Origin: Myxococcales bacterium
GTDB taxonomy: Bacteria > Myxococcota_A > Polyangia > Polyangiales > Houyiibacteriaceae
Reading direction: 5' to 3'
DNA length: 64,000 nucleotides
Assembly (NCBI GenBank): GCA_024640845.1
Contig: JAHEEE010000013.1
Span: 1 to 64,000 of the forward strand
The notes under the pieces are model-generated. The model saw only the letters and a program-made list of their open reading frames with translations, searched no databases and was not told the DNA's origin. Positions 1-64,000 of this stretch are shown piece by piece (the first letter of the stretch is position 1; every line of letters begins with the position of its first letter). The translations under genes and the position numbers were made by a program.

Positions 1-1231
1 CGGGCACCTGCAGCAGCGTGATCTCGAAGCGGCCGCGGTTGAGATCGGAAATCAGCGTCGCTGTCTCCGAAGGCCGCACGTCGACCTCGACGCCGACGTC
101 ACGCAGCATGGCAGCAATGGCTCGAGCAACCGACTGACGAAAGCGTTCGGAGGTCGTCCGCAAAACCAAGCTCATGCGCGGGGTCTCTCCCGGCGGATCG
201 GGAAAGCCGGCCTCGTCGAGGAGCCTCCGCGCCAGGTCCGGGTCGAAGGTCCGCTGGGGCAGCCCCTCGGCCGCGGCCCAGTGTCCCCGCGGAATCCAAC
301 TATCCGTCACCTGAGCGAGCCCGTGGTACTTCGCGCGCACCAAGAGCTCTCGGTCGATGGCGTGCCCAATCGCGCGCCTCACTCGGACGTCGCAGAGCTT
401 GTCGGAAGGGGTATAAAAACCAAGGTACATCGTGGAGATTCCCGGGGCAGACCGGGTCTCGAAACGATCGTCGTCCTCGAACATTGGAAGTAGAAGCGGC
501 GGGATCGACGCGATCGCGACGTCCCCCTCCCCCGCGAGCATCCGAAGCGCCCGCGTGTTGTCGTCGCGAATGACGACCAGGCGAAGGCTCGGGTGAATCG
601 GCGTGCCGCGGTGCCAGTGGGGATTCGCGCGCAGCTCCAGCACCCCAGGATCTCGCTTCACCAAGCGGTAGGGACCGGCGCCGACTGGCAACGGATTCTC
701 GGGCGTGGCGACGCGGCGGTGTGCATCTTCACTTCGAACGATGGGAAGCTCGAGATCGGTCAGAAAAGTGGCGTGTGGCTCGCGCAAAACGAAGAGGATC
801 GTAAGCGGGTCCGACGCCTGCATCTCCGCGATGCGGCCATAGCTGTGCGCGTAGCGGCTCCGAAGCGCCGGGTCGACGACGCCTTCGAATGTCGCCACGA
901 CATCCTCCGCATCGAGGGTGCTTCCATCGCTGAAAACCAGCCCAGGCTTGAGCTTGACGAGGAATTCGGTCGGGCTCTTCGGCGTGACGGATTGAGCCAG
1001 GTCGGGAATCACCTCGAGTGTCCGTGGATCGATGGTCACCAACGATGCGAAGAGCAAACGAGAGACGCGAAGGCCGTACGGGTCGCCGACGAATCTCGGG
1101 TCGAGCTGCTCCGCGTCCCGAGGGAGCATGACGACGAGAGCGTCGGGGTCGCGTTCAGGGGTCCGGGCGCAGCCGAGGCCGATCACTAGGAGCCAGAACA
1201 GGGCGCTGCTAGGCTTTCGGCGATGGGGCAC
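1..1231 (-). CDS. ABC transporter substrate-binding lipoprotein, family 5 (peptide/nickel type), C-terminus outside window
   Basis: Periplasmic solute-binding lipoprotein of the family 5 (SBP_bac_5, DppA/OppA-like) class, feeding a peptide or nickel ABC importer that is not in this window. Translating the minus strand gives an unbroken frame with the family's sequence logic: the N-terminal part reads LDPRF...RLLFASLVTIDP, then the FSDGSTLDAEDVVATFEG block and a VGAGPYRL segment, followed by the lobe-II start with DVRVRRAIGHAIDRE. The start is the GTG at 1231, preceded by an AGGAG-type ribosome site about 8 bases upstream. It gives a short basic N-terminus, a hydrophobic stretch and a lipobox ending in LGC (Cys21). 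The 3' end runs off the window edge, so about 410 codons are visible. Its first 9 bases overlap the start of the divergent dacB gene. The substrate cannot be told from sequence. Confidence 0.85.
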   Translation of the reverse strand, partial: MPHRRKPSSALFWLLVIGLGCARTPERDPDALVVMLPRDAEQLDPRFVGDPYGLRVSRLLFASLVTIDPRTLEVIPDLAQSVTPKSPTEFLVKLKPGLVFSDGSTLDAEDVVATFEGVVDPALRSRYAHSYGRIAEMQASDPLTILFVLREPHATFLTDLELPIVRSEDAHRRVATPENPLPVGAGPYRLVKRDPGVLELRANPHWHRGTPIHPSLRLVVIRDDNTRALRMLAGEGDVAIASIPPLLLPMFEDDDRFETRSAPGISTMYLGFYTPSDKLCDVRVRRAIGHAIDRELLVRAKYHGLAQVTDSWIPRGHWAAAEGLPQRTFDPDLARRLLDEAGFPDPPGETPRMSLVLRTTSERFRQSVARAIAAMLRDVGVEVDVRPSETATLISDLNRGRFEITLLQVP

Positions 1232-2659
1232 CGAGCGCTTCTCCTCTTGCTGGTCGCCGGCCTCTTGGTCGTCAGCCCCGCCGCACACGCGCGTGGGCCG
1301 CGGCCCGTAGCAGAGACCATTGCGAGCCTCGTCGTTCAGGCAGGGCTCGGAGATGGGATCGGGATTCACGTCGTTCGTTTGCACGATGCCGAAGAACTCT
1401 ACCGCAATCAGCCCGGGCGACCTCGGAATCCTGCATCCAACCAGAAACTGCTGACCGCGGCCGCCGCCCTTTGGCGGCTTGGACCGACATTCCAAGCCAG
1501 CACGCGCATCGAGGGGACCGTCGACAAAGGGCACGTTGCCCGCTTGGTCGTGCGTCCTTCGGGCGACCCGAGCCTCGGCTACCCTGCGCTCGCGACGTTC
1601 GCTGAGAGCTTGCGGCTACGAGGCGTCGACGTGGTGGACCGAATCGTGATCGACGATGGGTACTTTGACGACCAAATCTTGCCGCCCGCGTTCGAGCAAC
1701 AGCCAAACGAAGCCGCCTCGTTCCGCGCGGCGATCTCGGCGTTCGCCATCAACAGCAACAGTTATGTCGTGCATCTCGGGCCCGGCCCCGAGATCGGCCG
1801 ACCGGCCCGCGTGCGCGTACTTGCGGACGCGTATGTCCAAATCGACAACCGAACAGTGACGACCGCAAGCGGTCCGCCGACACCACGGATCGACCACAAG
1901 CTAACCGAAGATGGACACCTCGCAGTTCGCGTCGACGGGAACATCCCACAACAGGTTCGAACGCTTTACTACCGTCGTCGTGTCCCGGATCCGAAAGCCT
2001 ACGCGGCGAGCCTTCTGGTGCGCGCATTTGGGAAGGCGGGGCTCGGAGGAGAGCTCGCGGCGGAGTACGGCCCTGCGCCCGAGGAGCTTCCTCTCATCGG
2101 CCAAATGGCGTCCGCGCCTCTGAGCACGCTGCTCACGAGCGTCGGAAAGTGGAGCAACAACTTCACGGCCGAGATGTTGCTCAAGATCATGGGGGCCGAG
2201 GCCGAGCGTCCGGGTACCTCAGCGAGAGGCGTGGCCGTCGTGCGTGAAGAGCTCGAAGCGCACGGTGTCGACACGAGCGGCCTCGTGATGGTCAACGGTT
2301 CGGGGCTTTTCGATGGCAATCGAGTCGCGCCCCAGCACGTGACACAAACGCTTCTCGCCGCCTACAACGATCCCGCGATCCGCGCCGAGTACGTAGCCCA
2401 TCTCGCTGTTGGCGGCTCGGACGGTACCTTGAAGTCGCGCCTCGAGAACCTTCCGCGTCCCCGCATGGTGCGCGCGAAAACAGGAACACTTCGAGATGTG
2501 ATTGCGTTGTCCGGGTATGTCCTCGGCGAGCCCGGGCGCTCGGTCGCATTCAGCTTCCTCGCGAACGGAGTTGCAGGACGGCAAAGGGAAGCAAGAGATC
2601 TCGCGGACGACATCGTCAGGGCGCTTGCGGACTACGCGGTGCAACCGACGGATCTCTGA
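1223..2659 (+). CDS. dacB: D-alanyl-D-alanine carboxypeptidase/endopeptidase (PBP4, peptidase S13)
   Basis: Periplasmic low-molecular-mass penicillin-binding protein that trims pentapeptide stems and cuts peptide cross-bridges of peptidoglycan. The 478-residue product has an N-terminal signal peptide (hydrophobic residues 5-21, likely cut after AHA at 23). All three serine penicillin-recognition motifs are present: SNQK at 72-75 (catalytic Ser72, Lys75), SNN at 311-313 and KTG at 419-421. The long gap between the first and second motif is the extra domain typical of class C PBP4/S13 enzymes, and the length matches the family. An in-frame stop lies just upstream, so ATG 1223 is the only good start that keeps the signal peptide. 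No clear ribosome site is seen and the start overlaps the divergent binding-protein gene. Function is confident from motifs. Confidence 0.93.
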   Translation: MGHRALLLLLVAGLLVVSPAAHARGPRPVAETIASLVVQAGLGDGIGIHVVRLHDAEELYRNQPGRPRNPASNQKLLTAAAALWRLGPTFQASTRIEGTVDKGHVARLVVRPSGDPSLGYPALATFAESLRLRGVDVVDRIVIDDGYFDDQILPPAFEQQPNEAASFRAAISAFAINSNSYVVHLGPGPEIGRPARVRVLADAYVQIDNRTVTTASGPPTPRIDHKLTEDGHLAVRVDGNIPQQVRTLYYRRRVPDPKAYAASLLVRAFGKAGLGGELAAEYGPAPEELPLIGQMASAPLSTLLTSVGKWSNNFTAEMLLKIMGAEAERPGTSARGVAVVREELEAHGVDTSGLVMVNGSGLFDGNRVAPQHVTQTLLAAYNDPAIRAEYVAHLAVGGSDGTLKSRLENLPRPRMVRAKTGTLRDVIALSGYVLGEPGRSVAFSFLANGVAGRQREARDLADDIVRALADYAVQPTDL

Positions 2660-2706
2660 GTTGGCACGGACCCTGACACGGGCGCTGACACTGCTACAGA
2701 TCCAGC

Positions 2707-4809
2707 ATGCGCTTCCGTCTTCTCGCGCTCTTGATCTTGCTGGGGTGCACACCCAAGACCCCCGCGAGCCTGCACGACACCGCCATACGGCCCCCCTCGG
2801 CCCCCAAGCACCCACATTCGGTCACGCTCCACGGCGATACGCGAGTCGACGATTATTTCTGGCTGCGCGAGAAGGAGTCCGCGGAAGTGCGTGCCTATCT
2901 CGACGCGGAGAACGCGTACGCGGATGGCTTCATGACGCCAACCAGAGACCTCCAGAACACGCTCTACGACGAGATCGTGGGGCGGATCCAGGAGACCGAT
3001 CAGAGCGCACCCTATCGGAACGGCGCGTTCGAGTACTACCACCGCACCGAAGAGGGTAAGCAATACCGAACGTACTGCCGCCGCGAGCCGGGTAAGCCGG
3101 AGACCGAGGCTGTCCTGCTCGATATGAACGCGCTCGCCGAGGGGCGGCCCTTCCTCGGCTTGGGCGCGTATGAAGTGTCGCCAGACGGACGCTACCTGGC
3201 GTACTCTCTCGATGAGACCGGCTTTCGCGACTATACACTGCAGATCAAGGACCTGCGCACGGAGCAGGTGCTGCCGGAGCGGATACCAAAGGTGCAGTCG
3301 GTCGCTTGGGCGAGTGACAGTGAGACGTTCTTCTATACGGTCGACGACGATACGAAGCGCGCGCACCGGCTCCTTCGACACCACCTAGGCGAGGAGGGTG
3401 AGGATGAGGTGCTCTATCAGGAGGACGATGAGCGTTTTCATGTCGCTGTGTGGCGCGCCCGCAGTGGCAAGCTCGTGTTTCGGGGCGCGTTTAGCCACAC
3501 CACCAGCGAGATCGCCTTCCTTCCAGCGGACAGACCCGAAGCACGCTGGCGTCTGGTCGCGGATCGGGAGCAAGACCACGAGTACGACGTCGAGCATCGC
3601 GGCAACGAGCTTTTGATTCGCACCAACGATCGGGGTCGCAACTTTCGCGTGGTGCGAGCGCCACTCGCCTCCCCGGGCCGCGGCTCATGGAAAGAAGTGA
3701 TCGCGCATCGCGACGACGTCATGGTCGAGGGCCTCGACGTCTTCGAGGATTTTTACGTTGTGCTCGAGCGCGAGATGGGGCTCCCGTACGTCCGGGTGGT
3801 CCGCTTCCAGGGCGGCGCTTCACACCGGATTGTCGTCGCCGAACCCGTATACGCGATCTACCCGGGCGACAACGAGGAGTTCGCCACCGGGGTCTACCGG
3901 TTCCGCTACGAGTCGCTCACGACCCCCGATTCGGTGTTCGACTACGACGTCGCGGACAGGACCCGGACGCTGGTCAAACGAATCGAGGTCCTGGGCGGTT
4001 ACGAGCCGTCCGAGTATCGAGCGGAGAGGCTTTGGGCCACGGCAAAGGATGGAACCCGGGTCCCTGTCTCGCTGGTCTACAAGCGGGGCAGCCTCGAAGG
4101 TGGCCCGGCGCAGATGCTTCTCGTGGGATACGGGTCCTACGGCTACCCCTACCCGACGACCTTCTCTCACGCGCGCGTGAGCTTGCTCGACCGAGGCTTC
4201 GTCTATGCAATTGCCCACGTTCGCGGCGGCGGCGAGCTCGGCAAGACATGGCACGACCAAGGTCGCATGGCGAACAAGATGAACACGTTCACCGACTTCA
4301 TCGCGGTGGCCGAGCACTTGGTCGACGAGGGTTACACGGCCCCCTCGCAGCTCGCGATTGAAGGCGGCAGCGCGGGCGGCTTGCTCATGGGTGCGGTCAC
4401 CAACCTGCGACCCGATCTCTTTGGCGTCGTCGTGTCGCTCGTACCGTTCGTCGACGTTCTCAATACGATGCTCGACGACAGCCTCCCGCTAACCGTTGGC
4501 GAGTACGAGGAGTGGGGGAACCCCAACGAACGCGACGCGTACTTCACGATGAAGGGATACTGCCCATACACCAACATCGAGAAGGCTTCCTACCCGACGA
4601 TGCTCGTGCGCACCTCGCTCAACGACAGCCTGGTGATGTATTGGGAGCCGGCCAAGTACGTCGCGAAGCTCCGCGCGCACAAAACCGATCCGAACCCTTT
4701 GGTCTTCAAGATCAACATGGACGCCGGCCACGGCGGCGCGTCAGGCCGCTACGATTATCTCAAGGAGACCGCGTTTGATTATGCGTTTGTTCTAACGCAC
4801 CTGGAGTAG
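2707..4809 (+). CDS. ptrB: oligopeptidase B-type prolyl oligopeptidase family serine peptidase (S9A), predicted lipoprotein
   Basis: Serine oligopeptidase that would cut short peptides after basic residues (family knowledge for oligopeptidase B). The 700-residue protein has an N-terminal beta-propeller region followed by the alpha/beta-hydrolase domain. The catalytic triad is visible as Ser555 in GGSAGG, Asp640 in LNDSLVMYW and His675 in DAGHGG. The spacing (85 and 35 residues) is the same as I recall for E. coli PtrB. Unlike the cytosolic E. coli enzyme, this one begins with a hydrophobic segment and a lipobox-like LLGC (Cys16), so it is probably an exported lipoprotein. It lies 47 bases after dacB on the same strand and may be co-transcribed with it. 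A prolyl oligopeptidase proper is less likely given the motif spacing and the PtrB-like C-terminus. Confidence 0.9.
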   Translation: MRFRLLALLILLGCTPKTPASLHDTAIRPPSAPKHPHSVTLHGDTRVDDYFWLREKESAEVRAYLDAENAYADGFMTPTRDLQNTLYDEIVGRIQETDQSAPYRNGAFEYYHRTEEGKQYRTYCRREPGKPETEAVLLDMNALAEGRPFLGLGAYEVSPDGRYLAYSLDETGFRDYTLQIKDLRTEQVLPERIPKVQSVAWASDSETFFYTVDDDTKRAHRLLRHHLGEEGEDEVLYQEDDERFHVAVWRARSGKLVFRGAFSHTTSEIAFLPADRPEARWRLVADREQDHEYDVEHRGNELLIRTNDRGRNFRVVRAPLASPGRGSWKEVIAHRDDVMVEGLDVFEDFYVVLEREMGLPYVRVVRFQGGASHRIVVAEPVYAIYPGDNEEFATGVYRFRYESLTTPDSVFDYDVADRTRTLVKRIEVLGGYEPSEYRAERLWATAKDGTRVPVSLVYKRGSLEGGPAQMLLVGYGSYGYPYPTTFSHARVSLLDRGFVYAIAHVRGGGELGKTWHDQGRMANKMNTFTDFIAVAEHLVDEGYTAPSQLAIEGGSAGGLLMGAVTNLRPDLFGVVVSLVPFVDVLNTMLDDSLPLTVGEYEEWGNPNERDAYFTMKGYCPYTNIEKASYPTMLVRTSLNDSLVMYWEPAKYVAKLRAHKTDPNPLVFKINMDAGHGGASGRYDYLKETAFDYAFVLTHLE

Positions 4810-4836
4810 CGGCGTGTGGGTGAACACGCGAGGGGA

Positions 4837-5478
4837 CTACCCGACCGCAGCAACGCTCCACGCGATCAGCAGCTGCGCCGCGTAGTAGAGTGGCAGGCCC
4901 CACGCTCGGTTGACGAAGCTTTTGGATACGAACCGGTCGCGCACTACCGCGATATCCGACGCGGTGAACATCAGCGCGCCGGCCGGGACCATCCAGGGCG
5001 CGTCTGCACCGAAAGCGCCGACCGCGGCGACGCACATCAGCCCGATGACCAGCATGTAGGCACCAATCGGGGTCCTCATCTCAGGTGCATGTGGAAAAAC
5101 CCAGCGCCCCACGACGAACAAGACCACCGCCATCACGAGGGCGGCAGCGACCGCCTCGGTGGTGCTGATTCCAAGCGAAGCGAACGCGATCACATACGCT
5201 ACATGCCCCACCAGAAACGAAACGAGCCCGGCAATGAAGAATTGCCGCGCGCGTCGAAGCAGAAACACATCGCCCAGCGCACCGAGGAACAAACCGGCCA
5301 ATACGATCTTGCCGTACCGCGACTCGAGCGCGCCAAAGCCAATCGCGGCCACGAGGAACCCGAGCGAAGCGAACGGCTTCCCCGCAGCACGAAGCGCAGG
5401 TCTGTCTCGCCATTCGCCGTAGAGCAGCACGACCAACCCCAGGACCGTCATGATCTCGCCGATGGCGTTGAGCTTCAT
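4837..5478 (-). CDS. YhhN/TMEM86 family membrane protein (lysoplasmalogenase-like)
   Basis: Integral membrane protein of the YhhN family. Characterised animal members (TMEM86) hydrolyse the vinyl-ether bond of lysoplasmalogens, but the bacterial role is less certain. From the chosen start it is 213 residues, almost entirely hydrophobic, with roughly seven to eight membrane segments. Family hallmarks are the GDVFLL motif after the third segment and the C-terminal LPLYYAAQLLIAWS segment. Possible starts extend 27 codons upstream (to 5559), but that leader is hydrophilic. The ATG at 5478 puts the first membrane helix near the N-terminus as expected. No strong ribosome site is seen at either start. 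It is convergent with ptrB, 27 bases away. Confidence 0.8.
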   Translation of the reverse strand: MKLNAIGEIMTVLGLVVLLYGEWRDRPALRAAGKPFASLGFLVAAIGFGALESRYGKIVLAGLFLGALGDVFLLRRARQFFIAGLVSFLVGHVAYVIAFASLGISTTEAVAAALVMAVVLFVVGRWVFPHAPEMRTPIGAYMLVIGLMCVAAVGAFGADAPWMVPAGALMFTASDIAVVRDRFVSKSFVNRAWGLPLYYAAQLLIAWSVAAVG

Positions 5479-5590
5479 TGCGCAGGTCGTAACATGCCAC
5501 TCACGGCCGCGGCCAGCGCCGGTGTCAGCGCCAAGCGGGTCAGCAAAGGCGTCCGACATCCGGTCCGAGATCGGGATCGGGAATTAGAAA

Positions 5591-5614
5591 CGCCGGCGAG
5601 TTTCCCCACCGGCG
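5591..5614 (-). terminator. possible intrinsic terminator of the sigma factor gene
   Basis: A perfect 6-bp inverted repeat (CGCCGG / CCGGCG) with a 12-base loop lies 26 bases past the sigma factor stop. Read on the minus strand it is followed by TTTCTAATT, a short U-rich tail. It is placed where a terminator is needed, but the stem is short and the tail imperfect. Confidence 0.45.
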
Positions 5615-5639
5615 CAAAGTAATTCGAAGCGCCTAGGCC

Positions 5640-7034
5640 CTACTCTTTGATCTGTCGCCGGATCTTTCCGAGCGCCTGCTCTTGGAGCTGGCGGATTCGC
5701 TCGCGGGACAGATTGTACTTGTCGCCGATTTCCTTGAGCGTGAGCTCGTCCTCGTCGTCGAGACCGAAGCGCCAGCGCAGGATGCGGGCCTCCATCGGCG
5801 TTAGGGTGTCGAGGAGCCGGCGGACCTCGTCGCTCCACTTGCGCGAAACGAGCTGCTCGTACGGTGTCGGCACGTTTTCCTCTTCGAGGAAATCGATGAA
5901 CTTGCGGCCGTCTTCGTCGTTGACCGGACGGTCGAGTGAGAACGGGGTTTCGGCCCAGTAGCCCTTGATCTTTTCGAGCTTCTCTGCGGCGATTCCCGTC
6001 TCCTTCTCCAGCTCCTCAGGCGTCGGCTCCTTGCCAGTCCGCGTGGCAATCGCTTGGGTCGCACGCGCGACACGGTTGTACGTGTCGAGCATGTGGACCG
6101 GGATACGAACCGCGCGGCCCTTGTCGGCCAGCGCGCGGCTGATCGCGTGTCGAATCCACCACGAGGCGTAGGTGCTGAAGCGGTAACCGCGATTGTGGTC
6201 GAAGCGCTCGACGGCCTTCATCAACCCGATGTTGCCCTCTTGAATGAGGTCGATGAGAGGAAGACGGCCGCGGTTGTAGCGACGGGCAATGGAAACGACG
6301 AGGCGGAGGTTGGCAGCCACGAAGCGGTTCTTCGCGCGCTGCTGCGCTTTTTGCGCACTACGCACGTGTTGCAGGTACCGTTTGAAGGTGGGTGTCATCC
6401 GGACGTGGTCGCCGACGATATCCCGCTCGTCCGCGAAATCACCCGCGAGGCGGTGTACCGCGCGGTCCGACTCCTGGACAAAGAGACGATCGCTGTCGAG
6501 CTCGCGCATCTTGGTCGAGAGCTGGAGACAGAGGTCGTTCCAACGCGCTTCCTGCCGTTTGCCGAGTTTGTCGGACTTCGCGTTCTTGCAGAGGCGCCGT
6601 AGCGCCGCGAGCTCCGGGAGGGGCTGATCTTCCACTCGCTGCTCGATCACCGCAGCGACGGTCTCGAAGCAAGTCGGATGGCTGAGCAGCGCTTCCCAGT
6701 ATCCGATCTCGAGGCGCTCCACCTCCTTGGCGGCTTCGATCTCCTCCTGCGGAGTCAGCACGCGATGACCGATCATCTCGCGAAAGTAGCGCGTGAGGGT
6801 CGAATCCCCGGCGCCTTGCCGCTCGAACTCTTTGAGGGCCTTTTCGCTTTCCACGCGCGCCTTCTCGAGCTGTTCCTTGCTCGGCTCTGCCGACGGAGCC
6901 GCGGGCGCTGCGCCCTGGGAGGGCTTGGCTGGCTTCGAAGCCTCTGGCACGGCCTTTGGCTCCTGCTTGGAGACCTTGGCCCTTACCTGGCTCTTTCTCG
7001 CGGTCTGTTGTGTCGTCACTGCCTGTCTTGCCAT
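5640..7034 (-). CDS. RNA polymerase sigma factor, sigma-70 family (RpoD/RpoS-like, group 1 or 2)
   Basis: Directs core RNA polymerase to sigma-70-type promoters. From the ATG at 7034 the product is 464 residues. The first 75 or so are rich in Ala, Lys, Pro and Glu and show no recognisable region 1.1. Region 1.2 starts near [19 protein letters not shown]. Region 2 includes [34 protein letters not shown] and the -10 recognition helix [18 protein letters not shown]. Region 3 follows, and region 4 ends with the helix-turn-helix [28 protein letters not shown] ribosome site just upstream supports ATG 7034 over the more upstream in-frame start at 7076. The length and lack of region 1.1 suggest an RpoS-like or other group 2 factor rather than the main RpoD, but this is not decided. 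Confidence 0.9.
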
Positions 7035-7615
7035 TTTTCCTCTCGCCTTCCGGTGGCGCCCCGCTAGGTGTGGCACCCCGTCTCATTGGCTGAACACCCG
7101 TGGCACCCGAACTCTTCCAGTCGCCTGAGCCTTCCGTTCAACTCAGAAGCACTTGCATGCATCGTGCCGGAAGCCTTCCTCGCTGGACACAGGCCATCTG
7201 ATCGCTGGCTTTGTACTCGGGTCAACCGAGTGTATATGGGTCCTCGGAGACGGTTGAGAAGGGGGAACTCCGGTGATTTTGGCCTCAGATTCCAAACATA
7301 CTGCGGCTCGTAAGCTGCTACGGGAATTTACTCGAGGGCCGCTGCAGATCGCCGGGGCTCGGGCCGAGCTCCACGGGCGGGGGCCCGCTGCTCCATTTGG
7401 GTGCCGACCAAGGCATTCGGGGCATAGCGCTGGCCACTCTACTAGCCATCATTATGATCCAGGTGGCCGACCGTTTAGCCACCCCCGGGGTGCTGACCTG
7501 CCTAGGCGCGGTCGCGCTGGTGTCTCTGCGTGCCGGGCGAACCCACAGATGGGGCGCCCGCGGAGGGCCGCCGGCCCGGGTGGCTGTCCCAGTAGCCACA
7601 CCGACGAATGAGCGC
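7035..7615. other. 581-bp divergent intergenic region with an inverted repeat and a promoter-like sequence
   Basis: This is the longest gene-free stretch in the window, between the sigma factor gene and the HEAT-repeat gene. It carries a perfect inverted repeat (ACTCGG at 7215-7220, CCGAGT at 7226-7231, 5-base loop). On the plus strand this sits between TTGTAC (7211-7216) and TATATG (7233-7238), which are 16 bases apart and resemble a sigma-70 promoter. Transcription from it would give a leader of about 370 bases before the HEAT-repeat start. An open frame extends upstream of that start to 7397, but a signal peptide beginning at 7616 argues against using it. No tRNA or known riboswitch pattern was recognised. 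Confidence 0.4.
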
Positions 7616-9061
7616 ATGAAAGCGGCAAGCCAAACACGCGTTGCTCCACTGATCGCATTCGTGGCGTCTCTGTTGTGCGCCTCTGGCGTCGGGGCGGAGC
7701 CGGATCGCGCGGACATGGACCTGGCCGTGAGAGACCTCCGGGCAGAGCACGACCACGCGACGGCGGCGCTCTACGCGCTCCAATCGGGCGGTGCACCGGC
7801 GGCAGAGGCGATTCGAGACGCGTGGCCCTCCCTCTCCGTGCTGGCGCAGAAACGCGCCATCGCTGCGTTGCGGGTTCTGGCGAAGGAGCACGACGCTGCG
7901 GTCGACGCACTCGTGGCGGCGGCCCGCTCGGAGGATGAACAGGTTCGCGAGCTTGGGCTGGCGGCCCTTCGGCGGGCGTCGCACCAGGGGCGCAGGGGAC
8001 TCGTAGCTCTACTCGCCGATCCGCGCGACGGCGACCTCGCCGCATCGGCCCTCGCTCGGACCGATCCCGACTTCGCCGTCACACACTTGCTCAACGCGAT
8101 CAGCGCGGCAGGAGGGCCCGACCGCCCGGGGTTGCGGAACGCCCTCGCCATCGCCGTACGGCGGGCCAAAGCACCGGGCCCCGCGCTCGACGTCTGGTTG
8201 GAAGCAGAGCCGCCACCGGCAGCCGTCGCGAGCGCCGCGCTCGCCCTCAGCACGATCGAACACAGGCGAGACGAGGTGGCATCGTTCGTCGCATACGCAT
8301 TGCGCGCACCGATCGATTTTCCTACCGCATGGCGACTCCTGCAAAGCGCGAGCGCTGCGGCTACGAGCGTGCCGATCGACCGCTGGGTGGCAGCGCAACT
8401 GACGGAGCCTGAGGAGTGGATGCTCCGGGCAGCGGCGGTCGATGCAATCACGGCAAGGGGTGCGCGAGAGCAAGCCCGGCCAGCGCTGATGGATCCGTAC
8501 CCACGGGTACGTGCCCGCGCGGCGGCTGCGCTTTCAGGCGACGCAGCGACGTTGGTCGATCGCGCTACCCTCGCGCGGCGGGACACTTGGCCTCTGGTGC
8601 GGGCGTCCGCGGTCGCCAGCCTGCGGACAGAAGGCGACGCGCTTCCCGTGATCGTGGCTTCGATCGATGACTCGATGTCGGTCGTCCGGGTCGCGGCCAT
8701 CGAGGCCCTGATCCCAGCATCACACGACGAAGGCTGGGATCGCATTCATCGACGGCTGCGCGCCCCCAACGAGTGGCCCGGCGTCGTTGCCGCGGCCATC
8801 AGGTACGTCGTCGCGCACTGCCGGACCGACGCGGCGGAGTCCCTGTTCAGGGTCGTCATGCGGGCCGCGCCAAGCCACGCCCTGACGGAAGACCTCAACA
8901 ACGCTGCCCGCGCGATCGAGGCGCTTCGGGCGCTTGGAACCGCCGAAGCCAACGCGGTGATCGAGCGGCTCCGGACGACCCCCGGGGTTCCGCCCACGCT
9001 GAAAATGGCCCTCGATGAGCCGCTAGCCGACGGTGCCCGGTGCGAGACCGGCGGCTCCTAG
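7616..9061 (+). CDS. exported HEAT-repeat protein
   Basis: A 481-residue protein with a clear signal peptide (positive MKAASQTR, hydrophobic core, likely cleavage after VGA at about residue 27). The mature part is a long series of about 30-residue alpha-helical repeats rich in Ala, Leu, Arg and Glu. Examples are the segment around DEQVRELGLAALRRA and those around AAAVDAI, VRASAVASL and VRVAAIEAL, which have the HEAT/PBS-lyase-repeat pattern of VR-xx-A-xx-AL. Such proteins act as periplasmic protein-binding scaffolds, and no enzymatic motif is visible. The frame is open back to 7397, but the signal peptide favours ATG 7616, although no strong ribosome site precedes it. Its partner and process are unknown. 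Confidence 0.75.
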   Translation: MKAASQTRVAPLIAFVASLLCASGVGAEPDRADMDLAVRDLRAEHDHATAALYALQSGGAPAAEAIRDAWPSLSVLAQKRAIAALRVLAKEHDAAVDALVAAARSEDEQVRELGLAALRRASHQGRRGLVALLADPRDGDLAASALARTDPDFAVTHLLNAISAAGGPDRPGLRNALAIAVRRAKAPGPALDVWLEAEPPPAAVASAALALSTIEHRRDEVASFVAYALRAPIDFPTAWRLLQSASAAATSVPIDRWVAAQLTEPEEWMLRAAAVDAITARGAREQARPALMDPYPRVRARAAAALSGDAATLVDRATLARRDTWPLVRASAVASLRTEGDALPVIVASIDDSMSVVRVAAIEALIPASHDEGWDRIHRRLRAPNEWPGVVAAAIRYVVAHCRTDAAESLFRVVMRAAPSHALTEDLNNAARAIEALRALGTAEANAVIERLRTTPGVPPTLKMALDEPLADGARCETGGS

Positions 9062-9113
9062 CTTTTGTGGGTGGCGAATCGCTCGTGTTAGGTTGATCGG
9101 GACAGGGGGAACC

Positions 9114-9713
9114 ATGGGAGCTCGTCTACTAGGCCTGATCTTCGCCGGGGCGCTGTTGAGCGCCGGATGTGAACAAGTGACGTCCGCTTCGGAGCCAGAA
9201 GCGGAAGCGGAGCAACTGCCCGAAATCGTCCCGGACCTTCCGGAGGTTCCGACGCTTCCGCCGCCGCCGTTCCCGACGACCTACGAGGACGAGTCGTACA
9301 GCGTCTATGGGCTGCGCAGCCGATTGACGAAGGTGCTGGACTCCGAGCTCTCCGTGACGGGCTACATCGTCGATATCTACGAGCCGCCGGCTTGCACGAA
9401 GAAAAAGAAGGACGAGTGTCCGAAGGTCGCGATGCCGCACATGTTCATCGCAGACACAGCCGACCAAACCGACCGTAGCGAGCAGCTGATCGTCGTCGGC
9501 TACGCGGACAACCAGGAACAGCTCGCGCGCGCCCGCCGCGGTCGCAAGACGACCACCATCGCCGGCGGCGTCGTCGTCCCACGCGATCTCAAAATCGGCA
9601 ACAAGGTTCGCGTGAAGGGTTACTTCACCTTGATGTCCTCGGGCGGCTTCAACACGAGCAACGGCCTCGTGGAGTATGCGACGCACGAGACGCTTGCGAC
9701 CGAGGCGAAGTAG
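9114..9713 (+). CDS. hypothetical lipoprotein
   Basis: A 199-residue predicted lipoprotein. ATG 9114 follows an AGGGGGA ribosome site and gives a signal sequence ending in the lipobox SAGC (Cys19). A Glu/Pro-rich linker follows (about residues 25-50), then a compact domain of about 140 residues. This contains a Lys-rich stretch flanked by two cysteines and a beta-rich C-terminal half (TTTIAGGVVVPRDL, KIGNKVRVKGYF). The last part resembles an OB-fold-like strand pattern, but I do not recognise the family. It lies 52 bases after the HEAT-repeat gene on the same strand, so the two may be co-expressed. It is convergent with the DUF4340 gene. Confidence 0.7.
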   Translation: MGARLLGLIFAGALLSAGCEQVTSASEPEAEAEQLPEIVPDLPEVPTLPPPPFPTTYEDESYSVYGLRSRLTKVLDSELSVTGYIVDIYEPPACTKKKKDECPKVAMPHMFIADTADQTDRSEQLIVVGYADNQEQLARARRGRKTTTIAGGVVVPRDLKIGNKVRVKGYFTLMSSGGFNTSNGLVEYATHETLATEAK

Positions 9714-9719
9714 TCGACC

Positions 9720-10334
9720 CTATCTCGCTGCGTCGAGGCCAGCGTCTGAGGGGCCTGCGTCCATCAAATCAGACAGGAGGGGCGCGCCCGCGTCCCCCTT
9801 CAGGGCAAATACGTCCGCGGTGCGTTCGAACAGACCGACCACATCGCTGCCCACGACAATGACGGCGTTCCCGTCGTCGATGCGGACGTAGCCGCCGCCG
9901 TCCACGGGAGTGCCCGAGCCGAGCGAGATGCGGACCTCGGCGCGTCCCATTTCGAAACGGACCTCGGCCGTCGGTGTGTCGACGCCGAAGCGCTCGAGGT
10001 CCTCGGCGCTCGGTTCCTCGAGCGTTCGCACCGGGATCGCAAACTCCCAGTTTCGGAGGTAGTCCTCGATGGGTTCCGGATCGGCGGGGCCGGCATAGGG
10101 CTCCTCGAGCGTCCACGTCTCATCGAAGCCCTCCCCCTCGCGCCGAAGCATCACCCGGTCGTCCCCGCGCGCGATCTGAATGCGCGTGATGCGATCACGG
10201 ACGAAGGTGTCGACCAACAGGCCCGAGCGCGAGTCTATCTCGGTCTGGCCAGGGTGGCCCCGCTCGAACAGAAAAACATACCCGAGGAGCAGGAGCGCAA
10301 TGACGAACAGCACTAGCGGGGTCCGGGCGCTCAT
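9720..10334 (-). CDS. DUF4340 domain protein, last gene of a GldFG-type ABC operon
   Basis: A 204-residue membrane-anchored protein with one N-terminal transmembrane helix (PLVLFVIALLLLGYVFLF) followed by a soluble domain. The domain begins with an FERG-type segment and has the strand-rich pattern seen in DUF4340 proteins (RITRIQI, TWTLEEPY, NWEFAIPVRTLE). In other bacteria DUF4340 genes follow ABC ATPase, permease and GldG-like genes, as here. Its ATG overlaps the stop of the upstream gldG-like gene as ATGA, so the two are translationally coupled. The exact role is unknown; a periplasmic accessory subunit of the transporter is the best inference. The short Ala/Asp/Gly C-terminus has no recognised motif. 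Confidence 0.75.
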   Translation of the reverse strand: MSARTPLVLFVIALLLLGYVFLFERGHPGQTEIDSRSGLLVDTFVRDRITRIQIARGDDRVMLRREGEGFDETWTLEEPYAGPADPEPIEDYLRNWEFAIPVRTLEEPSAEDLERFGVDTPTAEVRFEMGRAEVRISLGSGTPVDGGGYVRIDDGNAVIVVGSDVVGLFERTADVFALKGDAGAPLLSDLMDAGPSDAGLDAAR

Positions 10335-11824
10335 GATCGCCTCGACCACCACACGCCGAAGCCGGCGATAAACGCTGCCAGCGGTAGCAAGACGACTACT
10401 CGGAACAAGAGATTCTGTAGGTCGGCATCGCTCATGACGACCGCTTGCGCATTGGTCTTGCGCGGCGCGATGTTGATCAGGGCTTCGCGGTGTGTGAGCC
10501 AGCCCGCGGTTGCGGAAAGAAGATCGATGTTCGAGAGCTGGGGCCTGTCGAGCAACTCGGAGCTCATCCAATCGCTGTCGCCCATGACGAGCAGGCGGCC
10601 GGGCTGCGGGCCGTCGGTCTCGACGGGCTTGAGATCGTCGCCGAGCGGTGGAACGTACTCCCATGCCACGGCGAGTGGTATCGCGCTTGGTTTCGTCGGG
10701 TTCTCTTTGCTCGGATTGATCGCGCGATCGAGGTTCGACTCCGCTATCGCGTTCGGACTGGTCCGGAACAACACCTCGGTGTCGCTTCCATCCGCGACGT
10801 CGATCGAACGCGCCACCGCGACGAGAAAACCGCCGCCGCGCTTCCGAATGGTGTCGACGAGGCGGTGAGTCCCGAGGTTGGTCACGAGGAACAAATCACC
10901 GGGATTGCCGGGGAGCTGTTGTGCGGGGTCGTTTTCGATGACGAGGTCATCGCCAACGAAGATGCCGCGCGCCTCGAGCGAAGCCTCGAAGCCGGTTGGC
11001 GCAATCGCTTGATTCCTGAGGACCGGGTCGAACGCGAGCAGCACGTTGCCGCCGCCACCAAGAAATGTATCGACGATGGCGACTTCCTCCTTCGAGTAGA
11101 GGCGCTGCGGGCTCACCACGAACAACGCATCGCACGACTCGGGCACGGGGTCTCGGCGAATCTCGAAGGGCTCGACCTCGATCTTTTCCCACTCGAGCTC
11201 ACGGGCGACGGCGTCGAAGCTCCGGTCGCCGTATGCGCCGACCTCCCACTCGCCGTGGCCAGCGGCGAGACACACCTTGGTGGGTTTCCCGGTCGTCACC
11301 TCGAGGATCGCGCCTGTGAGCGCCCGCTCGGACTGGAGGTCGAGCTTGTGGCCGTCCGCATCGTCGAAGCTATCGAAGTCCTCCACGATCAATTGATGCC
11401 GCTCGACCTTCCACTTCCGTTCGCCGCTCGTCACGACTACCGGCACCTGCGACAGGGTCACGTCGCCCGCCAGCCAGCTGTCGATGTCGAACTTGTCGGC
11501 CAAAACTTGGTAGCGCGCGCGGTCCCGGTCGGGGTCGATCCACTCGGCCGTGATTCGGTCCGTGACCGCGACGTACTCCTCCAGCAAGGTCTCGATGTCG
11601 GCAAAGTCCTGCTCGTCGCGGCCGAGGAAGACGTAGATCTGTACGTCCTTGTCGAGCTCGGCGAGGGCCTCCCTGCTTCGCTCCGATAGCGTGAAGAGCC
11701 CATGGGTGGTCCAGTCCCACCGTTTGTAGTGCCTCGATGAAAGGTAGTTGACCAGAACGACGATCATGAGGCCGAGCACGGCCGTCAGCGCGAGATTCAA
11801 ACGCGCACGGGGCTTGTCGCTCAT
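10331..11824 (-). CDS. GldG-like ABC transporter auxiliary membrane protein
   Basis: A 497-residue protein of the GldG/ABC-transporter auxiliary family. It has an N-terminal transmembrane helix (about residues 9-30), a large extracytoplasmic domain and a C-terminal helix (LFRVVVLLPLAAFIAGFGVWW). Recognisable family features are the WDWTTHGLFTLSE segment just after the first helix, the AAGHGEWE segment around the middle and the GGGGNVLLAFDP segment. In Bacteroidetes, GldF and GldG are membrane parts of an ABC system needed for gliding. In other phyla the same gene set occurs with unknown substrates. Start and stop both use ATGA overlaps with the neighbouring genes, indicating one coupled operon with the ATPase, permease and DUF4340 protein. 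Confidence 0.85.
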   Translation of the reverse strand: MSDKPRARLNLALTAVLGLMIVVLVNYLSSRHYKRWDWTTHGLFTLSERSREALAELDKDVQIYVFLGRDEQDFADIETLLEEYVAVTDRITAEWIDPDRDRARYQVLADKFDIDSWLAGDVTLSQVPVVVTSGERKWKVERHQLIVEDFDSFDDADGHKLDLQSERALTGAILEVTTGKPTKVCLAAGHGEWEVGAYGDRSFDAVARELEWEKIEVEPFEIRRDPVPESCDALFVVSPQRLYSKEEVAIVDTFLGGGGNVLLAFDPVLRNQAIAPTGFEASLEARGIFVGDDLVIENDPAQQLPGNPGDLFLVTNLGTHRLVDTIRKRGGGFLVAVARSIDVADGSDTEVLFRTSPNAIAESNLDRAINPSKENPTKPSAIPLAVAWEYVPPLGDDLKPVETDGPQPGRLLVMGDSDWMSSELLDRPQLSNIDLLSATAGWLTHREALINIAPRKTNAQAVVMSDADLQNLLFRVVVLLPLAAFIAGFGVWWSRRS

Positions 11825-12564
11825 CCCTGCCTCCTGGCCTTGAGCACGCCGATGCTGAGTCCGACGGCGAGGATCGTGATCGAGAGGTCGAAGACGAGGT
11901 AGCGCGTATCGACGACCCCCTTCGAGAAGCTCTGCATGTGGCCCCACATGCTCACGTACGCGCAGAGCTCGCGAACAGCGCCGTCGAATACGAACTCGCC
12001 GATGCCAACGGTGAACAGCACGCCGAGGGCGACGAACGCCAGCACCGCGGCGATGATCTGCGTTGGCGCGAGAGCGCTCATCAATAGGCCGATCGCCATG
12101 AAGTACGCGCCCAGCACGAAGATACCCAAGTAGCTCGCGGCGACTGCTCCCCAATCGACCGAGCCGTGCTGGCTCATGATCCAGGCGTAGATGACCGTCG
12201 GCAGCCAAAGCACACACCACATGGCGATTGCGGCGCCGTACTTCCCGACGATGATGGCGGCGTCGGAGACCGGCGCCGTCATGAGCGGTTCGATGGTGCC
12301 CGATTGCCGCTCGCCTGCGATGAGCCGCATCGTCAGAATCGGTACGAACACCAAGAGCGGGATGAAGAAGAGTGAGCTGCCACCAAAAAACGCGGAGAGC
12401 GGGCTCGCTGCACCAGAGGAGACCGCGTTCCGGGCATAGAACTCCGTCAGTACCCAAAACACGACGCCGTTCCAGACGAGCCATGAAGTGAGCACGACGT
12501 ACGCGAGCGGTGAAACGAAAAACGAGCCGAGCTCGCGCCGCATGACGATCCATGCAGGCATCAC
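11821..12564 (-). CDS. ABC-2 type transporter permease (GldF-like)
   Basis: Membrane permease of about 247 residues with six predicted membrane segments, the ABC-2 fold. Typical features are the N-terminal cytosolic RRELGSFF element before helix 1, the IPLLVFVPILTMRLIAGERQSGTIE loop region with the conserved ER-x-G-T-E motif after helix 2, and a C-terminal helix ending in an Arg/Lys-rich tail. It would form the channel with the ATPase encoded immediately upstream. Start is either GTG 12564 or ATG 12561, with a GGGAG ribosome site closer to ideal spacing for the GTG. Both overlap the stop of the ATPase gene. Its 3' end overlaps the GldG-like gene by four bases. Confidence 0.87.
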   Translation of the reverse strand: MMPAWIVMRRELGSFFVSPLAYVVLTSWLVWNGVVFWVLTEFYARNAVSSGAASPLSAFFGGSSLFFIPLLVFVPILTMRLIAGERQSGTIEPLMTAPVSDAAIIVGKYGAAIAMWCVLWLPTVIYAWIMSQHGSVDWGAVAASYLGIFVLGAYFMAIGLLMSALAPTQIIAAVLAFVALGVLFTVGIGEFVFDGAVRELCAYVSMWGHMQSFSKGVVDTRYLVFDLSITILAVGLSIGVLKARRQG

Positions 12565-13274
12565 GAAGCATCTCCCGCCGGTGGCGAGGCCGTGAGCTCT
12601 GCGAAGACGTCTTCGAGGCTCGTCTCCGAATCGCCGGGCACGAGATCAGCGACCTTCTCGCCTTCGCGGATGATGATGACCCTGTCGCACACGGCCTCGA
12701 CCTCGGAGAGGATGTGCGTCGACAGCAAGACGGTCTTCTTTCGAGCAAAGCCACGTACCAGCTCGCGGAACTGACGCACTTGGTTCGGATCGAGACCCGA
12801 GGTGGGTTCGTCGAGGATTAGAATCGGAGGATCCGCCAGCAGCGCTTCGGCGAGGCCGACACGTTGCCTGTAGCCTTTCGAGAGCTGCCCGATGATGCGC
12901 CTGCGCGCGTCGGTGACCCCCGCCAACTCGAGCGAGCGGTCGACTGCGTCGGTGATGGCGTCGACACCTTTGAGCGCCGCGCGGTGACGAAGGTACTCGA
13001 AAACCCGCATCTCTCGGTACAGAGGGACACCCTCGGGCATATACCCAAGTCGCGCGCGCGCCGCGATGGAGCTCTTCACGGCATCGATGCCGTCGATGTG
13101 CACCTCGCCCGATGTGGGCGCGAGAAAACCAGTGAGCATGCGGAGCGTCGTCGTCTTGCCGGCCCCGTTGGGGCCGAGGAAGCCGACGATCTCGCCGGGC
13201 TCGACGCGAAACGACACATCGTTCACCGCGAGCCTGCTGCCGTATCGTCTGGTTAGAGCCTGAACTTCAATCAC
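12561..13274 (-). CDS. ABC transporter ATP-binding protein (GldA/CcmA-type)
   Basis: Cytosolic ATPase of an ABC-2 transporter, 237 residues from the GTG at 13274. Seen in order: Walker A GPNGAGKTT, a Q-loop-like region at LGYMPEGVPLY, signature LSKGYRQRVGLA, Walker B ILILDEPTSGLD and the switch histidine in LLSTHILSEVE. The phrase EGVPLYREM and the SKGYRQRVG signature are characteristic of the subfamily paired with GldF/GldG-like proteins. The frame is open for 73 more codons upstream, but that stretch is Arg-rich and unlike the family, while GTG 13274 begins directly with the conserved VIEVQALTRRYG. First gene of the four-gene minus-strand operon; divergent from the deacetylase gene. Confidence 0.92.
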   Translation of the reverse strand: MIEVQALTRRYGSRLAVNDVSFRVEPGEIVGFLGPNGAGKTTTLRMLTGFLAPTSGEVHIDGIDAVKSSIAARARLGYMPEGVPLYREMRVFEYLRHRAALKGVDAITDAVDRSLELAGVTDARRRIIGQLSKGYRQRVGLAEALLADPPILILDEPTSGLDPNQVRQFRELVRGFARKKTVLLSTHILSEVEAVCDRVIIIREGEKVADLVPGDSETSLEDVFAELTASPPAGDAS

Positions 13275-13393
13275 GCTACGCCCGTTGGGCGACCCAGGTA
13301 CCCGATGCGATCGACCGTTGCAACTGGAGACCTGTCCAGGTCCTGCGGGTTTCTCGCGTCGCCGGCGCTCGCTTCCGTACGATCTGCGCGAAC

Positions 13394-14386
13394 ATGCCTT
13401 CGGTCTCATGGAAGCTTCGGCTGTTGTGTTGCGTGCTGGCGATCGTCGGTGGGGGCTCCCTCGTCGGCGCCTCCGAAGTCGGCCCGCAACCACGCCACGG
13501 CGCGTTCGCGTCGATCCGAGCGGCCCGAAACGTCATCCACGAGCCGGTTCATGCCGAGCCCGGTCCACAGCTTCTCGAGCAGGTGGCGATGGTCGGGCAA
13601 CCCGATGTGACCGGCGCTCGGTTCCCGAGCGGACTGACGATCCAGGGCGGCACCCGCCGGAGGATGATCCTGTTCACATTCGATGATGGTCCCTCGAAGC
13701 GTACGACCCCGCATCTGCTGGACGTGCTCGATGAGCTCGGCATCAAGGCCCTGTTCTTCCTGACGAGTGAGAGCTTCGGCAATGGCAATCCTTGGGAGCG
13801 AGAGCACGCTGAGATCGTTCGCGACATCGTCCGCCGCGGGCACATGGTGGGCAACCATACCGAGACCCATCGGCAGCTTCCGCTTCTGAACAACGCGGAG
13901 ATCGAGGCCGAGCTTGCACGGAGCGGTCGGAAGATCGCGTGGGCGGCTGGAAGCTATCCTCGGCTCATCCGGCCCCCCGGGGGGGCGATGTCGAAGCGCG
14001 TGGAGTGGATTCTGGCGGAAAACGGGTACACCAGCGTGATGTGGGCCGTCTACCCGGCGGACCTCGAAGAGCAGACTCCCGAAGGCGTGGTCCGCACGTT
14101 CTTCCGCGTGTTGGATCGTCGAGAGCAGGACACGGGCGACCGTGGGGGCATCATCCTCATGCACGACACGAAGCCCCTGAGCCTCCGGGCCTTGCCCCGC
14201 ATCGTCGATGCGCTCGAGCGCCGCAACTGCACGCTGCTCGCGAGAGGCGAAGAACTCTACGATATCGTGGGCGACCTCGGCTACTTCATCCCAGGCTATG
14301 AGCTCGATGAATCCCTGGAGGACCGCCAGGCCGCCCTACGTGAGGACACCGCGAAGCGATGCGGTTCCGTGGCTCTCGTCGATTAG
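13394..14386 (+). CDS. polysaccharide deacetylase family protein (NodB domain), exported
   Basis: A 330-residue carbohydrate esterase family 4 enzyme that would remove acetyl groups from an N-acetylated polysaccharide (peptidoglycan or an extracellular polymer). An N-terminal signal peptide is visible (cut near VGA-SEV). The NodB domain spans about residues 90-290. It has motif 1 TFDDGPS (catalytic and metal Asp), motif 2 GNHTETH (metal histidines), motif 3 RPPGG and a late LMHD motif (motif 5 histidine). The metal triad Asp-His-His is therefore intact and the enzyme should be active. The last 40 residues beyond the fold show no motif. It ends with a 4-base convergent overlap with trmB. The substrate cannot be deduced. 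Confidence 0.88.
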   Translation: MPSVSWKLRLLCCVLAIVGGGSLVGASEVGPQPRHGAFASIRAARNVIHEPVHAEPGPQLLEQVAMVGQPDVTGARFPSGLTIQGGTRRRMILFTFDDGPSKRTTPHLLDVLDELGIKALFFLTSESFGNGNPWEREHAEIVRDIVRRGHMVGNHTETHRQLPLLNNAEIEAELARSGRKIAWAAGSYPRLIRPPGGAMSKRVEWILAENGYTSVMWAVYPADLEEQTPEGVVRTFFRVLDRREQDTGDRGGIILMHDTKPLSLRALPRIVDALERRNCTLLARGEELYDIVGDLGYFIPGYELDESLEDRQAALREDTAKRCGSVALVD

Positions 14387-15000
14387 CGCCTCGTCGCGAC
14401 GATGCGCCAAACCGGGAGCCCGTCCTCGATGGCTCGCTTCTCCCGATTCGAGCGGGCGCCGAAGGGGTTCTCGTCGATGTAGCCTCGTCCGGCGGCGAGC
14501 GCGAAGCCAGCCCTCTCCTGGAGCTGCGCAACGTATTGCGCCGCGCGATGTTCCACATCGGTTTGGATGAAAAGCTCCCCGCCCGGCTTCATCAACCTCT
14601 CGAGCTCGGTCAACAGCGCGTCGCCGATGACCCGCCGCTTGTCATGGCGCTTCTTCCACCACGGGTCCGGAAAGTGAAGCGAAACCCGGCGAACCGATCC
14701 GCTTGGTTCGGCTCTTTTCAAGATTTCTCGCGCATCCCCACACAAAATCGCCACATTTCGGAGATCGTGCTTTTGCAAACGCTGGTCGGCCTTGTAGGCG
14801 AGCTTGGTCTTCACCTCGATGCCGATGATGCGGCTATCGGGCACCTGGGCCGCCCGCTCAAACAGCGATAAACCGCGGCCAAAACCGATGTCGAGCTCGA
14901 TTGGACCGCTGCCCTCGAGCAAGGTCTCGAGCGAAAAGCGCCCCTCTGGCGCCCTCGGAGCATGCTCGCGGTAGAGCCGTCTTAGGTCCGAATCCGACAC
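14383..15000 (-). CDS. trmB: tRNA (guanine-N7-)-methyltransferase
   Basis: Cytosolic S-adenosylmethionine enzyme that makes m7G46 in tRNA variable loops. The 205-residue protein has the Rossmann SAM motif LDIGFGRG near residue 37, the acidic IIGIEVKTK strand end, the hallmark LHFPDPWWKKRHDKRR segment (substrate binding) and the C-terminal GARSNREKRAIEDGLPVWR segment that defines TrmB. Length is normal for the family. The start is GTG 15000 with a GGGAG ribosome site 6 bases upstream. Convergent with the deacetylase gene, overlapping it by four bases. Confidence 0.95.
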   Translation of the reverse strand: MSDSDLRRLYREHAPRAPEGRFSLETLLEGSGPIELDIGFGRGLSLFERAAQVPDSRIIGIEVKTKLAYKADQRLQKHDLRNVAILCGDAREILKRAEPSGSVRRVSLHFPDPWWKKRHDKRRVIGDALLTELERLMKPGGELFIQTDVEHRAAQYVAQLQERAGFALAAGRGYIDENPFGARSNREKRAIEDGLPVWRIVATRR

Positions 15001-15113
15001 CAGCGCTCCCTACCGGCGCGGTCGGAACCGGTCAAACCGGGCTCGCGGCTTCTTGACCGGGAAGGTATCGATCGCGTATGCCAACCAGCATACATCCAGG
15101 TGAACGGGGCTTG

Positions 15114-15923
15114 ATGTCGATGAGGATTTTGATCGTCGAAGACAGCGTGACCATGCGCAAGGTCATGGAGATGACTTTTGCGGGCGAGGACGCTGAGCTG
15201 CTCACCGTCGAAAGCGGCGAGCTTGCACTTCAACAGGGACGTGACTTCGGTCCGGACGTGGCCTTCGTGGACGCGTCGTTGCCCGGGCTCGATGGGTACG
15301 AGGTGACTCGGCGGATTAAGGCCGACCCCCAACTCGGCGGCACATCGGTGATCCTCATGGCGAGCCAGCATCGGCCGCTCGACCAGGCGCGCGCGTCCGA
15401 GGTCGGCGCCGATGATCACATCCTGAAGCCGTTCGATACACAGGAAGCCATCGACAAGGCGACCCAGTTGGCCGGCCAGGCTGAGGCCCTCTACGAGGCG
15501 CCGTCGATTCCGGTGGCGCGCCCCGCGACGACGCCGCCTCGTCCGGTTTCGCAACCTTCCTACCGTCCGACACCACCGCCATTGCCGATGAGCGGTCGTT
15601 CGTCGCGGCCCATGGCCCCGACACCCCGGACAGGCCCGCCGCTCAGGGCGAGCTCGGCGGTCGCGTCGTCCTTGCCGCCCTCTGCGCCGGTCGCGCGTCC
15701 GATTTCGTCGGCGCCCGTGCCCGCGCACACCTCAGCGGCCATGGGCGACGCGATCTCGCATTCCGTCGTCGAGCGTCTCGAGACGCTGGGGCTCACCCCC
15801 GAACAAGTCGAAGGGGTCCTCAAGCTCTCTGCTGAGGTCGTCGAGCGTGTCGTGTGGGAGGTCGTTCCGGAGCTCGCCGAAGCGATGATCCGCGAGGAAT
15901 TACACCGCCTCGTCGGTGACTGA
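15114..15923 (+). CDS. response regulator with Pro-rich linker and PopZ-like C-terminal helix
   Basis: A 269-residue protein. The N-terminal receiver domain (about 1-120) has the acidic pocket in ILIVEDS, the phospho-acceptor Asp in VAFVDASLPGLDGYE, a Thr/Ser position in VILMAS and the conserved Lys in HILKPFD. A long low-complexity linker rich in Pro, Ser, Arg and Ala follows (about 130-215). The C-terminal 45 residues form predicted helices, with the segment VVWEVVPELAEAMIREEL resembling the W-x-x-x-x-P-x-x-x-x-x-x-x-x-E-E pattern of the PopZ/DUF2497 assembly helix. No DNA-binding or enzymatic output domain is present. ATG 15114 or 15120 begins right at the receiver fold; another start at 15078 is possible. 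An adaptor or polar-localisation role is inference. Confidence 0.8.
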   Translation: MSMRILIVEDSVTMRKVMEMTFAGEDAELLTVESGELALQQGRDFGPDVAFVDASLPGLDGYEVTRRIKADPQLGGTSVILMASQHRPLDQARASEVGADDHILKPFDTQEAIDKATQLAGQAEALYEAPSIPVARPATTPPRPVSQPSYRPTPPPLPMSGRSSRPMAPTPRTGPPLRASSAVASSLPPSAPVARPISSAPVPAHTSAAMGDAISHSVVERLETLGLTPEQVEGVLKLSAEVVERVVWEVVPELAEAMIREELHRLVGD

Positions 15924-15964
15924 GGCTTGACTGCCCCTCGATTTCACAGCACACGGTCGGTCGG

Positions 15965-18748
15965 ATGAGCGCACGATCCGACGAGATGCCAAAGCAGTAC
16001 TCGCCGACCGAAGCGGAATCACGCTGGTACGAGTTCTGGGAGAAGTCAGGGTTCTTCGCAGCGTCTGAAGATCCGGAAGACCGGCGGCCGACCTATACGC
16101 TGGCAATTCCGCCCCCCAACGTCACCGGGTCTCTCCACATGGGGCACGCATGCCGAACGACCTTCGAGGACGTGCTGTGCCGCCACAAGCGAATGCAAGG
16201 CTACAACACGCTTTGGGTTCCCGGAATCGACCATGCGGGGATTGCGACGCAGGTCGTCGTCGAGCGGCAGCTCAAGAAAGAGGGGCTGACCCGCCACGAC
16301 CTCGGCCGCGAGAAGTTCATCGAGCGGGTGTGGCAGTGGAAGGAGGAGTCGGGCGGCAGGATCCTCCAGCAGCTTCGAAAGATGGGCGCCTCGTGTGACT
16401 GGACCCGAACCAAGTTCACGATGGACCCAGACATGGTTCGCGCGGTCCGCGAAGCGTTCGTGCGACTCTACGAGGAAGGTCTGATCTATCGTGACACGCG
16501 CTTGGTCAACTGGGACGTCGAGTCGCAGACCGTGTTGTCGGACCTCGAGGTCGAGCAGGAAGAAAACGTCGAAGGCGCGATGTTCGACTTCGCCTACCCG
16601 CTAGCTGACGGCAACGGCGAAGTCGTGGTGTCGACCACGCGCCCGGAAACGATGCTCGGCGATACCGCGGTTGCGATCCATCCCGACGACGCGCGCTATC
16701 GCCACCTGCACGGCAAGTACGTTCGACATCCCTTCGTGGACCGGTTGATTCCGATCATCCTCGATGCCGAGCTAGTCGACCCGGAGTTCGGTACGGGGGT
16801 CGTGAAAGTGACGCCAGCGCATGATCCGAACGACTTCGCGACGGGCAAGCGCCACGGCCTGGAAGAGATCAACATCCTGAATCTCGATGGCACCCTCAAC
16901 GCCAATGCTGGGCCCTTCCAAGGGCTCGACCGATTCGAGGGTCGCAAGGCCGTCGAGATCGAGCTCGGCAATCGCGGGCTCGCGCGCGGCGCAAAGAAGC
17001 ACATGATGACCCTGCCGCGTTCGCAGCGGTCGGGAACTATCGTCGAGCCGATGATCTCGACGCAATGGTTCGCGAAGATGGCCCCCCTCGCCGCGCCTGC
17101 GATCAAAGCGGTCGAGGACGGCACGATTCAGGTGCTGCCGCCCGAGTGGACGAAGACCTACTTTCATTGGCTCCGAAACATCCAAGACTGGTGCATCTCG
17201 CGCCAACTCTGGTGGGGGCATCCGATTCCCGCCTGGTACTGCGATGACTGCGATCACGTGACGGTTTCCCGTGAGGATGCAAGCGTCTGCGAGGGCTGCG
17301 GCGGCGCCTCGATTCGGCAAGATGAAGACGTGCTCGATACTTGGTTCAGCTCCGGGCTGTGGCCGTTTTCGACCCTTGGTTGGCCGGACAAGACCATCGC
17401 GCTCGAGCGCTTCTACCCGACACAGGACATGGAGACCGGGTATGACATCCTATTCTTCTGGGTCGCGCGGATGATCATGATGGGCCTTCACTTCATGGGT
17501 GAGGTGCCCTTCACTCGGGTGTTGCTCGCGGGGCTCGTGACGGACGAGCGGGGCGAGAAGATGAGCAAGGTGAAGGGCAATGTCGTCGATCCGTTAGACG
17601 TCATCTACGGGGCGACCGGAGAGGAGCTCCTGGCGAAGGCCGAAAAGGCAGGCGCGAAGAAGTCCGGCCTCAAATACCTGAAGTCGACCTACCCGGACGG
17701 GTTCGTTGCGTACGGGGCAGACGCACTGCGTATGACGCTACTCAGCTACTCACCGCAGTCGCGCCGCATTGCGCTTTCGATCAAACGCATCGAGGGGTAT
17801 CGGAACTTCGCCAACAAGCTCTGGAACGCGTCCCGCTACGCGCTGATGCGGCTCGAGGGTTCGGCTACGCGGGCCTCCCAGCAGTGTCCGCAGCCGAAGG
17901 CACTCGCCAACCGGTGGGCCTTGTCGCGGCTCTATCACGCGCTCGACGTCGCCTCGACGGGGATCGACGCGTACCGCCTCGATGAGGCGTCCGGCGCGCT
18001 CTACCACTTCGTGTGGGACGAGTTCTGCGATTGGTACCTGGAGGTCAGCAAGCCCGCACTCGACAGCGGGGACGCAGCGTTGGTCGCGGAGACCGAGGCG
18101 ACGCTGGCACATGTTCTCGAGACCGTGCTCCGCGCGCTCCATCCAATGATGCCTCACATCACAGAGGAGATCTGGCAGCGCATTCCCAAGTGGGACGGCG
18201 CCGCAAAGAGCATCATGATCAGCCGCTTTCCCTCGGCCCTCGTAGACGCGAGAATCGACAGGATCGCTCAGCGCGACTTCGAAGTGGTCCAGGCCTTCGT
18301 CGGGAGCATACGAACGATCCGCGCCGAGCACGATGTCCCGAAAAGCCATCCGATGCCGGTCCACTGGCACACCAGCGACGAAGACAAGCGCTCCGTCTTG
18401 GATGCCGAAAGGTTCACCATCGAAACGCTCGCTCGGTGCCAGATGCGTTTCGAAGCGGACGCGAGCAAGCTCGACGACCCGGGCGCGCACTTCGAGAACG
18501 CGGCGGTCTTCCTCAATCCGGGCGTCCGTGCAGCGGTGCCGGGGGTGATCGATGCAGGCAAAGAGAGGGATCGCTTGCAGCGCGATCTGAAGAAGCTGGA
18601 AAAGGAGCTTGGCGCCGTCGAGAAGAAGCTCGGCAACCCGAGCTTCGTCGACCGGGCCCCCGAGGCCGTGGTAGAAAAGTCGAAACGGGACGCATCACGA
18701 CTACGAGAGAAGCGCGACCGCCTCGAGGCCGCGCTGCGTAGTCTATGA
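15965..18748 (+). CDS. valS: valyl-tRNA synthetase
   Basis: Class I aminoacyl-tRNA synthetase charging tRNA-Val, 927 residues, normal for the family. The HIGH signature appears as HMGH at 58-61 within PPPNVTGSLHMGH, and the KMSKS loop as KMSK at 532-535 followed by Val. The CP1 editing domain lies between them (TTRPETMLGDTAVAIHP). The anticodon-binding domain carries the LWNASRYALM segment, and the C-terminal 70 residues form the coiled-coil arm that clamps the tRNA elbow, rich in Lys, Glu and Leu. Either ATG 15965 or ATG 15986 could be the start; neither has a strong ribosome site. The next gene begins 7 bases after its stop, so the two are probably co-transcribed. Confidence 0.97.
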   Translation: MSARSDEMPKQYSPTEAESRWYEFWEKSGFFAASEDPEDRRPTYTLAIPPPNVTGSLHMGHACRTTFEDVLCRHKRMQGYNTLWVPGIDHAGIATQVVVERQLKKEGLTRHDLGREKFIERVWQWKEESGGRILQQLRKMGASCDWTRTKFTMDPDMVRAVREAFVRLYEEGLIYRDTRLVNWDVESQTVLSDLEVEQEENVEGAMFDFAYPLADGNGEVVVSTTRPETMLGDTAVAIHPDDARYRHLHGKYVRHPFVDRLIPIILDAELVDPEFGTGVVKVTPAHDPNDFATGKRHGLEEINILNLDGTLNANAGPFQGLDRFEGRKAVEIELGNRGLARGAKKHMMTLPRSQRSGTIVEPMISTQWFAKMAPLAAPAIKAVEDGTIQVLPPEWTKTYFHWLRNIQDWCISRQLWWGHPIPAWYCDDCDHVTVSREDASVCEGCGGASIRQDEDVLDTWFSSGLWPFSTLGWPDKTIALERFYPTQDMETGYDILFFWVARMIMMGLHFMGEVPFTRVLLAGLVTDERGEKMSKVKGNVVDPLDVIYGATGEELLAKAEKAGAKKSGLKYLKSTYPDGFVAYGADALRMTLLSYSPQSRRIALSIKRIEGYRNFANKLWNASRYALMRLEGSATRASQQCPQPKALANRWALSRLYHALDVASTGIDAYRLDEASGALYHFVWDEFCDWYLEVSKPALDSGDAALVAETEATLAHVLETVLRALHPMMPHITEEIWQRIPKWDGAAKSIMISRFPSALVDARIDRIAQRDFEVVQAFVGSIRTIRAEHDVPKSHPMPVHWHTSDEDKRSVLDAERFTIETLARCQMRFEADASKLDDPGAHFENAAVFLNPGVRAAVPGVIDAGKERDRLQRDLKKLEKELGAVEKKLGNPSFVDRAPEAVVEKSKRDASRLREKRDRLEAALRSL

Positions 18749-18755
18749 GGAAACC

Positions 18756-20213
18756 TTGAGCACACCTCGTACAGAGCCGACGCCGCCAACGCCAAAGCCG
18801 CTCTGTGTCGACCTGGACGGCACGCTCGTCGCGACCGACGTCACCCTCGAGGGGTTGATCGCGTTTCTCAAAGCAGCGCCGTGGAAATTGTTCTCCTTGT
18901 TGGCGGCCCTGATGAGCGGTCGACCCGCGCTCAAGCGATACCTCGCCCACCACGTCACTATCGATGCATCGACGTTGCCATATCGGCCCCGCGTGCTCGG
19001 GGAAATGCGTCGGGCGCGCGCGGACGGTCGGCAGGTCTTGCTGATCACCGCGTCCGATCAGAGCGTTGCGGACGCGGTTGGGGCGCATGTCGACCTGATC
19101 GACGAGGCGATCGGGACGCACAGCGAGATCAACCTCAAGGGCCGCCACAAGGCCGAATATCTGTTGTCGCGATTTGGCGCAAAAGGCTTCCAGTATCTCG
19201 GAGACTCGTCCGCGGACCTCCCCGTCTGGGACGCGGCCGGAGAGGCCGTCATGGTCGCGCCGAGCGCACGTACGCAGCGGCGGGCGGAGCGGTCCGTGCC
19301 GAACGCCAGGGTCCTGGTGGAGCGGCCCAACAAGGCGAGAGCAGCGATCAAGGAGCTTCGGCCTCACCAATGGGCGAAGAACGTCCTGCTGTTCGTTCCG
19401 CTTTACTTTGCACATCAGTACACGAATCTCGATCTGGTCTTTCGCGCGCTGATGGCTTTCTTCTCGTTTAGCTTCGCCGCGTCCTCGATTTACGTTCTCA
19501 ACGACTTGGTCGACCTGCCTGCCGATAGGCTGCATCGGAGCAAACGCAATCGTCCGCTCGCGGCCGGCACCATATCCATCGCGAACGGAGTGGTGCTCTC
19601 AGCTGCCGCGCTGATCGTTTCGATCGTGCTCGCGATCCTCTTCGTGAGCCCCCGATTCATCTGGGTCGTGCTGGGGTACGTCGCCCTCACCACGGCGTAT
19701 TCGTTCTTTCTCAAGCAAAAGATGATCATCGACGTGCTTACGCTCGCGTCGTTGTTCACGTATCGCGTGATGGCTGGCGGCGTCGCCGTCAGCGTACCCC
19801 TCTCCGAGTGGCTGCTCGCGTTTTCGATCTTCTTCTTTACCAGCCTCGCGTTCGTGAAGCGTTACTCCGAATTGATTCAGGCCAAGGCAGACGGCCGCAT
19901 GTCGATCAAAGGGCGCAACTACGTGCCCGCGGACATGCCGATCATCGTGGCCGCCGGGCTCTCTTCGGGCTTGCTCGCGGTCTTGGTCTTCGCCCTCTAC
20001 ATCAACACCCCCGCGATCACCGGGTACTATCCGAGGTCCCAAGTGTTGTGGGGTATCTGTCTGGTCTTGGTCTACTGGATCATGCGAATCTGGTTCCTGG
20101 CTGCTCGTGACAAGATGCACGACGACCCGGTGCTGTTCGCGGTAAAGGACCGGATTAGCCTTTTTGCGGGGGTGCTCGTGGTCGCGTGCCTGTTCGCCGC
20201 CCGCTACACCTAA
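18756..20213 (+). CDS. HAD phosphatase-like domain fused to UbiA family prenyltransferase
   Basis: A 485-residue two-domain membrane protein. Residues 15-190 form a HAD-like domain with motif I VDLDGTLVATD (Asp19, Asp21), a TASD motif II and the GDSSADLPVW motif IV. Residues 200-485 are a polytopic UbiA-type domain with about nine helices, the Asp-rich NDLVDLPADRLHRSKRNRPL motif and a second, weaker site near SFFLKQKMIIDVL. UbiA enzymes join a polyprenyl diphosphate to an acceptor. The closest well-known group with this look is decaprenyl-phosphate phosphoribosyltransferase, which may be accompanied by HAD domains, but the acceptor here is unknown. TTG 18756 is used, with TGAGG about 5 bases upstream overlapping the valS stop. 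It ends one base before the convergent methyltransferase gene. Confidence 0.85.
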   Translation: MSTPRTEPTPPTPKPLCVDLDGTLVATDVTLEGLIAFLKAAPWKLFSLLAALMSGRPALKRYLAHHVTIDASTLPYRPRVLGEMRRARADGRQVLLITASDQSVADAVGAHVDLIDEAIGTHSEINLKGRHKAEYLLSRFGAKGFQYLGDSSADLPVWDAAGEAVMVAPSARTQRRAERSVPNARVLVERPNKARAAIKELRPHQWAKNVLLFVPLYFAHQYTNLDLVFRALMAFFSFSFAASSIYVLNDLVDLPADRLHRSKRNRPLAAGTISIANGVVLSAAALIVSIVLAILFVSPRFIWVVLGYVALTTAYSFFLKQKMIIDVLTLASLFTYRVMAGGVAVSVPLSEWLLAFSIFFFTSLAFVKRYSELIQAKADGRMSIKGRNYVPADMPIIVAAGLSSGLLAVLVFALYINTPAITGYYPRSQVLWGICLVLVYWIMRIWFLAARDKMHDDPVLFAVKDRISLFAGVLVVACLFAARYT

Positions 20214-20214
20214 C

Positions 20215-20763
20215 TCAGAACAGCTCCATCTGACCCGGTTGGAGGACGCCTTCGTGGAGGCGGATCCCCTCGAGCTCGAGCAGGGCCTGTTTTCGGGCGA
20301 TACCTCCCCCGTATCCGCCGAGGTGGTGTCCCGCCTCGACGACTCGATGGCAGGGGACGATAATCGGCACGGGGTTGACGTGGTTCGCCTGCCCGACCGC
20401 GCGCATTGCGCGGGGTGACTGGATCTCTTGCGCGATGCCGCCGTAGGTGCGGACCTGGCCCCATGGAATGGCACGAAGTGCTGTCCAGACGCGAAGCTGG
20501 AACTCCGTGCCGCGGAGATCGAGCGGCACCTCGCCGAAGTCCTCCGGCTCTCCGTCGAAATAGCGCGAGAGCGGCTCTGCGTAGACCGTCGGAACGGGCG
20601 CCTCGTCCGCGAGGATGTCCTCGAGGCGATCGAAGGAGATCCGCAGGACCCCGCGGTTGCTCCAAGCGAGCCAGAGCGTCCCGAGCCGCCGCGCCTCGAA
20701 GGTTCCCCACCCCGTCGCCGGTTCCAGGTGCGTCGAGTCCCCGGTGCCGCCTTCCGTCGTCAT
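20215..20763 (-). CDS. ogt: methylated-DNA--protein-cysteine S-methyltransferase
   Basis: Suicide DNA-repair protein that takes the methyl group from O6-methylguanine. The 182-residue product has an N-terminal ribonuclease-H-like half and the conserved C-terminal half. The latter shows GTEFQLRVWTALRAIPWG, the arginine-finger helix RAMRAVGQANHVNP, and the active site VPCHRVV with acceptor Cys138, followed by LGGYGGG. Length and motifs match stand-alone Ogt/AGT rather than the two-domain Ada regulator, because no AraC domain is present. It is divergent from the alpha-glucosidase gene and convergent with the UbiA fusion gene one base away. Dimeric zinc or alkyl-damage regulation cannot be judged. 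Confidence 0.93.
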   Translation of the reverse strand: MTTEGGTGDSTHLEPATGWGTFEARRLGTLWLAWSNRGVLRISFDRLEDILADEAPVPTVYAEPLSRYFDGEPEDFGEVPLDLRGTEFQLRVWTALRAIPWGQVRTYGGIAQEIQSPRAMRAVGQANHVNPVPIIVPCHRVVEAGHHLGGYGGGIARKQALLELEGIRLHEGVLQPGQMELF

Positions 20764-20920
20764 GGTTGGATGGCTCCTGACATCGTGTGTTCAATTGCAC
20801 GCGGATCGAGGCTTGCACAAGCGCAAACGGCCCGGACGGCTTCGGCGGTGGGGTTGGGCTCGTGGCGTGGTGTGCTTTAGTTAGTGTCCACCCGCCCACC
20901 CCCACCGCGTAATCCTCCCT

Positions 20921-20951
20921 GCGCGCCGGGCTTCGCCCTTTGGGCTCGCGC
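20921..20951. repeat. GC-rich nested inverted repeat in the ogt/alpha-glucosidase intergenic region
   Basis: The 212-bp gap between ogt and the alpha-glucosidase gene holds one clear structure. GCGCG (20921-20925) pairs with CGCGC (20947-20951). Between them two alternative 4-bp stems, GGGC/GCCC and GCCC/GGGC, share the middle GCCC, so two hairpins compete. There is no T tract on either side, so it does not look like an intrinsic terminator. Nothing else is recognised in the gap. Confidence 0.35.
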
Positions 20952-20975
20952 AGTGAGTGCGCTACGTTTCGCTGA

Positions 20976-23027
20976 ATGATCACGTCCCAGCAGGATCCCG
21001 GGCTTCTCGGTGACCGAGTGGCCCGCTTCATCCCCCCCGACGTCGACCCGGCCTCCCTCCCCCGCTCCTTCGCGCTCGTCGAGCCCCTTCCCCCCCTTGG
21101 ACCAGTTCCCGATTCGTGGCGAGTCGTGCCTATCTACACGCGGGAAACACGCGGTCACCTTGCCACCATCCGGCTCGACCCCGACACGAGCCTCTATGGC
21201 ACCGGCGAAGTCGCCGGCCCGCTCCTTCGCAATGGCTTCGTCACCGAGGTCTGGGCGACACAGCCGTTTCGAATCGAGGCCGATGGTACGCCGGTTTCGA
21301 ACTACGATGAACGCTCGAAGAGCCTCTATCAAGCGCATCCGTGGGTTCTCGCGGTGCGGGCGGATGGGAGCGCGTTTGGCGTCCTAGCCGACACGACGTA
21401 CCGGCTCGAGATCGACTTGCGCGAGGACGTGCGTCTCCGCTCCGCGGAGCCGTTCCCAATCATCGTCATCGAAGGTGATTCGCCGCAGGAAGTCGTCGAG
21501 CGACTGTCAACGCTCACCGGTCGGATGGAACTGCCGCCGCGTTGGGCCCTCGGTTATCAGCAGTGCCGCTTCTCGTATTATCCGGACAGTCGTGTCCGCG
21601 AGCTCGCCGATGAGTTCCGAGCACGCCAGATTCCCTGCGACGTCATCTGGGTCGATATTCACTACATGGACGAATACAAAGTGTTCACCTTCGATCCCGA
21701 GGGTTTCCCCGATCCGAGTGGCACGAACGCGTATCTTCATGAACGCGGTTTCAAGACCGTGTGGATCCTCGACCCTGCTGTGAAGGTCGAAGACGGCTAC
21801 GGGGTTTACGAGGAAGGTGTCAAAGGAGAACACTTCCTTCGGGACGCCAGCGGCCGGGAGCACCACGAATGGACCTGGCCCGGCGACGCTGCGTTTCCCG
21901 ACTACACGCGGCCCGAGACGCGTGCCTGGTGGACCCGGCTGACGAAAGCTTTTCTAGAGCACGGGATGGACGGGGTATGGGTCGACCTCAACGAGCCGTC
22001 CCCGATCTTGCCGCATGGAGCCGAGCTTCCCGAGGACCTCCGCCATGCGGGCGGCGGAGAGATCGCCCCTGGATCCCACGCCCAATACCATAATATTTAC
22101 GGGATGTTGATGTCGAAAGCTACACTGGATGCGATGCGAGAAGCCCGCCCTTCGCGCCGCCCGTTCGTTCTCACGCGTTCCACCTACCTGGGTGGTCAGC
22201 GATATGCGGCGACGTGGACCGGGGACAATGTCGCGGATTGGAACCATCTGCATTGGTCCGTGCCGATGGTGCTCAATTTGGGGCTCTCGGGGCAGCCGAA
22301 CAGCGGCCCTGACATCGGTGGCTTTGCCGGTACCCCGACCCCGGAGTTGTTCGCGCGTTGGATCGGCGTCGGGGCACTGCTGCCCTTCTGCCGAACCCAC
22401 AATGCCCTCAAAGGCGATCAAGAACCATGGTCGTTCGGCGCTGAGGTCGAGGAGATCGCAAGGGTCGCGATCGCGCGGCGCTATCGATTGCTCCCCTACC
22501 TCTACACCGTCTTCTGGGAGGCGGCGAAGACGGGTCTTCCAGTCGCGCGACCCCTCTTTTTTGCGGATCCTGCGGATCCCGCGCTTCGCGACGAGGACCA
22601 CGCGTTTATGCTCGGAGGCGACCTCATGGTGCAGCCCGCGCTCGAGGAGCGAGCGGAGCACCCGTTCCCGATGCCGAAGGGTCAGTGGCGCGCATTCACG
22701 TTCGAGGGGCAAGCCGCAAGCGGCAACCGGGCGCTCCCTGTCCTCCGGCTCCGTCCGGGCGCGATTCTGCCCGTCGGTTCAGGCGGTCAGACTACCGAGG
22801 AAGCAGCTGAGGGTCCGCTGACTTTGTTCGTGTCGCTGGACGAGAATGGAAAGGCCGAAGGCCAGCTCTACGAAGACGACGGCGACGGTTTCGGATATGC
22901 CGCCGGGGACTACTTGCTGACCACGTACCAAGCGATCATGCGCAATGGCGAAGTCGAGGTTCGAGTCGAGCGGCGGCATGGTAGCCGTGCCGCGACGCCA
23001 CGTGAGACTCGAATTCGAGTGCTGTAG
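20976..23027 (+). CDS. glycoside hydrolase family 31 alpha-glucosidase
   Basis: Retaining alpha-glycosidase of family GH31, 683 residues, likely releasing glucose from alpha-glucosides such as maltooligosaccharides. It has the N-terminal beta-sandwich, then the (beta/alpha)8 barrel. The catalytic nucleophile is Asp337 in the GVWVDLNEPS signature and the acid/base is Asp417 in ATWTGDNVADW. Other family marks are the PPRWALGYQQCRFSYY barrel entry, a GFPDP loop and FCRTHNA before the C-terminal beta domains. There is no signal peptide, so it is predicted cytosolic. It lies beside the sucrose genes, converging with susA 9 bases away, which suggests but does not prove a shared role in storage-sugar turnover. 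Alpha-xylosidase activity is a less likely alternative. Confidence 0.92.
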   Translation: MITSQQDPGLLGDRVARFIPPDVDPASLPRSFALVEPLPPLGPVPDSWRVVPIYTRETRGHLATIRLDPDTSLYGTGEVAGPLLRNGFVTEVWATQPFRIEADGTPVSNYDERSKSLYQAHPWVLAVRADGSAFGVLADTTYRLEIDLREDVRLRSAEPFPIIVIEGDSPQEVVERLSTLTGRMELPPRWALGYQQCRFSYYPDSRVRELADEFRARQIPCDVIWVDIHYMDEYKVFTFDPEGFPDPSGTNAYLHERGFKTVWILDPAVKVEDGYGVYEEGVKGEHFLRDASGREHHEWTWPGDAAFPDYTRPETRAWWTRLTKAFLEHGMDGVWVDLNEPSPILPHGAELPEDLRHAGGGEIAPGSHAQYHNIYGMLMSKATLDAMREARPSRRPFVLTRSTYLGGQRYAATWTGDNVADWNHLHWSVPMVLNLGLSGQPNSGPDIGGFAGTPTPELFARWIGVGALLPFCRTHNALKGDQEPWSFGAEVEEIARVAIARRYRLLPYLYTVFWEAAKTGLPVARPLFFADPADPALRDEDHAFMLGGDLMVQPALEERAEHPFPMPKGQWRAFTFEGQAASGNRALPVLRLRPGAILPVGSGGQTTEEAAEGPLTLFVSLDENGKAEGQLYEDDGDGFGYAAGDYLLTTYQAIMRNGEVEVRVERRHGSRAATPRETRIRVL

Positions 23028-23036
23028 TGTTGCCGC

Positions 23037-25436
23037 CTAATGCTCGTGGTGCTCGAGCACCTTCTTCGCGAGCGGTCTCAGCATGAGGCCATAGAACATC
23101 TCGAGATAGCGCTGAGTCTCGTCGCGTTCGAGCGAGGAGATGTATCGCCAGAACCCATAAATCCGGGAAAGCTTCAAGAGCTTCGAGGCGTAGAGCGGCC
23201 AGTTGAAGCGCTCCTCAACCCGTTGGATCCCGCCCTTGGAAAGCCTCTCCCAGGTTTCGGGGTCCTCTTGGCAAGCCCGGAAGAAGTCGAGCATCTTCTG
23301 CGCCGACTCGTCGCCTTGCGTCGGATCGATGTGGAAGCCGGACTTCCCGTCCTCGATGATCTCGAGCGGACCGCCGTACCTCGTCGCAAACGTCGGGAGC
23401 CCGCTGCTCATCGACTCGACGACGGTGAGACCGAACGCCTCGAAGAGCGCGGGTTGGACGAACGCGCCGCGCTGGTCGGCCACGAAGCGGTACAGCTCGC
23501 CAACCTTGGTCTTGTCGGTCTGCATCTCAATCCAGCGGACTTGGCGCTCGAGATCGTACTCGTCGAGCAACCAGTGGGTTCGCTCGATTTGCTCGCGCTC
23601 GTCGCGGTCGTTCGACTCCTCGGGCCGCAGGCGCCCGCCGACGATCAGCAGATTCACCGCCTTGCGGAGCTCGTCGTTCTTCGCGTACCACTCGACCAAG
23701 CCCGCCATGTTCTTGATACGGTCGAGTCGGGACATCGCGAACAGCAGCGGCTTGCTCTCGTCTTCGAGGAGTCCTCGGTACGCGCATTCTGGGGAGCCAT
23801 AGACCATCGTTTCGATCTCGTCCCGGATCTCCTTCGGTCGATCGGCTTCCTCGAAATAAGGGAAAAACACCCGAGGATCGGCGCCGGGAGAGACGATGTT
23901 GAACTTCGGATCGAAGCAATCGATGCCAGAGAGGACCCGGTATAGCCTCGGAAGCGAGAACGAGCTGTAGCTCTCATACTGACCGACGCTCTCCGCGGTC
24001 CCGGCGATTTCCTGGTACGTGCTGGTGATGATGAAGTCTGCCGTGTTCATCGACATCAGGTCGGCCGTGAACTGCGCCGCAAAGTGGTGGTCCGCCTCGT
24101 GGTGCTGCCAGTGCAGATCGGAGAGGAGATACTTCGTCTTCTCGAGGGCGTGCGCGATGTTGCACTGCGTAACGCCGAGCCGGTGGGCGAGGACGCTCGC
24201 GACAAGGTTGCCGTCCGAGTAGTTGCCAATGACGAAATCGGGTCGCACTCCGCCGAGCTCGGCGAGCAACTCGCGCTCGGCGTCGATGGCATAGCGCTCC
24301 AAGTAGGGCCAAACCTCGAAGCGCGAGATCCACTGAGGGATGATCTCGCCGCCGTCGTAGGTGCGGAACGGCACCCTCAGGATCCGCGCGTTCTCGGTGC
24401 CGAGGACTGGTTCGATTCGTTGGTCGCACGTCGTGCCGTCGGCCTCGGGAATCAAACGGGTGAGAATGACGATCTGCGGCTCGATATCCAACCCCTGGTT
24501 GTGAATCGACTCGCGCATCTCGCGCTCGAGCGCGCGCACCTGGTCCAGGATGTAGACGATCTGTCCGCCCGTGTCGGGCTTGCCGAGCACGTTGGATTGG
24601 CCGAAGTAACCGTGCGGTGACAGAATCGCGATCGAGAAGATCATCGGCATGCGGGAGAGGAATGCTTCAAGATTCTTCGGCGATGGGGCCTCGAGAATGT
24701 CGAGCAGCAGGCCCATCGTTTCCCGAATCTGCGCCGGCGTCCGACCCCAGCCAGGTTCGAAGCCGAGACGGCGAAGCGCACGCCCCAAGTCATCACTTTC
24801 CGTCTCGTGGTCGCGGAGCAGCTCGACAGCCTTGTCGAGCGCTTCACGAAGATCGTCGATGTCTTGGAGTGTGCCGTTCAGCATCAGTTGCTGGCCATGC
24901 ACTTGGTGAACCTGCAGGAAGTCGAACAAAAGCTTCTGACCGCGGCCACCTTCCACGAAGAGTCGCCCCGACAAGTGCCTGTTCAGGAACTCGACGCCGC
25001 GTCCAATGCTGCGGACGTCCTTCAGTTTCGGGAAACCTCGCTCGAAGGGGCTGAGGTCGACCTCGAGGACGTAGCGCTCCCCAGGAGGGATGCCCGCCGC
25101 CAGCCGTTCTTTGATGTCGAGAAACTCGTTCACGCTGAGCTCGCGGCAGTGCATCTCCTCGGTGTGGACCTGTAGGTAGTGCCAGCGACCCACCCGCTCG
25201 CGCACCGCCAACGCGATGAACGGCTCGTCGACGACTGCTTCCTGCGTGTGGCGTATGATCCACCGCAGCTTCGTATCCTCGAGTGGCGCCGCGACTTCTG
25301 TGTCAGAGAATCTGTCGTACTCGTGCACCAGATCCGACCAAAGAAGGAACTGCCGCTCGAGTGCCTTCAGTCGCCTGAAGAAAAGGTAGGTGGGTGCGCG
25401 GTGCGAATATAAAAGATCTTCGAGCGTGCTGATCAT
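23037..25436 (-). CDS. susA: sucrose synthase (GT4 family)
   Basis: Reversibly converts sucrose plus NDP to NDP-glucose plus fructose in the cytosol. The 799-residue length is typical. Residues 1-260 are the sucrose-synthase-specific N-terminal regulatory region (including LRRLGFEPGWG and ETMGLLLDILEAPSP). The GT-B catalytic part starts at about 265 with HGYFGQSNVLGKPDTGG, the hallmark of this family, and continues through VIGNYSDGNLVA and CNIAHALEKTKY. It ends with the donor-binding E-x7-E pair in ALFEAFGLTVVES. The last 80 residues include the FWRYISSLERDETQRYLEMFY segment found in true sucrose synthases. Its ATG overlaps the stop of the upstream sucrose-phosphate synthase fusion gene as ATGA, and an AGGA site precedes it, so the two proteins are translationally coupled. 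Confidence 0.95.
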   Translation of the reverse strand: MISTLEDLLYSHRAPTYLFFRRLKALERQFLLWSDLVHEYDRFSDTEVAAPLEDTKLRWIIRHTQEAVVDEPFIALAVRERVGRWHYLQVHTEEMHCRELSVNEFLDIKERLAAGIPPGERYVLEVDLSPFERGFPKLKDVRSIGRGVEFLNRHLSGRLFVEGGRGQKLLFDFLQVHQVHGQQLMLNGTLQDIDDLREALDKAVELLRDHETESDDLGRALRRLGFEPGWGRTPAQIRETMGLLLDILEAPSPKNLEAFLSRMPMIFSIAILSPHGYFGQSNVLGKPDTGGQIVYILDQVRALEREMRESIHNQGLDIEPQIVILTRLIPEADGTTCDQRIEPVLGTENARILRVPFRTYDGGEIIPQWISRFEVWPYLERYAIDAERELLAELGGVRPDFVIGNYSDGNLVASVLAHRLGVTQCNIAHALEKTKYLLSDLHWQHHEADHHFAAQFTADLMSMNTADFIITSTYQEIAGTAESVGQYESYSSFSLPRLYRVLSGIDCFDPKFNIVSPGADPRVFFPYFEEADRPKEIRDEIETMVYGSPECAYRGLLEDESKPLLFAMSRLDRIKNMAGLVEWYAKNDELRKAVNLLIVGGRLRPEESNDRDEREQIERTHWLLDEYDLERQVRWIEMQTDKTKVGELYRFVADQRGAFVQPALFEAFGLTVVESMSSGLPTFATRYGGPLEIIEDGKSGFHIDPTQGDESAQKMLDFFRACQEDPETWERLSKGGIQRVEERFNWPLYASKLLKLSRIYGFWRYISSLERDETQRYLEMFYGLMLRPLAKKVLEHHEH

Positions 25437-28400
25437 TCCTGTTCCTCGGGCGGGATGGTGATGGACCCGAGGAAATCATACCAATCGATCCCCTCCAAGA
25501 TCCCGCGCGCATGTGCGCTTTGCGCGAAATGCACGCGAGGACGTCCGCGCAACCGCTCGAGCTCGGGTGTGTGATTGCTCACGACCACACCCAAGGTGTC
25601 CCCCGAAAGCATGTCCCAGTCGTTCCCAGAATCTCCGGCGACCAAGAGGCGTTGGGGCTCGAGGTTCCACTTGAAGCAGAAGAAACGAATCGCGAGCCCG
25701 GGGGAGGCTCGAACCGGTACGACGTCGAGATATATCCCATGATCGAGAATCGTCGTGACGCGGAGCCCTTCCTGTCGAACATGCCGCCGGATCTCGCGGA
25801 GATTCGGCGCCTTCTTCAGGTCCAACCGGTAGCGCAATCGGTATTTCGTCGCCGATTCAGTCACTGGACACAGCCCCGGGATCGCACCGATGACCCGCGC
25901 GACCTCGTCCCGGTCCCAGCGGTACCGTATCTGCCGTTCCCAGGAGCGGTCTGGCAATAGACGTCTGCCATAGTGGAGCTCGGTGCCGCCCGCGGTGATG
26001 AGCACGTCGGGCACGGGCACGCCGAGCTCGTCCATCAACGCAAGCGACTCGTCGAGGGTTCGGCCAGTCGCGATGCCGAAGCCGACCCGCACATCCGTCT
26101 CTTCGAGTCGCGCGAGGAGCTCGGCCATCGCGGCGTCGTCTCCGGTGAGCGTATCGTCTACGTCGGTTACGAGAAGCCTGTCCATCCCGGCGAGCTTTGT
26201 TCGCGGCCGGTTCCCGTGCACCGGCTGTGTGCCTTTCACTATCTTCTTGGCTTCTTGGACGTAGCGGTACGCGTGGCTGTCCCACGAGTAGTTGGCGTGC
26301 ACGGCTTCGAGCCCACCCTCCGACCACTCGCTCCAGCGCTCGCGGTCGCTCAGCGCGTCTCGAATCGCTGTTCCGATTGCGGCGGAGTCCAGGGCGTCGA
26401 CCAAGATGCCGTTCTTGCAGGTGCCGATGATGTCCTGGGGCCCGCCGTCGTTGGTGGCAACCAACGGCACGCCCGTTGCGGCAGCTTCGAGCAGCGTGAG
26501 CCCAAAGGGCTCGGTGAGCGCGGGGTTGACGAAGACGCCGCCCTTCTTGGCCGCGAGTCGATACAACTCGGGAACGTCCTTCGACTCGTGATGCTTCGGA
26601 TAGGCCACCGAGCCATAGAGATCGTAGCGATCGATGAGCGTGAGAATCTGCGTGAGCACGCGCCGTGGTCCAGGGCCCATCTCGCCGATGTCGTCGCGAT
26701 TGCCTGCAATCACAACGAGGTTGGCCATGTCGCGAAGCCCTTCGGTCTCACCAAACGCTCGAATCAGCCCTTCGAAGTTCTTTCGTTCGTCGGCGCGGGC
26801 TAGCGCCAACACCATGGGCTTGTTCGGGTCTCTCAGAAACCGCGAGAGCTCGGCCGCGATTTTCGGTTGCTTCCACGATGCGCTCGGAGGCGAAAAGCGT
26901 GAGAGATCGACGCCCGGCGGGATGACCTGCATGCGATCGGGCTGGTAATGATCGTAGAGCTCGTACTGCTCGCGAACCTCTTGGTTGGTGCTCGCGATCA
27001 CGAGGGCGGCCGTTTCGAGCGCGCGCTCTTCGGCCTCGATGCGTGACGTGAACTGGTAGGTTTGCTCGCTGGCTTCGCCCTTGGATTCGAGCCGCATCTT
27101 CTTCACGCGCCCGAGCGAATGCCCAGTGAATACGAAGGGGACGCCGAGCAGCTTCGCGAGACGAGAGCCGACGTAGCCGGCGTCGGCGTAGTGGCCGTGG
27201 ATCACGTCCGGTGTGCGGTCCTGCATGCGTACGTAGCGCGTGAGTTGGTCGACCAGGCTGTCGAGATGCGGCCAGAGGGTCTCCTTGCGTAGGTAGCGCC
27301 GTGGTCCGAAGGCGATTCGCACGATCTGGGCCCCAGGGCAGATCGGCTCGAATGGGCGAGAGTAGCTGTCGTCGACGCGTTTGTCGGTGACCGAACGTGT
27401 GACGACGTCGACCCTCTCGACCTCTGGGTGATGTGCCAGCGCCCTCGCCTGGTCGACTACGTACGATACCTGACCTCCCGTGTCGGCGTCGCGTCCGAGC
27501 TCGATATCGTTGGCGCGCACGAGGCCGTGGACCGTCAGCGAGAGCACGTAGAGCTGCCTTCGGCCTTGCGCCCTGATCGAGCCAGCGCTCGTGTCCTCGG
27601 CCCACTCCGCCAGGTGCCGTTCGTAGAGGCCGAAGTCGGTGGTCGTCGCTCCGCGAATGGTGCAGAGATCGGCTGCAAATGCCGCCGCGCGGTCGAGCGT
27701 GGTTTGATGATCCCAACCTTGAAGCAAGCCGAGACACGCGACCGAGCTGAACGCGTCGCCCGCGCCCACCGTGTCTACGATGTTCGTCACCGGCGCGACC
27801 GCAGCTTGGTACGCCTGGTCGCCGCCGAGCACGGAGAGCGCGCCCTCGGAACCACGAGTCACGATGACGCCCTGGATCGTGTGGGTTCGAGCCAGGGTCA
27901 TTGCTGCGTCGCGGCAGGTCTCGAAGGTGTCGGTGGGCTTTGCGGTCAGCTCGGCAAGCTCCCCGTCGTTCAACTTGATCCAATTGCCGGTCGAAAGGCA
28001 CCAATCGAGCTTGTCGCGTGTCCACCAGGGCTCGCGTAGATTGATGTCGACGAATGAGGGGGCGTCGATCTTGCCTTGGAGTGATCGCAGCGTATTCCAG
28101 CTTTCATCGCTGCGAAGCGCGAGGGTGCCGTGGTAGAGCAACCCTGCCGGCTCTTCTGCGGCCGCCCGGAGTGCCGGTCCCGTCCGGACGAAATCCCACG
28201 CCTGATCGCGCGCAATTTCGAAGCGATTCTGCCCGTCGACAACGGAGGCCGTCACACGGCCGGTCGGGTGAGCGGGGTCGGCTTGTACGCCGTGGGTCAT
28301 GAGATCCCAGCTCGTCATGCGCTCGAGGACTTCTCGGCCTTCGTCGTCCTCGCCGACTGCGCTCAAGACGAGCGGGTTCGCGCCAAAGCCCCGGAGGTGC

Positions 28401-28504
28401 CACGCCACGTTGAACGGAGCGCCTCCAAGAACGCGGCTACCGTCCGGGAAGTGGTCGAAAAGGACCTCGCCAAAGATGACGGGTCGGTTGTGGGAACGAT
28501 GCAT
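25433..28504 (-). CDS. three-domain fusion: PfkB fructokinase-type kinase, sucrose-phosphate synthase, sucrose-phosphatase-like HAD domain
   Basis: A 1023-residue cytosolic fusion. Residues 5-305 are a PfkB sugar kinase with the N-terminal GGAPFNVAWHL motif and the catalytic DTVGAGDAF (Asp250); the sequence style is that of fructokinases. Residues 315-755 are a GT4 sucrose-phosphate synthase: LHG-like VHGLVRANDIELGRD, DADTGGQVSYVVD, TGHSLGR (460-466), a DERKN loop and the donor pair Glu665/Glu673. Residues 775-1010 are an SPP-like HAD domain with DVDDT (Asp781, Asp783), ATGRT and GDSGND (957-962), but motif III reads RASPGLAIRF, with Pro935 where lysine is expected. The predicted chain is fructose to F6P to sucrose-6-phosphate. 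Start is ATG 28504; a GTG at 28543 would add 13 residues. It is coupled to susA by ATGA. All three domain assignments are from motifs. Confidence 0.9.
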   Translation of the reverse strand: MHRSHNRPVIFGEVLFDHFPDGSRVLGGAPFNVAWHLRGFGANPLVLSAVGEDDEGREVLERMTSWDLMTHGVQADPAHPTGRVTASVVDGQNRFEIARDQAWDFVRTGPALRAAAEEPAGLLYHGTLALRSDESWNTLRSLQGKIDAPSFVDINLREPWWTRDKLDWCLSTGNWIKLNDGELAELTAKPTDTFETCRDAAMTLARTHTIQGVIVTRGSEGALSVLGGDQAYQAAVAPVTNIVDTVGAGDAFSSVACLGLLQGWDHQTTLDRAAAFAADLCTIRGATTTDFGLYERHLAEWAEDTSAGSIRAQGRRQLYVLSLTVHGLVRANDIELGRDADTGGQVSYVVDQARALAHHPEVERVDVVTRSVTDKRVDDSYSRPFEPICPGAQIVRIAFGPRRYLRKETLWPHLDSLVDQLTRYVRMQDRTPDVIHGHYADAGYVGSRLAKLLGVPFVFTGHSLGRVKKMRLESKGEASEQTYQFTSRIEAEERALETAALVIASTNQEVREQYELYDHYQPDRMQVIPPGVDLSRFSPPSASWKQPKIAAELSRFLRDPNKPMVLALARADERKNFEGLIRAFGETEGLRDMANLVVIAGNRDDIGEMGPGPRRVLTQILTLIDRYDLYGSVAYPKHHESKDVPELYRLAAKKGGVFVNPALTEPFGLTLLEAAATGVPLVATNDGGPQDIIGTCKNGILVDALDSAAIGTAIRDALSDRERWSEWSEGGLEAVHANYSWDSHAYRYVQEAKKIVKGTQPVHGNRPRTKLAGMDRLLVTDVDDTLTGDDAAMAELLARLEETDVRVGFGIATGRTLDESLALMDELGVPVPDVLITAGGTELHYGRRLLPDRSWERQIRYRWDRDEVARVIGAIPGLCPVTESATKYRLRYRLDLKKAPNLREIRRHVRQEGLRVTTILDHGIYLDVVPVRASPGLAIRFFCFKWNLEPQRLLVAGDSGNDWDMLSGDTLGVVVSNHTPELERLRGRPRVHFAQSAHARGILEGIDWYDFLGSITIPPEEQE

Positions 28505-28567
28505 GGGCTCGCAGCTGATGGCTTCCTGGGTGCAGGCGGCCACGGTCCTCGCTAGGCTCAGGTCGAG

Positions 28568-29371
28568 ATGACCATACCACGGACCCTGCTCGCGTCAGAT
28601 CTCGACGGCACGCTAATTCCCCTGGAGCGTGACACGAAATCTTTGCGCGAGGTTGCTGAGCTCGTCGCAGCCCTCAAAGCGACGCCTAGTTTGCAGCTCG
28701 CATACGTTACAGGACGACACCTGTCGCTTGCCGAGGAAGGCATCGCCGAGGTGGGTCTTCCGCTGCCTGATTGGTTCGTATGCGATGTCGGTACCAGCGT
28801 CTATCGCAGATCCGGCGATCGCTTCGAAGCCGATCCAACCTATCGTGAGCAGATGAGAGCAGCCTTTGGGGGCCTTTGCGGAACGGACGTTCGTGCGGCG
28901 ATTGGCGATCTCAGGGGCATCGTCCTCCAGGAAGAAGAGAAGCAAGCGGAATTCAAAGTCAGCTATTACACGGAGGGCCGACACGAGCCCTTCGTCGACG
29001 TCGTTCGGGCGCGACTCGACGCGGCTGGCGCAAAGGTGAACCTCGTTGCGAGCTTCGACCCGGTGTCCGAGCGCGGCCTGATCGACGTATTGCCGGCCGG
29101 GGTCGCCAAGGACTGCGCCGTGCGGCACCTGCATGATCGTGCTGGCGTAGCCGAGGACCACCTGGTGTACGCAGGCGACTCAGGCAACGACCGAGCAGCG
29201 ATGCTTTCCGGTTATCGGGCCATCGTCGTCGGCAACGCGGACGCTGCTCTGAAAGCGGACCTGGCCTTGCAATCACAGGAGCGTGCGCTCACCGACAAGA
29301 TCTACTTCGCGGAACACCCTTATGCCGGCGGCGTGTTAGAAGGCCTCCGTCATTTTGGATTCGTAAAGTGA
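28568..29371 (+). CDS. stand-alone sucrose-phosphate phosphatase-type HAD hydrolase
   Basis: A 267-residue HAD enzyme with a C2B cap, of the sucrose-phosphatase/mannosyl-phosphoglycerate-phosphatase group. The predicted reaction here is sucrose-6-phosphate to sucrose. All catalytic motifs are present: motif I SDLDGTL (Asp11 nucleophile, Asp13), motif II VTGR (48-50), motif III Lys181 in GVAKDCAVRHL and motif IV GDSGND (203-208). The start codon ATG 28568 has an AGG-type site 5 bases upstream. It is divergent from the fusion gene, with only 63 bases between starts, and convergent with polA 2 bases away. Placement beside the SPS fusion supports the sucrose role. Another phosphosugar (for example trehalose or glucosylglycerate phosphate) remains possible because cap specificity residues cannot be read here. 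Confidence 0.8.
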   Translation: MTIPRTLLASDLDGTLIPLERDTKSLREVAELVAALKATPSLQLAYVTGRHLSLAEEGIAEVGLPLPDWFVCDVGTSVYRRSGDRFEADPTYREQMRAAFGGLCGTDVRAAIGDLRGIVLQEEEKQAEFKVSYYTEGRHEPFVDVVRARLDAAGAKVNLVASFDPVSERGLIDVLPAGVAKDCAVRHLHDRAGVAEDHLVYAGDSGNDRAAMLSGYRAIVVGNADAALKADLALQSQERALTDKIYFAEHPYAGGVLEGLRHFGFVK

Positions 29372-29373
29372 CG

Positions 29374-32070
29374 TTAGTGCGCGGCACCCCAGTTCGGGCC
29401 CCAGGCGCATTGCACCGGGAGCGGGACCGACAGGGGCACGGCGTTTTGCATGTGTGCCAACACGAGCGTTTCGAGCGCTTCGTGTTCGACAGGCGGGGCC
29501 TCGAATACGAGCTCGTCGTGGACGGTCAGCACCATGCGGCTCTCGAACCGCCTCTTTTCGAGATCGCGCTGGATCAGAACCATCGCGACTTTCATGATGT
29601 CGGCGGCGGTGCCCTGGATGGGTGTATTGCGCGCAATACGCTCGGCCCCAGCCCGAAGGTTGTGGTTTCGGCTTCGGATGTCGGGGAGCGTCCGGCGGCG
29701 GCCGAGGAGCGTGGTCACGAAGCCATTGGCGCGGGCCTGCTCGACGACGTCGTCGAGAAAGGACTTCACGCCTGCGTACTGGTCGAAGAACGCGTCGATA
29801 TAGCGCTTGGCCTCGGTTCGATCGATCTTGAGGTTGCGGGCCAGAGCGAACTGGGTTTGGCCATAGATGACAGCGAAGTTCACGGTCTTGGCCTGGCCAC
29901 GCATGTCTTTGGTGACCTCGTCCGGTTGGACGCCAAAGAGCGCGCAGGCAGTCTGAACATGGACGTCATCGCCGCGCGAAAAGGCATCGACCAGGGCGGG
30001 GTCGCGGCTGAGGTGGGCCAAGACTCGAAGCTCGATCTGCGAGTAGTCCGCCGCGAGCATGGACCAGCCCTCGGCGGGGATGAACGCCTCGCGGACCCGG
30101 CGGCCCATCTCGGTCCGTATCGGGATGTTTTGGAGGTTCGGGTCGCTCGACGACAAGCGCCCGGTCGCCGCGACGAGTTGGTTGTAGCGCGTGTGGATAC
30201 GGCCGGTGTTTGGATTTACCTCCCGCGGTAAGGCATCTAAATACGTGCTCTTGAGCTTCGAAACTGAGCGGTAGTCGAGGATGGCTTGGGGCAATGGGTG
30301 GAGCGCCGCCAGCTCTTCCAGGACGCCTTGGTCGGTGGAGCGCGCCCCGCCCTTGGTCTTCTTGATGTTTTCGGGTTCGAGCCCGAGCTCGTCGAAGAGG
30401 ATGGTTTCGAGTTGACGCGGAGAGGATACGTTGAACTCGTGTCCGGCGAGCTCGGTACAACGCGCATGAAGGGTTTCGAGCTCTGCGTCGGCCTCGGATG
30501 AGAGCTTCTCGAGGAGTGGCGTGTGGACCCGGATTCCGTTCAACTCCATCGTGGCGAGCACGCCTGCGAGAGGGAGCTCGATTTCGTAGAAGAGCCGCTC
30601 GAACTCGCCTTCGTGCATGCGAGGTGTCAAGAGCTCGCTGAGCCGATAGGTGTAGTCGGCCCGCTCGTTCGCGTACTGGGCCACGCGCTCGACGTCGACC
30701 TCGTCCCAGCGGAGGGCTTTCTTGCCCTTGCCGCGAACGGCTTCCTCGTCGCTCAGCTCGCCATCGAGCTCTTGGCGGGCCACGTCCTCGAGCCGATGGG
30801 CGTGCCGGGCCGGGTCGAGAAGGTAGCTGCCAAGCGAGGGATCGAACTCCACGCCACGCAGGGTGACCCCGCGTCGAGCCCAGAAGACCGTCTCGCGCTT
30901 CGCGAGGGTTTGCTTCGGAATGAGCGAGTTCTCGAGAAGCGGCGTGAGCACGGGGCCAGCCGCGTCCCACCTGAGGTGGTCCGGGGCGCCGATGTACCTG
31001 TGGCCGAGCGGAATGTAGGAGCTCGCGCCCTCGAGCCAGCTCAGGGAGACGCCTACGAGCTCGCCCACGATCGGGTCATCGACGTCCATCACCGAGTAGA
31101 GGGCGAAGCGGCCCGCGTCGCGAATCGCGCCTGCAAGGCGCGCGAGCCCGTCCGAGGTCGTGATCGTTTCGTAGTGTCCCTCGATGACCGGCGCGGGGTC
31201 GAGCTGGGCGAGCAGCCGGGTGAGCTCGAGCTCGGTGAAGATTTTGCGGAGCGCCGCGACACTGCCCCCTTCGTAGGGGCGGTTCACGACCGCCGCATCC
31301 ACCGGCGCGTCGTCGCGAAGGGTCACCAGCTCGCGCGAAGCGATCGCGTCTTCACGATGATCGATGAGCTTTTGCCTGAGAGCTTTACGTGTGATGCTGT
31401 CGAGGTTTTCGTAAATCCCCTCGAGGGTTCCATGCTCGCTGAGCAGCTTGGCGGCCGTCTTCTGACCCACCGAAGGAACGCCCGGCACGTTGTCCGAGCT
31501 GTCACCCATCAATGAGAGCAGGTCGCGCACTTGGTTTGGCCCGACCCCGAACTTTTCCCGGGTCTCCTCTGGGCCGAACACATTGTCGCGCATGGTGTCG
31601 TACATGACGACGTCGTCCCCGACGAGCTGAAGAAGGTCTTTGTCGGCGCTCACGATCACGACGCCCAAGCCTGCTTCACGCGCCTCGCGGACGAGCGTGG
31701 CGATGATGTCATCGGCTTCGAACCCGGGAGCCTCGAGAGGCGACATGCCCCACGCTTCGCAGATCTCCCGGACTCGAATCATTTGTTGCTGGAGATCGGG
31801 AGGCGCCGGGGGCCGGTTCGCCTTGTACGGCTCGAACAGATCCCTGCGAAACGACCCTTCTTTGGAGTCCATCGCCACGACCAAGGTGTGCGGCTCGCGC
31901 TCGCGAAGGAGCTTCAAAAGCATGCTGGAGACCCCAGCGACAGCGTGCGTGGGCTCTCCCCTACTGTTCGAAAGCGGCGGCAGCGCATGGTATGCCCGAA
32001 ACACGTACGAGCTGATGTCGACCACGTAGATCGTCTTCGGATCGCCCTTGTCCGGAAGTGCCCCCGTCAT
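29374..32070 (-). CDS. polA: DNA polymerase I
   Basis: Repair and Okazaki-fragment-processing polymerase, 898 residues. The N-terminal 5'-3' nuclease domain (1-290) keeps its acidic sites (VVDISSYVFRAYH, GFEADDIIATL, VSADKDLLQLV, GDSSDNVPGVPSVGQKTA). The middle region (about 300-480) has the 3'-5' exonuclease fold position but lacks the motif I Asp-x-Glu (FALYSVMD at 322-329 instead) and the other acidic exonuclease residues, so proofreading is probably absent. The polymerase domain is intact: motif A DYSQIELR (675-682), motif B RGQAKTVNFAVIYG (724-737) and motif C HDE (851-853). Start ATG 32070; divergent from ffh. Confidence 0.96.
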   Translation of the reverse strand: MTGALPDKGDPKTIYVVDISSYVFRAYHALPPLSNSRGEPTHAVAGVSSMLLKLLREREPHTLVVAMDSKEGSFRRDLFEPYKANRPPAPPDLQQQMIRVREICEAWGMSPLEAPGFEADDIIATLVREAREAGLGVVIVSADKDLLQLVGDDVVMYDTMRDNVFGPEETREKFGVGPNQVRDLLSLMGDSSDNVPGVPSVGQKTAAKLLSEHGTLEGIYENLDSITRKALRQKLIDHREDAIASRELVTLRDDAPVDAAVVNRPYEGGSVAALRKIFTELELTRLLAQLDPAPVIEGHYETITTSDGLARLAGAIRDAGRFALYSVMDVDDPIVGELVGVSLSWLEGASSYIPLGHRYIGAPDHLRWDAAGPVLTPLLENSLIPKQTLAKRETVFWARRGVTLRGVEFDPSLGSYLLDPARHAHRLEDVARQELDGELSDEEAVRGKGKKALRWDEVDVERVAQYANERADYTYRLSELLTPRMHEGEFERLFYEIELPLAGVLATMELNGIRVHTPLLEKLSSEADAELETLHARCTELAGHEFNVSSPRQLETILFDELGLEPENIKKTKGGARSTDQGVLEELAALHPLPQAILDYRSVSKLKSTYLDALPREVNPNTGRIHTRYNQLVAATGRLSSSDPNLQNIPIRTEMGRRVREAFIPAEGWSMLAADYSQIELRVLAHLSRDPALVDAFSRGDDVHVQTACALFGVQPDEVTKDMRGQAKTVNFAVIYGQTQFALARNLKIDRTEAKRYIDAFFDQYAGVKSFLDDVVEQARANGFVTTLLGRRRTLPDIRSRNHNLRAGAERIARNTPIQGTAADIMKVAMVLIQRDLEKRRFESRMVLTVHDELVFEAPPVEHEALETLVLAHMQNAVPLSVPLPVQCAWGPNWGAAH

Positions 32071-32183
32071 GGGCCGCCACCATCCAACGCTACAAACCCG
32101 GGGTCAAGGAGGGAAGCAGGTTGCATGCCCGCTTTGGCCCATGCTACGCGCCACTGCCGCAGCCACCCGGAACACCGCACCCC

Positions 32184-33764
32184 ATGTTTGAGACGCTCAC
32201 CAAGGGTTTTCGCAACGCCCGCAATCGCCTCGCCGGAGTCACCGAGCTCAGCGAAGAGAACATCGATCAGGCCTTGCGCGACGTGCGCTTGTCGTTGCTC
32301 GAAGCCGATGTCGAGTTCGGGGTCACCAAAGAGTTCCTAGCACGGGTCAAGGAGAAAGCCGTCGGTCAGGTCGTCGAGACGGCCGCGAAGTCGAAGGGTC
32401 GCAAAGTCAAGGTCGGCCCCGCCGAGCAGTTCGTGAAGATCTGCCAGGACGAGCTCGAGTCGATGATGTCGTTCGAGGGCGAGCCGGTCGAGTTCGCGAA
32501 GAAGCCGAAGCCGACCGGCATCATGATGGTGGGGCTTCAGGGCTCAGGTAAGACGACGACTTCGGCCAAGCTCGCCCGGCTGCTCGAGAGCACCAACGCG
32601 CGTAAGCCACTTCTGGTCGCCGCGGACGTTGCGCGTCCGGGCGCCATCGAGCAGCTCCAAGTACTCGGCGAGCAGATCGAAGTTCCGGTGTTCTCCATCC
32701 CCGGCGGGATTCCTCTCGAGATCTGCAAGCGCGGCCTCGCGCACGCCAAGAAGCTCAAGTGCGACACGATCATCTACGACACGGCCGGTCGCCTCGCGAT
32801 CGACGAGCCGTTGATGAAGGAGCTCGACGACATTCGCAACGCGGTCGATCCGCAGAACGTCTTCCTCGTCGTCGACGCCATGATCGGACAAGACTCCGTC
32901 AAGACTGCCAAGTCGTTTCATGATCTGCTCGGCCTGAGCGGCGTCATTCTCACGAAGCTCGACGGGGACGCGCGAGGCGGCGCCGCAATCTCGATCAAGA
33001 ACGTCACGGGAACCGCGGTGAAATTCGTCGGCACCGGGGAGACATTGGATCGTCTCGAAGAGTTCCGAGCCGAGGGGATGGCGAGTCGCATTCTTGGCAT
33101 GGGCGATGTCGTCGGCCTGATGAAGGACTTCGAGGAGGTCGTCGACGAGAAGAAGGCCGAGGCGGACGCCAAGCGGATGCTGCGCGGCCAATTCACCCTA
33201 GATGATTTCCTCGAGCAGCTTCAGACCCTTCAGAACATGGGCCCGCTTCAGGACCTGCTCGACAAGGTGCCGTTCTTCGCCGACAGCATGCCCGAAGGCT
33301 TTCAGGTCGATGAGCGAGAGATCGGGCAGATCAAAGCCATCGTCAGCTCGATGACGCGCCAAGAGCGCGCCCAGGCCGAGCTCTTTCAGAGGGAACCAAC
33401 CCGGCTCGTCCGCGTGGCCAAGGGATCGGGTACTGCGGAGAAGCAGGTAGCCGAGATCCTCCAGCGCTTCGCGTTCATGAAGCAGATGATGGGCAGCATC
33501 GGCTCTCAGGCGGGCATGCTTGGCAAGATCCCCGGCATGAAACAACTTGCGGCGGCCAATCGCCTTCGCGACGCGGTCAAGACGGGCGGGTTCGAAGGCA
33601 ACCCCATGATGTCGAACTTGGCCGATCAGCTTCTCGAGGCTGCGGTCGCCGACCAAGGTGGCTCTGGACCAGGGGCGGCTGGGCCGAGGCGCTCCGTCGA
33701 CAAAAGCAAGAAGAAGTCCAAGCGCAAGATGCAGAGAAAGTCGCGCCGCAAGTCGCGACGATGA
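32184..33764 (+). CDS. ffh: signal recognition particle protein Ffh
   Basis: GTPase subunit of the bacterial SRP, which binds signal sequences and 4.5S RNA and delivers ribosomes to FtsY. From ATG 32184 it is 526 residues: N domain (1-100, beginning MFETLTKGFRNARNRLAG), then the G domain with GLQGSGKT (117-124), DTAGR (199-203) and TKLDGDARGG. The Met-rich M domain follows, with the RNA-binding GSGT-type segment (KGSGTAEKQVAEIL) and KQMMGSIGSQAGML. The protein ends in an unusually long, strongly basic tail of Lys, Arg and Ser (about 24 residues). An in-frame ATG at 32058 would add a non-conserved leader and is rejected. The stop overlaps the next start as ATGA. Confidence 0.96.
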   Translation: MFETLTKGFRNARNRLAGVTELSEENIDQALRDVRLSLLEADVEFGVTKEFLARVKEKAVGQVVETAAKSKGRKVKVGPAEQFVKICQDELESMMSFEGEPVEFAKKPKPTGIMMVGLQGSGKTTTSAKLARLLESTNARKPLLVAADVARPGAIEQLQVLGEQIEVPVFSIPGGIPLEICKRGLAHAKKLKCDTIIYDTAGRLAIDEPLMKELDDIRNAVDPQNVFLVVDAMIGQDSVKTAKSFHDLLGLSGVILTKLDGDARGGAAISIKNVTGTAVKFVGTGETLDRLEEFRAEGMASRILGMGDVVGLMKDFEEVVDEKKAEADAKRMLRGQFTLDDFLEQLQTLQNMGPLQDLLDKVPFFADSMPEGFQVDEREIGQIKAIVSSMTRQERAQAELFQREPTRLVRVAKGSGTAEKQVAEILQRFAFMKQMMGSIGSQAGMLGKIPGMKQLAAANRLRDAVKTGGFEGNPMMSNLADQLLEAAVADQGGSGPGAAGPRRSVDKSKKKSKRKMQRKSRRKSRR

Positions 33765-35164
33765 GCGCGACCGGCATGAGGTCGACACGCCTTTCTTTGT
33801 TCGTCGGTCTCATCGTTGCGGGAGCGTGCACCAGCGGCATCGACGCACTGACGCCCGCTCAACGCGAGGCGGTCGCAGCGTTTGTCGCAAGTGAGCCACC
33901 CTCCCCGCAACGACAGCTCGACGCACAGTTCGGCCGCCGGGTGAAGTTGCTCGGATACGACGTCGATCGCGCACGTTGGCGTCCGGGCGAGACGATGCGC
34001 GTGACCTGGTACTGGCAGGTGCTTGCGGCTCCCGGCGAGGGCTGGGCATTGTTCACGCACATCGAAGACAGAGAATCGGGGCGCGTGCTTCAGCAAGACG
34101 GCAACGGAATGCTTCGCTGGCTCTATGGCCCAGACCGTTGGCGTGCAGGGCACTTCGTTCGGGATGTGCAGGATCTGCACCTTCCTCTGGACTGGACTGG
34201 CAGCTCTGCAGACGTCTATGTGGGGATGGCACGAGAGGGCGCGCGGATGCGGGTCACAGGGACTGCGCCGCACAGCGAAGACCAAGTGCTCGCGTTCAAC
34301 GTGCCGACACCGGGTGCCTCGAGCGCCTTCGGCACGACGCGATCCGTGCCGAAGGTTGCGGTCGTACAAACCAAAGAGGCACCGAGGCTCGACGGCTCGC
34401 TTCTCGATCCCGCATGGAGCGCCGCTTTCGGTACGTCGACCTTCGTCGAAACGCGCGAGGGAGGGCCGGGGCAATTCGAGGCGTCTGCGAAGCTTCTTTG
34501 GGACAAGCGTTACTTGTATGTCGGTGTCGAGGTCAACGATGATCTGCTGCGCGCGAGTGACACGAAGAGGGACGCTCACCTCTGGGAGCAGGATTGCGTC
34601 GAGTTGATGATCGACCCCGATGGCGATGGACGAGCTTACTTCGAGATCCAAGTGTCCCCTCGAGGTGTGGTGTTCGACACGCGATACGACGCGCGTCGCC
34701 TCCCGAAGCCTTTCGGGCACGTCGGCTGGGATAGCGGGGCCCGGGTCGGGGTTTCCACACGAGGCGCTCTCGACGATCGCGAGGCGGATGCCGGATACAC
34801 GGTCGAGATTGCGATCCCGTGGCAGGCGTTCAGTCTCGAAGGTCGACCATCGACTGCTCCGGCGATCGGTGACGAATGGCGGGCGAATCTCTACGTCATG
34901 AACCTCGGGCGGGCGCAGCAGCGCGCGACGGCGTGGTCCCCGTTGGAGATTGGTGATTTCCATGTCCCCAAGCGATTCGGTATCCTGGCGTTCGAGGGGC
35001 CGCCGGAGGACATGCGAGGGAAGAACCAGCCAACGATCATTGCGCCCAACCGACTGCCAGGGACCCTCGAACGCCGATCGGGGTTCGATTCGAGGGTCGG
35101 AGACACGCTGATGGATGAGCGAGAGACGCGTCGCAGACTTGAATCCCCGGGAGGCGGTCACTAG
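33761..35164 (+). CDS. lipoprotein with C-terminal CBM9-like (DOMON-type) domain
   Basis: A 467-residue predicted lipoprotein with signal sequence ending at the lipobox AGAC (about Cys23). Residues 50-190 form a beta-rich domain (VKLLGYDV, ARWRPGETMRVTWYWQV, GWALFTHI), of a type seen in surface proteins of Deltaproteobacteria. Residues 215-440 form a carbohydrate-binding-module-9-like sandwich. Its features are the LDGSLLDPAW opening, the TSTFVETREG repeat, LLWDKRYLYVGVEVNDD, CVELMIDPDGDGRAYFEIQ and the closing WRANLYVMNLGR. Such domains bind sugars or haem in other proteins. No catalytic motif is visible. It begins within the ffh stop (ATGA), so expression is coupled to ffh. The biological role is unknown. 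Confidence 0.8.
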   Translation: MSATGMRSTRLSLFVGLIVAGACTSGIDALTPAQREAVAAFVASEPPSPQRQLDAQFGRRVKLLGYDVDRARWRPGETMRVTWYWQVLAAPGEGWALFTHIEDRESGRVLQQDGNGMLRWLYGPDRWRAGHFVRDVQDLHLPLDWTGSSADVYVGMAREGARMRVTGTAPHSEDQVLAFNVPTPGASSAFGTTRSVPKVAVVQTKEAPRLDGSLLDPAWSAAFGTSTFVETREGGPGQFEASAKLLWDKRYLYVGVEVNDDLLRASDTKRDAHLWEQDCVELMIDPDGDGRAYFEIQVSPRGVVFDTRYDARRLPKPFGHVGWDSGARVGVSTRGALDDREADAGYTVEIAIPWQAFSLEGRPSTAPAIGDEWRANLYVMNLGRAQQRATAWSPLEIGDFHVPKRFGILAFEGPPEDMRGKNQPTIIAPNRLPGTLERRSGFDSRVGDTLMDERETRRRLESPGGGH

Positions 35165-35194
35165 GGTCCGCTCAGGCGGGACGTTCCGCACAAG

Positions 35195-36871
35195 ATGCTT
35201 CGAACACGCCTCATCGCTGGTCGCACCTCTGGCTTGATCCTCAGCGCCGTCTTTGCCTCGATCTTCACGCTGGCCGGTCAGGCAGAGGTCGTCCTCGAGC
35301 CGCTTCGCGTAGACCCGCTTCGGCCCGCCCCCGTGACGCTACGGGTGCCGAGCGACTACCTGACAAAGGATGCTGCGCTCCATCATCACGGGCTCCCGCA
35401 GCCTCTGGTGGTGACCCGGGGCGATGTCGTCAACGACCCGGTGAGCCAACGCATCGTTCGAGCATTCGAGCGAGAGCGCCGGCCACCCGAGAGCGGCACC
35501 CTCGCCGGCGTCTGGATCAGCTACTTCGTCATCGCCTACATCTTCCTCGCCTACCTGCGCGTCTTCACCGGCGGACGCGGTGGTTTGTTGAGAACTCAGG
35601 CCGGGCTGCTCGTTCTCGTTGGCGCGACCTGCCTCGCAGCAAAGCTATTGCTGCTGTTCACCGGGCTCTCGCCATTCATTTTGCCGCTCGCGACGGTGCC
35701 GCTATGGGCTGCGCTCTACTTCAACCGCGGCACCGCTGCGGCATCTGGGTTGGTGATTGCGCTCGTGTGTGCGTCGTTCCTCGACTTCGAGATGCCTGTG
35801 GTCGTGGTGTATCTCGCGATGACTCTCGGCGTCGCCGTCTTCTTCTATGACCGCAAGCACTCGACGCACATGCTGGTAGCGGGCACGGCCGCCGGCCTAT
35901 TCGCGGCGCTCGCCCTAATCAGCGTGGCTCTCTCGTCTGGCGACGCGATCGACGTGATCGGTGACCTCGCCGAGTTGCACGGGTCGATTCTTCTATCGAC
36001 AATCGCCGGCGGAATGATCTCGGGCGTGCTCGCCGTGCTCTTCCAACGGGTCGCGACCGCGGCGCTCGGTGTGGTGACCCGTGGCAAGCTTCAAGAACTG
36101 ACCGACGTCGACCATCCGCTCCTCCGAAAGATGTCTCGCGACGCGCCCGGATCCTGGCAACATGCGCGTGCCATGGCCAATCTCGCGGAGGGGGCCGCCG
36201 CCGCGATCGGAGCCGACGCCCTGCTCACGCGGGTGGGTGCCTACTACCACGACCTCGGCAAGACGATTCAGCCGAAGTACTACATCGAGAACCTCGTCGC
36301 CGGAGAGCCGAGCCCGCACGCGGACCTGGAGCCCGATGTGAGCGCAGACGCGATCATGGCGCACGTCGTAGAAGGCGTCCGCATCTTGCGCGAAGGCGGC
36401 ATTCCAGAGCCGGTGGTGGAGTTCGCCTATACCCACCACGGCACGAGTGTCATCGAGTACTTCTGGCACAAGTGCCTCGAAGCGGGGAACCCGAAGAACC
36501 TTTCGGACGCCGCGTTCCGCTACCCCGGGATGCGACCGCGGACTCGCGAGACCGCCATTTTGATGCTCATCGACGCGATCGAGGCAGCCGCTCGCTCAGT
36601 CGAAGAGCCGACGCGCGAGAAGTTCGAGGGAGTCGTGCAACGAGTCACGAACGTCAAGCTTCGCCAAGGGCAGCTCGACGAGTCCGGTCTGAGCCTCGAG
36701 GACCTACGCGTTTTGCAGAGCACGCTGATCGACACGTTGTGCAATGCCTACCACAACCGCATCAAGTACCCGTGGCAGGACAGAGATGACGAAGGCGACC
36801 CGCAGCTCCCCGTACCCGGCGTCGCAACCGAACGGGACGTGGCGCAGGAACGAAGCAGTGAGTCGACATAG
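35195..36871 (+). CDS. membrane HD-domain phosphohydrolase (PgpH/7TM-HD family)
   Basis: A 558-residue membrane protein. It has one N-terminal helix (about 12-28) and a short extracytoplasmic segment (about 30-100), much shorter than in Firmicutes PgpH. A bundle of about seven helices follows (105-285), then a cytosolic HD domain (about 310-520). HD motifs are seen as GSWQHARAMANLAEGAA, the metal pair His352-Asp353 in YYHDLGK, AHVVEGVRIL, and THHGTSVIEYFW, a sequence characteristic of PgpH. Characterised members degrade cyclic di-AMP to pApA. Whether this organism makes cyclic di-AMP is not shown in the window. It lies 30 bases after the CBM9 lipoprotein gene and overlaps the next lipoprotein gene by 14 bases. 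The Pro/Asp/Glu-rich C-terminal tail is unstructured. Confidence 0.88.
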   Translation: MLRTRLIAGRTSGLILSAVFASIFTLAGQAEVVLEPLRVDPLRPAPVTLRVPSDYLTKDAALHHHGLPQPLVVTRGDVVNDPVSQRIVRAFERERRPPESGTLAGVWISYFVIAYIFLAYLRVFTGGRGGLLRTQAGLLVLVGATCLAAKLLLLFTGLSPFILPLATVPLWAALYFNRGTAAASGLVIALVCASFLDFEMPVVVVYLAMTLGVAVFFYDRKHSTHMLVAGTAAGLFAALALISVALSSGDAIDVIGDLAELHGSILLSTIAGGMISGVLAVLFQRVATAALGVVTRGKLQELTDVDHPLLRKMSRDAPGSWQHARAMANLAEGAAAAIGADALLTRVGAYYHDLGKTIQPKYYIENLVAGEPSPHADLEPDVSADAIMAHVVEGVRILREGGIPEPVVEFAYTHHGTSVIEYFWHKCLEAGNPKNLSDAAFRYPGMRPRTRETAILMLIDAIEAAARSVEEPTREKFEGVVQRVTNVKLRQGQLDESGLSLEDLRVLQSTLIDTLCNAYHNRIKYPWQDRDDEGDPQLPVPGVATERDVAQERSSEST

Positions 36872-37289
36872 CGTTGCCTGTGCGTTGCTCTTGGCATTGT
36901 CAGCGGGTGGCTGCGAGCAGCTCGGCAATCCCGATCAATTCGCCACCGGGCCTACGCCCTGGAAGGATCAGCGCGGGCACTTGATCACGACTACACGCTC
37001 TTTCAAGGATGAAAAGACGATTCGCCGCGTCCTTTCATCCGGAATCGAAGACCTCGACTACACCGACCCGTCGATTGGCCCTTCTCAGGTGCTTACGGTG
37101 GTCGTCGTGGTGCCGCGGGTCCTTCGCCCGACTCGGCGAGGAGAGCTGAAGCTGGTCACGATCTTCAAGCTTCGAGATCGCGCGCCGATCACGCGCCGCT
37201 GGAGCGCGCCGGGGGACTCGCGCCGCTGGAGCGCCGCTTTTGCCCTGCCGGAGCCTCCAGTCGACGCGGTCAGCTCCGTGGCGCCATGA
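36858..37289 (+). CDS. small hypothetical lipoprotein
   Basis: A 143-residue predicted lipoprotein. GTG 36858 overlaps the end of the HD-protein gene and gives a signal sequence with a lipobox-like AGGC (about Cys19). The mature part carries an EDLDYTDPSIGPSQVLTVVV segment and a basic, strand-forming stretch, with no family that I recognise. A start 38 codons upstream would lie wholly inside the preceding gene and removes the signal-peptide logic. The last 20 bases overlap the convergent HD-GYP gene. Assigned by signal sequence and position only. Confidence 0.6.
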   Translation: MSRHSVACALLLALSAGGCEQLGNPDQFATGPTPWKDQRGHLITTTRSFKDEKTIRRVLSSGIEDLDYTDPSIGPSQVLTVVVVVPRVLRPTRRGELKLVTIFKLRDRAPITRRWSAPGDSRRWSAAFALPEPPVDAVSSVAP

Positions 37290-38799
37290 GGCCGGAGCGC
37301 GTTTCACGCACATCCGGGAACTCCTCGAGCGTGCGGCCGTCGTCGCGGAACTCCGAGATGGACTCGAGGAAGCCGTTCGAGATATCGGGATCGAACTGCG
37401 TCCCCCCACAGCGATCGATCTCGGAAATCGCGATGTCGTGCGAAAGCGCTTTTCGATACGCGCGGTTGCTGGTCATTGCGTCATAGGTATCGGCCACGGC
37501 GATGATGCGCGCGATGAGCGGGACGTCATTGCCCTTCAGCCCGAGCGGATAACCGAGTCCGTCCCATCGCTCATGGTGGAGATGAACCCCGGGAATGAGC
37601 GGGTGTAGAAACTCGATCGGCTGCAAGATGTCGCGGCCGTGCTCCGGGTGTTGCTTGAAGATTTCGTAGTCCTCTTGTGAGAGCCTCCCGGGTTTGTTGA
37701 GGTTCATCACGCAGCCGATCTTCCCGATGTCATGCATCAGCGCGGACTGGCGCACGATCTCGATCTGCTCATCACTGAGACCGAGCTTGATCGCGAGGAT
37801 CTGCGCATACGCTGCGACGCGCGCCGAGTGGCCTGCGGTGTATCGATCCATCTTGTCGATCGCGCTCGCCAGACCTCGAATGGTTTGCTTGAAAGTCGCT
37901 TGCAGGTCCTCGTAGAGCCGTGCGTTCTCGATCGCGGCGGAAGCGCGGTCTGCCGTGGCGTGAAGGAGCTTTCGCTGGCCTTCGTCGAAGCGCTTGCCCT
38001 GCGTGTAGCTGACCGCGCACAAGAACCCGATGGTATCGCCGCGAGCCGCGAGGCGCGCGACTGCCAAAGAGCGCGGAGAAGGGTCGGCTTCGATGCCCTC
38101 GAAATAGCGCCAACAGCGCTCACCGTGCTCGAGGAGCGCGGGGGCATGTTCGAAGTGCTCGCTCAATGCCGCAACGCTCAGTGTGTCCGGTGTGCGGCGA
38201 AGCCGGAAACTCGGGTTCACCTCGGAGCTGCGGCGGTAGAAACTACCTCCTCCATCGCTCAAGAGCACGGACACGACGTCCGAGTCGATCTCTTCGATCG
38301 CGGCGCTGCTCAAAGTATGAACCACCTGCTCGAGCGAGAGGCTTGCGGCGATAGCCTCGCTCACCTTGTAGAGCGAGAGCGCCTCTTTGAGGCGGAAATT
38401 CTCCGCTTCGAGCCGCTGTTTTTCGAGGCCTCGCCGGATCGTGTGAACCACCTCCTCGACTTTGAAGGGCTTGAGCACGTAGTCGTACGCGCCCTGCTTC
38501 ATTGCCTCGATGGCGGTTTCGACGGTGCCGAACCCAGTCATGATGATCGTGACGACGTGCGGTGTGTGCTTTCGAATGGCCGCCAGCAGCTCGAGCCCTC
38601 CCATGTTGGGCATCTTCAAATCGCTCAGCACCAAATCGAAGCGGTCGCGCGACAGCTCGACGAGGGCGCCGCTACCATCCTCCGCGGTGCGAACCTGAAA
38701 ACCCTCCATGGAGAGGAAGTCCGCGAGGATCTCACGAATCACTTCCTCGTCATCGACGACGAGGATCTTTGCGAGGTCTTCACCAGGCTGGCCGCTCAT
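37270..38799 (-). CDS. REC-GAF-HD-GYP cyclic di-GMP phosphodiesterase
   Basis: Two-component output protein of 509 residues. The receiver domain (10-125) has the acidic pair in VVDDEE, phospho-acceptor Asp60, Thr/Lys switch residues (Lys110 in VLKPF) and typical NtrC-like text. A GAF-like sensory domain spans about 140-300. The HD-GYP domain (305-490) keeps the catalytic His356-Asp357 in LMHDIGKIG and the HHERWDGLGYP signature (408-418), so it should hydrolyse cyclic di-GMP. The cognate kinase is not adjacent. It is divergent from the CPBP protease and FHA-GGDEF genes, so a cyclic di-GMP breaking enzyme and a making enzyme lie about 0.6 kb apart. Confidence 0.92.
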   Translation of the reverse strand: MSGQPGEDLAKILVVDDEEVIREILADFLSMEGFQVRTAEDGSGALVELSRDRFDLVLSDLKMPNMGGLELLAAIRKHTPHVVTIIMTGFGTVETAIEAMKQGAYDYVLKPFKVEEVVHTIRRGLEKQRLEAENFRLKEALSLYKVSEAIAASLSLEQVVHTLSSAAIEEIDSDVVSVLLSDGGGSFYRRSSEVNPSFRLRRTPDTLSVAALSEHFEHAPALLEHGERCWRYFEGIEADPSPRSLAVARLAARGDTIGFLCAVSYTQGKRFDEGQRKLLHATADRASAAIENARLYEDLQATFKQTIRGLASAIDKMDRYTAGHSARVAAYAQILAIKLGLSDEQIEIVRQSALMHDIGKIGCVMNLNKPGRLSQEDYEIFKQHPEHGRDILQPIEFLHPLIPGVHLHHERWDGLGYPLGLKGNDVPLIARIIAVADTYDAMTSNRAYRKALSHDIAISEIDRCGGTQFDPDISNGFLESISEFRDDGRTLEEFPDVRETRSGLMAPRS

Positions 38800-38828
38800 G
38801 ACCGTATGGTGCTACATCCCGCTCGACC

Positions 38829-39386
38829 TTGCCATTATCGACCCGGATCACCTCTCTCGCATTCCTGATCTACGCGCCGCTGTCCGTCGGCGCCTTGACG
38901 TGGGCCTGGTTCGGCCAAGGTCGTCGGGCGTGGTCGCTGTCCTCGCCATGGTTGGACGCGCCATACCCGGCCCGGTTGGCCGCGTCCCTCGGGCTCGGCC
39001 TGGCGCTCGCCGTACTCGTGGTGGCGAGCACGCCATGGCTCACTCGGCGTGCTGCGTGGGCTCGCGCGCTCCAGGCCGAGATGAAGCCGATCATCGACGA
39101 GCTCTCTCCAACCGACATCCTCTTTCTCGCCCTGGCCTCCGGGATCGCAGAGGAGCTCTTCTTCCGCGGCGCCATGCAGCCAGTGTTTGGACTTCTGGTC
39201 ACTTCGCTGATCTTTGGCGCCGTGCATTCGGGTCCCAAACCTGTGTTCCTCTGGTGGTCGGCGTGGGCGTTCGTCATGGGACTTTTGTTCGGCGGGATCT
39301 TCGAATTGACGGGTGTATTGTGGGGGCCGGTTCTCGGACACGTGCTGATCAATCAGCGAAACATCAGGTTCATGAAGGGTCATTGA
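38829..39386 (+). CDS. CPBP family intramembrane metalloprotease (CAAX-type)
   Basis: A 185-residue membrane protein with about five helices and the CPBP/Abi motifs: EELFFRG (Glu108, Glu109, Arg113), FGAVH (His133) and a late GHVLIN (His171). These residues form the active site in Rce1-like intramembrane glutamate proteases. Bacterial roles include peptide maturation and self-immunity, but its substrate is unknown. TTG 38829 is the best start; no ATG lies near the first helix. It ends inside the start of the FHA-GGDEF gene (TTGA overlap), and its own start is 29 bases from the divergent HD-GYP gene. Confidence 0.82.
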   Translation: MPLSTRITSLAFLIYAPLSVGALTWAWFGQGRRAWSLSSPWLDAPYPARLAASLGLGLALAVLVVASTPWLTRRAAWARALQAEMKPIIDELSPTDILFLALASGIAEELFFRGAMQPVFGLLVTSLIFGAVHSGPKPVFLWWSAWAFVMGLLFGGIFELTGVLWGPVLGHVLINQRNIRFMKGH

Positions 39387-40309
39387 CGCCCCAATGCGCC
39401 CTTTTTACCCTGGTTGGACCGGTGGAGAGCGAAATCAAGACGAGGGTTACGCCCTATTCGGAGCCGCACATCCCCCTCGACGGCGGCCAGGATTGCCTTG
39501 TGGTGATCTACGCCCCGAGCTCCAGCCAGCTCGGGAAGCGATTCTCCCTCCACGACGGTCGCGTGCTCATCGGGCGTGGCGCCGAGAACGACATCGTATT
39601 GGTCAGCGATAGCGTGTCGCGGCGACATGCGCGCATCGAAACTCGCGCGGGTGGCTACACGATCGCCGACAGCCACTCGACGAACGGCACTTATGTCAAC
39701 GACGAGGTCATCGACGAGCAGCCGCTCGAGCGAGGTGATCAAATTAAGATCGGCGACACCATCATGAAGTTCCTGAGTGGGGCGGACCTCGAGTCGCAGT
39801 ACCACGAGACGATCTACCGCATGACGATCACCGACGGGCTCACCGAAGTGCACAACAAGCGCTACTTCATCGAGCAGCTCGACCGTGAGCTCTCTCGCGC
39901 GGCGCGGCACGGGCGACCGCTTACGATGATCATGTGCGACATCGACCACTTCAAGGCCGTCAACGACGAGTTCGGCCACCTGGCGGGCGACCAAGTACTG
40001 AAAGAGGTCGCGCAGCTCGTGAGGGCGCGGCTTCGACCTGACGACGTTCTCGCACGCTACGGCGGCGAAGAGCTCGCCGTCATACTTCCGGAGACGGACC
40101 TCGCGGGTGGCGTGCGGATCGCCGACGAGCTTCGCGAGCTCATCGCGAGCACGAGCTTCGTATTCGAGGACGAAGACATCGACGTCACAGTTTCTTGCGG
40201 AGTCGCGCAGCTGGAACCGTCGTGGCGCCCGCACGACTTCGTCAAAGCAGCCGACCAGCAGCTCTACGAAGCCAAGCGCGCAGGCCGCAATCGCGTGCGC
40301 CCGGGCTGA
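39383..40309 (+). CDS. FHA-GGDEF diguanylate cyclase
   Basis: A cyclic di-GMP synthase of about 308 residues that is probably controlled by binding a phospho-threonine partner. The FHA domain (about 30-120) has GRGAENDIVL, the SVSRRHARI motif and STNGTYVN. The GGDEF domain (about 140-305) has DGLTEVHNKRYF, CDIDHFKAVND and the catalytic GGEEL (227-231). An RxxD inhibitory site (RPDD) lies five residues upstream of it, so product feedback inhibition is expected. TTG 39383 has an AAGGG site and overlaps the protease stop; GTG 39422 is an alternative start. Phospho-signalling upstream likely comes from a Ser/Thr kinase elsewhere. Confidence 0.9.
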   Translation: MTPQCALFTLVGPVESEIKTRVTPYSEPHIPLDGGQDCLVVIYAPSSSQLGKRFSLHDGRVLIGRGAENDIVLVSDSVSRRHARIETRAGGYTIADSHSTNGTYVNDEVIDEQPLERGDQIKIGDTIMKFLSGADLESQYHETIYRMTITDGLTEVHNKRYFIEQLDRELSRAARHGRPLTMIMCDIDHFKAVNDEFGHLAGDQVLKEVAQLVRARLRPDDVLARYGGEELAVILPETDLAGGVRIADELRELIASTSFVFEDEDIDVTVSCGVAQLEPSWRPHDFVKAADQQLYEAKRAGRNRVRPG

Positions 40310-40348
40310 AGCCGCCCTGAGCAAAAGACGTGCTACGCTCGACCGGGC

Positions 40349-41596
40349 ATGCAATCGATTGCTGAAGCGCTGGCCGCAATGCTGCCCGCGTTTTCGCCGC
40401 TCGGCGAAGAAGACGTGCCGCTGACGCGCTCATTCGGGCGGTATCTCGCGCAGGACATCATCGCGGCGCTCGACTCGCCGCCTTTCGACAACAGCGCAAT
40501 GGATGGCTACGCGGTTCGCGCCGTGGAGGTCGCGAACGCCGATTCCGCCTCGCCTGTTCGCTTGGGGGTTCGCGGAGAATCGCGGGCGGGAGGTCCCCTT
40601 CCCTCCGCGCTCGAGCGAGGCGCCGCGTGCCGCATCTTCACGGGCGCCCCGATGCCTGCGGGAGCCGATGCAGTCGTCATTCAAGAGGACACCGTGCGAA
40701 CGGGGGACGAGGTGACGATTTTCGAAGCGTCGCCTGTTGGCAAGCACGTCCGCGCACGTGGAAGTGACGTTCGGGCGGGCGCCGCCCTCTTGCGCTCTGG
40801 CGACCGCATTTGGCACGGCGAGCTCGGCCTGCTGGCGAGCCAGAACATCGCTCGCGTCCCCGTCTACAAACAACCTCGCGTGGCTCTGCTCTCTACGGGC
40901 GATGAGCTTCGGGAGCTCGGTGCCAAATTGGAACCTGGCAGCATCGTCAACTCGAACCTCTATGTGTTGACCGAGATGCTGCGGGAGCTCGGAGTCGTGC
41001 CCGTTCCGCTGCCGGCCGCGCCCGACTCCCTCCCGGAGATCGAGTCGGCGCTCCGAAAGGCGCTCGAGGCGGACGTCGTCATCACGATGGGTGGCGTTTC
41101 GGTCGGCGAGTACGACTTCGTTCACGAGGCGTTCGCGAACCTCGGGATCGAGCCGAGCTTCTGGAAGGTCCGGATCAAGCCCGGCAAGCCGCTCGCCTTC
41201 GCGCAGTATCGAGGCAAGCCGGTGATCGGCGTCCCTGGCAATCCGATCAGCGCGATGGTGATCTTCGAAGTGCTGGTCGCCCCGTCCCTACGCGCGATGC
41301 TGGGGGACCCCCGGCCCCACCCCCAACCGGTGTCTGCCCGTCTTAGGGAGGATTACCGTCGGCGCCCAGGGCGCATCGAAATCGCCCGCGCGGTGGCAAC
41401 GCGCGAGGGAGACGAGCTGGTGGTTGCGTTGACGAGCCTGCAAGGCTCGGGCTCCCTTCCCTCGTTCGTGGGCGTCAATGCCCTCGTGATTTTGCCCGCA
41501 GACCGTGCCGAGCTCCATGCAGGCGACTGGGTCGAGGCGCTCCTCTGGGGACCCGGACTTCGAAGTGAGAGATCGTGTTTCGAGACTCTGGACTGA
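40349..41596 (+). CDS. moeA: molybdopterin molybdenumtransferase
   Basis: Inserts molybdate into molybdopterin-AMP to complete molybdenum cofactor. The 415-residue protein has the family order: N-terminal segment with PPFDNSAMDGYAVRA, then RIFTGAPMPAGADAVVIQEDT. The central MoCF-binding domain carries RVALLSTGDEL, GSIVNSNLY, VVITMGGVSVGEYDFV, the VRIKPGKPLAFA strand and VPGNPISA. The C-terminal beta domain begins near PVSARLREDYRRRPGR. No neighbouring mo-cofactor gene is seen. The ATG is 39 bases after the diguanylate cyclase gene on the same strand. Confidence 0.95.
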   Translation: MQSIAEALAAMLPAFSPLGEEDVPLTRSFGRYLAQDIIAALDSPPFDNSAMDGYAVRAVEVANADSASPVRLGVRGESRAGGPLPSALERGAACRIFTGAPMPAGADAVVIQEDTVRTGDEVTIFEASPVGKHVRARGSDVRAGAALLRSGDRIWHGELGLLASQNIARVPVYKQPRVALLSTGDELRELGAKLEPGSIVNSNLYVLTEMLRELGVVPVPLPAAPDSLPEIESALRKALEADVVITMGGVSVGEYDFVHEAFANLGIEPSFWKVRIKPGKPLAFAQYRGKPVIGVPGNPISAMVIFEVLVAPSLRAMLGDPRPHPQPVSARLREDYRRRPGRIEIARAVATREGDELVVALTSLQGSGSLPSFVGVNALVILPADRAELHAGDWVEALLWGPGLRSERSCFETLD

Positions 41597-41636
41597 CCGT
41601 TTTCACCGTCATTTCGGCCTGTTGAATGTTCGCTTC

Positions 41637-41664
41637 TTGACTAGCGGGGTCCGATCATTATGCT
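41637..41664 (+). promoter_or_regulatory. sigma-70-type promoter of dksA
   Basis: TTGACT (41637-41642) and TATGCT (41659-41664) are separated by 16 bases in the moeA-dksA gap, upstream of the dksA ribosome site (AGGGG about 41680). The predicted start of transcription is near 41671, giving a leader of about 22 bases. Matches are 5 of 6 and 4 of 6 to consensus. Confidence 0.55.
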
Positions 41665-41692
41665 CGCGCTCCCTCAATAGGGGGTCACACCT

Positions 41693-42055
41693 ATGAAGAA
41701 GACCGAACTGAAGCGGTTTCGCACTATCCTGGAACAAAAGCGCGAGGCCGTCGTTCGCCGCGCGCGAGAGACGATGGACCAGGATATGACCCTAGATTCG
41801 TCTGAGCTTCCGGACGAGATGGACCTAGCGTCGAGCGAGTACATGCAGTCGTTCACCTTCCGCCTGCGCGGTCGTGAGCGGATGTTCCTCCAGAAGATCG
41901 AGAAGGCCATCAAGAAGCTCGATGAAGGCGAGTTCGGCGTCTGTGAGGACTGCGAAGAGCCAATCAGCCTCAAGAGGCTCGAGGCGCGCCCTGAGACCGA
42001 GCTGTGCATCCGCTGCAAGGAAGACCAAGAGCGGATGGAGCGCGACTTCGCCTGA
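41693..42055 (+). CDS. dksA: DksA/TraR family RNA polymerase-binding protein
   Basis: Stringent-response cofactor that enters the RNA polymerase secondary channel and works with (p)ppGpp at ribosomal promoters. The 120-residue protein has an N-terminal coiled coil with the tip motif Asp41-x-x-Asp44-x-Ala46 required for activity. The C-terminal zinc finger has four cysteines (84, 87, 105, 108) around EDCEEPISLKRLEARP. Length is somewhat shorter than E. coli DksA (151) and normal for the shorter relatives. A strong AGGGG ribosome site lies about 8 bases upstream. It ends 3 bases before the convergent DUF3422 gene. Confidence 0.93.
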   Translation: MKKTELKRFRTILEQKREAVVRRARETMDQDMTLDSSELPDEMDLASSEYMQSFTFRLRGRERMFLQKIEKAIKKLDEGEFGVCEDCEEPISLKRLEARPETELCIRCKEDQERMERDFA

Positions 42056-42058
42056 GCC

Positions 42059-43366
42059 CTAGTGCCCGACGACTCGGCGCCTCACCCCGTGGATGACTCG
42101 CCAGGCGACCAGCATGATCACCGGTACGGCGACGGCAAAGGTGAGCTTCTTGCTCCACGGCCAGCCAGCCCACACGACGCCCTCCCAGACGTAGCCGAGG
42201 AGGCCCATCATGTAGTACGTGATGGCGACGACGGAGAGGCCCTCGACCGCTTGCTGCAGCCTGAGCTGCGCTTCGCTCCGCCGGTTCATCGACTCGAGCA
42301 ACTCCCGGTTCTGACCTTGGATCGAGATCTCGACGCGCGCGCGAAGCAGGCTGCTGGTCTGACCGATGCGGCGTGAGAGGCCGTCGAGCCGGTCGCGGAC
42401 CGCGTTGCAGGTGCGAATTCCCGGCGCGAGTCTGCGCTTGATGAAGACGTGAATCAGCTGAAGTCCCGGGATCTTCTCCTCGGTCAACTCCCGGTTTCGC
42501 TCGCGCACGAGATCGAAGTAGGCGTTGGTGGCCGCGAAGCGATACGTGGTGTCAGACCGCATCCGTTCGACGCGGGCCGCGAGATGGGAAAGCTCGTCGA
42601 GCAGCGCATGCTGGTTGGTCTCTTCATCGGCCTCGGCCAGCGCCTCGTTGATCTGCGCGAGCTCGCGCTCCATCGCACCGACCTCCGGGGTGATGGCGCG
42701 GGCGACTGGGAGCGCGAGAAGCGCCATCACGCGATACGTCTCGATCTCGAGCACGCGCTGCACCAATCGCCCCGCCTGGAGCGCCGAGAGCCCATGTGCC
42801 TGGAGCAACAGACGGCCGAAGCCGTCGGAGTGGAGCCGAAAGCTGCTGTAGAGATAGGCCGTGCCCTGACGGACCACGCTGCCGCGAAGCGGCTGATTCT
42901 CGAAATAGCCTTCGAGCTCCAGCGGCTCGGGAGGCCCTTCGGCGCTGTTGAAGGCCAGGTGAAGGGCCGTCGTGGCCTTGCCGGGCATCTCGGAAAGCCA
43001 GTCGGCCGGGATCTGACTGAGCGCGCTCGGCTCCTGGAGCGGGTTTGCGCGGACCTTGCGGACGAAGGTATAAGTCGAGAACTCCGTGTGTCTTTCCCAC
43101 CGAAGCTCGACGTCGCCTAAGGTTTGGTAGAAGCAGGAGGCCCGGGCGGCTGGCGGGCTGACGTCGAACTGAGCGCAGAGCTCAGCCAGGTGCGCGTGCT
43201 CGGCCTCCCGCTCGTCGTGCCCCATCTGGACGGCGACGTGACTGATGGTGCATGGCGTCTCCACCAATGGCGAAGGCCGGCTATGGAGCTCCTCGTAGAG
43301 GTCCGTACGCCAAGGGTGGACGGCGAGCGGGAACGTGTCGGACACCGCGCGCATCTTGAGCCGCAT
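42059..43366 (-). CDS. DUF3422 family membrane-anchored protein
   Basis: A 435-residue protein of the DUF3422 family, known mostly from Proteobacteria and functionally undescribed. It opens with the family's HPWRTDLYEELHSRPSPL motif close to the start, which resembles the HPLR...ELHARP of relatives. A conserved AHLAELCAQF segment follows, then an extended helical coiled-coil region (about 220-370) and a C-terminal transmembrane pair (YMMGLLGYVWEGVV, LTFAVAVPVIMLVAW) with a basic tail. It may be a membrane-anchored structural or trafficking protein, but this is inference. Starts at 43366, 43354 or 43345 are possible. All lie within the 3' end of the upstream hydrolase gene, an overlap of 65-86 bases. 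Confidence 0.82.
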   Translation of the reverse strand: MRLKMRAVSDTFPLAVHPWRTDLYEELHSRPSPLVETPCTISHVAVQMGHDEREAEHAHLAELCAQFDVSPPAARASCFYQTLGDVELRWERHTEFSTYTFVRKVRANPLQEPSALSQIPADWLSEMPGKATTALHLAFNSAEGPPEPLELEGYFENQPLRGSVVRQGTAYLYSSFRLHSDGFGRLLLQAHGLSALQAGRLVQRVLEIETYRVMALLALPVARAITPEVGAMERELAQINEALAEADEETNQHALLDELSHLAARVERMRSDTTYRFAATNAYFDLVRERNRELTEEKIPGLQLIHVFIKRRLAPGIRTCNAVRDRLDGLSRRIGQTSSLLRARVEISIQGQNRELLESMNRRSEAQLRLQQAVEGLSVVAITYYMMGLLGYVWEGVVWAGWPWSKKLTFAVAVPVIMLVAWRVIHGVRRRVVGH

Positions 43367-44477
43367 TCATGTCATCGGTCAACACCTGCACGGCGGGCGT
43401 GGGCGCCGGGTCCAACCGGTTGATGAATTCCCCGATCCGCTCGCCGATGAGCGTCAACTCTTCGGCCAGGGCATGGTCGGCGCCCTCGTACCTGAAGAGC
43501 TCGAACTCGGGGGGCGCTCGACCGAGTTTCCCCATCCGGGTGGCTAGCAACTCGGCCTGCTCAAAAGGTACGTTTTCGTCGGCCGTCCCATGGTGTGCTT
43601 GCATCGGTGGTAGCGCGTCCGCGAAGTGCAAGGGCGAGCAGGAAAGCATCCGCCGACGCGCTTCAGGGATGGTGCCCACTCCCGCGAGGAGGTCTCGGAC
43701 GAAGTAGTTGGTGTAGAGCGCGGTCATGTTGGGGTGGTCCAGCAGCTCGGGGCGAAGGTAGTCGGTCGGTCCCGCGATGTTGGCGACGCCGTCGACGTCT
43801 TCGCGTCGGATGCCAGCGAGCATGGCGACGTTCCCTCCGCGGCTGCCACCGAGGGCGATGAGGGTGCTGGGATTGGCCTCTGGGGTCACGGAAAGGGCGG
43901 CTTCGAGGAAGGCGATCGCGTCATCGGTTCCTCCGTCGCACTGGTCGTACGGATCCCCATCCGAGAACCAGGCTTCCTCGCCGACGCGAAGCTCGTGGCC
44001 TCGGAACGACGGAAGCATGGTGACGAACCTGCTGTCGTACGCCCGTGCGGTGTCCGGCACGTCGAGCACCATCACCCGCCCGAAGCCGATGAAATTCGCA
44101 AGCACCGGCAGCGAGCCCGGGTCGTGGTCACCAGGCGGCAGGATCACGACGCCGTAGTGCGTCTGCTGACCGACCACGTGAGACAGCACCCTCAGCGTCT
44201 CCCCGGCCGGCAGAACGCGCTCTGACTCGATGCGGACGTCGACCGCGCCCAGCTCGCGACCACGCCACTCCTGGCGCATCGCATCGATCTCGGCAGTCGT
44301 GGGCGTCGCGAAAAGCTCATTGACGTCCACTCCAAGGTTGGTCAGCCACTCGCGAAGCGTGACGGCGTCAGCGCTGTCACCACCGCACCCTCCAAGGCAG
44401 AGCAGCCACGAGCTGAGGGCCAGGATCGATGCCAATCTTCCCAATGGTGTCTGCAAGAGCTCTCCGCCTAGCCCCAT
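43281..44477 (-). CDS. alpha/beta hydrolase lipoprotein (S9-like)
   Basis: A 398-residue predicted lipoprotein with hydrophobic leader and a lipobox LGGC (Cys31). The alpha/beta-hydrolase domain shows the nucleophile elbow ALGGSRGGNVAML, the acid in the HHGTADENVPF segment and the histidine in YEGADHALAEE, so the Ser-Asp-His triad appears complete. It resembles dipeptidyl-peptidase/acyl-hydrolase S9-like enzymes without the propeller. The substrate is unknown. The last 25 or so residues (after FINRLD) look unfolded and overlap the DUF3422 start in another frame. The start ATG 44477 overlaps the end of the upstream membrane-protein gene by 10 bases, so the chain of genes is likely co-transcribed. 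Confidence 0.82.
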   Translation of the reverse strand: MGLGGELLQTPLGRLASILALSSWLLCLGGCGGDSADAVTLREWLTNLGVDVNELFATPTTAEIDAMRQEWRGRELGAVDVRIESERVLPAGETLRVLSHVVGQQTHYGVVILPPGDHDPGSLPVLANFIGFGRVMVLDVPDTARAYDSRFVTMLPSFRGHELRVGEEAWFSDGDPYDQCDGGTDDAIAFLEAALSVTPEANPSTLIALGGSRGGNVAMLAGIRREDVDGVANIAGPTDYLRPELLDHPNMTALYTNYFVRDLLAGVGTIPEARRRMLSCSPLHFADALPPMQAHHGTADENVPFEQAELLATRMGKLGRAPPEFELFRYEGADHALAEELTLIGERIGEFINRLDPAPTPAVQVLTDDMNAAQDARGVRHVPARRPPLAYGPLRGAP

Positions 44478-45091
44478 CGGCGTTCGAGGAACGCAGCGAT
44501 CGCGGCCAGCCCGATGTAGTTGGCCATCGACATCGTGGCAAACGCGGTCGGCGTTTCAGGTAGCGGGAGGACGAAGCTGCTCGACTGCATGGCGAGCATG
44601 GCGAGGGCGAAGCTCCAAAACGGAAGGGCTCGTCGCGCGCCGCGGACGTAGACTCCGACCGCGAGCAGAAGCAGCGCGGCCTCGAGCAGAAACGACAGAG
44701 CGGGGTGATCCCAGAGCCCGAAGCCGACCTTGTATCGGTCCCCTACGAGCGGCAGGTCCGGGACGTGCACGAGCAGGTCCAAGAACCAGTGGGCTGCCAC
44801 GCAGATCCCGATCACCAGACCGCCGCGGCGGTCCCAAATCGCGCTTCCGAGGCCGCCGAGGAGGAGCGCCCACGCCACGGTGGCCGTCAGACTGTGAGAG
44901 TACGGCATGTAGTCGAGTGCCAACGGGCTGGCCGCCGTGAAGGCCGGGACCAGACGCACGCGCTCAATACCGACCGTGACGAGGAACGCCCAGAGTATGT
45001 CGACGAACTGAGCGGCGAGGAAGAGCGCCCAGAGCGGCACGGGTCCCGACCGGGCCAACCCAAAGCTCGGAGTGTAGTGACCGACGAACAC
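44468..45091 (-). CDS. membrane protein with His/Asp motifs, YdjM-like (metal-dependent hydrolase-type)
   Basis: A 207-residue integral membrane protein with about six helices. Conserved polar residues lie at membrane edges: MFVGHYTPSFGL at the start, an FVDILW segment, PYSHSLTATV, HWFLDLLVHVPDLPL and a C-terminal YIGLAAIAAFLE. The His/Asp pattern with SHSL and HWFLDLLVH is shared with the YdjM-type membrane-bound metal-dependent hydrolase group. It may therefore bind a metal, but activity is unknown. GTG 45091 follows 10 bases after the histidine kinase stop, with TAGGGCGAG-type sequence at the kinase end. I place it in one co-transcribed set with the kinase, the hydrolase and DUF3422. Confidence 0.65.
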   Translation of the reverse strand: MFVGHYTPSFGLARSGPVPLWALFLAAQFVDILWAFLVTVGIERVRLVPAFTAASPLALDYMPYSHSLTATVAWALLLGGLGSAIWDRRGGLVIGICVAAHWFLDLLVHVPDLPLVGDRYKVGFGLWDHPALSFLLEAALLLLAVGVYVRGARRALPFWSFALAMLAMQSSSFVLPLPETPTAFATMSMANYIGLAAIAAFLERRWG

Positions 45092-45101
45092 CGGTCTCGC
45101 C

Positions 45102-46919
45102 CTACTCCGCTGCTGCCGGCGGCCTCGTGCTTTTTCTCGGCTGCGGCTGTGGGAGAGCGATGGAGAAGGCGGTGCGGCCGGGCTTGCTCTCTACGGACAC
45201 CGTGCCGCCGTGGTCTTCGACGATGCTCTGGACGATGGCCAAGCCGAGGCCGGTGCCACCCTTCTTGCCGTGCGTGGTGAAAGACTCGAACAAGTGGCCG
45301 CGGATCTCTTCGGACACGCCAGGACCGTCGTCGGAGAACGTCAACAAGAGGTTGCCGTCGTCCGAACGGTCGACCTCCAAGCGGCACAAGCCACCCCGTT
45401 CGCCGATCGCCTCGGCCGCGTTGCGCGCGAGATTGTGAAACACGCGCTGCATCTTCTCTTCGTCGAAGTGTGCGATGCCGCGGTCGTTCAGGATGAGCTC
45501 CAAGCGAATGCCTTTGTCTGCGAGCTCCGGCTGGAGCTGCTCTACCAGGTCCTCGAAGAAGGTGCGGAGGTACACCCGGCGAATCAGGATCCTCCGCTCG
45601 CCCTTCGCGAACGCGAGCGTCTCGCCCATCATCGTCTTGAGGAGCTGGACCTGTCGGCGAATCGAGGACGCGGCCTCGCGGCGAGCGTCTTCATCCTCTT
45701 CCCCGACGAGTAGCTGCGTATACCCGGAGATGACCGTCAGCGGCGTCTTCAAATCGTGAAGCATGCTCGACAAGAAGCGCCCCAAAGTGGCGAGGCGCTC
45801 CTCGCGGGCTTGCCGCTCGCGAGATTGGGCTTGCGCGATCGCGGTCGACAAGTGACCCGCAATTACGGTGGCCATCTTCAAGTCGTCGTCGATGAAGGGC
45901 GCCCGCCCCCCGGATTTGTTGAGCAGTTGAAGAGCACCCATGCCGTCGTCCCAGCGGAGCGGAACACACAGCACCGACTTCGGATGATATCCGACCTCAT
46001 CAGATATGTGCGCCGAGTGCCGCGGGTCCTTGTCGACCTCGTTCACGATTTGCGGCCGCCCGTGCTCGGCCACCCATCCCGAGATCCCCTGGCCCGCTTT
46101 GATCGTCATCCTCTTCACGCGGTCGGGCTCGCCACCAACCGCCGCGCGAAACGTGAGGTCGCCGGTGTCTTCGTCCGCCAACAGAATCGACGCGGCCTCT
46201 GCGTCCGTCGCGCGCATCGTTCGAGCGAGCACGCCCGCGAGTAGGTCATCGAGCGCCATCGCGCTTGCCGCGACTTGCGTGATCTCGAAGAGCACGTCGA
46301 GCTCACGGATCTTCTTTTCGAGTTGCTCCTTGGTCTCGAGGAGCTCGATGTTCTTGCCCACCACCGAAAGAAACAGTTTCGAGTTCTCGATCGATACCGC
46401 CGCATGGCTTGCGAGCGCGGTCAGCATCGCCTCGTCGGCGACGGTGAAATATCCCTCGTGCTTGTTGAGCACCTGCACGACACCAATCGTGCGGCCGTGC
46501 TGGTTCTTCATCGGCACACAGAGGGTCGAGCGAGTTCGGTACCCCGTTCGGCGGTCCCACTCCGCATCGAAGCGGACGTCTTGGTAGGCGTCCTTGATGT
46601 TGAGCGGCTTGCCGGTCCGGGCGACGGCCCCCGCGAGCCCCTCGCCGGGTCTGAGCCGGATCTCGTGCACCTCTTCGCCCTGGGTCACCTTCGACCACAG
46701 CTCGTCGGTTTCCTCATCGAGTAAATAGAGCGTCGACCGGTCGGCCTCCATCACTTCGGAGATCCGATCGAGGATCATCTCGAGCAGCTCACCCAGGTCG
46801 AGGGTGGACCCCAGCGCCGAGCTGATGTCCTGGAGCGCCCGCAGCTTGGCCCTCTCGCGCTCTACGACGTTCTGCAGTCGTAGCGCCTCCTGGCCATCTC
46901 GGTCGCCGTCTGAAGCCAT
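45102..46919 (-). CDS. sensor histidine kinase with two GAF domains
   Basis: A cytosolic two-component kinase of about 605 residues from ATG 46919; 13 more codons extend upstream. An N-terminal helical segment is followed by GAF domain 1 (about 30-190), a coiled-coil helix (KNIELLETKEQLEKKIREL) and GAF domain 2 (about 210-370). The dimerisation/phosphoacceptor domain has His388 in LHDLKTPLTVI. The ATPase domain carries HNLARNAAEAIG (N-box), DDGPGV (G1), THGKKGGTGLGLA (G2) and a G3 region. No membrane helix is present. The ligands of the GAF domains are unknown, and no response regulator is adjacent. It is the first gene of a same-strand set that continues into the small membrane protein. Confidence 0.9.
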   Translation of the reverse strand: MASDGDRDGQEALRLQNVVERERAKLRALQDISSALGSTLDLGELLEMILDRISEVMEADRSTLYLLDEETDELWSKVTQGEEVHEIRLRPGEGLAGAVARTGKPLNIKDAYQDVRFDAEWDRRTGYRTRSTLCVPMKNQHGRTIGVVQVLNKHEGYFTVADEAMLTALASHAAVSIENSKLFLSVVGKNIELLETKEQLEKKIRELDVLFEITQVAASAMALDDLLAGVLARTMRATDAEAASILLADEDTGDLTFRAAVGGEPDRVKRMTIKAGQGISGWVAEHGRPQIVNEVDKDPRHSAHISDEVGYHPKSVLCVPLRWDDGMGALQLLNKSGGRAPFIDDDLKMATVIAGHLSTAIAQAQSRERQAREERLATLGRFLSSMLHDLKTPLTVISGYTQLLVGEEDEDARREAASSIRRQVQLLKTMMGETLAFAKGERRILIRRVYLRTFFEDLVEQLQPELADKGIRLELILNDRGIAHFDEEKMQRVFHNLARNAAEAIGERGGLCRLEVDRSDDGNLLLTFSDDGPGVSEEIRGHLFESFTTHGKKGGTGLGLAIVQSIVEDHGGTVSVESKPGRTAFSIALPQPQPRKSTRPPAAAE

Positions 46920-46975
46920 ACTGGGCCGATATTCGCCCAAAACAGGGCATGGAAGCAACGGCCTTCAGGGTGGCG

Positions 46976-48052
46976 CTATTCCCCCTGGCGCAGTTCGGCT
47001 TGATCGCCCATCCGAACCGCGCGCTTTGCGTGTTCGAGAAGGATGGCCGACGAGTACGGCTGGACGTTGACCACGCGACCGATCGCTACGACCTCCCAGG
47101 GGTAGTGCTTGGGTGGTTTCGGAAGCGGCACAGTCGTTTCGATCTCGCGCCCCACCTTGCCCTCGGCGCTTCGCCGCCACTCGTCGCCCTGACGGACGAT
47201 GTAGAACCGATTGCCGAGGACGACACCCTCCTCGGACCCTGCGTTGACGAACACAATCTGGTTCGTTGATGGAAGCTTGCGGGGATAGAGGCTCGCGACG
47301 ATGGTCGCCCGCATGGACCGGTCCGCGGGCACCACGTCGACCCAGTAGAAGTGGCGTTCCATGGGAGCAAGGCGGAAACCGCGCTCCAAGCCCTCGAGCG
47401 CATTGATGACGAGACCCCGACCCACGCCACGCTTGACGTCGTAGTCTTGCAAGAGGACTTCGCCGAGGATCCGGACGAGATTGCCCTTTTCCCAGGGCTC
47501 GCGCTCGAGTGGCTTCATCACGCGGAAGACCGTGTAGACTTTGCCGATCTCCGGCTCGACCCCTTCGTTGAAACGCACGTACGCGATGTCGGTGTCCGCG
47601 AGCATCATGTGCTCTTCGTTGGCCCCGATGATGTAGCCCGCATCCTCGAGGGCGTTCTTGTCCAAGAAGCCGTACTCGGCCATGTAGACCGCCTCGCCGC
47701 TGCCGCCACCAGCCGAGGCCCGCTTGAAACCGCTCGGCGCCGTCTTGATGACGTCTTCGTCGCCCGGGCGCAGCCGCACCTCGAGGTCCGGGTAGATCCA
47801 GTGCGGGTTGGTGATGTCGGGATTGTACGACCACACTTGCGGCCATCGGTACGGGTCGCCGTAGTAGCTCTCAGTGATGTCCCAGAGGGTGTCGCCCTCC
47901 TTCACGGTGTACACCTCCGGCATGTCCGCTGGGACTTCCACCTTTTCTTTCGTGGCGGACTGCTCGGGCTCGTCCATGACCACGCCGACCTGTGCGACTG
48001 CCACGCTCACCATCAGCACGGCCCACACACTCGTCCATCCCACCAGCTTCAT
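46976..48052 (-). CDS. exported LysM domain protein
   Basis: A 358-residue protein with a signal peptide (cleavage near VAVA-QV). The mature part begins with a LysM peptidoglycan-binding domain (about residues 45-95). Its features are YTVKEGDTLWDITESYYGDP and the following WSYNPDITNPHWIYPD, the layout of envelope-linked LysM proteins. About 260 residues of beta-rich sequence follow with no recognisable domain, including YWVDVVPADRSM and YPWEVVAIGRVVNV. It is translationally coupled to the CpoB-like gene (ATGA at 48049-48052), so the two probably act together in the periplasm, for example in cell-wall or outer-membrane integrity. The exact function is unknown. Confidence 0.85.
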   Translation of the reverse strand: MKLVGWTSVWAVLMVSVAVAQVGVVMDEPEQSATKEKVEVPADMPEVYTVKEGDTLWDITESYYGDPYRWPQVWSYNPDITNPHWIYPDLEVRLRPGDEDVIKTAPSGFKRASAGGGSGEAVYMAEYGFLDKNALEDAGYIIGANEEHMMLADTDIAYVRFNEGVEPEIGKVYTVFRVMKPLEREPWEKGNLVRILGEVLLQDYDVKRGVGRGLVINALEGLERGFRLAPMERHFYWVDVVPADRSMRATIVASLYPRKLPSTNQIVFVNAGSEEGVVLGNRFYIVRQGDEWRRSAEGKVGREIETTVPLPKPPKHYPWEVVAIGRVVNVQPYSSAILLEHAKRAVRMGDQAELRQGE

Positions 48053-48840
48053 GATGCGTCCTCCCGCAACGCCAAACGCGCCGCCGCGGTATCCGGGAAC
48101 TGCTCCCTAACCTTCTCGAAATACGCCTGAGCGCGGGCCGTATCACCGCGCCTCAGATAGATCTGCCCCATGCGATAAAGCGCATCGGGGGCTTTGTTTC
48201 CCCAAGGATGCGCCTTCTCCACTTGCTCGAAGTAGTCGAGCGCGCGCGCGTACTCGCGGCGCAAGTAGTGAATCTCGCCACACCAGAAAAGGGCGTTGTC
48301 CGCGTACGGATGCCCTGGATGCTCGGAGGCGAACGCGTCGAGCTCCCGCAGCGCATCCTCGAATTGCTGGTTGCGAATATGCTCGAGCCCCCGACGGTAC
48401 TGAGCGACGCTCACATCTTCGTGGGCCGGCGCCTCCTCGATGGGCTCCGGCTCTTCGAATGCAGGAAGATCAGGCACTGCCAACGTGACCGGGAGCCGCT
48501 CGTCGACGACCTGGCCGTCGAGACGAAGCGTCGGTTGCATCTCGAGCTCCCCATCGCCGCTCTTGGCCCAGGGAAGCTCTTCGCCGCCGGACACGCCCGC
48601 GCTGAGCTCGGGCGCGCGCTCGCTCCGGCCCTTGAGATCTTGAGCCTGCGCGCGTGCCAACGCGAGCTGACCTCGAAGCATGCGTAGCTCCTGCTCTTGT
48701 TCGTCGACCCGTACGCGCAGCGCGGTCATCTCCGCATCGCGATTCGCCTCGTCGGCCGCAGTACGGGAATGCGACTGCGCGCCTCCCGAGCTGCACCCGA
48801 TCAGTGCTGGCACCACGGCCATTATCAGCAGCGTCTTCAC
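48049..48840 (-). CDS. CpoB/YbgF-like tetratricopeptide lipoprotein
   Basis: A 263-residue predicted lipoprotein. GTG 48840 is chosen: a GGGG site lies 7 bases upstream and the leader MKTLLIMAVVPALIGC is a textbook lipoprotein signal with lipobox LIGC; a start 5 codons upstream is possible. The N-terminal half has a coiled coil (about 20-70) like the YbgF/CpoB trimerisation region and a linker. The C-terminal 110 residues are three TPR units of the Tol-Pal type, with ALRELDAFASEHPGHPYADN and ALYRMGQIYLRRGD. In E. coli CpoB coordinates wall synthesis and outer-membrane constriction with Tol-Pal. No tol or pal gene is in this window, so the link is inferred from the fold only. Confidence 0.8.
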   Translation of the reverse strand: MKTLLIMAVVPALIGCSSGGAQSHSRTAADEANRDAEMTALRVRVDEQEQELRMLRGQLALARAQAQDLKGRSERAPELSAGVSGGEELPWAKSGDGELEMQPTLRLDGQVVDERLPVTLAVPDLPAFEEPEPIEEAPAHEDVSVAQYRRGLEHIRNQQFEDALRELDAFASEHPGHPYADNALFWCGEIHYLRREYARALDYFEQVEKAHPWGNKAPDALYRMGQIYLRRGDTARAQAYFEKVREQFPDTAAARLALREDAS

Positions 48841-48901
48841 GGCATAACCCCGCACCTGGATCGTAGAGATCCGAAGCGGCCTACGTCAAAAAAGGCGTGC
48901 C

Positions 48902-49858
48902 CTATTGCCAGGTGCCAAGTGTGCGAAATCGCTGATATCGCTGCGCCACGAGAGCTTCGGCGTCGAGCTCCCGAAGCTCGGCGAGATGACGGGCTAGCAC
49001 TGCACGGAGAGCCTGCGCTGCCACCTGCGGCTTCCTCTGCGCGCCCCCGGGCGGCTCGGACACGACCTCATCGATGACGCCGAGGGCCTTGGCGTCGTGC
49101 GCCAGGAGCTTGAGCTGCTCGGCTGCCTCGGCTCCGCGCGTGCCGTCGCGCCACAGGATCGACGCGCAGCCTTCAGGTGTGATCACGCTGTAAGTCGCGT
49201 ATTCCTGCATCAAGACGCGGTTTGCGACGCCGATCGCCAGCGCGCCGCCTGAGCCCCCCTCCCCCACGACGGTGCTGATCACCGGCACACGGAGCCGGCT
49301 CATGACGTCGATCGCATGCCCGATCGCCTCGGCTTGCCCGCGTTCCTCGGCGCCGAGCCCCGGAAACGCGCCTGGGGTGTCTATGAACGTGAGGATCGAT
49401 CGCCCAGCCTGCTCGGCGAGCTTCATCACCCGGACCGCTTTCCGATAGCCCTCGGGGTGCGCCATTCCGAAGTTTCGATGGGCCTTGTCCTTTGCCGTTC
49501 GACCCTTTTGGTGGCCGACGACCGCAATGATTTCCGACTCGAAACGTGCGAACCCAGAGATAATTGCCGGATCGTCGCCAAAGGCCCGGTCGCCATGCAG
49601 CTCGATGAAATCCTCGAAGAGCATGGCGATGTAGTCGCGAAGGTACGGCCGGTCCGGGTGGCGGCTGAGCTGAACCTTTTTCCAGACGTCGAGGTCCGCG
49701 TAGAGCTCGCGCTGGAGCTCGTCGGCCTTCGCTTCGAGGGCTTGGATCTGCCCGTCGATCTCCTCGGCCTCTGGCGCTCCGGCCTCGGTCAGCTCCTTGA
49801 GCGCCGCAATGCGCTCCTCGAGCTCGACGAGCGGCGCTTCGAAATCCAGGTGAGCCAT
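48902..49858 (-). CDS. accA: acetyl-CoA carboxylase carboxyltransferase subunit alpha
   Basis: The alpha half of the carboxyltransferase that makes malonyl-CoA for fatty acid synthesis. The 318-residue protein has the N-terminal helix (LEERIAALKEL), RDYIAMLFEDFIELHGDR, AVVGHQKGR, NFGMAHPEGYRKA, FIDTPGAFPG, GEGGSGGALAIG and PEGCASILW, all diagnostic for AccA. An AGGG site precedes ATG 49858 by about 8 bases. Its stop is followed by GGCACGCCTTTTTT, a weak possible terminator. No accD is nearby. It lies 43 bases downstream of the FHA-GAF-cyclase gene on the same strand. Confidence 0.97.
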   Translation of the reverse strand: MAHLDFEAPLVELEERIAALKELTEAGAPEAEEIDGQIQALEAKADELQRELYADLDVWKKVQLSRHPDRPYLRDYIAMLFEDFIELHGDRAFGDDPAIISGFARFESEIIAVVGHQKGRTAKDKAHRNFGMAHPEGYRKAVRVMKLAEQAGRSILTFIDTPGAFPGLGAEERGQAEAIGHAIDVMSRLRVPVISTVVGEGGSGGALAIGVANRVLMQEYATYSVITPEGCASILWRDGTRGAEAAEQLKLLAHDAKALGVIDEVVSEPPGGAQRKPQVAAQALRAVLARHLAELRELDAEALVAQRYQRFRTLGTWQ

Positions 49859-49901
49859 CGCTCGATCCCTCGCACATCTACCCGTGGCGGCAAGGTCCGC
49901 G

Positions 49902-51527
49902 CTAGTCGCGGGCGGCGCGACCGACGAGCTCGAATACCCGGATCGGCCGTGCCTTGCCCTTGACCTGCTCGGGGGGCAGCTCGTTCAACGTGAATTCTCT
50001 GCCGAGCTTTTCGACTGTGTGCTCGCTGACGAGCGTCTGTCCGGGCTTAGCCAGGGAGCAAAGGCGGGAGGCCGTGTTCACCGGGTCGCCGATGACGGTG
50101 TACTCCAGCGCCTGGCTGCTCCCGATGTAGCCCGCCACGACTTCGCCGGTGTTGATACCGATGCCAATTTCGAAGGGCGGCAGATTCCGCGCGGTGTGAC
50201 GTTCGTTGATCGCACCGAGCGCTTCTTGCATCTCGAGTGCGGCGTAGACGGCACGGGCAGGGTCATCGCGGTGTGCTACCGGCGAGCCGAACAACACCAT
50301 CATCTCGTCACCTATGAACTTGTCGAGCGTGCCTTCATAGCGAAAGACGATTTCGACCATGCGCTCGAAGTACTCGTTGAGCGCATCGACGACGATCTGC
50401 GGCTCGTACGACTCGCTCATCGCCGTGAACCCACGAATGTCCGCAAAGAGCACCGTCGTCTCTCGAAGCTCCCCCCCCTTCTTCACCTCGAGGTGGCCCG
50501 AAAGCACTTGCTCCGCAATCGCGGGCGATAGCAGGCGCCGAAACCGCTCCCGCATGACGGCGTCTTGTTCGAGGCGCTTGGCGAACAGCGTGTTTTGGAC
50601 GGCGATGGCCGCCTGGCTCGCCACCGTTTCGAACAGAGCCAAGTCCTTCTCGTCAAACGCATGGGTCGCGAGCTTGGAGTCGAGCATCATGACACCGAGG
50701 ACCGTATCGTCGTGCAGAAGCGGCACGCACATCGTCGAGCGAATGCCCTGCATAATGACGGATTGCGCGCTCTGAAACCGCGCGTCAGCCGATGCGTCGT
50801 GGGACAACACCGCTTCCTTTTCCCGTACGACGGTGTCCAGCACCGTTCTGCTGACCACGACCTCTTGGTTCGGGTCCGAGTCCTCGCTTGTGCGCACGGA
50901 GACGGGCTCGAGATGGCCCTGGTCGTTGTGCAGAAGAACGACGCCGCGGTCGGCAGGGACGAGCCGAAACGCGACCTCTAGGATCTTGCTGCACAGCGCC
51001 GTGATGCTCGTGCCGAGCTCGATGGCGCGGGTGACCTCATGGCTGGCGCGAAGCTTTTCGTAGTCGCGTCGAAGCGAGGCGTCGTCCTCGATGAGCCCTT
51101 CCGCAAAGAAAGTCTTCTCGGCAAGCACCGAGACCTTCGCGCGGATGAGATGCCCGGCATCGGTGTCACCGATCTTGAAACGCTGCGTTGCCTCGCGTGG
51201 CTCCTCGCTCATCAATCGGTCGAAGCTCACCTCGGCGCGGCTCTGTTCCGGCTCGAAAACGATGCGGGTCGAGCCGATTGTGATCTCGTCGCCGGGCTGC
51301 AAGGGTTGCTCGCCCACCACGCGCTCGCCGTTGATGAACGTGCCGTTCAGCGATCCGAGATCCCTGAGAACATAGTCCTCTCCTCGGAGCTCGATGTGGC
51401 AATGCTCCTTCGATACGACGCGGTCGAGCACCTGGTGCGTGTTCCGCGGGTGGCGCCCAAGCGAGTTGTGCCGGAAGAGCTGACGCTCCTGCCGCCCGCT
51501 CGGCCCCATGATGGTGATGCGAGCCAT
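49902..51527 (-). CDS. FHA-GAF-class III adenylate/guanylate cyclase
   Basis: A cytosolic nucleotide cyclase of 541 residues. The FHA domain (about 1-95) has GRHPRN (24-29), Ser39, His42 and NGTFING, which read phospho-threonine. A linker and GAF domain follow (about 165-320), then the class III catalytic domain (about 350-535). Metal-binding aspartates are Asp363 in LFADIRGFTAMSE and Asp407 in FIGDEMMVLFG. The Arg/Asn transition-state residues are in VIGDPVNTASRL. Substrate (ATP or GTP) cannot be settled from what I can see. A GGAGGGG ribosome site precedes ATG 51527. Divergent from nothing nearby; accA and rpoZ flank it on the same strand. Confidence 0.9.
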   Translation of the reverse strand: MARITIMGPSGRQERQLFRHNSLGRHPRNTHQVLDRVVSKEHCHIELRGEDYVLRDLGSLNGTFINGERVVGEQPLQPGDEITIGSTRIVFEPEQSRAEVSFDRLMSEEPREATQRFKIGDTDAGHLIRAKVSVLAEKTFFAEGLIEDDASLRRDYEKLRASHEVTRAIELGTSITALCSKILEVAFRLVPADRGVVLLHNDQGHLEPVSVRTSEDSDPNQEVVVSRTVLDTVVREKEAVLSHDASADARFQSAQSVIMQGIRSTMCVPLLHDDTVLGVMMLDSKLATHAFDEKDLALFETVASQAAIAVQNTLFAKRLEQDAVMRERFRRLLSPAIAEQVLSGHLEVKKGGELRETTVLFADIRGFTAMSESYEPQIVVDALNEYFERMVEIVFRYEGTLDKFIGDEMMVLFGSPVAHRDDPARAVYAALEMQEALGAINERHTARNLPPFEIGIGINTGEVVAGYIGSSQALEYTVIGDPVNTASRLCSLAKPGQTLVSEHTVEKLGREFTLNELPPEQVKGKARPIRVFELVGRAARD

Positions 51528-51588
51528 GACCCCTCCATCAGGCTACCTGGGGGCCGTTGTGGCTGCAAAGATGGCGCGAAGAACGCGG

Positions 51589-51837
51589 CTACTGCTGCGC
51601 GGGGTCGTTGGCCTTCGTCTCGACGATGAACTCTTCGACGGCGCTCCTGACCGGACGCGCAAAGAACACTTTTTTGTCGGCGATTTCGCGCAAGGCAGTC
51701 ACGACTGGCTTGTTCTTGCTGTGAACGAGCGCGGGCGCGCCCTTGATGAGCTGGCGGGTCCGCCGAGCGGCCAAAATGACCAATGCAAAGCGGTTTTCCT
51801 CGTGTTCCAAGCAATCTTCGACGGTGACGCGTGCCAT
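51589..51837 (-). CDS. rpoZ: RNA polymerase omega subunit
   Basis: A small (82 residues) RNA polymerase subunit that helps assemble beta prime and, in many bacteria, carries part of the ppGpp site. Identified from the N-terminal [33 protein letters not shown] pattern (key positions Val4, Asp8, Asn15, Arg16, Phe17, Ala23, Arg25). The C-terminal half carries the [10 protein letters not shown] helix. It lies 61 bases upstream of the cyclase start on the same strand. No strong ribosome site is visible. It is divergent from groESL. Confidence 0.9.
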
Positions 51838-51916
51838 AGGCGCCGGAGGCTAGCAGGGGTCCTCCGCCCCGGCAAACTCGACTCCAAAACGACATGAAAA
51901 ACTCCCGAAACATGTC

Positions 51917-51944
51917 TTGACTCAGCCGGGTTCAGGGTTAGGTT
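51917..51944 (+). promoter_or_regulatory. sigma-70-type promoter of groESL
   Basis: TTGACT (51917-51922) and TAGGTT (51939-51944) are separated by 16 bases. The expected transcription start near 51951 falls at the edge of the CIRCE element, the usual layout for HrcA repression of groESL. Confidence 0.65.
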
Positions 51945-51953
51945 GGCCGCCAA

Positions 51954-51980
51954 TCAGCACTCCCACCTGACGAGTGCTAA
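51954..51980 (+). promoter_or_regulatory. CIRCE element (HrcA operator) upstream of groES
   Basis: The inverted repeat TCAGCACTC (51954-51962), a 9-base spacer and GAGTGCTAA (51972-51980) match the CIRCE consensus in 17 of 18 arm positions (second base C for T in the left arm). HrcA bound here blocks transcription until heat shock draws it away. No hrcA gene is in the window. Confidence 0.93.
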
Positions 51981-52022
51981 CAAGTTAACGGGTAGCTAAG
52001 CACCCGAAACTGGAGGGATTAA

Positions 52023-52310
52023 ATGGCCATTCGCCCATTGCATGACCGAATCCTGGTCAAGCGAGTCAAGGAAGAAGAAACAACCAAAGGCGGCATCATC
52101 ATTCCGGATACCGCCAAGGAAAAGCCCATCGAGGCCAAGGTCGTCGCGGTAGGTACCGGGCGGCTTCTCGATAACGGAGAGGTCCGTGCCCTCGCGGTGA
52201 AGAAGGGCGACCTCGTCCTGTTCGGCAAGTACGGCGGCACGGAGGTCAAGATCGATGGTGAAGACCACCTGATCCTCCGTGAAGACGACATCCTCGGAAT
52301 CATCGAATAG
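52023..52310 (+). CDS. groES: co-chaperonin GroES
   Basis: The 95-residue heptameric lid of GroEL. It shows [13 protein letters not shown], the mobile-loop segment [21 protein letters not shown] and the C-terminal [14 protein letters not shown] ribosome site lies 6 bases before ATG 52023. It is 14 bases upstream of groEL, preceded by a CIRCE element. Confidence 0.97.
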
Positions 52311-52324
52311 GAGACTGAAGAACC

Positions 52325-53962
<1,638 letters not shown>

Positions 53963-53980
53963 CGACCCCTTAGCCCGAAG

Positions 53981-54021
53981 AAAGGCCGGACCAGCATCTG
54001 CTGGCCCGGTCTTTTCTTTTT
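53981..54021 (+). terminator. intrinsic terminator of groESL
   Basis: Downstream of the groEL stop, CCGGACCAGCA pairs with TGCTGGCCCGG around a 2-base TC loop (one mismatch). Outer A and T stretches extend the stem, and a T-rich run TCTTTTCTTTTT follows. A good rho-independent terminator. Confidence 0.85.
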
Positions 54022-54045
54022 GGGCAGCGTGCTAGGCTTGGCAGC

Positions 54046-56976
54046 GTGGGATCGACCGCCGGCAAGCTTGCCGCATATCGCCGCCGTCTTGGTGTCGCCG
54101 CCGCGACCGTAATGGTCGTGCGGGTCCTTGCGGCTGCGACTGCGGTTGGGCTTGCTTCATTCGTGTTGATCGCGTGGGTGCTCGGGCCGATGACGCCGGC
54201 GGCCTGGCTCGCGATCGGGTGGGCGCTCGTCTTCGGCATGGTCACAGGTGCCGTCGCGTGGTCGATCCAACCGCTCCTCGAGCTTCGCGGTCACGGGGCG
54301 CTCGGATTGGTGGCCGCCGAGCAGCCCGCCCTTCTCTCTCCGCTGCAGACGGCCTACGAGCTTCAAGGAGCGGAGGGCTTCTCGCGCGAGCTCATCGTCG
54401 CGCAGCGGCTCGGGTTGCTCCGTCGCCTCGAGCTTTTGCCAGCCCGCAAGTTCATCCCGTGGCGTTGGCTCCTGCAGCCAGCCCTTGCCGCTGTGGTCAT
54501 TCTCGCGGCGCTCGCGTGGTGGTCGCTCGGGTTCGATCGGGCGGCAGCGGGTCGCTACGCCCTGCTTCACGCGGAGCAAGGGGACGTCGAGGGCGCTCGC
54601 AGAAGCCACGTCGTAGGTCGCACGAGCGCCGAGCTCCTGTTCCCGAGTTACATGAATCGCCCGAATGAGGAAGCAGAAGACGCCAATCGGCTCGTGGTGC
54701 CGCGTGGAACCGAGGTCGAATACGCCATCACGCCGATCGGCGACTCGGCGCGCGTCGTCGTCGAGCTTCCGGGCCGACACGTCGAGGCGAAGCGTGCGGG
54801 CGGCCAGTTCGTGGCCTCCTTCGTTGCCGACACCGACGGGCCTCTCGAGATCTTCGTGGAGTCGAGCCGAGGTGAGCGGCGTGTCGACTACCGCGCGCGC
54901 TCGATTCGGGTGGAGCTCGACGAGGCGCCGCGAGTCGAGATGGTCGCGCCCGAGAAAGACTTGGTCGCAGAAGCGGGCGACCCAATATTGCTTCAGCACC
55001 ACGCGACCGATGACCACGGTGTGCAAGAGCTCACTCTCTTCATCAAGCTACCGAACGGCGAGCACCTCCGGCGCCCAATCGTGTCGCCATCGGACGCGAG
55101 CAGCTCGGAGCTCTACGGCGAGAGCGTCCTGCGACTCGACGAGTTCTCGCTTGCTCCGGCCGATGCGGTCACCGTGTGGTTCGAAGCGAAGGACGGCAAC
55201 CGCGTCGACGGACCAGGAGTCGGACGTTCGATCGAGCGCACACTCACCCTCGCATCCGACATCACCCGTCGACGGGATCGCATCGTCGAGCTGGAACGGC
55301 TTCTCGATTCACTGCTGGCGACCCTCGCCGTTCGTCTCGAACAACCATTGCATGAGGAACTGGATAGCGCGCGACGCCGTCGTGATGCGGTGATGCGCCC
55401 GTATCACGGGGTCACCGCCCAGTTATTCGATGTGGGTGATCATAGCGGCCCGAGAACTGTTCCCCTCTTGCTGGACATGAAGAAGCGTTTGGAACGCCTC
55501 CATGAGCGTGAGCAGTCCTCGTATCGAAGCAACCAGTCGCCGGGCACCCGTCAGCGACTGGACCGCTCCTTGATCAAGGAGCTCGAGAAGGACAGTCTGA
55601 TCGTCGCCGACCTCATCAGCGAGGCTCGCCTCAACGATGCCGCGGAAATCGCCAGAGAGATGCGTGAGCTCCGAAGTGAAATCACGTCACTCATCGGAGA
55701 ACTTCGCCGCGGCCAAACACCGGAGCTTCAGCGCGCGTTGATGGCCGCGTTGGACCGCGCTGAACGCCGGATGGAGGCGCTTCGGCAACAGCTCCGGGAA
55801 GCGATGCAATATGTGCCCGGCGAATTCGTAAACCGGCAGGCGCGCCAAGCGAGCGAGTCGAGCGATGCGCTCCAAACCGTTCGGGAGGCTCTCGCCGCCG
55901 GTGATCTCGATGCCGCCGAGGCCGCGCTGATGGAGCTCGACCAGATGATCGAGGCAATGACCCAGGCTCTGGCTCAGAGCGAAGACTCCTTGGTCGAGGC
56001 ACGCTTCGGCCCGCGTGAGCGAGCGTTGATTGAAGCCATGGGCACCATCTCGGAGCTGGAAGTCGAGCAGAAGCGAATCGCGGATAAGACCCGCCGCGTG
56101 GGCAACGAAGTGCTCGAACGCGCAGCGGGCGACAACGGGTCGCTTGCGTCGGAGATTCGGAGCGAGCTCGCAAAGATGGCGAACGAGGTCTCGAAGCTTC
56201 TGGGGGACGTGGACGGAGAGGCGCTCGGGCCCTACGAGACCGGCCTTCGCGAGCGCGCCGAGGAGCGTTTGAGCGATTTTGACAAGGCGTTGCAAGGGGG
56301 AGATCTCCGAGAGGCGATGTCGATGGCGGACCGACTGGCACAGGCCGCCAACGCGCTGGCGAAAGATCTAGAGTTGTCTGCGATGATGTATCGTGGGCGC
56401 GGCGGAAGAACCTCGGAGGCTGCGGCGCAGGCCCGGCAAGCCGCCGCCCGGGCTCAGGATCTCCAACATGGCGCGCGAAGCGCCGTGCCAGACGTCGCCA
56501 ATGCATTGACGCAAGAGGAACGCGAGCAGTTGGGAGGTCAGTCCGAGCGGCAGGCAAGGGCCCGGCAGGCAGCTCACGATCTCGCACGAAAGCTCCGGGA
56601 AGAAGTTGGTGGCGTGCCCGTCTCGGAACAAGCCGCCGAGCAGCTCGAGGCGGTAGAACAACCAATGCAACGTGCGACGAGTGCGCTCGAGGCCGGGGAT
56701 CCGGTCGAAGCTCACAAGCAACAACAAGCTGCGGCCGACCAACTCAGGCGGCTCCGGCAACAACTCGAGTCTCAGCGAAAGAGATCGAGAGGCGGCGCCG
56801 AGGGCGACGATCCTTCCAAGGGCGTGCGGGGCAAGGAGCGCATCGAGATCCAACTCGGTCGCTCGAAGGCCGACGAGCTCGCCTGGAGACGCCGCGTGCT
56901 CGATGCGATGAACGGCAGGCCTCCTGATGGGTACGAAAAGGCTGTTGACGACTACTACGAGAGGTTGCTGCGGTGA
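54046..56976 (+). CDS. DUF4175-like giant coiled-coil membrane protein
   Basis: A 976-residue protein starting at GTG 54046. There are two N-terminal transmembrane helices (about 24-46 and 52-72) and a third near 146-168. A beta-rich extracytoplasmic region (about 190-400) contains VEYAITPIGDSARVVVELPG and ATDDHGVQELTLFI. It is followed by about 550 residues of Arg/Glu/Ala/Leu-rich helical coiled coil, with repeated segments such as EARLNDAAEIAREMRELRSE. This is the look of the DUF4175 family, found near MoxR/DUF58 clusters. It may act as a membrane scaffold. Its stop is shared with the next gene's GTG (GTGA overlap), so all five genes to 62426 are likely one operon. Confidence 0.78.
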   Translation: MGSTAGKLAAYRRRLGVAAATVMVVRVLAAATAVGLASFVLIAWVLGPMTPAAWLAIGWALVFGMVTGAVAWSIQPLLELRGHGALGLVAAEQPALLSPLQTAYELQGAEGFSRELIVAQRLGLLRRLELLPARKFIPWRWLLQPALAAVVILAALAWWSLGFDRAAAGRYALLHAEQGDVEGARRSHVVGRTSAELLFPSYMNRPNEEAEDANRLVVPRGTEVEYAITPIGDSARVVVELPGRHVEAKRAGGQFVASFVADTDGPLEIFVESSRGERRVDYRARSIRVELDEAPRVEMVAPEKDLVAEAGDPILLQHHATDDHGVQELTLFIKLPNGEHLRRPIVSPSDASSSELYGESVLRLDEFSLAPADAVTVWFEAKDGNRVDGPGVGRSIERTLTLASDITRRRDRIVELERLLDSLLATLAVRLEQPLHEELDSARRRRDAVMRPYHGVTAQLFDVGDHSGPRTVPLLLDMKKRLERLHEREQSSYRSNQSPGTRQRLDRSLIKELEKDSLIVADLISEARLNDAAEIAREMRELRSEITSLIGELRRGQTPELQRALMAALDRAERRMEALRQQLREAMQYVPGEFVNRQARQASESSDALQTVREALAAGDLDAAEAALMELDQMIEAMTQALAQSEDSLVEARFGPRERALIEAMGTISELEVEQKRIADKTRRVGNEVLERAAGDNGSLASEIRSELAKMANEVSKLLGDVDGEALGPYETGLRERAEERLSDFDKALQGGDLREAMSMADRLAQAANALAKDLELSAMMYRGRGGRTSEAAAQARQAAARAQDLQHGARSAVPDVANALTQEEREQLGGQSERQARARQAAHDLARKLREEVGGVPVSEQAAEQLEAVEQPMQRATSALEAGDPVEAHKQQQAAADQLRRLRQQLESQRKRSRGGAEGDDPSKGVRGKERIEIQLGRSKADELAWRRRVLDAMNGRPPDGYEKAVDDYYERLLR

Positions 56977-58526
56977 GCCGGTACGTCTTGTTTGCTGTCT
57001 GCGTTCTACTCGCGTCCACCGCTTTCGAGGTCCCGGCCGACAAGGCGACAGAAAAGGACGTCTTGGACCTTCTCGAAGGCGCGCTCGCTGCCGGGGAGAG
57101 TGTGCCTGCACAGGCTTTGCTCGAGCGCTACCTTCGCGAGCATCCTCGCTCGCCGCGGGCCGCCGAGCTAGAAGTCCTGACGGCTTTCTATGCCGGCGAC
57201 TACGAGGCTGCTGCCGCGGGCGTCGAGGCGCTGCGGCTCGATCCGCGCACACCCAATGATCTCGGGGCCTTCGCTGACGTCATCTTGCAGACCTACGAGA
57301 CGACCCAAGGGTACGAGACCTTTCGGCACGGGAATTTCGAGGTCCGATACGCGCCAGGCGAGGACGAGATCCTGGTTCCCTATGCCATCGACACGCTCAA
57401 GGCCGCCACGGAGGCCTTGGAAGCGGAGCTCGGCGTGAAGATGGTCAGTCGCGTCCGTTTAGAGATCTATCCTGACGCGGACTCCTTGTCCCGCGTCTCA
57501 ACACTCTCCGTGGAAGCGATTCGCACGAGCGGGACCATTGCACTTTCCAAGTGGGGTCGCCTGATGATCGCTTCGCCCAGGACCCTGCTTCGAGGCTATC
57601 CGTGGCTGGACACGATCGCTCACGAGTATGTCCATCTCCTTCTGACCAAAGCAACTCTCGATCGCGCGCCGGTCTGGTTGCAGGAAGGAATCGCGAAATT
57701 CCTCGAGTCTCGCTGGCGTACCGCCCAAGCCGCCCTGCCCGAGGACCCTTCTTCCGCTCAGCTTCTTCAGGACGCAGTCGCGAACGACGAGCTTCTTGAT
57801 TTCGATCAGCTCCATCCGTCCATCGCTCTGTTGCCGAGTCAACGTACGGCAGCCCTTGCGTTCGCCCAAGTGTCGTCGTTCATCGAGATGTTCTACCGCG
57901 GCTACGGGGCCGAAGGCCTGCAAGCGTTGTTGGGGCGGGTCGGAAACGGAGAGGACGCGCGCAAAGCGGTTGCGCGAGTTGCGGGTGTGCCCTGGAAAGC
58001 GCTCGAAGAGCAGTGGAAAGCCAGCCTGCAGGAGGAACCGAAGGCCGCGCCCGCCAGGTTCCTGCCGCGCTATCTGAGTGGCGAAGCGACGGAGCAGGAT
58101 GAGGTCGCGGATGTGGAGCTCGATCGAGCGCGCAAGTTCGTGCGGCTGGGCGACATGATGTGGTCGAGGTCTCGGCCTGCGGCCGCGTCCGTCGAGTACG
58201 GCAAGGCACACAAGGCAGCTCCGCGTGACCCAATCGTCGCATCACGCTACGCCCGTTCAGCAATTGCCGCCGGGCGTCCCAAAGAAGCGATTGGACCGCT
58301 CATGTTGACGTTGGAGCGATATCCAACCCACGCCCCGGCTTTGTCGAGCCTGGCCACAGCGATGTTTCGGACTTCACGTCGAGATCTTGCGAAGGACGCC
58401 GCGGACCGCGCGATCGCGCTCAACCCATTCGATCCCCAACCACATTGCATCCTCTCGAAGCTCTCGCTGCCACAGGCTGCACATGAAGCCAACCTGTGCT
58501 CGCGACTCGGGGGAATACGCGAGTGA
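56973..58526 (+). CDS. exported HExxH gluzincin peptidase (peptidase MA-like) with TPR-type helices
   Basis: A 517-residue protein with a signal peptide (hydrophobic residues 4-16). The N-terminal part (30-100) forms helical repeats, then the peptidase domain (about 115-350). It contains the zinc motif HEYVH (His217, Glu218, His221) and the distal ligand Glu238 in QEGIAKFLE, characteristic of gluzincins of the peptidase-MA family. The C-terminal third has TPR-like helix pairs (AVEYGKAHKAAPRDPIVASRYA, ALSSLATAMF). It probably cleaves proteins in the periplasm, with unknown substrate. The GTG start overlaps the stop of the DUF4175 gene. Confidence 0.85.
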   Translation: MSRYVLFAVCVLLASTAFEVPADKATEKDVLDLLEGALAAGESVPAQALLERYLREHPRSPRAAELEVLTAFYAGDYEAAAAGVEALRLDPRTPNDLGAFADVILQTYETTQGYETFRHGNFEVRYAPGEDEILVPYAIDTLKAATEALEAELGVKMVSRVRLEIYPDADSLSRVSTLSVEAIRTSGTIALSKWGRLMIASPRTLLRGYPWLDTIAHEYVHLLLTKATLDRAPVWLQEGIAKFLESRWRTAQAALPEDPSSAQLLQDAVANDELLDFDQLHPSIALLPSQRTAALAFAQVSSFIEMFYRGYGAEGLQALLGRVGNGEDARKAVARVAGVPWKALEEQWKASLQEEPKAAPARFLPRYLSGEATEQDEVADVELDRARKFVRLGDMMWSRSRPAAASVEYGKAHKAAPRDPIVASRYARSAIAAGRPKEAIGPLMLTLERYPTHAPALSSLATAMFRTSRRDLAKDAADRAIALNPFDPQPHCILSKLSLPQAAHEANLCSRLGGIRE

Positions 58527-58563
58527 TGTGGCAATTGTGCCGACCAGGCGCTAGAAGGTCCTC

Positions 58564-59595
58564 GTGAACGAACCCGTACGCAGCACGCCGCCCTCCGCTC
58601 CCAGCAGCGCTTCTTCCGATGTCGTCCGGGTGCAACAACTCTCCGCTGCTCGCGATGAGATCGTTTCGCGACTCCGTCAGCGCATCATCGGGCAAGACGA
58701 GGTGGTCGAGCTGTTGCTGATCGCCCTGTTCGCTAGGGGCCATGGCCTGTTCGTCGGCGTCCCGGGCCTCGCCAAGACTCTGTTAATTACGACGCTTGCG
58801 GACGCGTTGTCGCTTCACTCGAACCGCATTCAGTTCACGCCGGACCTGATGCCCAGTGATATAACGGGCACCGACGTCCTCGAAGACGACGCAAGCACCG
58901 GAAAGCGCCATTTCCGTTTCATCCCTGGGCCCGTATTCACCAACATCCTCTTGGCGGATGAGGTGAACCGGGCACCTCCCAAGACGCAAGCCGCCCTGCT
59001 CCAGTCGATGGCAGAGGGCCAGGTGACCGCGAGCGGCAACACATACGCGCTCGAGCAACCGTACTTGGTGTTCGCAACGCAAAACCCCATCGAGCAGGAG
59101 GGTACGTACCCTCTGCCCGAGGCCCAGCTCGACAGATTCCTTTTTCAGATCGACGTGAGATACCCGAGCCCGCATGAAGAGATCGAGATCGTGAAGCGCA
59201 CGACCTCGCCGATGCTGACGACCATCACCCCGGTCTTGTCGTCGAAGGACATCATCGGCTTTCAGGACTTGGTGCCACGCGTACCGGTTGCCGATCACGT
59301 GGTACAGCATGCAGTCACCTTGGTCAGGGCATCGCGCCCGGACGACAACAAGGGCTCCGAGCTAGTTCGCAAGAACGTCGCATTCGGCGCGGGCCCGCGG
59401 GCTAGTCAGGGCTTGATCCTCGGGGCAAAAGCTCGAGCCGTTCTCCATGGGCGGTACGCTGCGGAGATTGAGGACGTCCGTGCGCTACTCGAGCCCGTGC
59501 TCAAGCACCGTCTGGTCATGAACTTCCGCGCCGAGGCCGAAGGGGTCACCGCGGAGCACGTGATCGACGATATCAAGCAAAGCATCGAGCCGTGA
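58564..59595 (+). CDS. MoxR family AAA+ ATPase
   Basis: A cytosolic AAA+ chaperone-type ATPase of 343 residues. Walker A is GVPGLAKT (65-72) and Walker B LLADEVNR (129-136), with sensor 1 in LVFATQNPIEQEGTYPLPEAQLDRF, the family's most recognisable segment. MoxR proteins work with VWA-domain partners, as encoded by the next two genes. GTG 58564 follows an AAGG site. Its stop overlaps the DUF58 start (GTGA). Confidence 0.93.
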   Translation: MNEPVRSTPPSAPSSASSDVVRVQQLSAARDEIVSRLRQRIIGQDEVVELLLIALFARGHGLFVGVPGLAKTLLITTLADALSLHSNRIQFTPDLMPSDITGTDVLEDDASTGKRHFRFIPGPVFTNILLADEVNRAPPKTQAALLQSMAEGQVTASGNTYALEQPYLVFATQNPIEQEGTYPLPEAQLDRFLFQIDVRYPSPHEEIEIVKRTTSPMLTTITPVLSSKDIIGFQDLVPRVPVADHVVQHAVTLVRASRPDDNKGSELVRKNVAFGAGPRASQGLILGAKARAVLHGRYAAEIEDVRALLEPVLKHRLVMNFRAEAEGVTAEHVIDDIKQSIEP

Positions 59596-60467
59596 CCCAC
59601 GTCTTGGAACCGGAGCTGGCGGTTCGCCTCGCCGGACTCACGCTCCGGGCCAAGCGTACAGTCGATGGCCTCCTCGCCGGCATGCACCGAAGTCCGCATC
59701 GCGGGGCGAGCGCAATCTTCAAGGAGCACCGCGGATATCGGCCGGGAGACGATCCGCGGTTGATCGACTGGCGGGCATACGCGCGTTCGGATCGCTATAC
59801 GATCAAGCACTTCGAGCACGAGACCCAGCTTCGGGGGACCCTCGCTCTCGACATCTCGCCTTCGATGCACTGGGGAAGCACCGATGTGAGCAAAATCGAC
59901 TACGCTGCGACGTTGCTGGCTGCCCTTGCGTATGTGCTCACGAGGCAGGGCGACGCGGTATCGCTCATCACCTTTGACGAAGCGATTCGAGACCGACTTC
60001 CGGCGCGCTCGGGCCCGGCGCACCTCGACTACCTCATGCGCATCCTCGCGCAACCGTCGCCCTCGTCGGGTGTGACGATGCTACACTCTTCACTCGATAA
60101 GCTGATCGAACATGCGGGTCGAATGGGTTTGGTCGTCATCGCAAGCGACCTCTTGGACCTCTCCGAGGGCGCCCTCGATCCAGTGGCCCGAATTCAAGCC
60201 CGCGGCCACGAAACGGTCGTCCTTCACGTGATGGACCCGGCCGAGCTGGAGCTCCCTTACGAACAGCCGATGCGCTTCGAGGGCGTCGAGGGCGAGCCAC
60301 ACGTGGAGGTAGACCCACAGGGCATCCGCCGCCGCTACCGTGAAGCAATCGATGCATTCGTCGAATCGTGCCAGCGCCGAGTAGTCGCCGCTGGCGCGCG
60401 CTACATGTTGGCACGAACCGACGCTCCGCCAGAGCACATTTTGCTCAAATTGTTGCGTGGCGGGTGA
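59592..60467 (+). CDS. DUF58 domain protein (VWA-like)
   Basis: A 291-residue cytosolic protein with the DUF58 opening GLTLRAKRTVDGLLAGMHRSPHRG and the hallmark FKEHRGYRPGDDPRLIDWRAYARSDRY. A von Willebrand A-like fold follows, with MIDAS-type DISPSM (DxSxS) at about residue 87. It is the standard partner of MoxR. Its stop is 3 bases before the BatA gene start. The role in the envelope is inferred, as in Bat systems. Confidence 0.9.
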   Translation: MTHVLEPELAVRLAGLTLRAKRTVDGLLAGMHRSPHRGASAIFKEHRGYRPGDDPRLIDWRAYARSDRYTIKHFEHETQLRGTLALDISPSMHWGSTDVSKIDYAATLLAALAYVLTRQGDAVSLITFDEAIRDRLPARSGPAHLDYLMRILAQPSPSSGVTMLHSSLDKLIEHAGRMGLVVIASDLLDLSEGALDPVARIQARGHETVVLHVMDPAELELPYEQPMRFEGVEGEPHVEVDPQGIRRRYREAIDAFVESCQRRVVAAGARYMLARTDAPPEHILLKLLRGG

Positions 60468-60470
60468 GCC

Positions 60471-62426
60471 ATGGGGTTTGGTTTGCCATGGGCGCTCGTC
60501 GGCCTGCTCGCTGTTACGATCCCGATCCTCGCCCACCTGCTCAGGCGTCAGAAGCTTCCACAACAGACGCTGCCGACCATCGCGTTCCTCCATCGCATCC
60601 ACGCAACACGCGCCGCGCGATTGCGTGTCGTCGACATGCTACTGCTCGTAGCGCGGGTGGCCATCATCGCCGCGCTGGCGCTTGCCGCCGCGGCGCCCTA
60701 TCGCGTCGTGCAGTCGAGCCTGCTCGACCGACAGCATGCCCTCGCACTGGTCTTCGATGACTCCTTGTCGATGTCTGCGATGGAGGCTGGAGAGACACTG
60801 ATGGAGCGCGCTGCTGCACTCTCCATGGATCAGCTCCGTCGGCTTCCAGAGGGGTCGGAGGTGTCGGTCGTGCTGGCCGGTCGGCCTCCGCGAGTTTGGG
60901 TGCGACGCCGATCCGAGATCGAGATGATCGAAAGCGCGTTCGCCGAGATCGAGCCACGGTCCACGCGGGCCGGGGCGCTCTGCGATGCCGTCAACACCGC
61001 AGTGGAGCTTTTGTTGGAAAGCGAGCTTGCCGATCGCCGCCTTCTAGTCATGTCGGATTTCACCCCGGGTTCCGGTGCGGACGAATGCGAGTGGCCCACC
61101 CGCGGCATTCGCATCGCCTTCGAGACGGTGGCGACATCGAAGCCCGACAATCGCAAGATCGCGTCGGTCGAGGTGTCCGAAGAGAGCGACGTAGCCGCGG
61201 GCCCGGTGCTGGAGGTTCGCGTGACCGGCGTACCCACGGAGCAGCCGCAGAACATTCGACTGCGCCAGAAGGGCCAGGAAACGCAGAGAGTGCCTGTTCG
61301 CTGGGCGGCTGATCGAGGTGAGGCGACACTCACGATGGAGCCCGGTACGTCCGATGCTGTCGTCGAGGTGCGTCTCGCCCCGGATGACGTGCTTCCGGCG
61401 GACAACGTCCGTGGCGTTTTGCTTGGCTCCAACACCGTGCACGTGCTGCTGGTCGACGGCGATCCGCATCCCGACCCACGCAAGCGGGAGACTGCGTTCT
61501 TGAGCCATGCGCTGAGTGTCGCGCCGCGCATCGGGAGGTCATTCGCAGTCGAGACACTCGATGCTCAAGACCTCTCCGAGAGCGCGATCATTCGGTCCGA
61601 TGTCGTGGTCCTCGCGAACGCAACGCTCGACGAGAAGTGGTTGCCGTTGATGCAGCGCTTCGTCGGCGGTGGCGGCAGCCTCTGGGTCACCGCCGGCGAT
61701 CGTATCAACCCACGGGTCTACGGGAGCGTGCTCCGCGAGCTGCTGCCCGGCAGGTATACGGCTACCCGCAAGGAAGCTCGGCCCGTCTCGCTCGAATCGA
61801 GCGCCCTCCCTGAGCTCGATCAGGCCGTGGTGACCGCGCGAACCCCGATTGCCGAGACCTCGCTCGACGCGGTGGTGACGGCGCGTTTCGGGGACGGTAC
61901 GCCGGCAATGGTCGAGCATCGCTATCGGAACGGACGCGTTGCCATGTTCGCAACGACGATCGACGACGCGTGGACCGACTTGCCCTACCAACCCGTGTTC
62001 GTGCCGTTCGTGCTCGATGCGCTGGAACGTCTGGCGGGACGCACGCAGCACGCCGTCGAGCCCTATGCGTCGGTGTCACTCCCAGGCTCGACGTCGAGTC
62101 AGCGAATCCAGGTCGTGTCGCCTTCCGGTCGAACAGTCGACCTCGCGGAAGCGGACAGGGTCGCATTTCGTGAAACCGGCGAGATCGGCGCCTATCGCGT
62201 GTTGGTCAACGGGGTCGACGCGGGGCGCTTCGCCTTCGTCGTCGATCCCCCCGCCGCTGAAAGCGACCTCGAATCCAAAGGTCCCCCCGAGGAGCAGGAC
62301 ATCGTCGAAGATCCGGCCGGAGATCCGTCGCGCGGGACCGAGCAGCCCTTGACCCCGTGGCTCTTGCTCGTGGCGCTGGCGCTCTTGTTCGGGGAGCTAT
62401 GGCTCCGTCAGATCCGGCGCAGATGA
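60471..62426 (+). CDS. BatA/VWA domain membrane protein
   Basis: A 651-residue membrane protein. Two N-terminal helices (about 5-20 and 58-78) form the BatA N-terminal domain, including IPILAHLLRRQKLPQQ. The VWA domain (about 85-215) has the MIDAS motif DDSLS. A middle region of extracytoplasmic beta domains is followed by a C-terminal amidotransferase-fold-like segment ([24 protein letters not shown]). A last helix (LTPWLLLVALALLFGELWL) anchors the C-terminus. Such proteins work with MoxR and DUF58 partners in envelope stress or assembly. It ends with a 19-base convergent overlap with prmC. Confidence 0.88.
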   Translation: MGFGLPWALVGLLAVTIPILAHLLRRQKLPQQTLPTIAFLHRIHATRAARLRVVDMLLLVARVAIIAALALAAAAPYRVVQSSLLDRQHALALVFDDSLSMSAMEAGETLMERAAALSMDQLRRLPEGSEVSVVLAGRPPRVWVRRRSEIEMIESAFAEIEPRSTRAGALCDAVNTAVELLLESELADRRLLVMSDFTPGSGADECEWPTRGIRIAFETVATSKPDNRKIASVEVSEESDVAAGPVLEVRVTGVPTEQPQNIRLRQKGQETQRVPVRWAADRGEATLTMEPGTSDAVVEVRLAPDDVLPADNVRGVLLGSNTVHVLLVDGDPHPDPRKRETAFLSHALSVAPRIGRSFAVETLDAQDLSESAIIRSDVVVLANATLDEKWLPLMQRFVGGGGSLWVTAGDRINPRVYGSVLRELLPGRYTATRKEARPVSLESSALPELDQAVVTARTPIAETSLDAVVTARFGDGTPAMVEHRYRNGRVAMFATTIDDAWTDLPYQPVFVPFVLDALERLAGRTQHAVEPYASVSLPGSTSSQRIQVVSPSGRTVDLAEADRVAFRETGEIGAYRVLVNGVDAGRFAFVVDPPAAESDLESKGPPEEQDIVEDPAGDPSRGTEQPLTPWLLLVALALLFGELWLRQIRRR

Positions 62427-63265
62427 ACGACTCGCTCGATCCGGTTGAGGTCAGGATACACGCCAACCCGGTGCCAGCCGCCGGTTTGCGCCGCGAGGTC
62501 GGCGACCAACGGAGCCTGCCCCGCACCGATCTCGACAAGCATGTGCGCGCCTACGTCGGTTGCCGGCTTGGCGGTATCAAGGAGCCTTCGAACGACATCG
62601 AGACCATCTTCTCCTGCCTCGAGCGCAGTTTTGGGCTCGTGCACACGCACCTCATCCTCGAGCTCTGCGAGCTCGGCGCTCGCGATATAGGGTGGGTTCG
62701 AAACGATGACATCGTACGGTTCCGCAATGCTGAGCAGGTCGACATGCTCGAACACGATGCGTTCTGCGACACCGTGCGCGACCGCATTTCGCTTGGCGAC
62801 CTCGAGCGCGGCTTCCGAGATGTCCGTTGCCGTGATCATCGCTGCCGGCCGCTCGGCCGCTAGAGTTACTGCGATGGCCCCGCTTCCCGTCCCGACGTCT
62901 AGAACCCGGAACGGCGCGTCGCTCGGGATCTGAGCGAGCGCGTGCTCGACCAACGTTTCGGTGTCTGGACGCGGAATGAGCACGTCGGGCGTCACCTCGA
63001 AACGGCGCCCGTAGAAATCACGGCGCCCGAGAATGTAGGCGACGGGCTCCCGTTCTCGCCGCCGCATCAACAATGGGCGGATCGCGCTCCGCTCCTCTTC
63101 CTGCAGCGGTCGATTCAAGTCTAGGTAGAGACCGATTCGCTCGATGCCCAACGCGTTCGCCACCAGCAACTCCGCATCGAGGCGAGCGCTCTCGATACCC
63201 CGCGCCGAGAAATCCTGCGTGGCCCACTCGAGGACATCGCGGATGGTCCACGTTCGTGTGCTCAC
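62408..63265 (-). CDS. prmC: peptide chain release factor N5-glutamine methyltransferase
   Basis: Methylates the GGQ glutamine of release factors RF1 and RF2. The 285-residue protein has the N-terminal helical domain (RIGLYLDLNRPLQ) and the SAM-binding fold with VLDVGTGSGAIAVTLA. The active-site NPPYIAS motif (Asn, Pro, Pro, Tyr) binds the substrate glutamine; the opening RRDFYGRRFEVTPDVLIPRPDTE is also diagnostic. Start GTG 63265. Convergent with the BatA gene by 19 bases; upstream lies the truncated TPR protein gene. Confidence 0.95.
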   Translation of the reverse strand: MSTRTWTIRDVLEWATQDFSARGIESARLDAELLVANALGIERIGLYLDLNRPLQEEERSAIRPLLMRRREREPVAYILGRRDFYGRRFEVTPDVLIPRPDTETLVEHALAQIPSDAPFRVLDVGTGSGAIAVTLAAERPAAMITATDISEAALEVAKRNAVAHGVAERIVFEHVDLLSIAEPYDVIVSNPPYIASAELAELEDEVRVHEPKTALEAGEDGLDVVRRLLDTAKPATDVGAHMLVEIGAGQAPLVADLAAQTGGWHRVGVYPDLNRIERVVHLRRI

Positions 63266-63271
63266 CTGGGC

Positions 63272-64000
63272 CTATCGCATGCGCATCTTCGGCTTGGGCA
63301 GCGCGCCTGCACCGGCCAGCACTTGCTTCGCCAACCGCGTCAGCTCGGGACGTTGTCCTTTTTGAACGAAGGCGGCGACCATGTTGGGGTCGACCTCGAG
63401 CAGTTGTTCCATTGCCTCGCGCGCCCGGCCGCGCTTCTTCGTTGCAGTGAACGTGTAGACCTGAGCGCGAAGCAGCATGCCCGACACTTGGCCGAACTCC
63501 TTGTCGCTCGGGTCGTATGTTTCGATGAGCTTGCGGGCTTCGTCTGCATTGCCGGTTCGCGCAAACGATTCCGCGACCACGGCCGCGTACATCGCCTTCG
63601 CCCGCGCCTGCGGTTGTCGGTCGAGCCGGATCTCGTCCGCGAGCTCCCGGGCGTCGCGCGCGCGACCCTGCATCAAATAAAACATCGCGAGGTTCGCGCG
63701 CACATCGTCCTGAACCATCGCTGGCGCCTTGTTCAGATCGATGGCTTCGAGGATGGCGATCGCCTCCCCCGGGTTTTCCTGCGCGACCAACTGCGCCTGG
63801 GCGATGGCGTTGAGTGCATCCTTGCCCCCCGGTGTCTGCCTGGCGCGCAGCTGCTCGAGGGCAGCCAGCCGGCTCTCTTTGTCTGTCGCGCCCTTGAGAA
63901 TCGCCGCGATGTCCGCGGACTTGCGGGTCAGTCGCCACACCCAAATCAAGAAACCGAGCGCCACTAGTGTGAGCACGCCGGCGACGATGAAGCCGATGTA
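63272..64000 (-). CDS. TPR-like membrane protein, N-terminus outside window
   Basis: Visible part is about 242 residues. An N-terminal transmembrane helix (FIVAGVLTLVALGFLIWVW) is followed by Ala- and Glu-rich helical repeats of the TPR type. Examples are the segment around ENPGEAIAILEAIDLNK, DVRANLAMFYLMQGRARDARELAD and VVAESFARTGNADEARKL. The C-terminus has Lys/Arg-rich KPKMRMR. The reading frame runs past the window edge; a GTG at 63976 would start inside the helix and is unlikely. No enzymatic motif is visible. It ends 6 bases upstream of prmC on the same strand. Confidence 0.7.
   Translation of the reverse strand, partial: YIGFIVAGVLTLVALGFLIWVWRLTRKSADIAAILKGATDKESRLAALEQLRARQTPGGKDALNAIAQAQLVAQENPGEAIAILEAIDLNKAPAMVQDDVRANLAMFYLMQGRARDARELADEIRLDRQPQARAKAMYAAVVAESFARTGNADEARKLIETYDPSDKEFGQVSGMLLRAQVYTFTATKKRGRAREAMEQLLEVDPNMVAAFVQKGQRPELTRLAKQVLAGAGALPKPKMRMR

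Follow-up and report, generated by a model that had tools for sequence, protein, structure and literature searches.

What does a receiver domain do in a protein that has no output domain and ends in a long helix? The question is raised by a gene in the window, the stretch of 64,000 nucleotides of a Myxococcales contig that is analysed here. The first-pass annotation described its product as a response regulator whose last helix resembles the W...P...E...REE pattern of the oligomerisation motif of PopZ (DUF2497), and proposed that it could link phosphorylation to the assembly of pole or motility complexes. The best explanation overall, with a probability of roughly 0.8, is that the protein is a RomR hub and that its assembly helix and the PopZ helix are most likely homologues.

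Gene and protein architecture

The gene, a romR orthologue, occupies 15114..15923 on the plus strand and was identified by its open reading frame, a search with Archangium RomR, and alignment. Translation from the ATG at 15114 gives 269 amino acids and places the phosphorylatable aspartate at D53, the number that PMC3441718 gives for M. xanthus RomR. Alternative starts are the ATG at 15120, which yields the 267-residue protein P0001, and the ATG at 15078 (281 residues). Residue numbers below are those of P0001, which runs from MRILIVEDS to REELHRLVGD on the plus strand, with its stop at 15923, and whose translation ends in ...SAEVVERVVWEVVPELAEAMIREELHRLVGD*.

The protein begins with a receiver domain (15126..15455, plus strand, residues 3-112), identified by Pfam family PF00072 (E 9.8e-20), by fold, and by an alignment in which E7, D8, D51, and K103 are all present. 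PF00072 is the sole Pfam family over the cut-off, and the Pfam search found no output domain in P0001. The receiver is followed by a linker rich in Pro, Ser, and Ala (15489..15725, plus strand, approximately residues 124-202), which is predicted to be disordered from its sequence and from model confidence.

An AlphaFold2 model of P0001, computed with 14 relatives, is confident over the receiver (10-residue pLDDT means of 95-98), poor over residues 131-200 of the linker (41-61), and moderately good in the tail from residue 211 onward (77-87). Two tail helices are predicted. The initial part of the first (15726..15785, plus strand, residues 203-222) is of low confidence, with a mean of 48 for residues 201-210. 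The second, the RomR-C assembly helix (15798..15917, plus strand, residues 227-266), is 40 residues long and is delimited by the model together with tail conservation. It contains the VVWEVVPELAEAMIREEL motif (15849..15902, plus strand, residues 244-261), which lies inside the segment 15780-15923 singled out by the first-pass annotation. In the window's own order 15 tails agree without exception at 17 positions, and W, P, and one E never vary among 27 tails of its phylum, so the conservation of the tail is beyond chance. The domain order reported earlier (receiver, then Pro/Ser/Ala linker), the missing output domain, and the reality of the last helix are thus all borne out.

Structure comparison with Foldseek is uninformative about the tail because the 50 best matches shown for the model are receiver-domain proteins. 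A sequence search of the PDB with the tail returned five weak matches, chiefly designed helical proteins.

Downstream of romR, after 41 bp, lies valS (15965..18748, plus strand), the gene for valyl-tRNA synthetase, recognised by its PPPNVTGSLHMGHA motif. Upstream is a divergent open reading frame (14383..15000, minus strand) whose product looks trmB-like from its sequence. Beyond valS, judging by eye, 18756-20213 (plus strand) presumably encodes HAD and UbiA-like prenyltransferase functions, 20215-20763 (minus strand) an MGMT-like alkyltransferase, and 20976-23027 (plus strand) a GH31-like glucosidase.

Identity as RomR

The reference for RomR consists of loci from Archangium and Myxococcaceae, tied to M. 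xanthus through residue numbers given in PMC12719032. The record of the Archangium locus (L145) carries no annotation; its product was identified as RomR from a receiver, a Pro-rich linker, and a tail whose D, E, K, W, and E are spaced as D371, E390, K391, W394, and E402 of M. xanthus (relative to the Trp: D-23, E-4, K-3, and E+8). The window tail has E-4, R-3, and E+8. Its E242-R243-x-x-W246-x7-E254 therefore repeats the spacing of E390-K391-x-x-W394-x7-E402, with Arg replacing Lys. The accessible text of PMC3441718 defines RomR-C as helical, Glu-enriched, and bearing an invariant Trp and Pro, which in the window protein are W246 and P250.

When the Archangium protein is used as query, the window protein is the best match in its whole genome (2.4e-29; runner-up 5.7e-16). 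The two are 58% identical in the tail and 28% identical over the whole gapped alignment. A valS neighbour is common to the window, Archangium, and Myxococcaceae romR genes, and a profile of 15 tails finds a single RomR-C-type tail in the window organism's own draft genome. A separate receiver paralogue that had acquired a RomR-C-like tail would explain the modest overall identity and the short linker, but the single tail copy in the draft genome, the rank of the window protein in the Archangium search, and the common valS neighbour make this very improbable. The gene is almost certainly a RomR orthologue. RomR is the closest known family of the window protein, which is an ordinary member of it.

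The partners of RomR are encoded in the same genome. There mglB adjoins mglA (MglB against 6hjm, 1.2e-63; MglA against 5ymx, 1.9e-102), the product of mglC matches M. xanthus MglC (7ct3) at 1e-21, and three genes score above the cut-off for the pilT family. MglC is found in 53 of the 57 genomes searched, the organism's own included. Some match to P0001 at E<=1e-5 occurs in 57 of 57 genomes of the relatives search (own included), a count that includes matches to receivers; full-length matches come from several genomes of the same genus.

The tail is more widely distributed. With the profile of 15 tails, 144 of the 282 genomes searched in the window's phylum yield one at E<=0.01. In named genomes, a search with a 27-row tail alignment gave a best 80 loci that include Myxococcota and Myxococcales (one Archangium, two Myxococcaceae), Desulfuromonadales and Geobacter, Nitrospirae, unspecified Deltaproteobacteria and Proteobacteria, one Halobacteriovoraceae, and one Spirochaeta, among others. 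In four loci (L119, L124, L070, and L077) the EKVAWE-type helix unit of the RomR-C-type tail appears, by eye, to be tandemly repeated.

Expected polar assembly and the proposed role of phosphorylation

In M. xanthus, according to the available portions of PMC10329633 and PMC12719032, RomR-C trimerises, binds MglC, and helps in pole targeting. The latter source, as far as its accessible text goes, reports that RomR 371-420 and the MglC dimer associate in a 3:2 ratio with a KD of 2.6 nM, and that W394A abolishes binding. By orthology, the window helix is expected to bind MglC through W246, and oligomerisation and pole targeting are likewise inferred for the window organism.

The protein would then be the receiver-linker-helix hub of a polarity module formed with MglA, MglB, and MglC. 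Its C-terminal helix most likely oligomerises RomR (a trimer in M. xanthus) and most likely docks via W246 onto the MglC dimer, by which RomR would join MglB at the cell pole. Linker and receiver would point outward and recruit further partners, so that MglA-GTP may be fed to type IV pili. The earlier suggestion of a role in pole or motility-complex assembly holds to the extent that the helix matches RomR-C, an assembly helix that works at the pole and within motility complexes; the protein had not been named as RomR.

The other half of that suggestion, that phosphorylation of the receiver controls assembly driven by the tail, is unsupported. The acidic pocket, D51 (D53 from the 15114 start), and K103 are what such a switch would need to draw on, and they are present. 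Against it, the position that usually holds the switch Thr or Ser is, by eye, Ala81 in the window protein, and M. xanthus RomR-C oligomerises by itself and gives a weak polar signal in the accessible part of PMC10329633. The excerpts available of PMC6428892 report work in which FrzE does not phosphorylate M. xanthus RomR, and describe D55 as having lost its key role in RomR of B. bacteriovorus. Because the same excerpts describe the M. xanthus receiver site as dispensable for reversals, a phosphorylation-gated switch is not the default reading here, and it is unlikely.

Similarity to PopZ at the profile level

P0001 by itself has no PF10691 hit up to E 10, and its own genome has no PF10691 match. 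Because of the missing hit, the window protein is not a member of the PopZ family. The short N-terminal client-binding helix H1 of PopZ is also lacking, the N-terminus being the receiver. The resemblance to PopZ noted in the first-pass annotation therefore fails as membership of PF10691/DUF2497, but it survives at the level of profiles and of gene order.

In a profile-profile alignment (hhalign), 43 RomR-C tails chosen without PopZ match three PopZ sequences with a probability of 85 (85.2) and a score of 29.8. The best scores among controls were 16.4 for 300 column-permuted PopZ alignments, 13.2 for 211 valS windows, and 10.5 for reversed PopZ. The 15 tails of the window's own order give a probability of 84.7 against PopZ. 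The aligned core is short (21-26 columns), the spacing from Trp to Pro is 4 in RomR and 6 in PopZ, and the PopZ alignment holds three sequences, two of them nearly identical, with four loci fetched among six plasmid records.

Among Pfam families, PF10691 also collects more of the 43 tails than any other (13, with a best E of 0.0073; the next family collects 3). All 10 tails whose bit scores were listed, 7 of them with a PF10691 row, fall under the PF10691 cut-off of 27 bits. A count of 22 in 53 tails was set aside since 10 of the 53 had been found with PF10691, which left the 43 used here. When the tails are reversed, PF10691 is not among the 25 of 39 families listed, so it is matched by at most 1 of 53; DUF5871 is picked repeatedly (13 of 53), so Pfam hit counts alone prove little.

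Linkage to valS

A position upstream of valS, as romR has in the window, is typical of popZ, without being a defining feature of its family. The available portions of PMC5686542 and PMC6414705 place popZ close to valS in A. tumefaciens, C. crescentus, and M. gryphiswaldense. Among four loci from the plasmid collection, popZ is upstream of valS in three (L166, L167, and L168) and not in the fourth (L165, Sphingomonas). In the window the romR stop at 15923 precedes the valS start at 15965.

For wider counts, a gene was called valS-linked if a PPPNVTG-type motif followed its stop on the same strand within 0.9 kb (Nitrospirota) or 1 kb (other sets), an intervening small gene being possible. Among the best 80 named loci, 46 RomR-type genes have valS within 1 kb downstream. 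Of 50 unnamed loci, 42 yielded a tail and 8 did not; the same linkage holds for 27 of the 42.

Linkage can also be approached from the PopZ side, by searching genomes blindly with PF10691 and asking where the matches lie. No match reached the PF10691 cut-off in the 282 genomes searched for the window's phylum, the 198 for Nitrospirota, or the 247 for a third phylum, that of Desulfuromusa kysingii (L134). This third phylum we take to be Desulfobacterota. Among the matches below the cut-off, 21 of 66 in Nitrospirota (19 genes; all 66 examined) are upstream of valS on the same strand, with 136-662 bp from stop to valS motif. In the phylum of Desulfuromusa, 16 of 81 (16 genes; all 81 examined) are valS-linked, including 7 of the 10 best, at distances of 155-776 bp. 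The number expected by chance is estimated at well under one, since each genome holds one such gene among a few thousand. These counts overstate independence because the linked genes within a phylum are relatives: all 35 fall into 9 BLAST clusters at E<1e-10 and 2 at E<1e-3. In the window's own phylum, same-strand valS was found in 0 of 30 fetched matches, which look like chance, and two of the listed PF10691 matches lie in romR-type genes, judged by eye from coordinates.

The linked Nitrospirota genes look by eye like receiver, linker, and RomR-C in 18 of 19 cases; the remaining stretch (L220) starts inside the linker. Two other families turned up among weak matches. One, in Nitrospirota (L169, L205, L207, L211, L224, L236, and L241), combines a receiver with an internal LPELIRKEL-type helix and additional C-terminal sequence, matches PF10691 weakly, and has no valS in the fetched stretch. 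The other, from a single genus of the window's phylum (L174, L175, L181, L182, and L184), is a receiver-linker-helix family with a tail of the VKPQLQNWVDSRVDALVKKMMQQ type, a weak match to the PopZ model, and no same-strand valS in the fetched stretch.

Bridging proteins

The 16 linked genes from the phylum of Desulfuromusa include 13 without a receiver (8 by Pfam, 5 by eye). Two others are intermediate. L325 has a receiver by Pfam. L348 (1417-3093, minus strand) has a receiver too decayed for Pfam (no hit at E 0.01), a RomR-like tail, and valS downstream; it clusters by BLAST with receiver-bearing proteins and carries an acidic DEEIIELVDVIEE motif. An acidic motif of the [DE][IV][IL][DE]L type is common to L325, L348, and 12 of the 14 other linked genes. 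That set of 14 retains L266, which is valS-linked and whose contig ends within the gene. L277 belongs to the same family by eye and was counted as unlinked, the valS motif being absent from its fetched stretch.

To control for the fact that the matches had been picked with the PopZ model, all 81 PF10691 matches were scored with a RomR-C model made independently of PopZ. The 14 linked genes, to which L325 and L348 do not belong, have a median of 13.0 bits and the 65 unlinked ones a median of 0.8 (Mann-Whitney p 2.6e-8, a value made too small by the kinship of linked genes). Exceptions are the linked L271, which scores low (4.5 bits), and the unlinked L277, L310, and L322, which score above some linked ones. 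In hhalign the 14 linked tails match RomR-C with a probability of 95 and a score of 44 over 45 columns; the controls reach 18.4 (permuted maximum), 21.7 (reversed, probability 20), and 16.9 (valS windows).

These valS-linked proteins of two kinds, receiver-less and PopZ-like in the phylum of Desulfuromusa, receiver-bearing and RomR-like in Nitrospirota, bridge the PopZ and RomR families. Six of the receiver-less proteins encoded upstream of valS (L267, L274, L285, L286, L289, and L307) are acidic and of the EDDEIIDLTDLLEEG...LPGIVEKVIREEIEKLKK type; they are candidate polar organisers.

Common descent or convergence

A single ancient polar hub, with its gene upstream of valS in at least four phyla, is the probable ancestor of PopZ of Alphaproteobacteria and RomR of Myxococcota. 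Three lines of evidence lead to this reading: similarity between profiles, gene order at valS, and the blind PF10691 searches with their intermediates. The conserved heart of the ancestral hub would be the C-terminal oligomerising helix, while the N-terminal client module (receiver, acidic motif, or short helix) and the disordered linker may have been swapped or lost by lineage. In the genes observed from Myxococcota, Nitrospirota, and Desulfuromonadales the proposed client domain is a receiver; at least 13 genes from the phylum of Desulfuromusa have none, and alphaproteobacterial PopZ has a short helix in its place.

The window gene could instead be a RomR orthologue whose tail came to resemble PopZ by convergence, both being amphipathic oligomerisation helices that contain Pro, are rich in Glu, and follow a disordered linker, with the linkage to valS coincidental. 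The short aligned core and sub-threshold HMM scores are compatible with this, as are the weakly scoring helices of L169, L205, and L207, which lack valS in the fetched stretch, and the repeated choice of one family, DUF5871, by reversed tails. Convergence does not, however, account easily for the presence of valS next to 16 of the 81 and 21 of the 66 matches from the blind searches, for the separation of linked from unlinked PopZ matches by the RomR-C model, or for the acidic motif that the intermediates L325 and L348 have in common; it is rather unlikely. Confidence in common descent is nevertheless kept at the level of a fair probability because PF10691 scores stay under the cut-off, the search in the window's own phylum failed, the linked genes are kin, and the PopZ alignment is thin.

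In its accessible text, PMC3441718 describes RomR-C as not homologous to characterised domains. No statement relating RomR to PopZ was found in the passages of openly accessible, published papers that the search covered. The locus is of interest because two well-studied hubs of the cell pole probably have a deep connection, with unnamed bridging proteins that are open to testing. If RomR and PopZ form one family, the rules of PopZ condensates (linker length, helix valency) become relevant to RomR. If the common descent is true, the acidic proteins encoded upstream of valS in the phylum of Desulfuromusa would also be polar organisers.

Comparison with known systems

RomR (M. xanthus MXAN_4461 and homologues) is like the window protein in its receiver, its Pro-rich disordered linker, and its C-terminus, which is helical, rich in Glu, and has a conserved Trp and a conserved Pro. 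It also co-occurs with MglA, MglB, and MglC and has the same valS neighbour at the Archangium locus. The window protein differs in length (267-269 amino acids against 420 in M. xanthus), in the sequence of the linker, which is not conserved, and in the Arg at the position of M. xanthus K391.

PopZ (DUF2497, PF10691; Alphaproteobacteria) has a comparable plan: an N-terminal client-binding part, a Pro-containing and acidic disordered middle, and oligomerising C-terminal helices, which the available portions of PMC9926476 describe as modelled in trimers and hexamers. Its core, P-x-[LIM]-[AV]-E-x-x-[IV]...E-[IL]-x-R, is similar, and its gene is often upstream of valS. It differs in having a short N-terminal helix in place of the receiver and helices H2-H4, and in the PF10691 match that the window protein lacks.

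The receiver-less proteins encoded upstream of valS differ from the window RomR in the absence of a receiver (by Pfam for L267, L274, and L286; by eye for the others) and in an acidic EDDEIIDLTD-type N-terminus. They share with it the valS neighbour and a tail, found with the PopZ model, that can be aligned to both RomR-C and PopZ.
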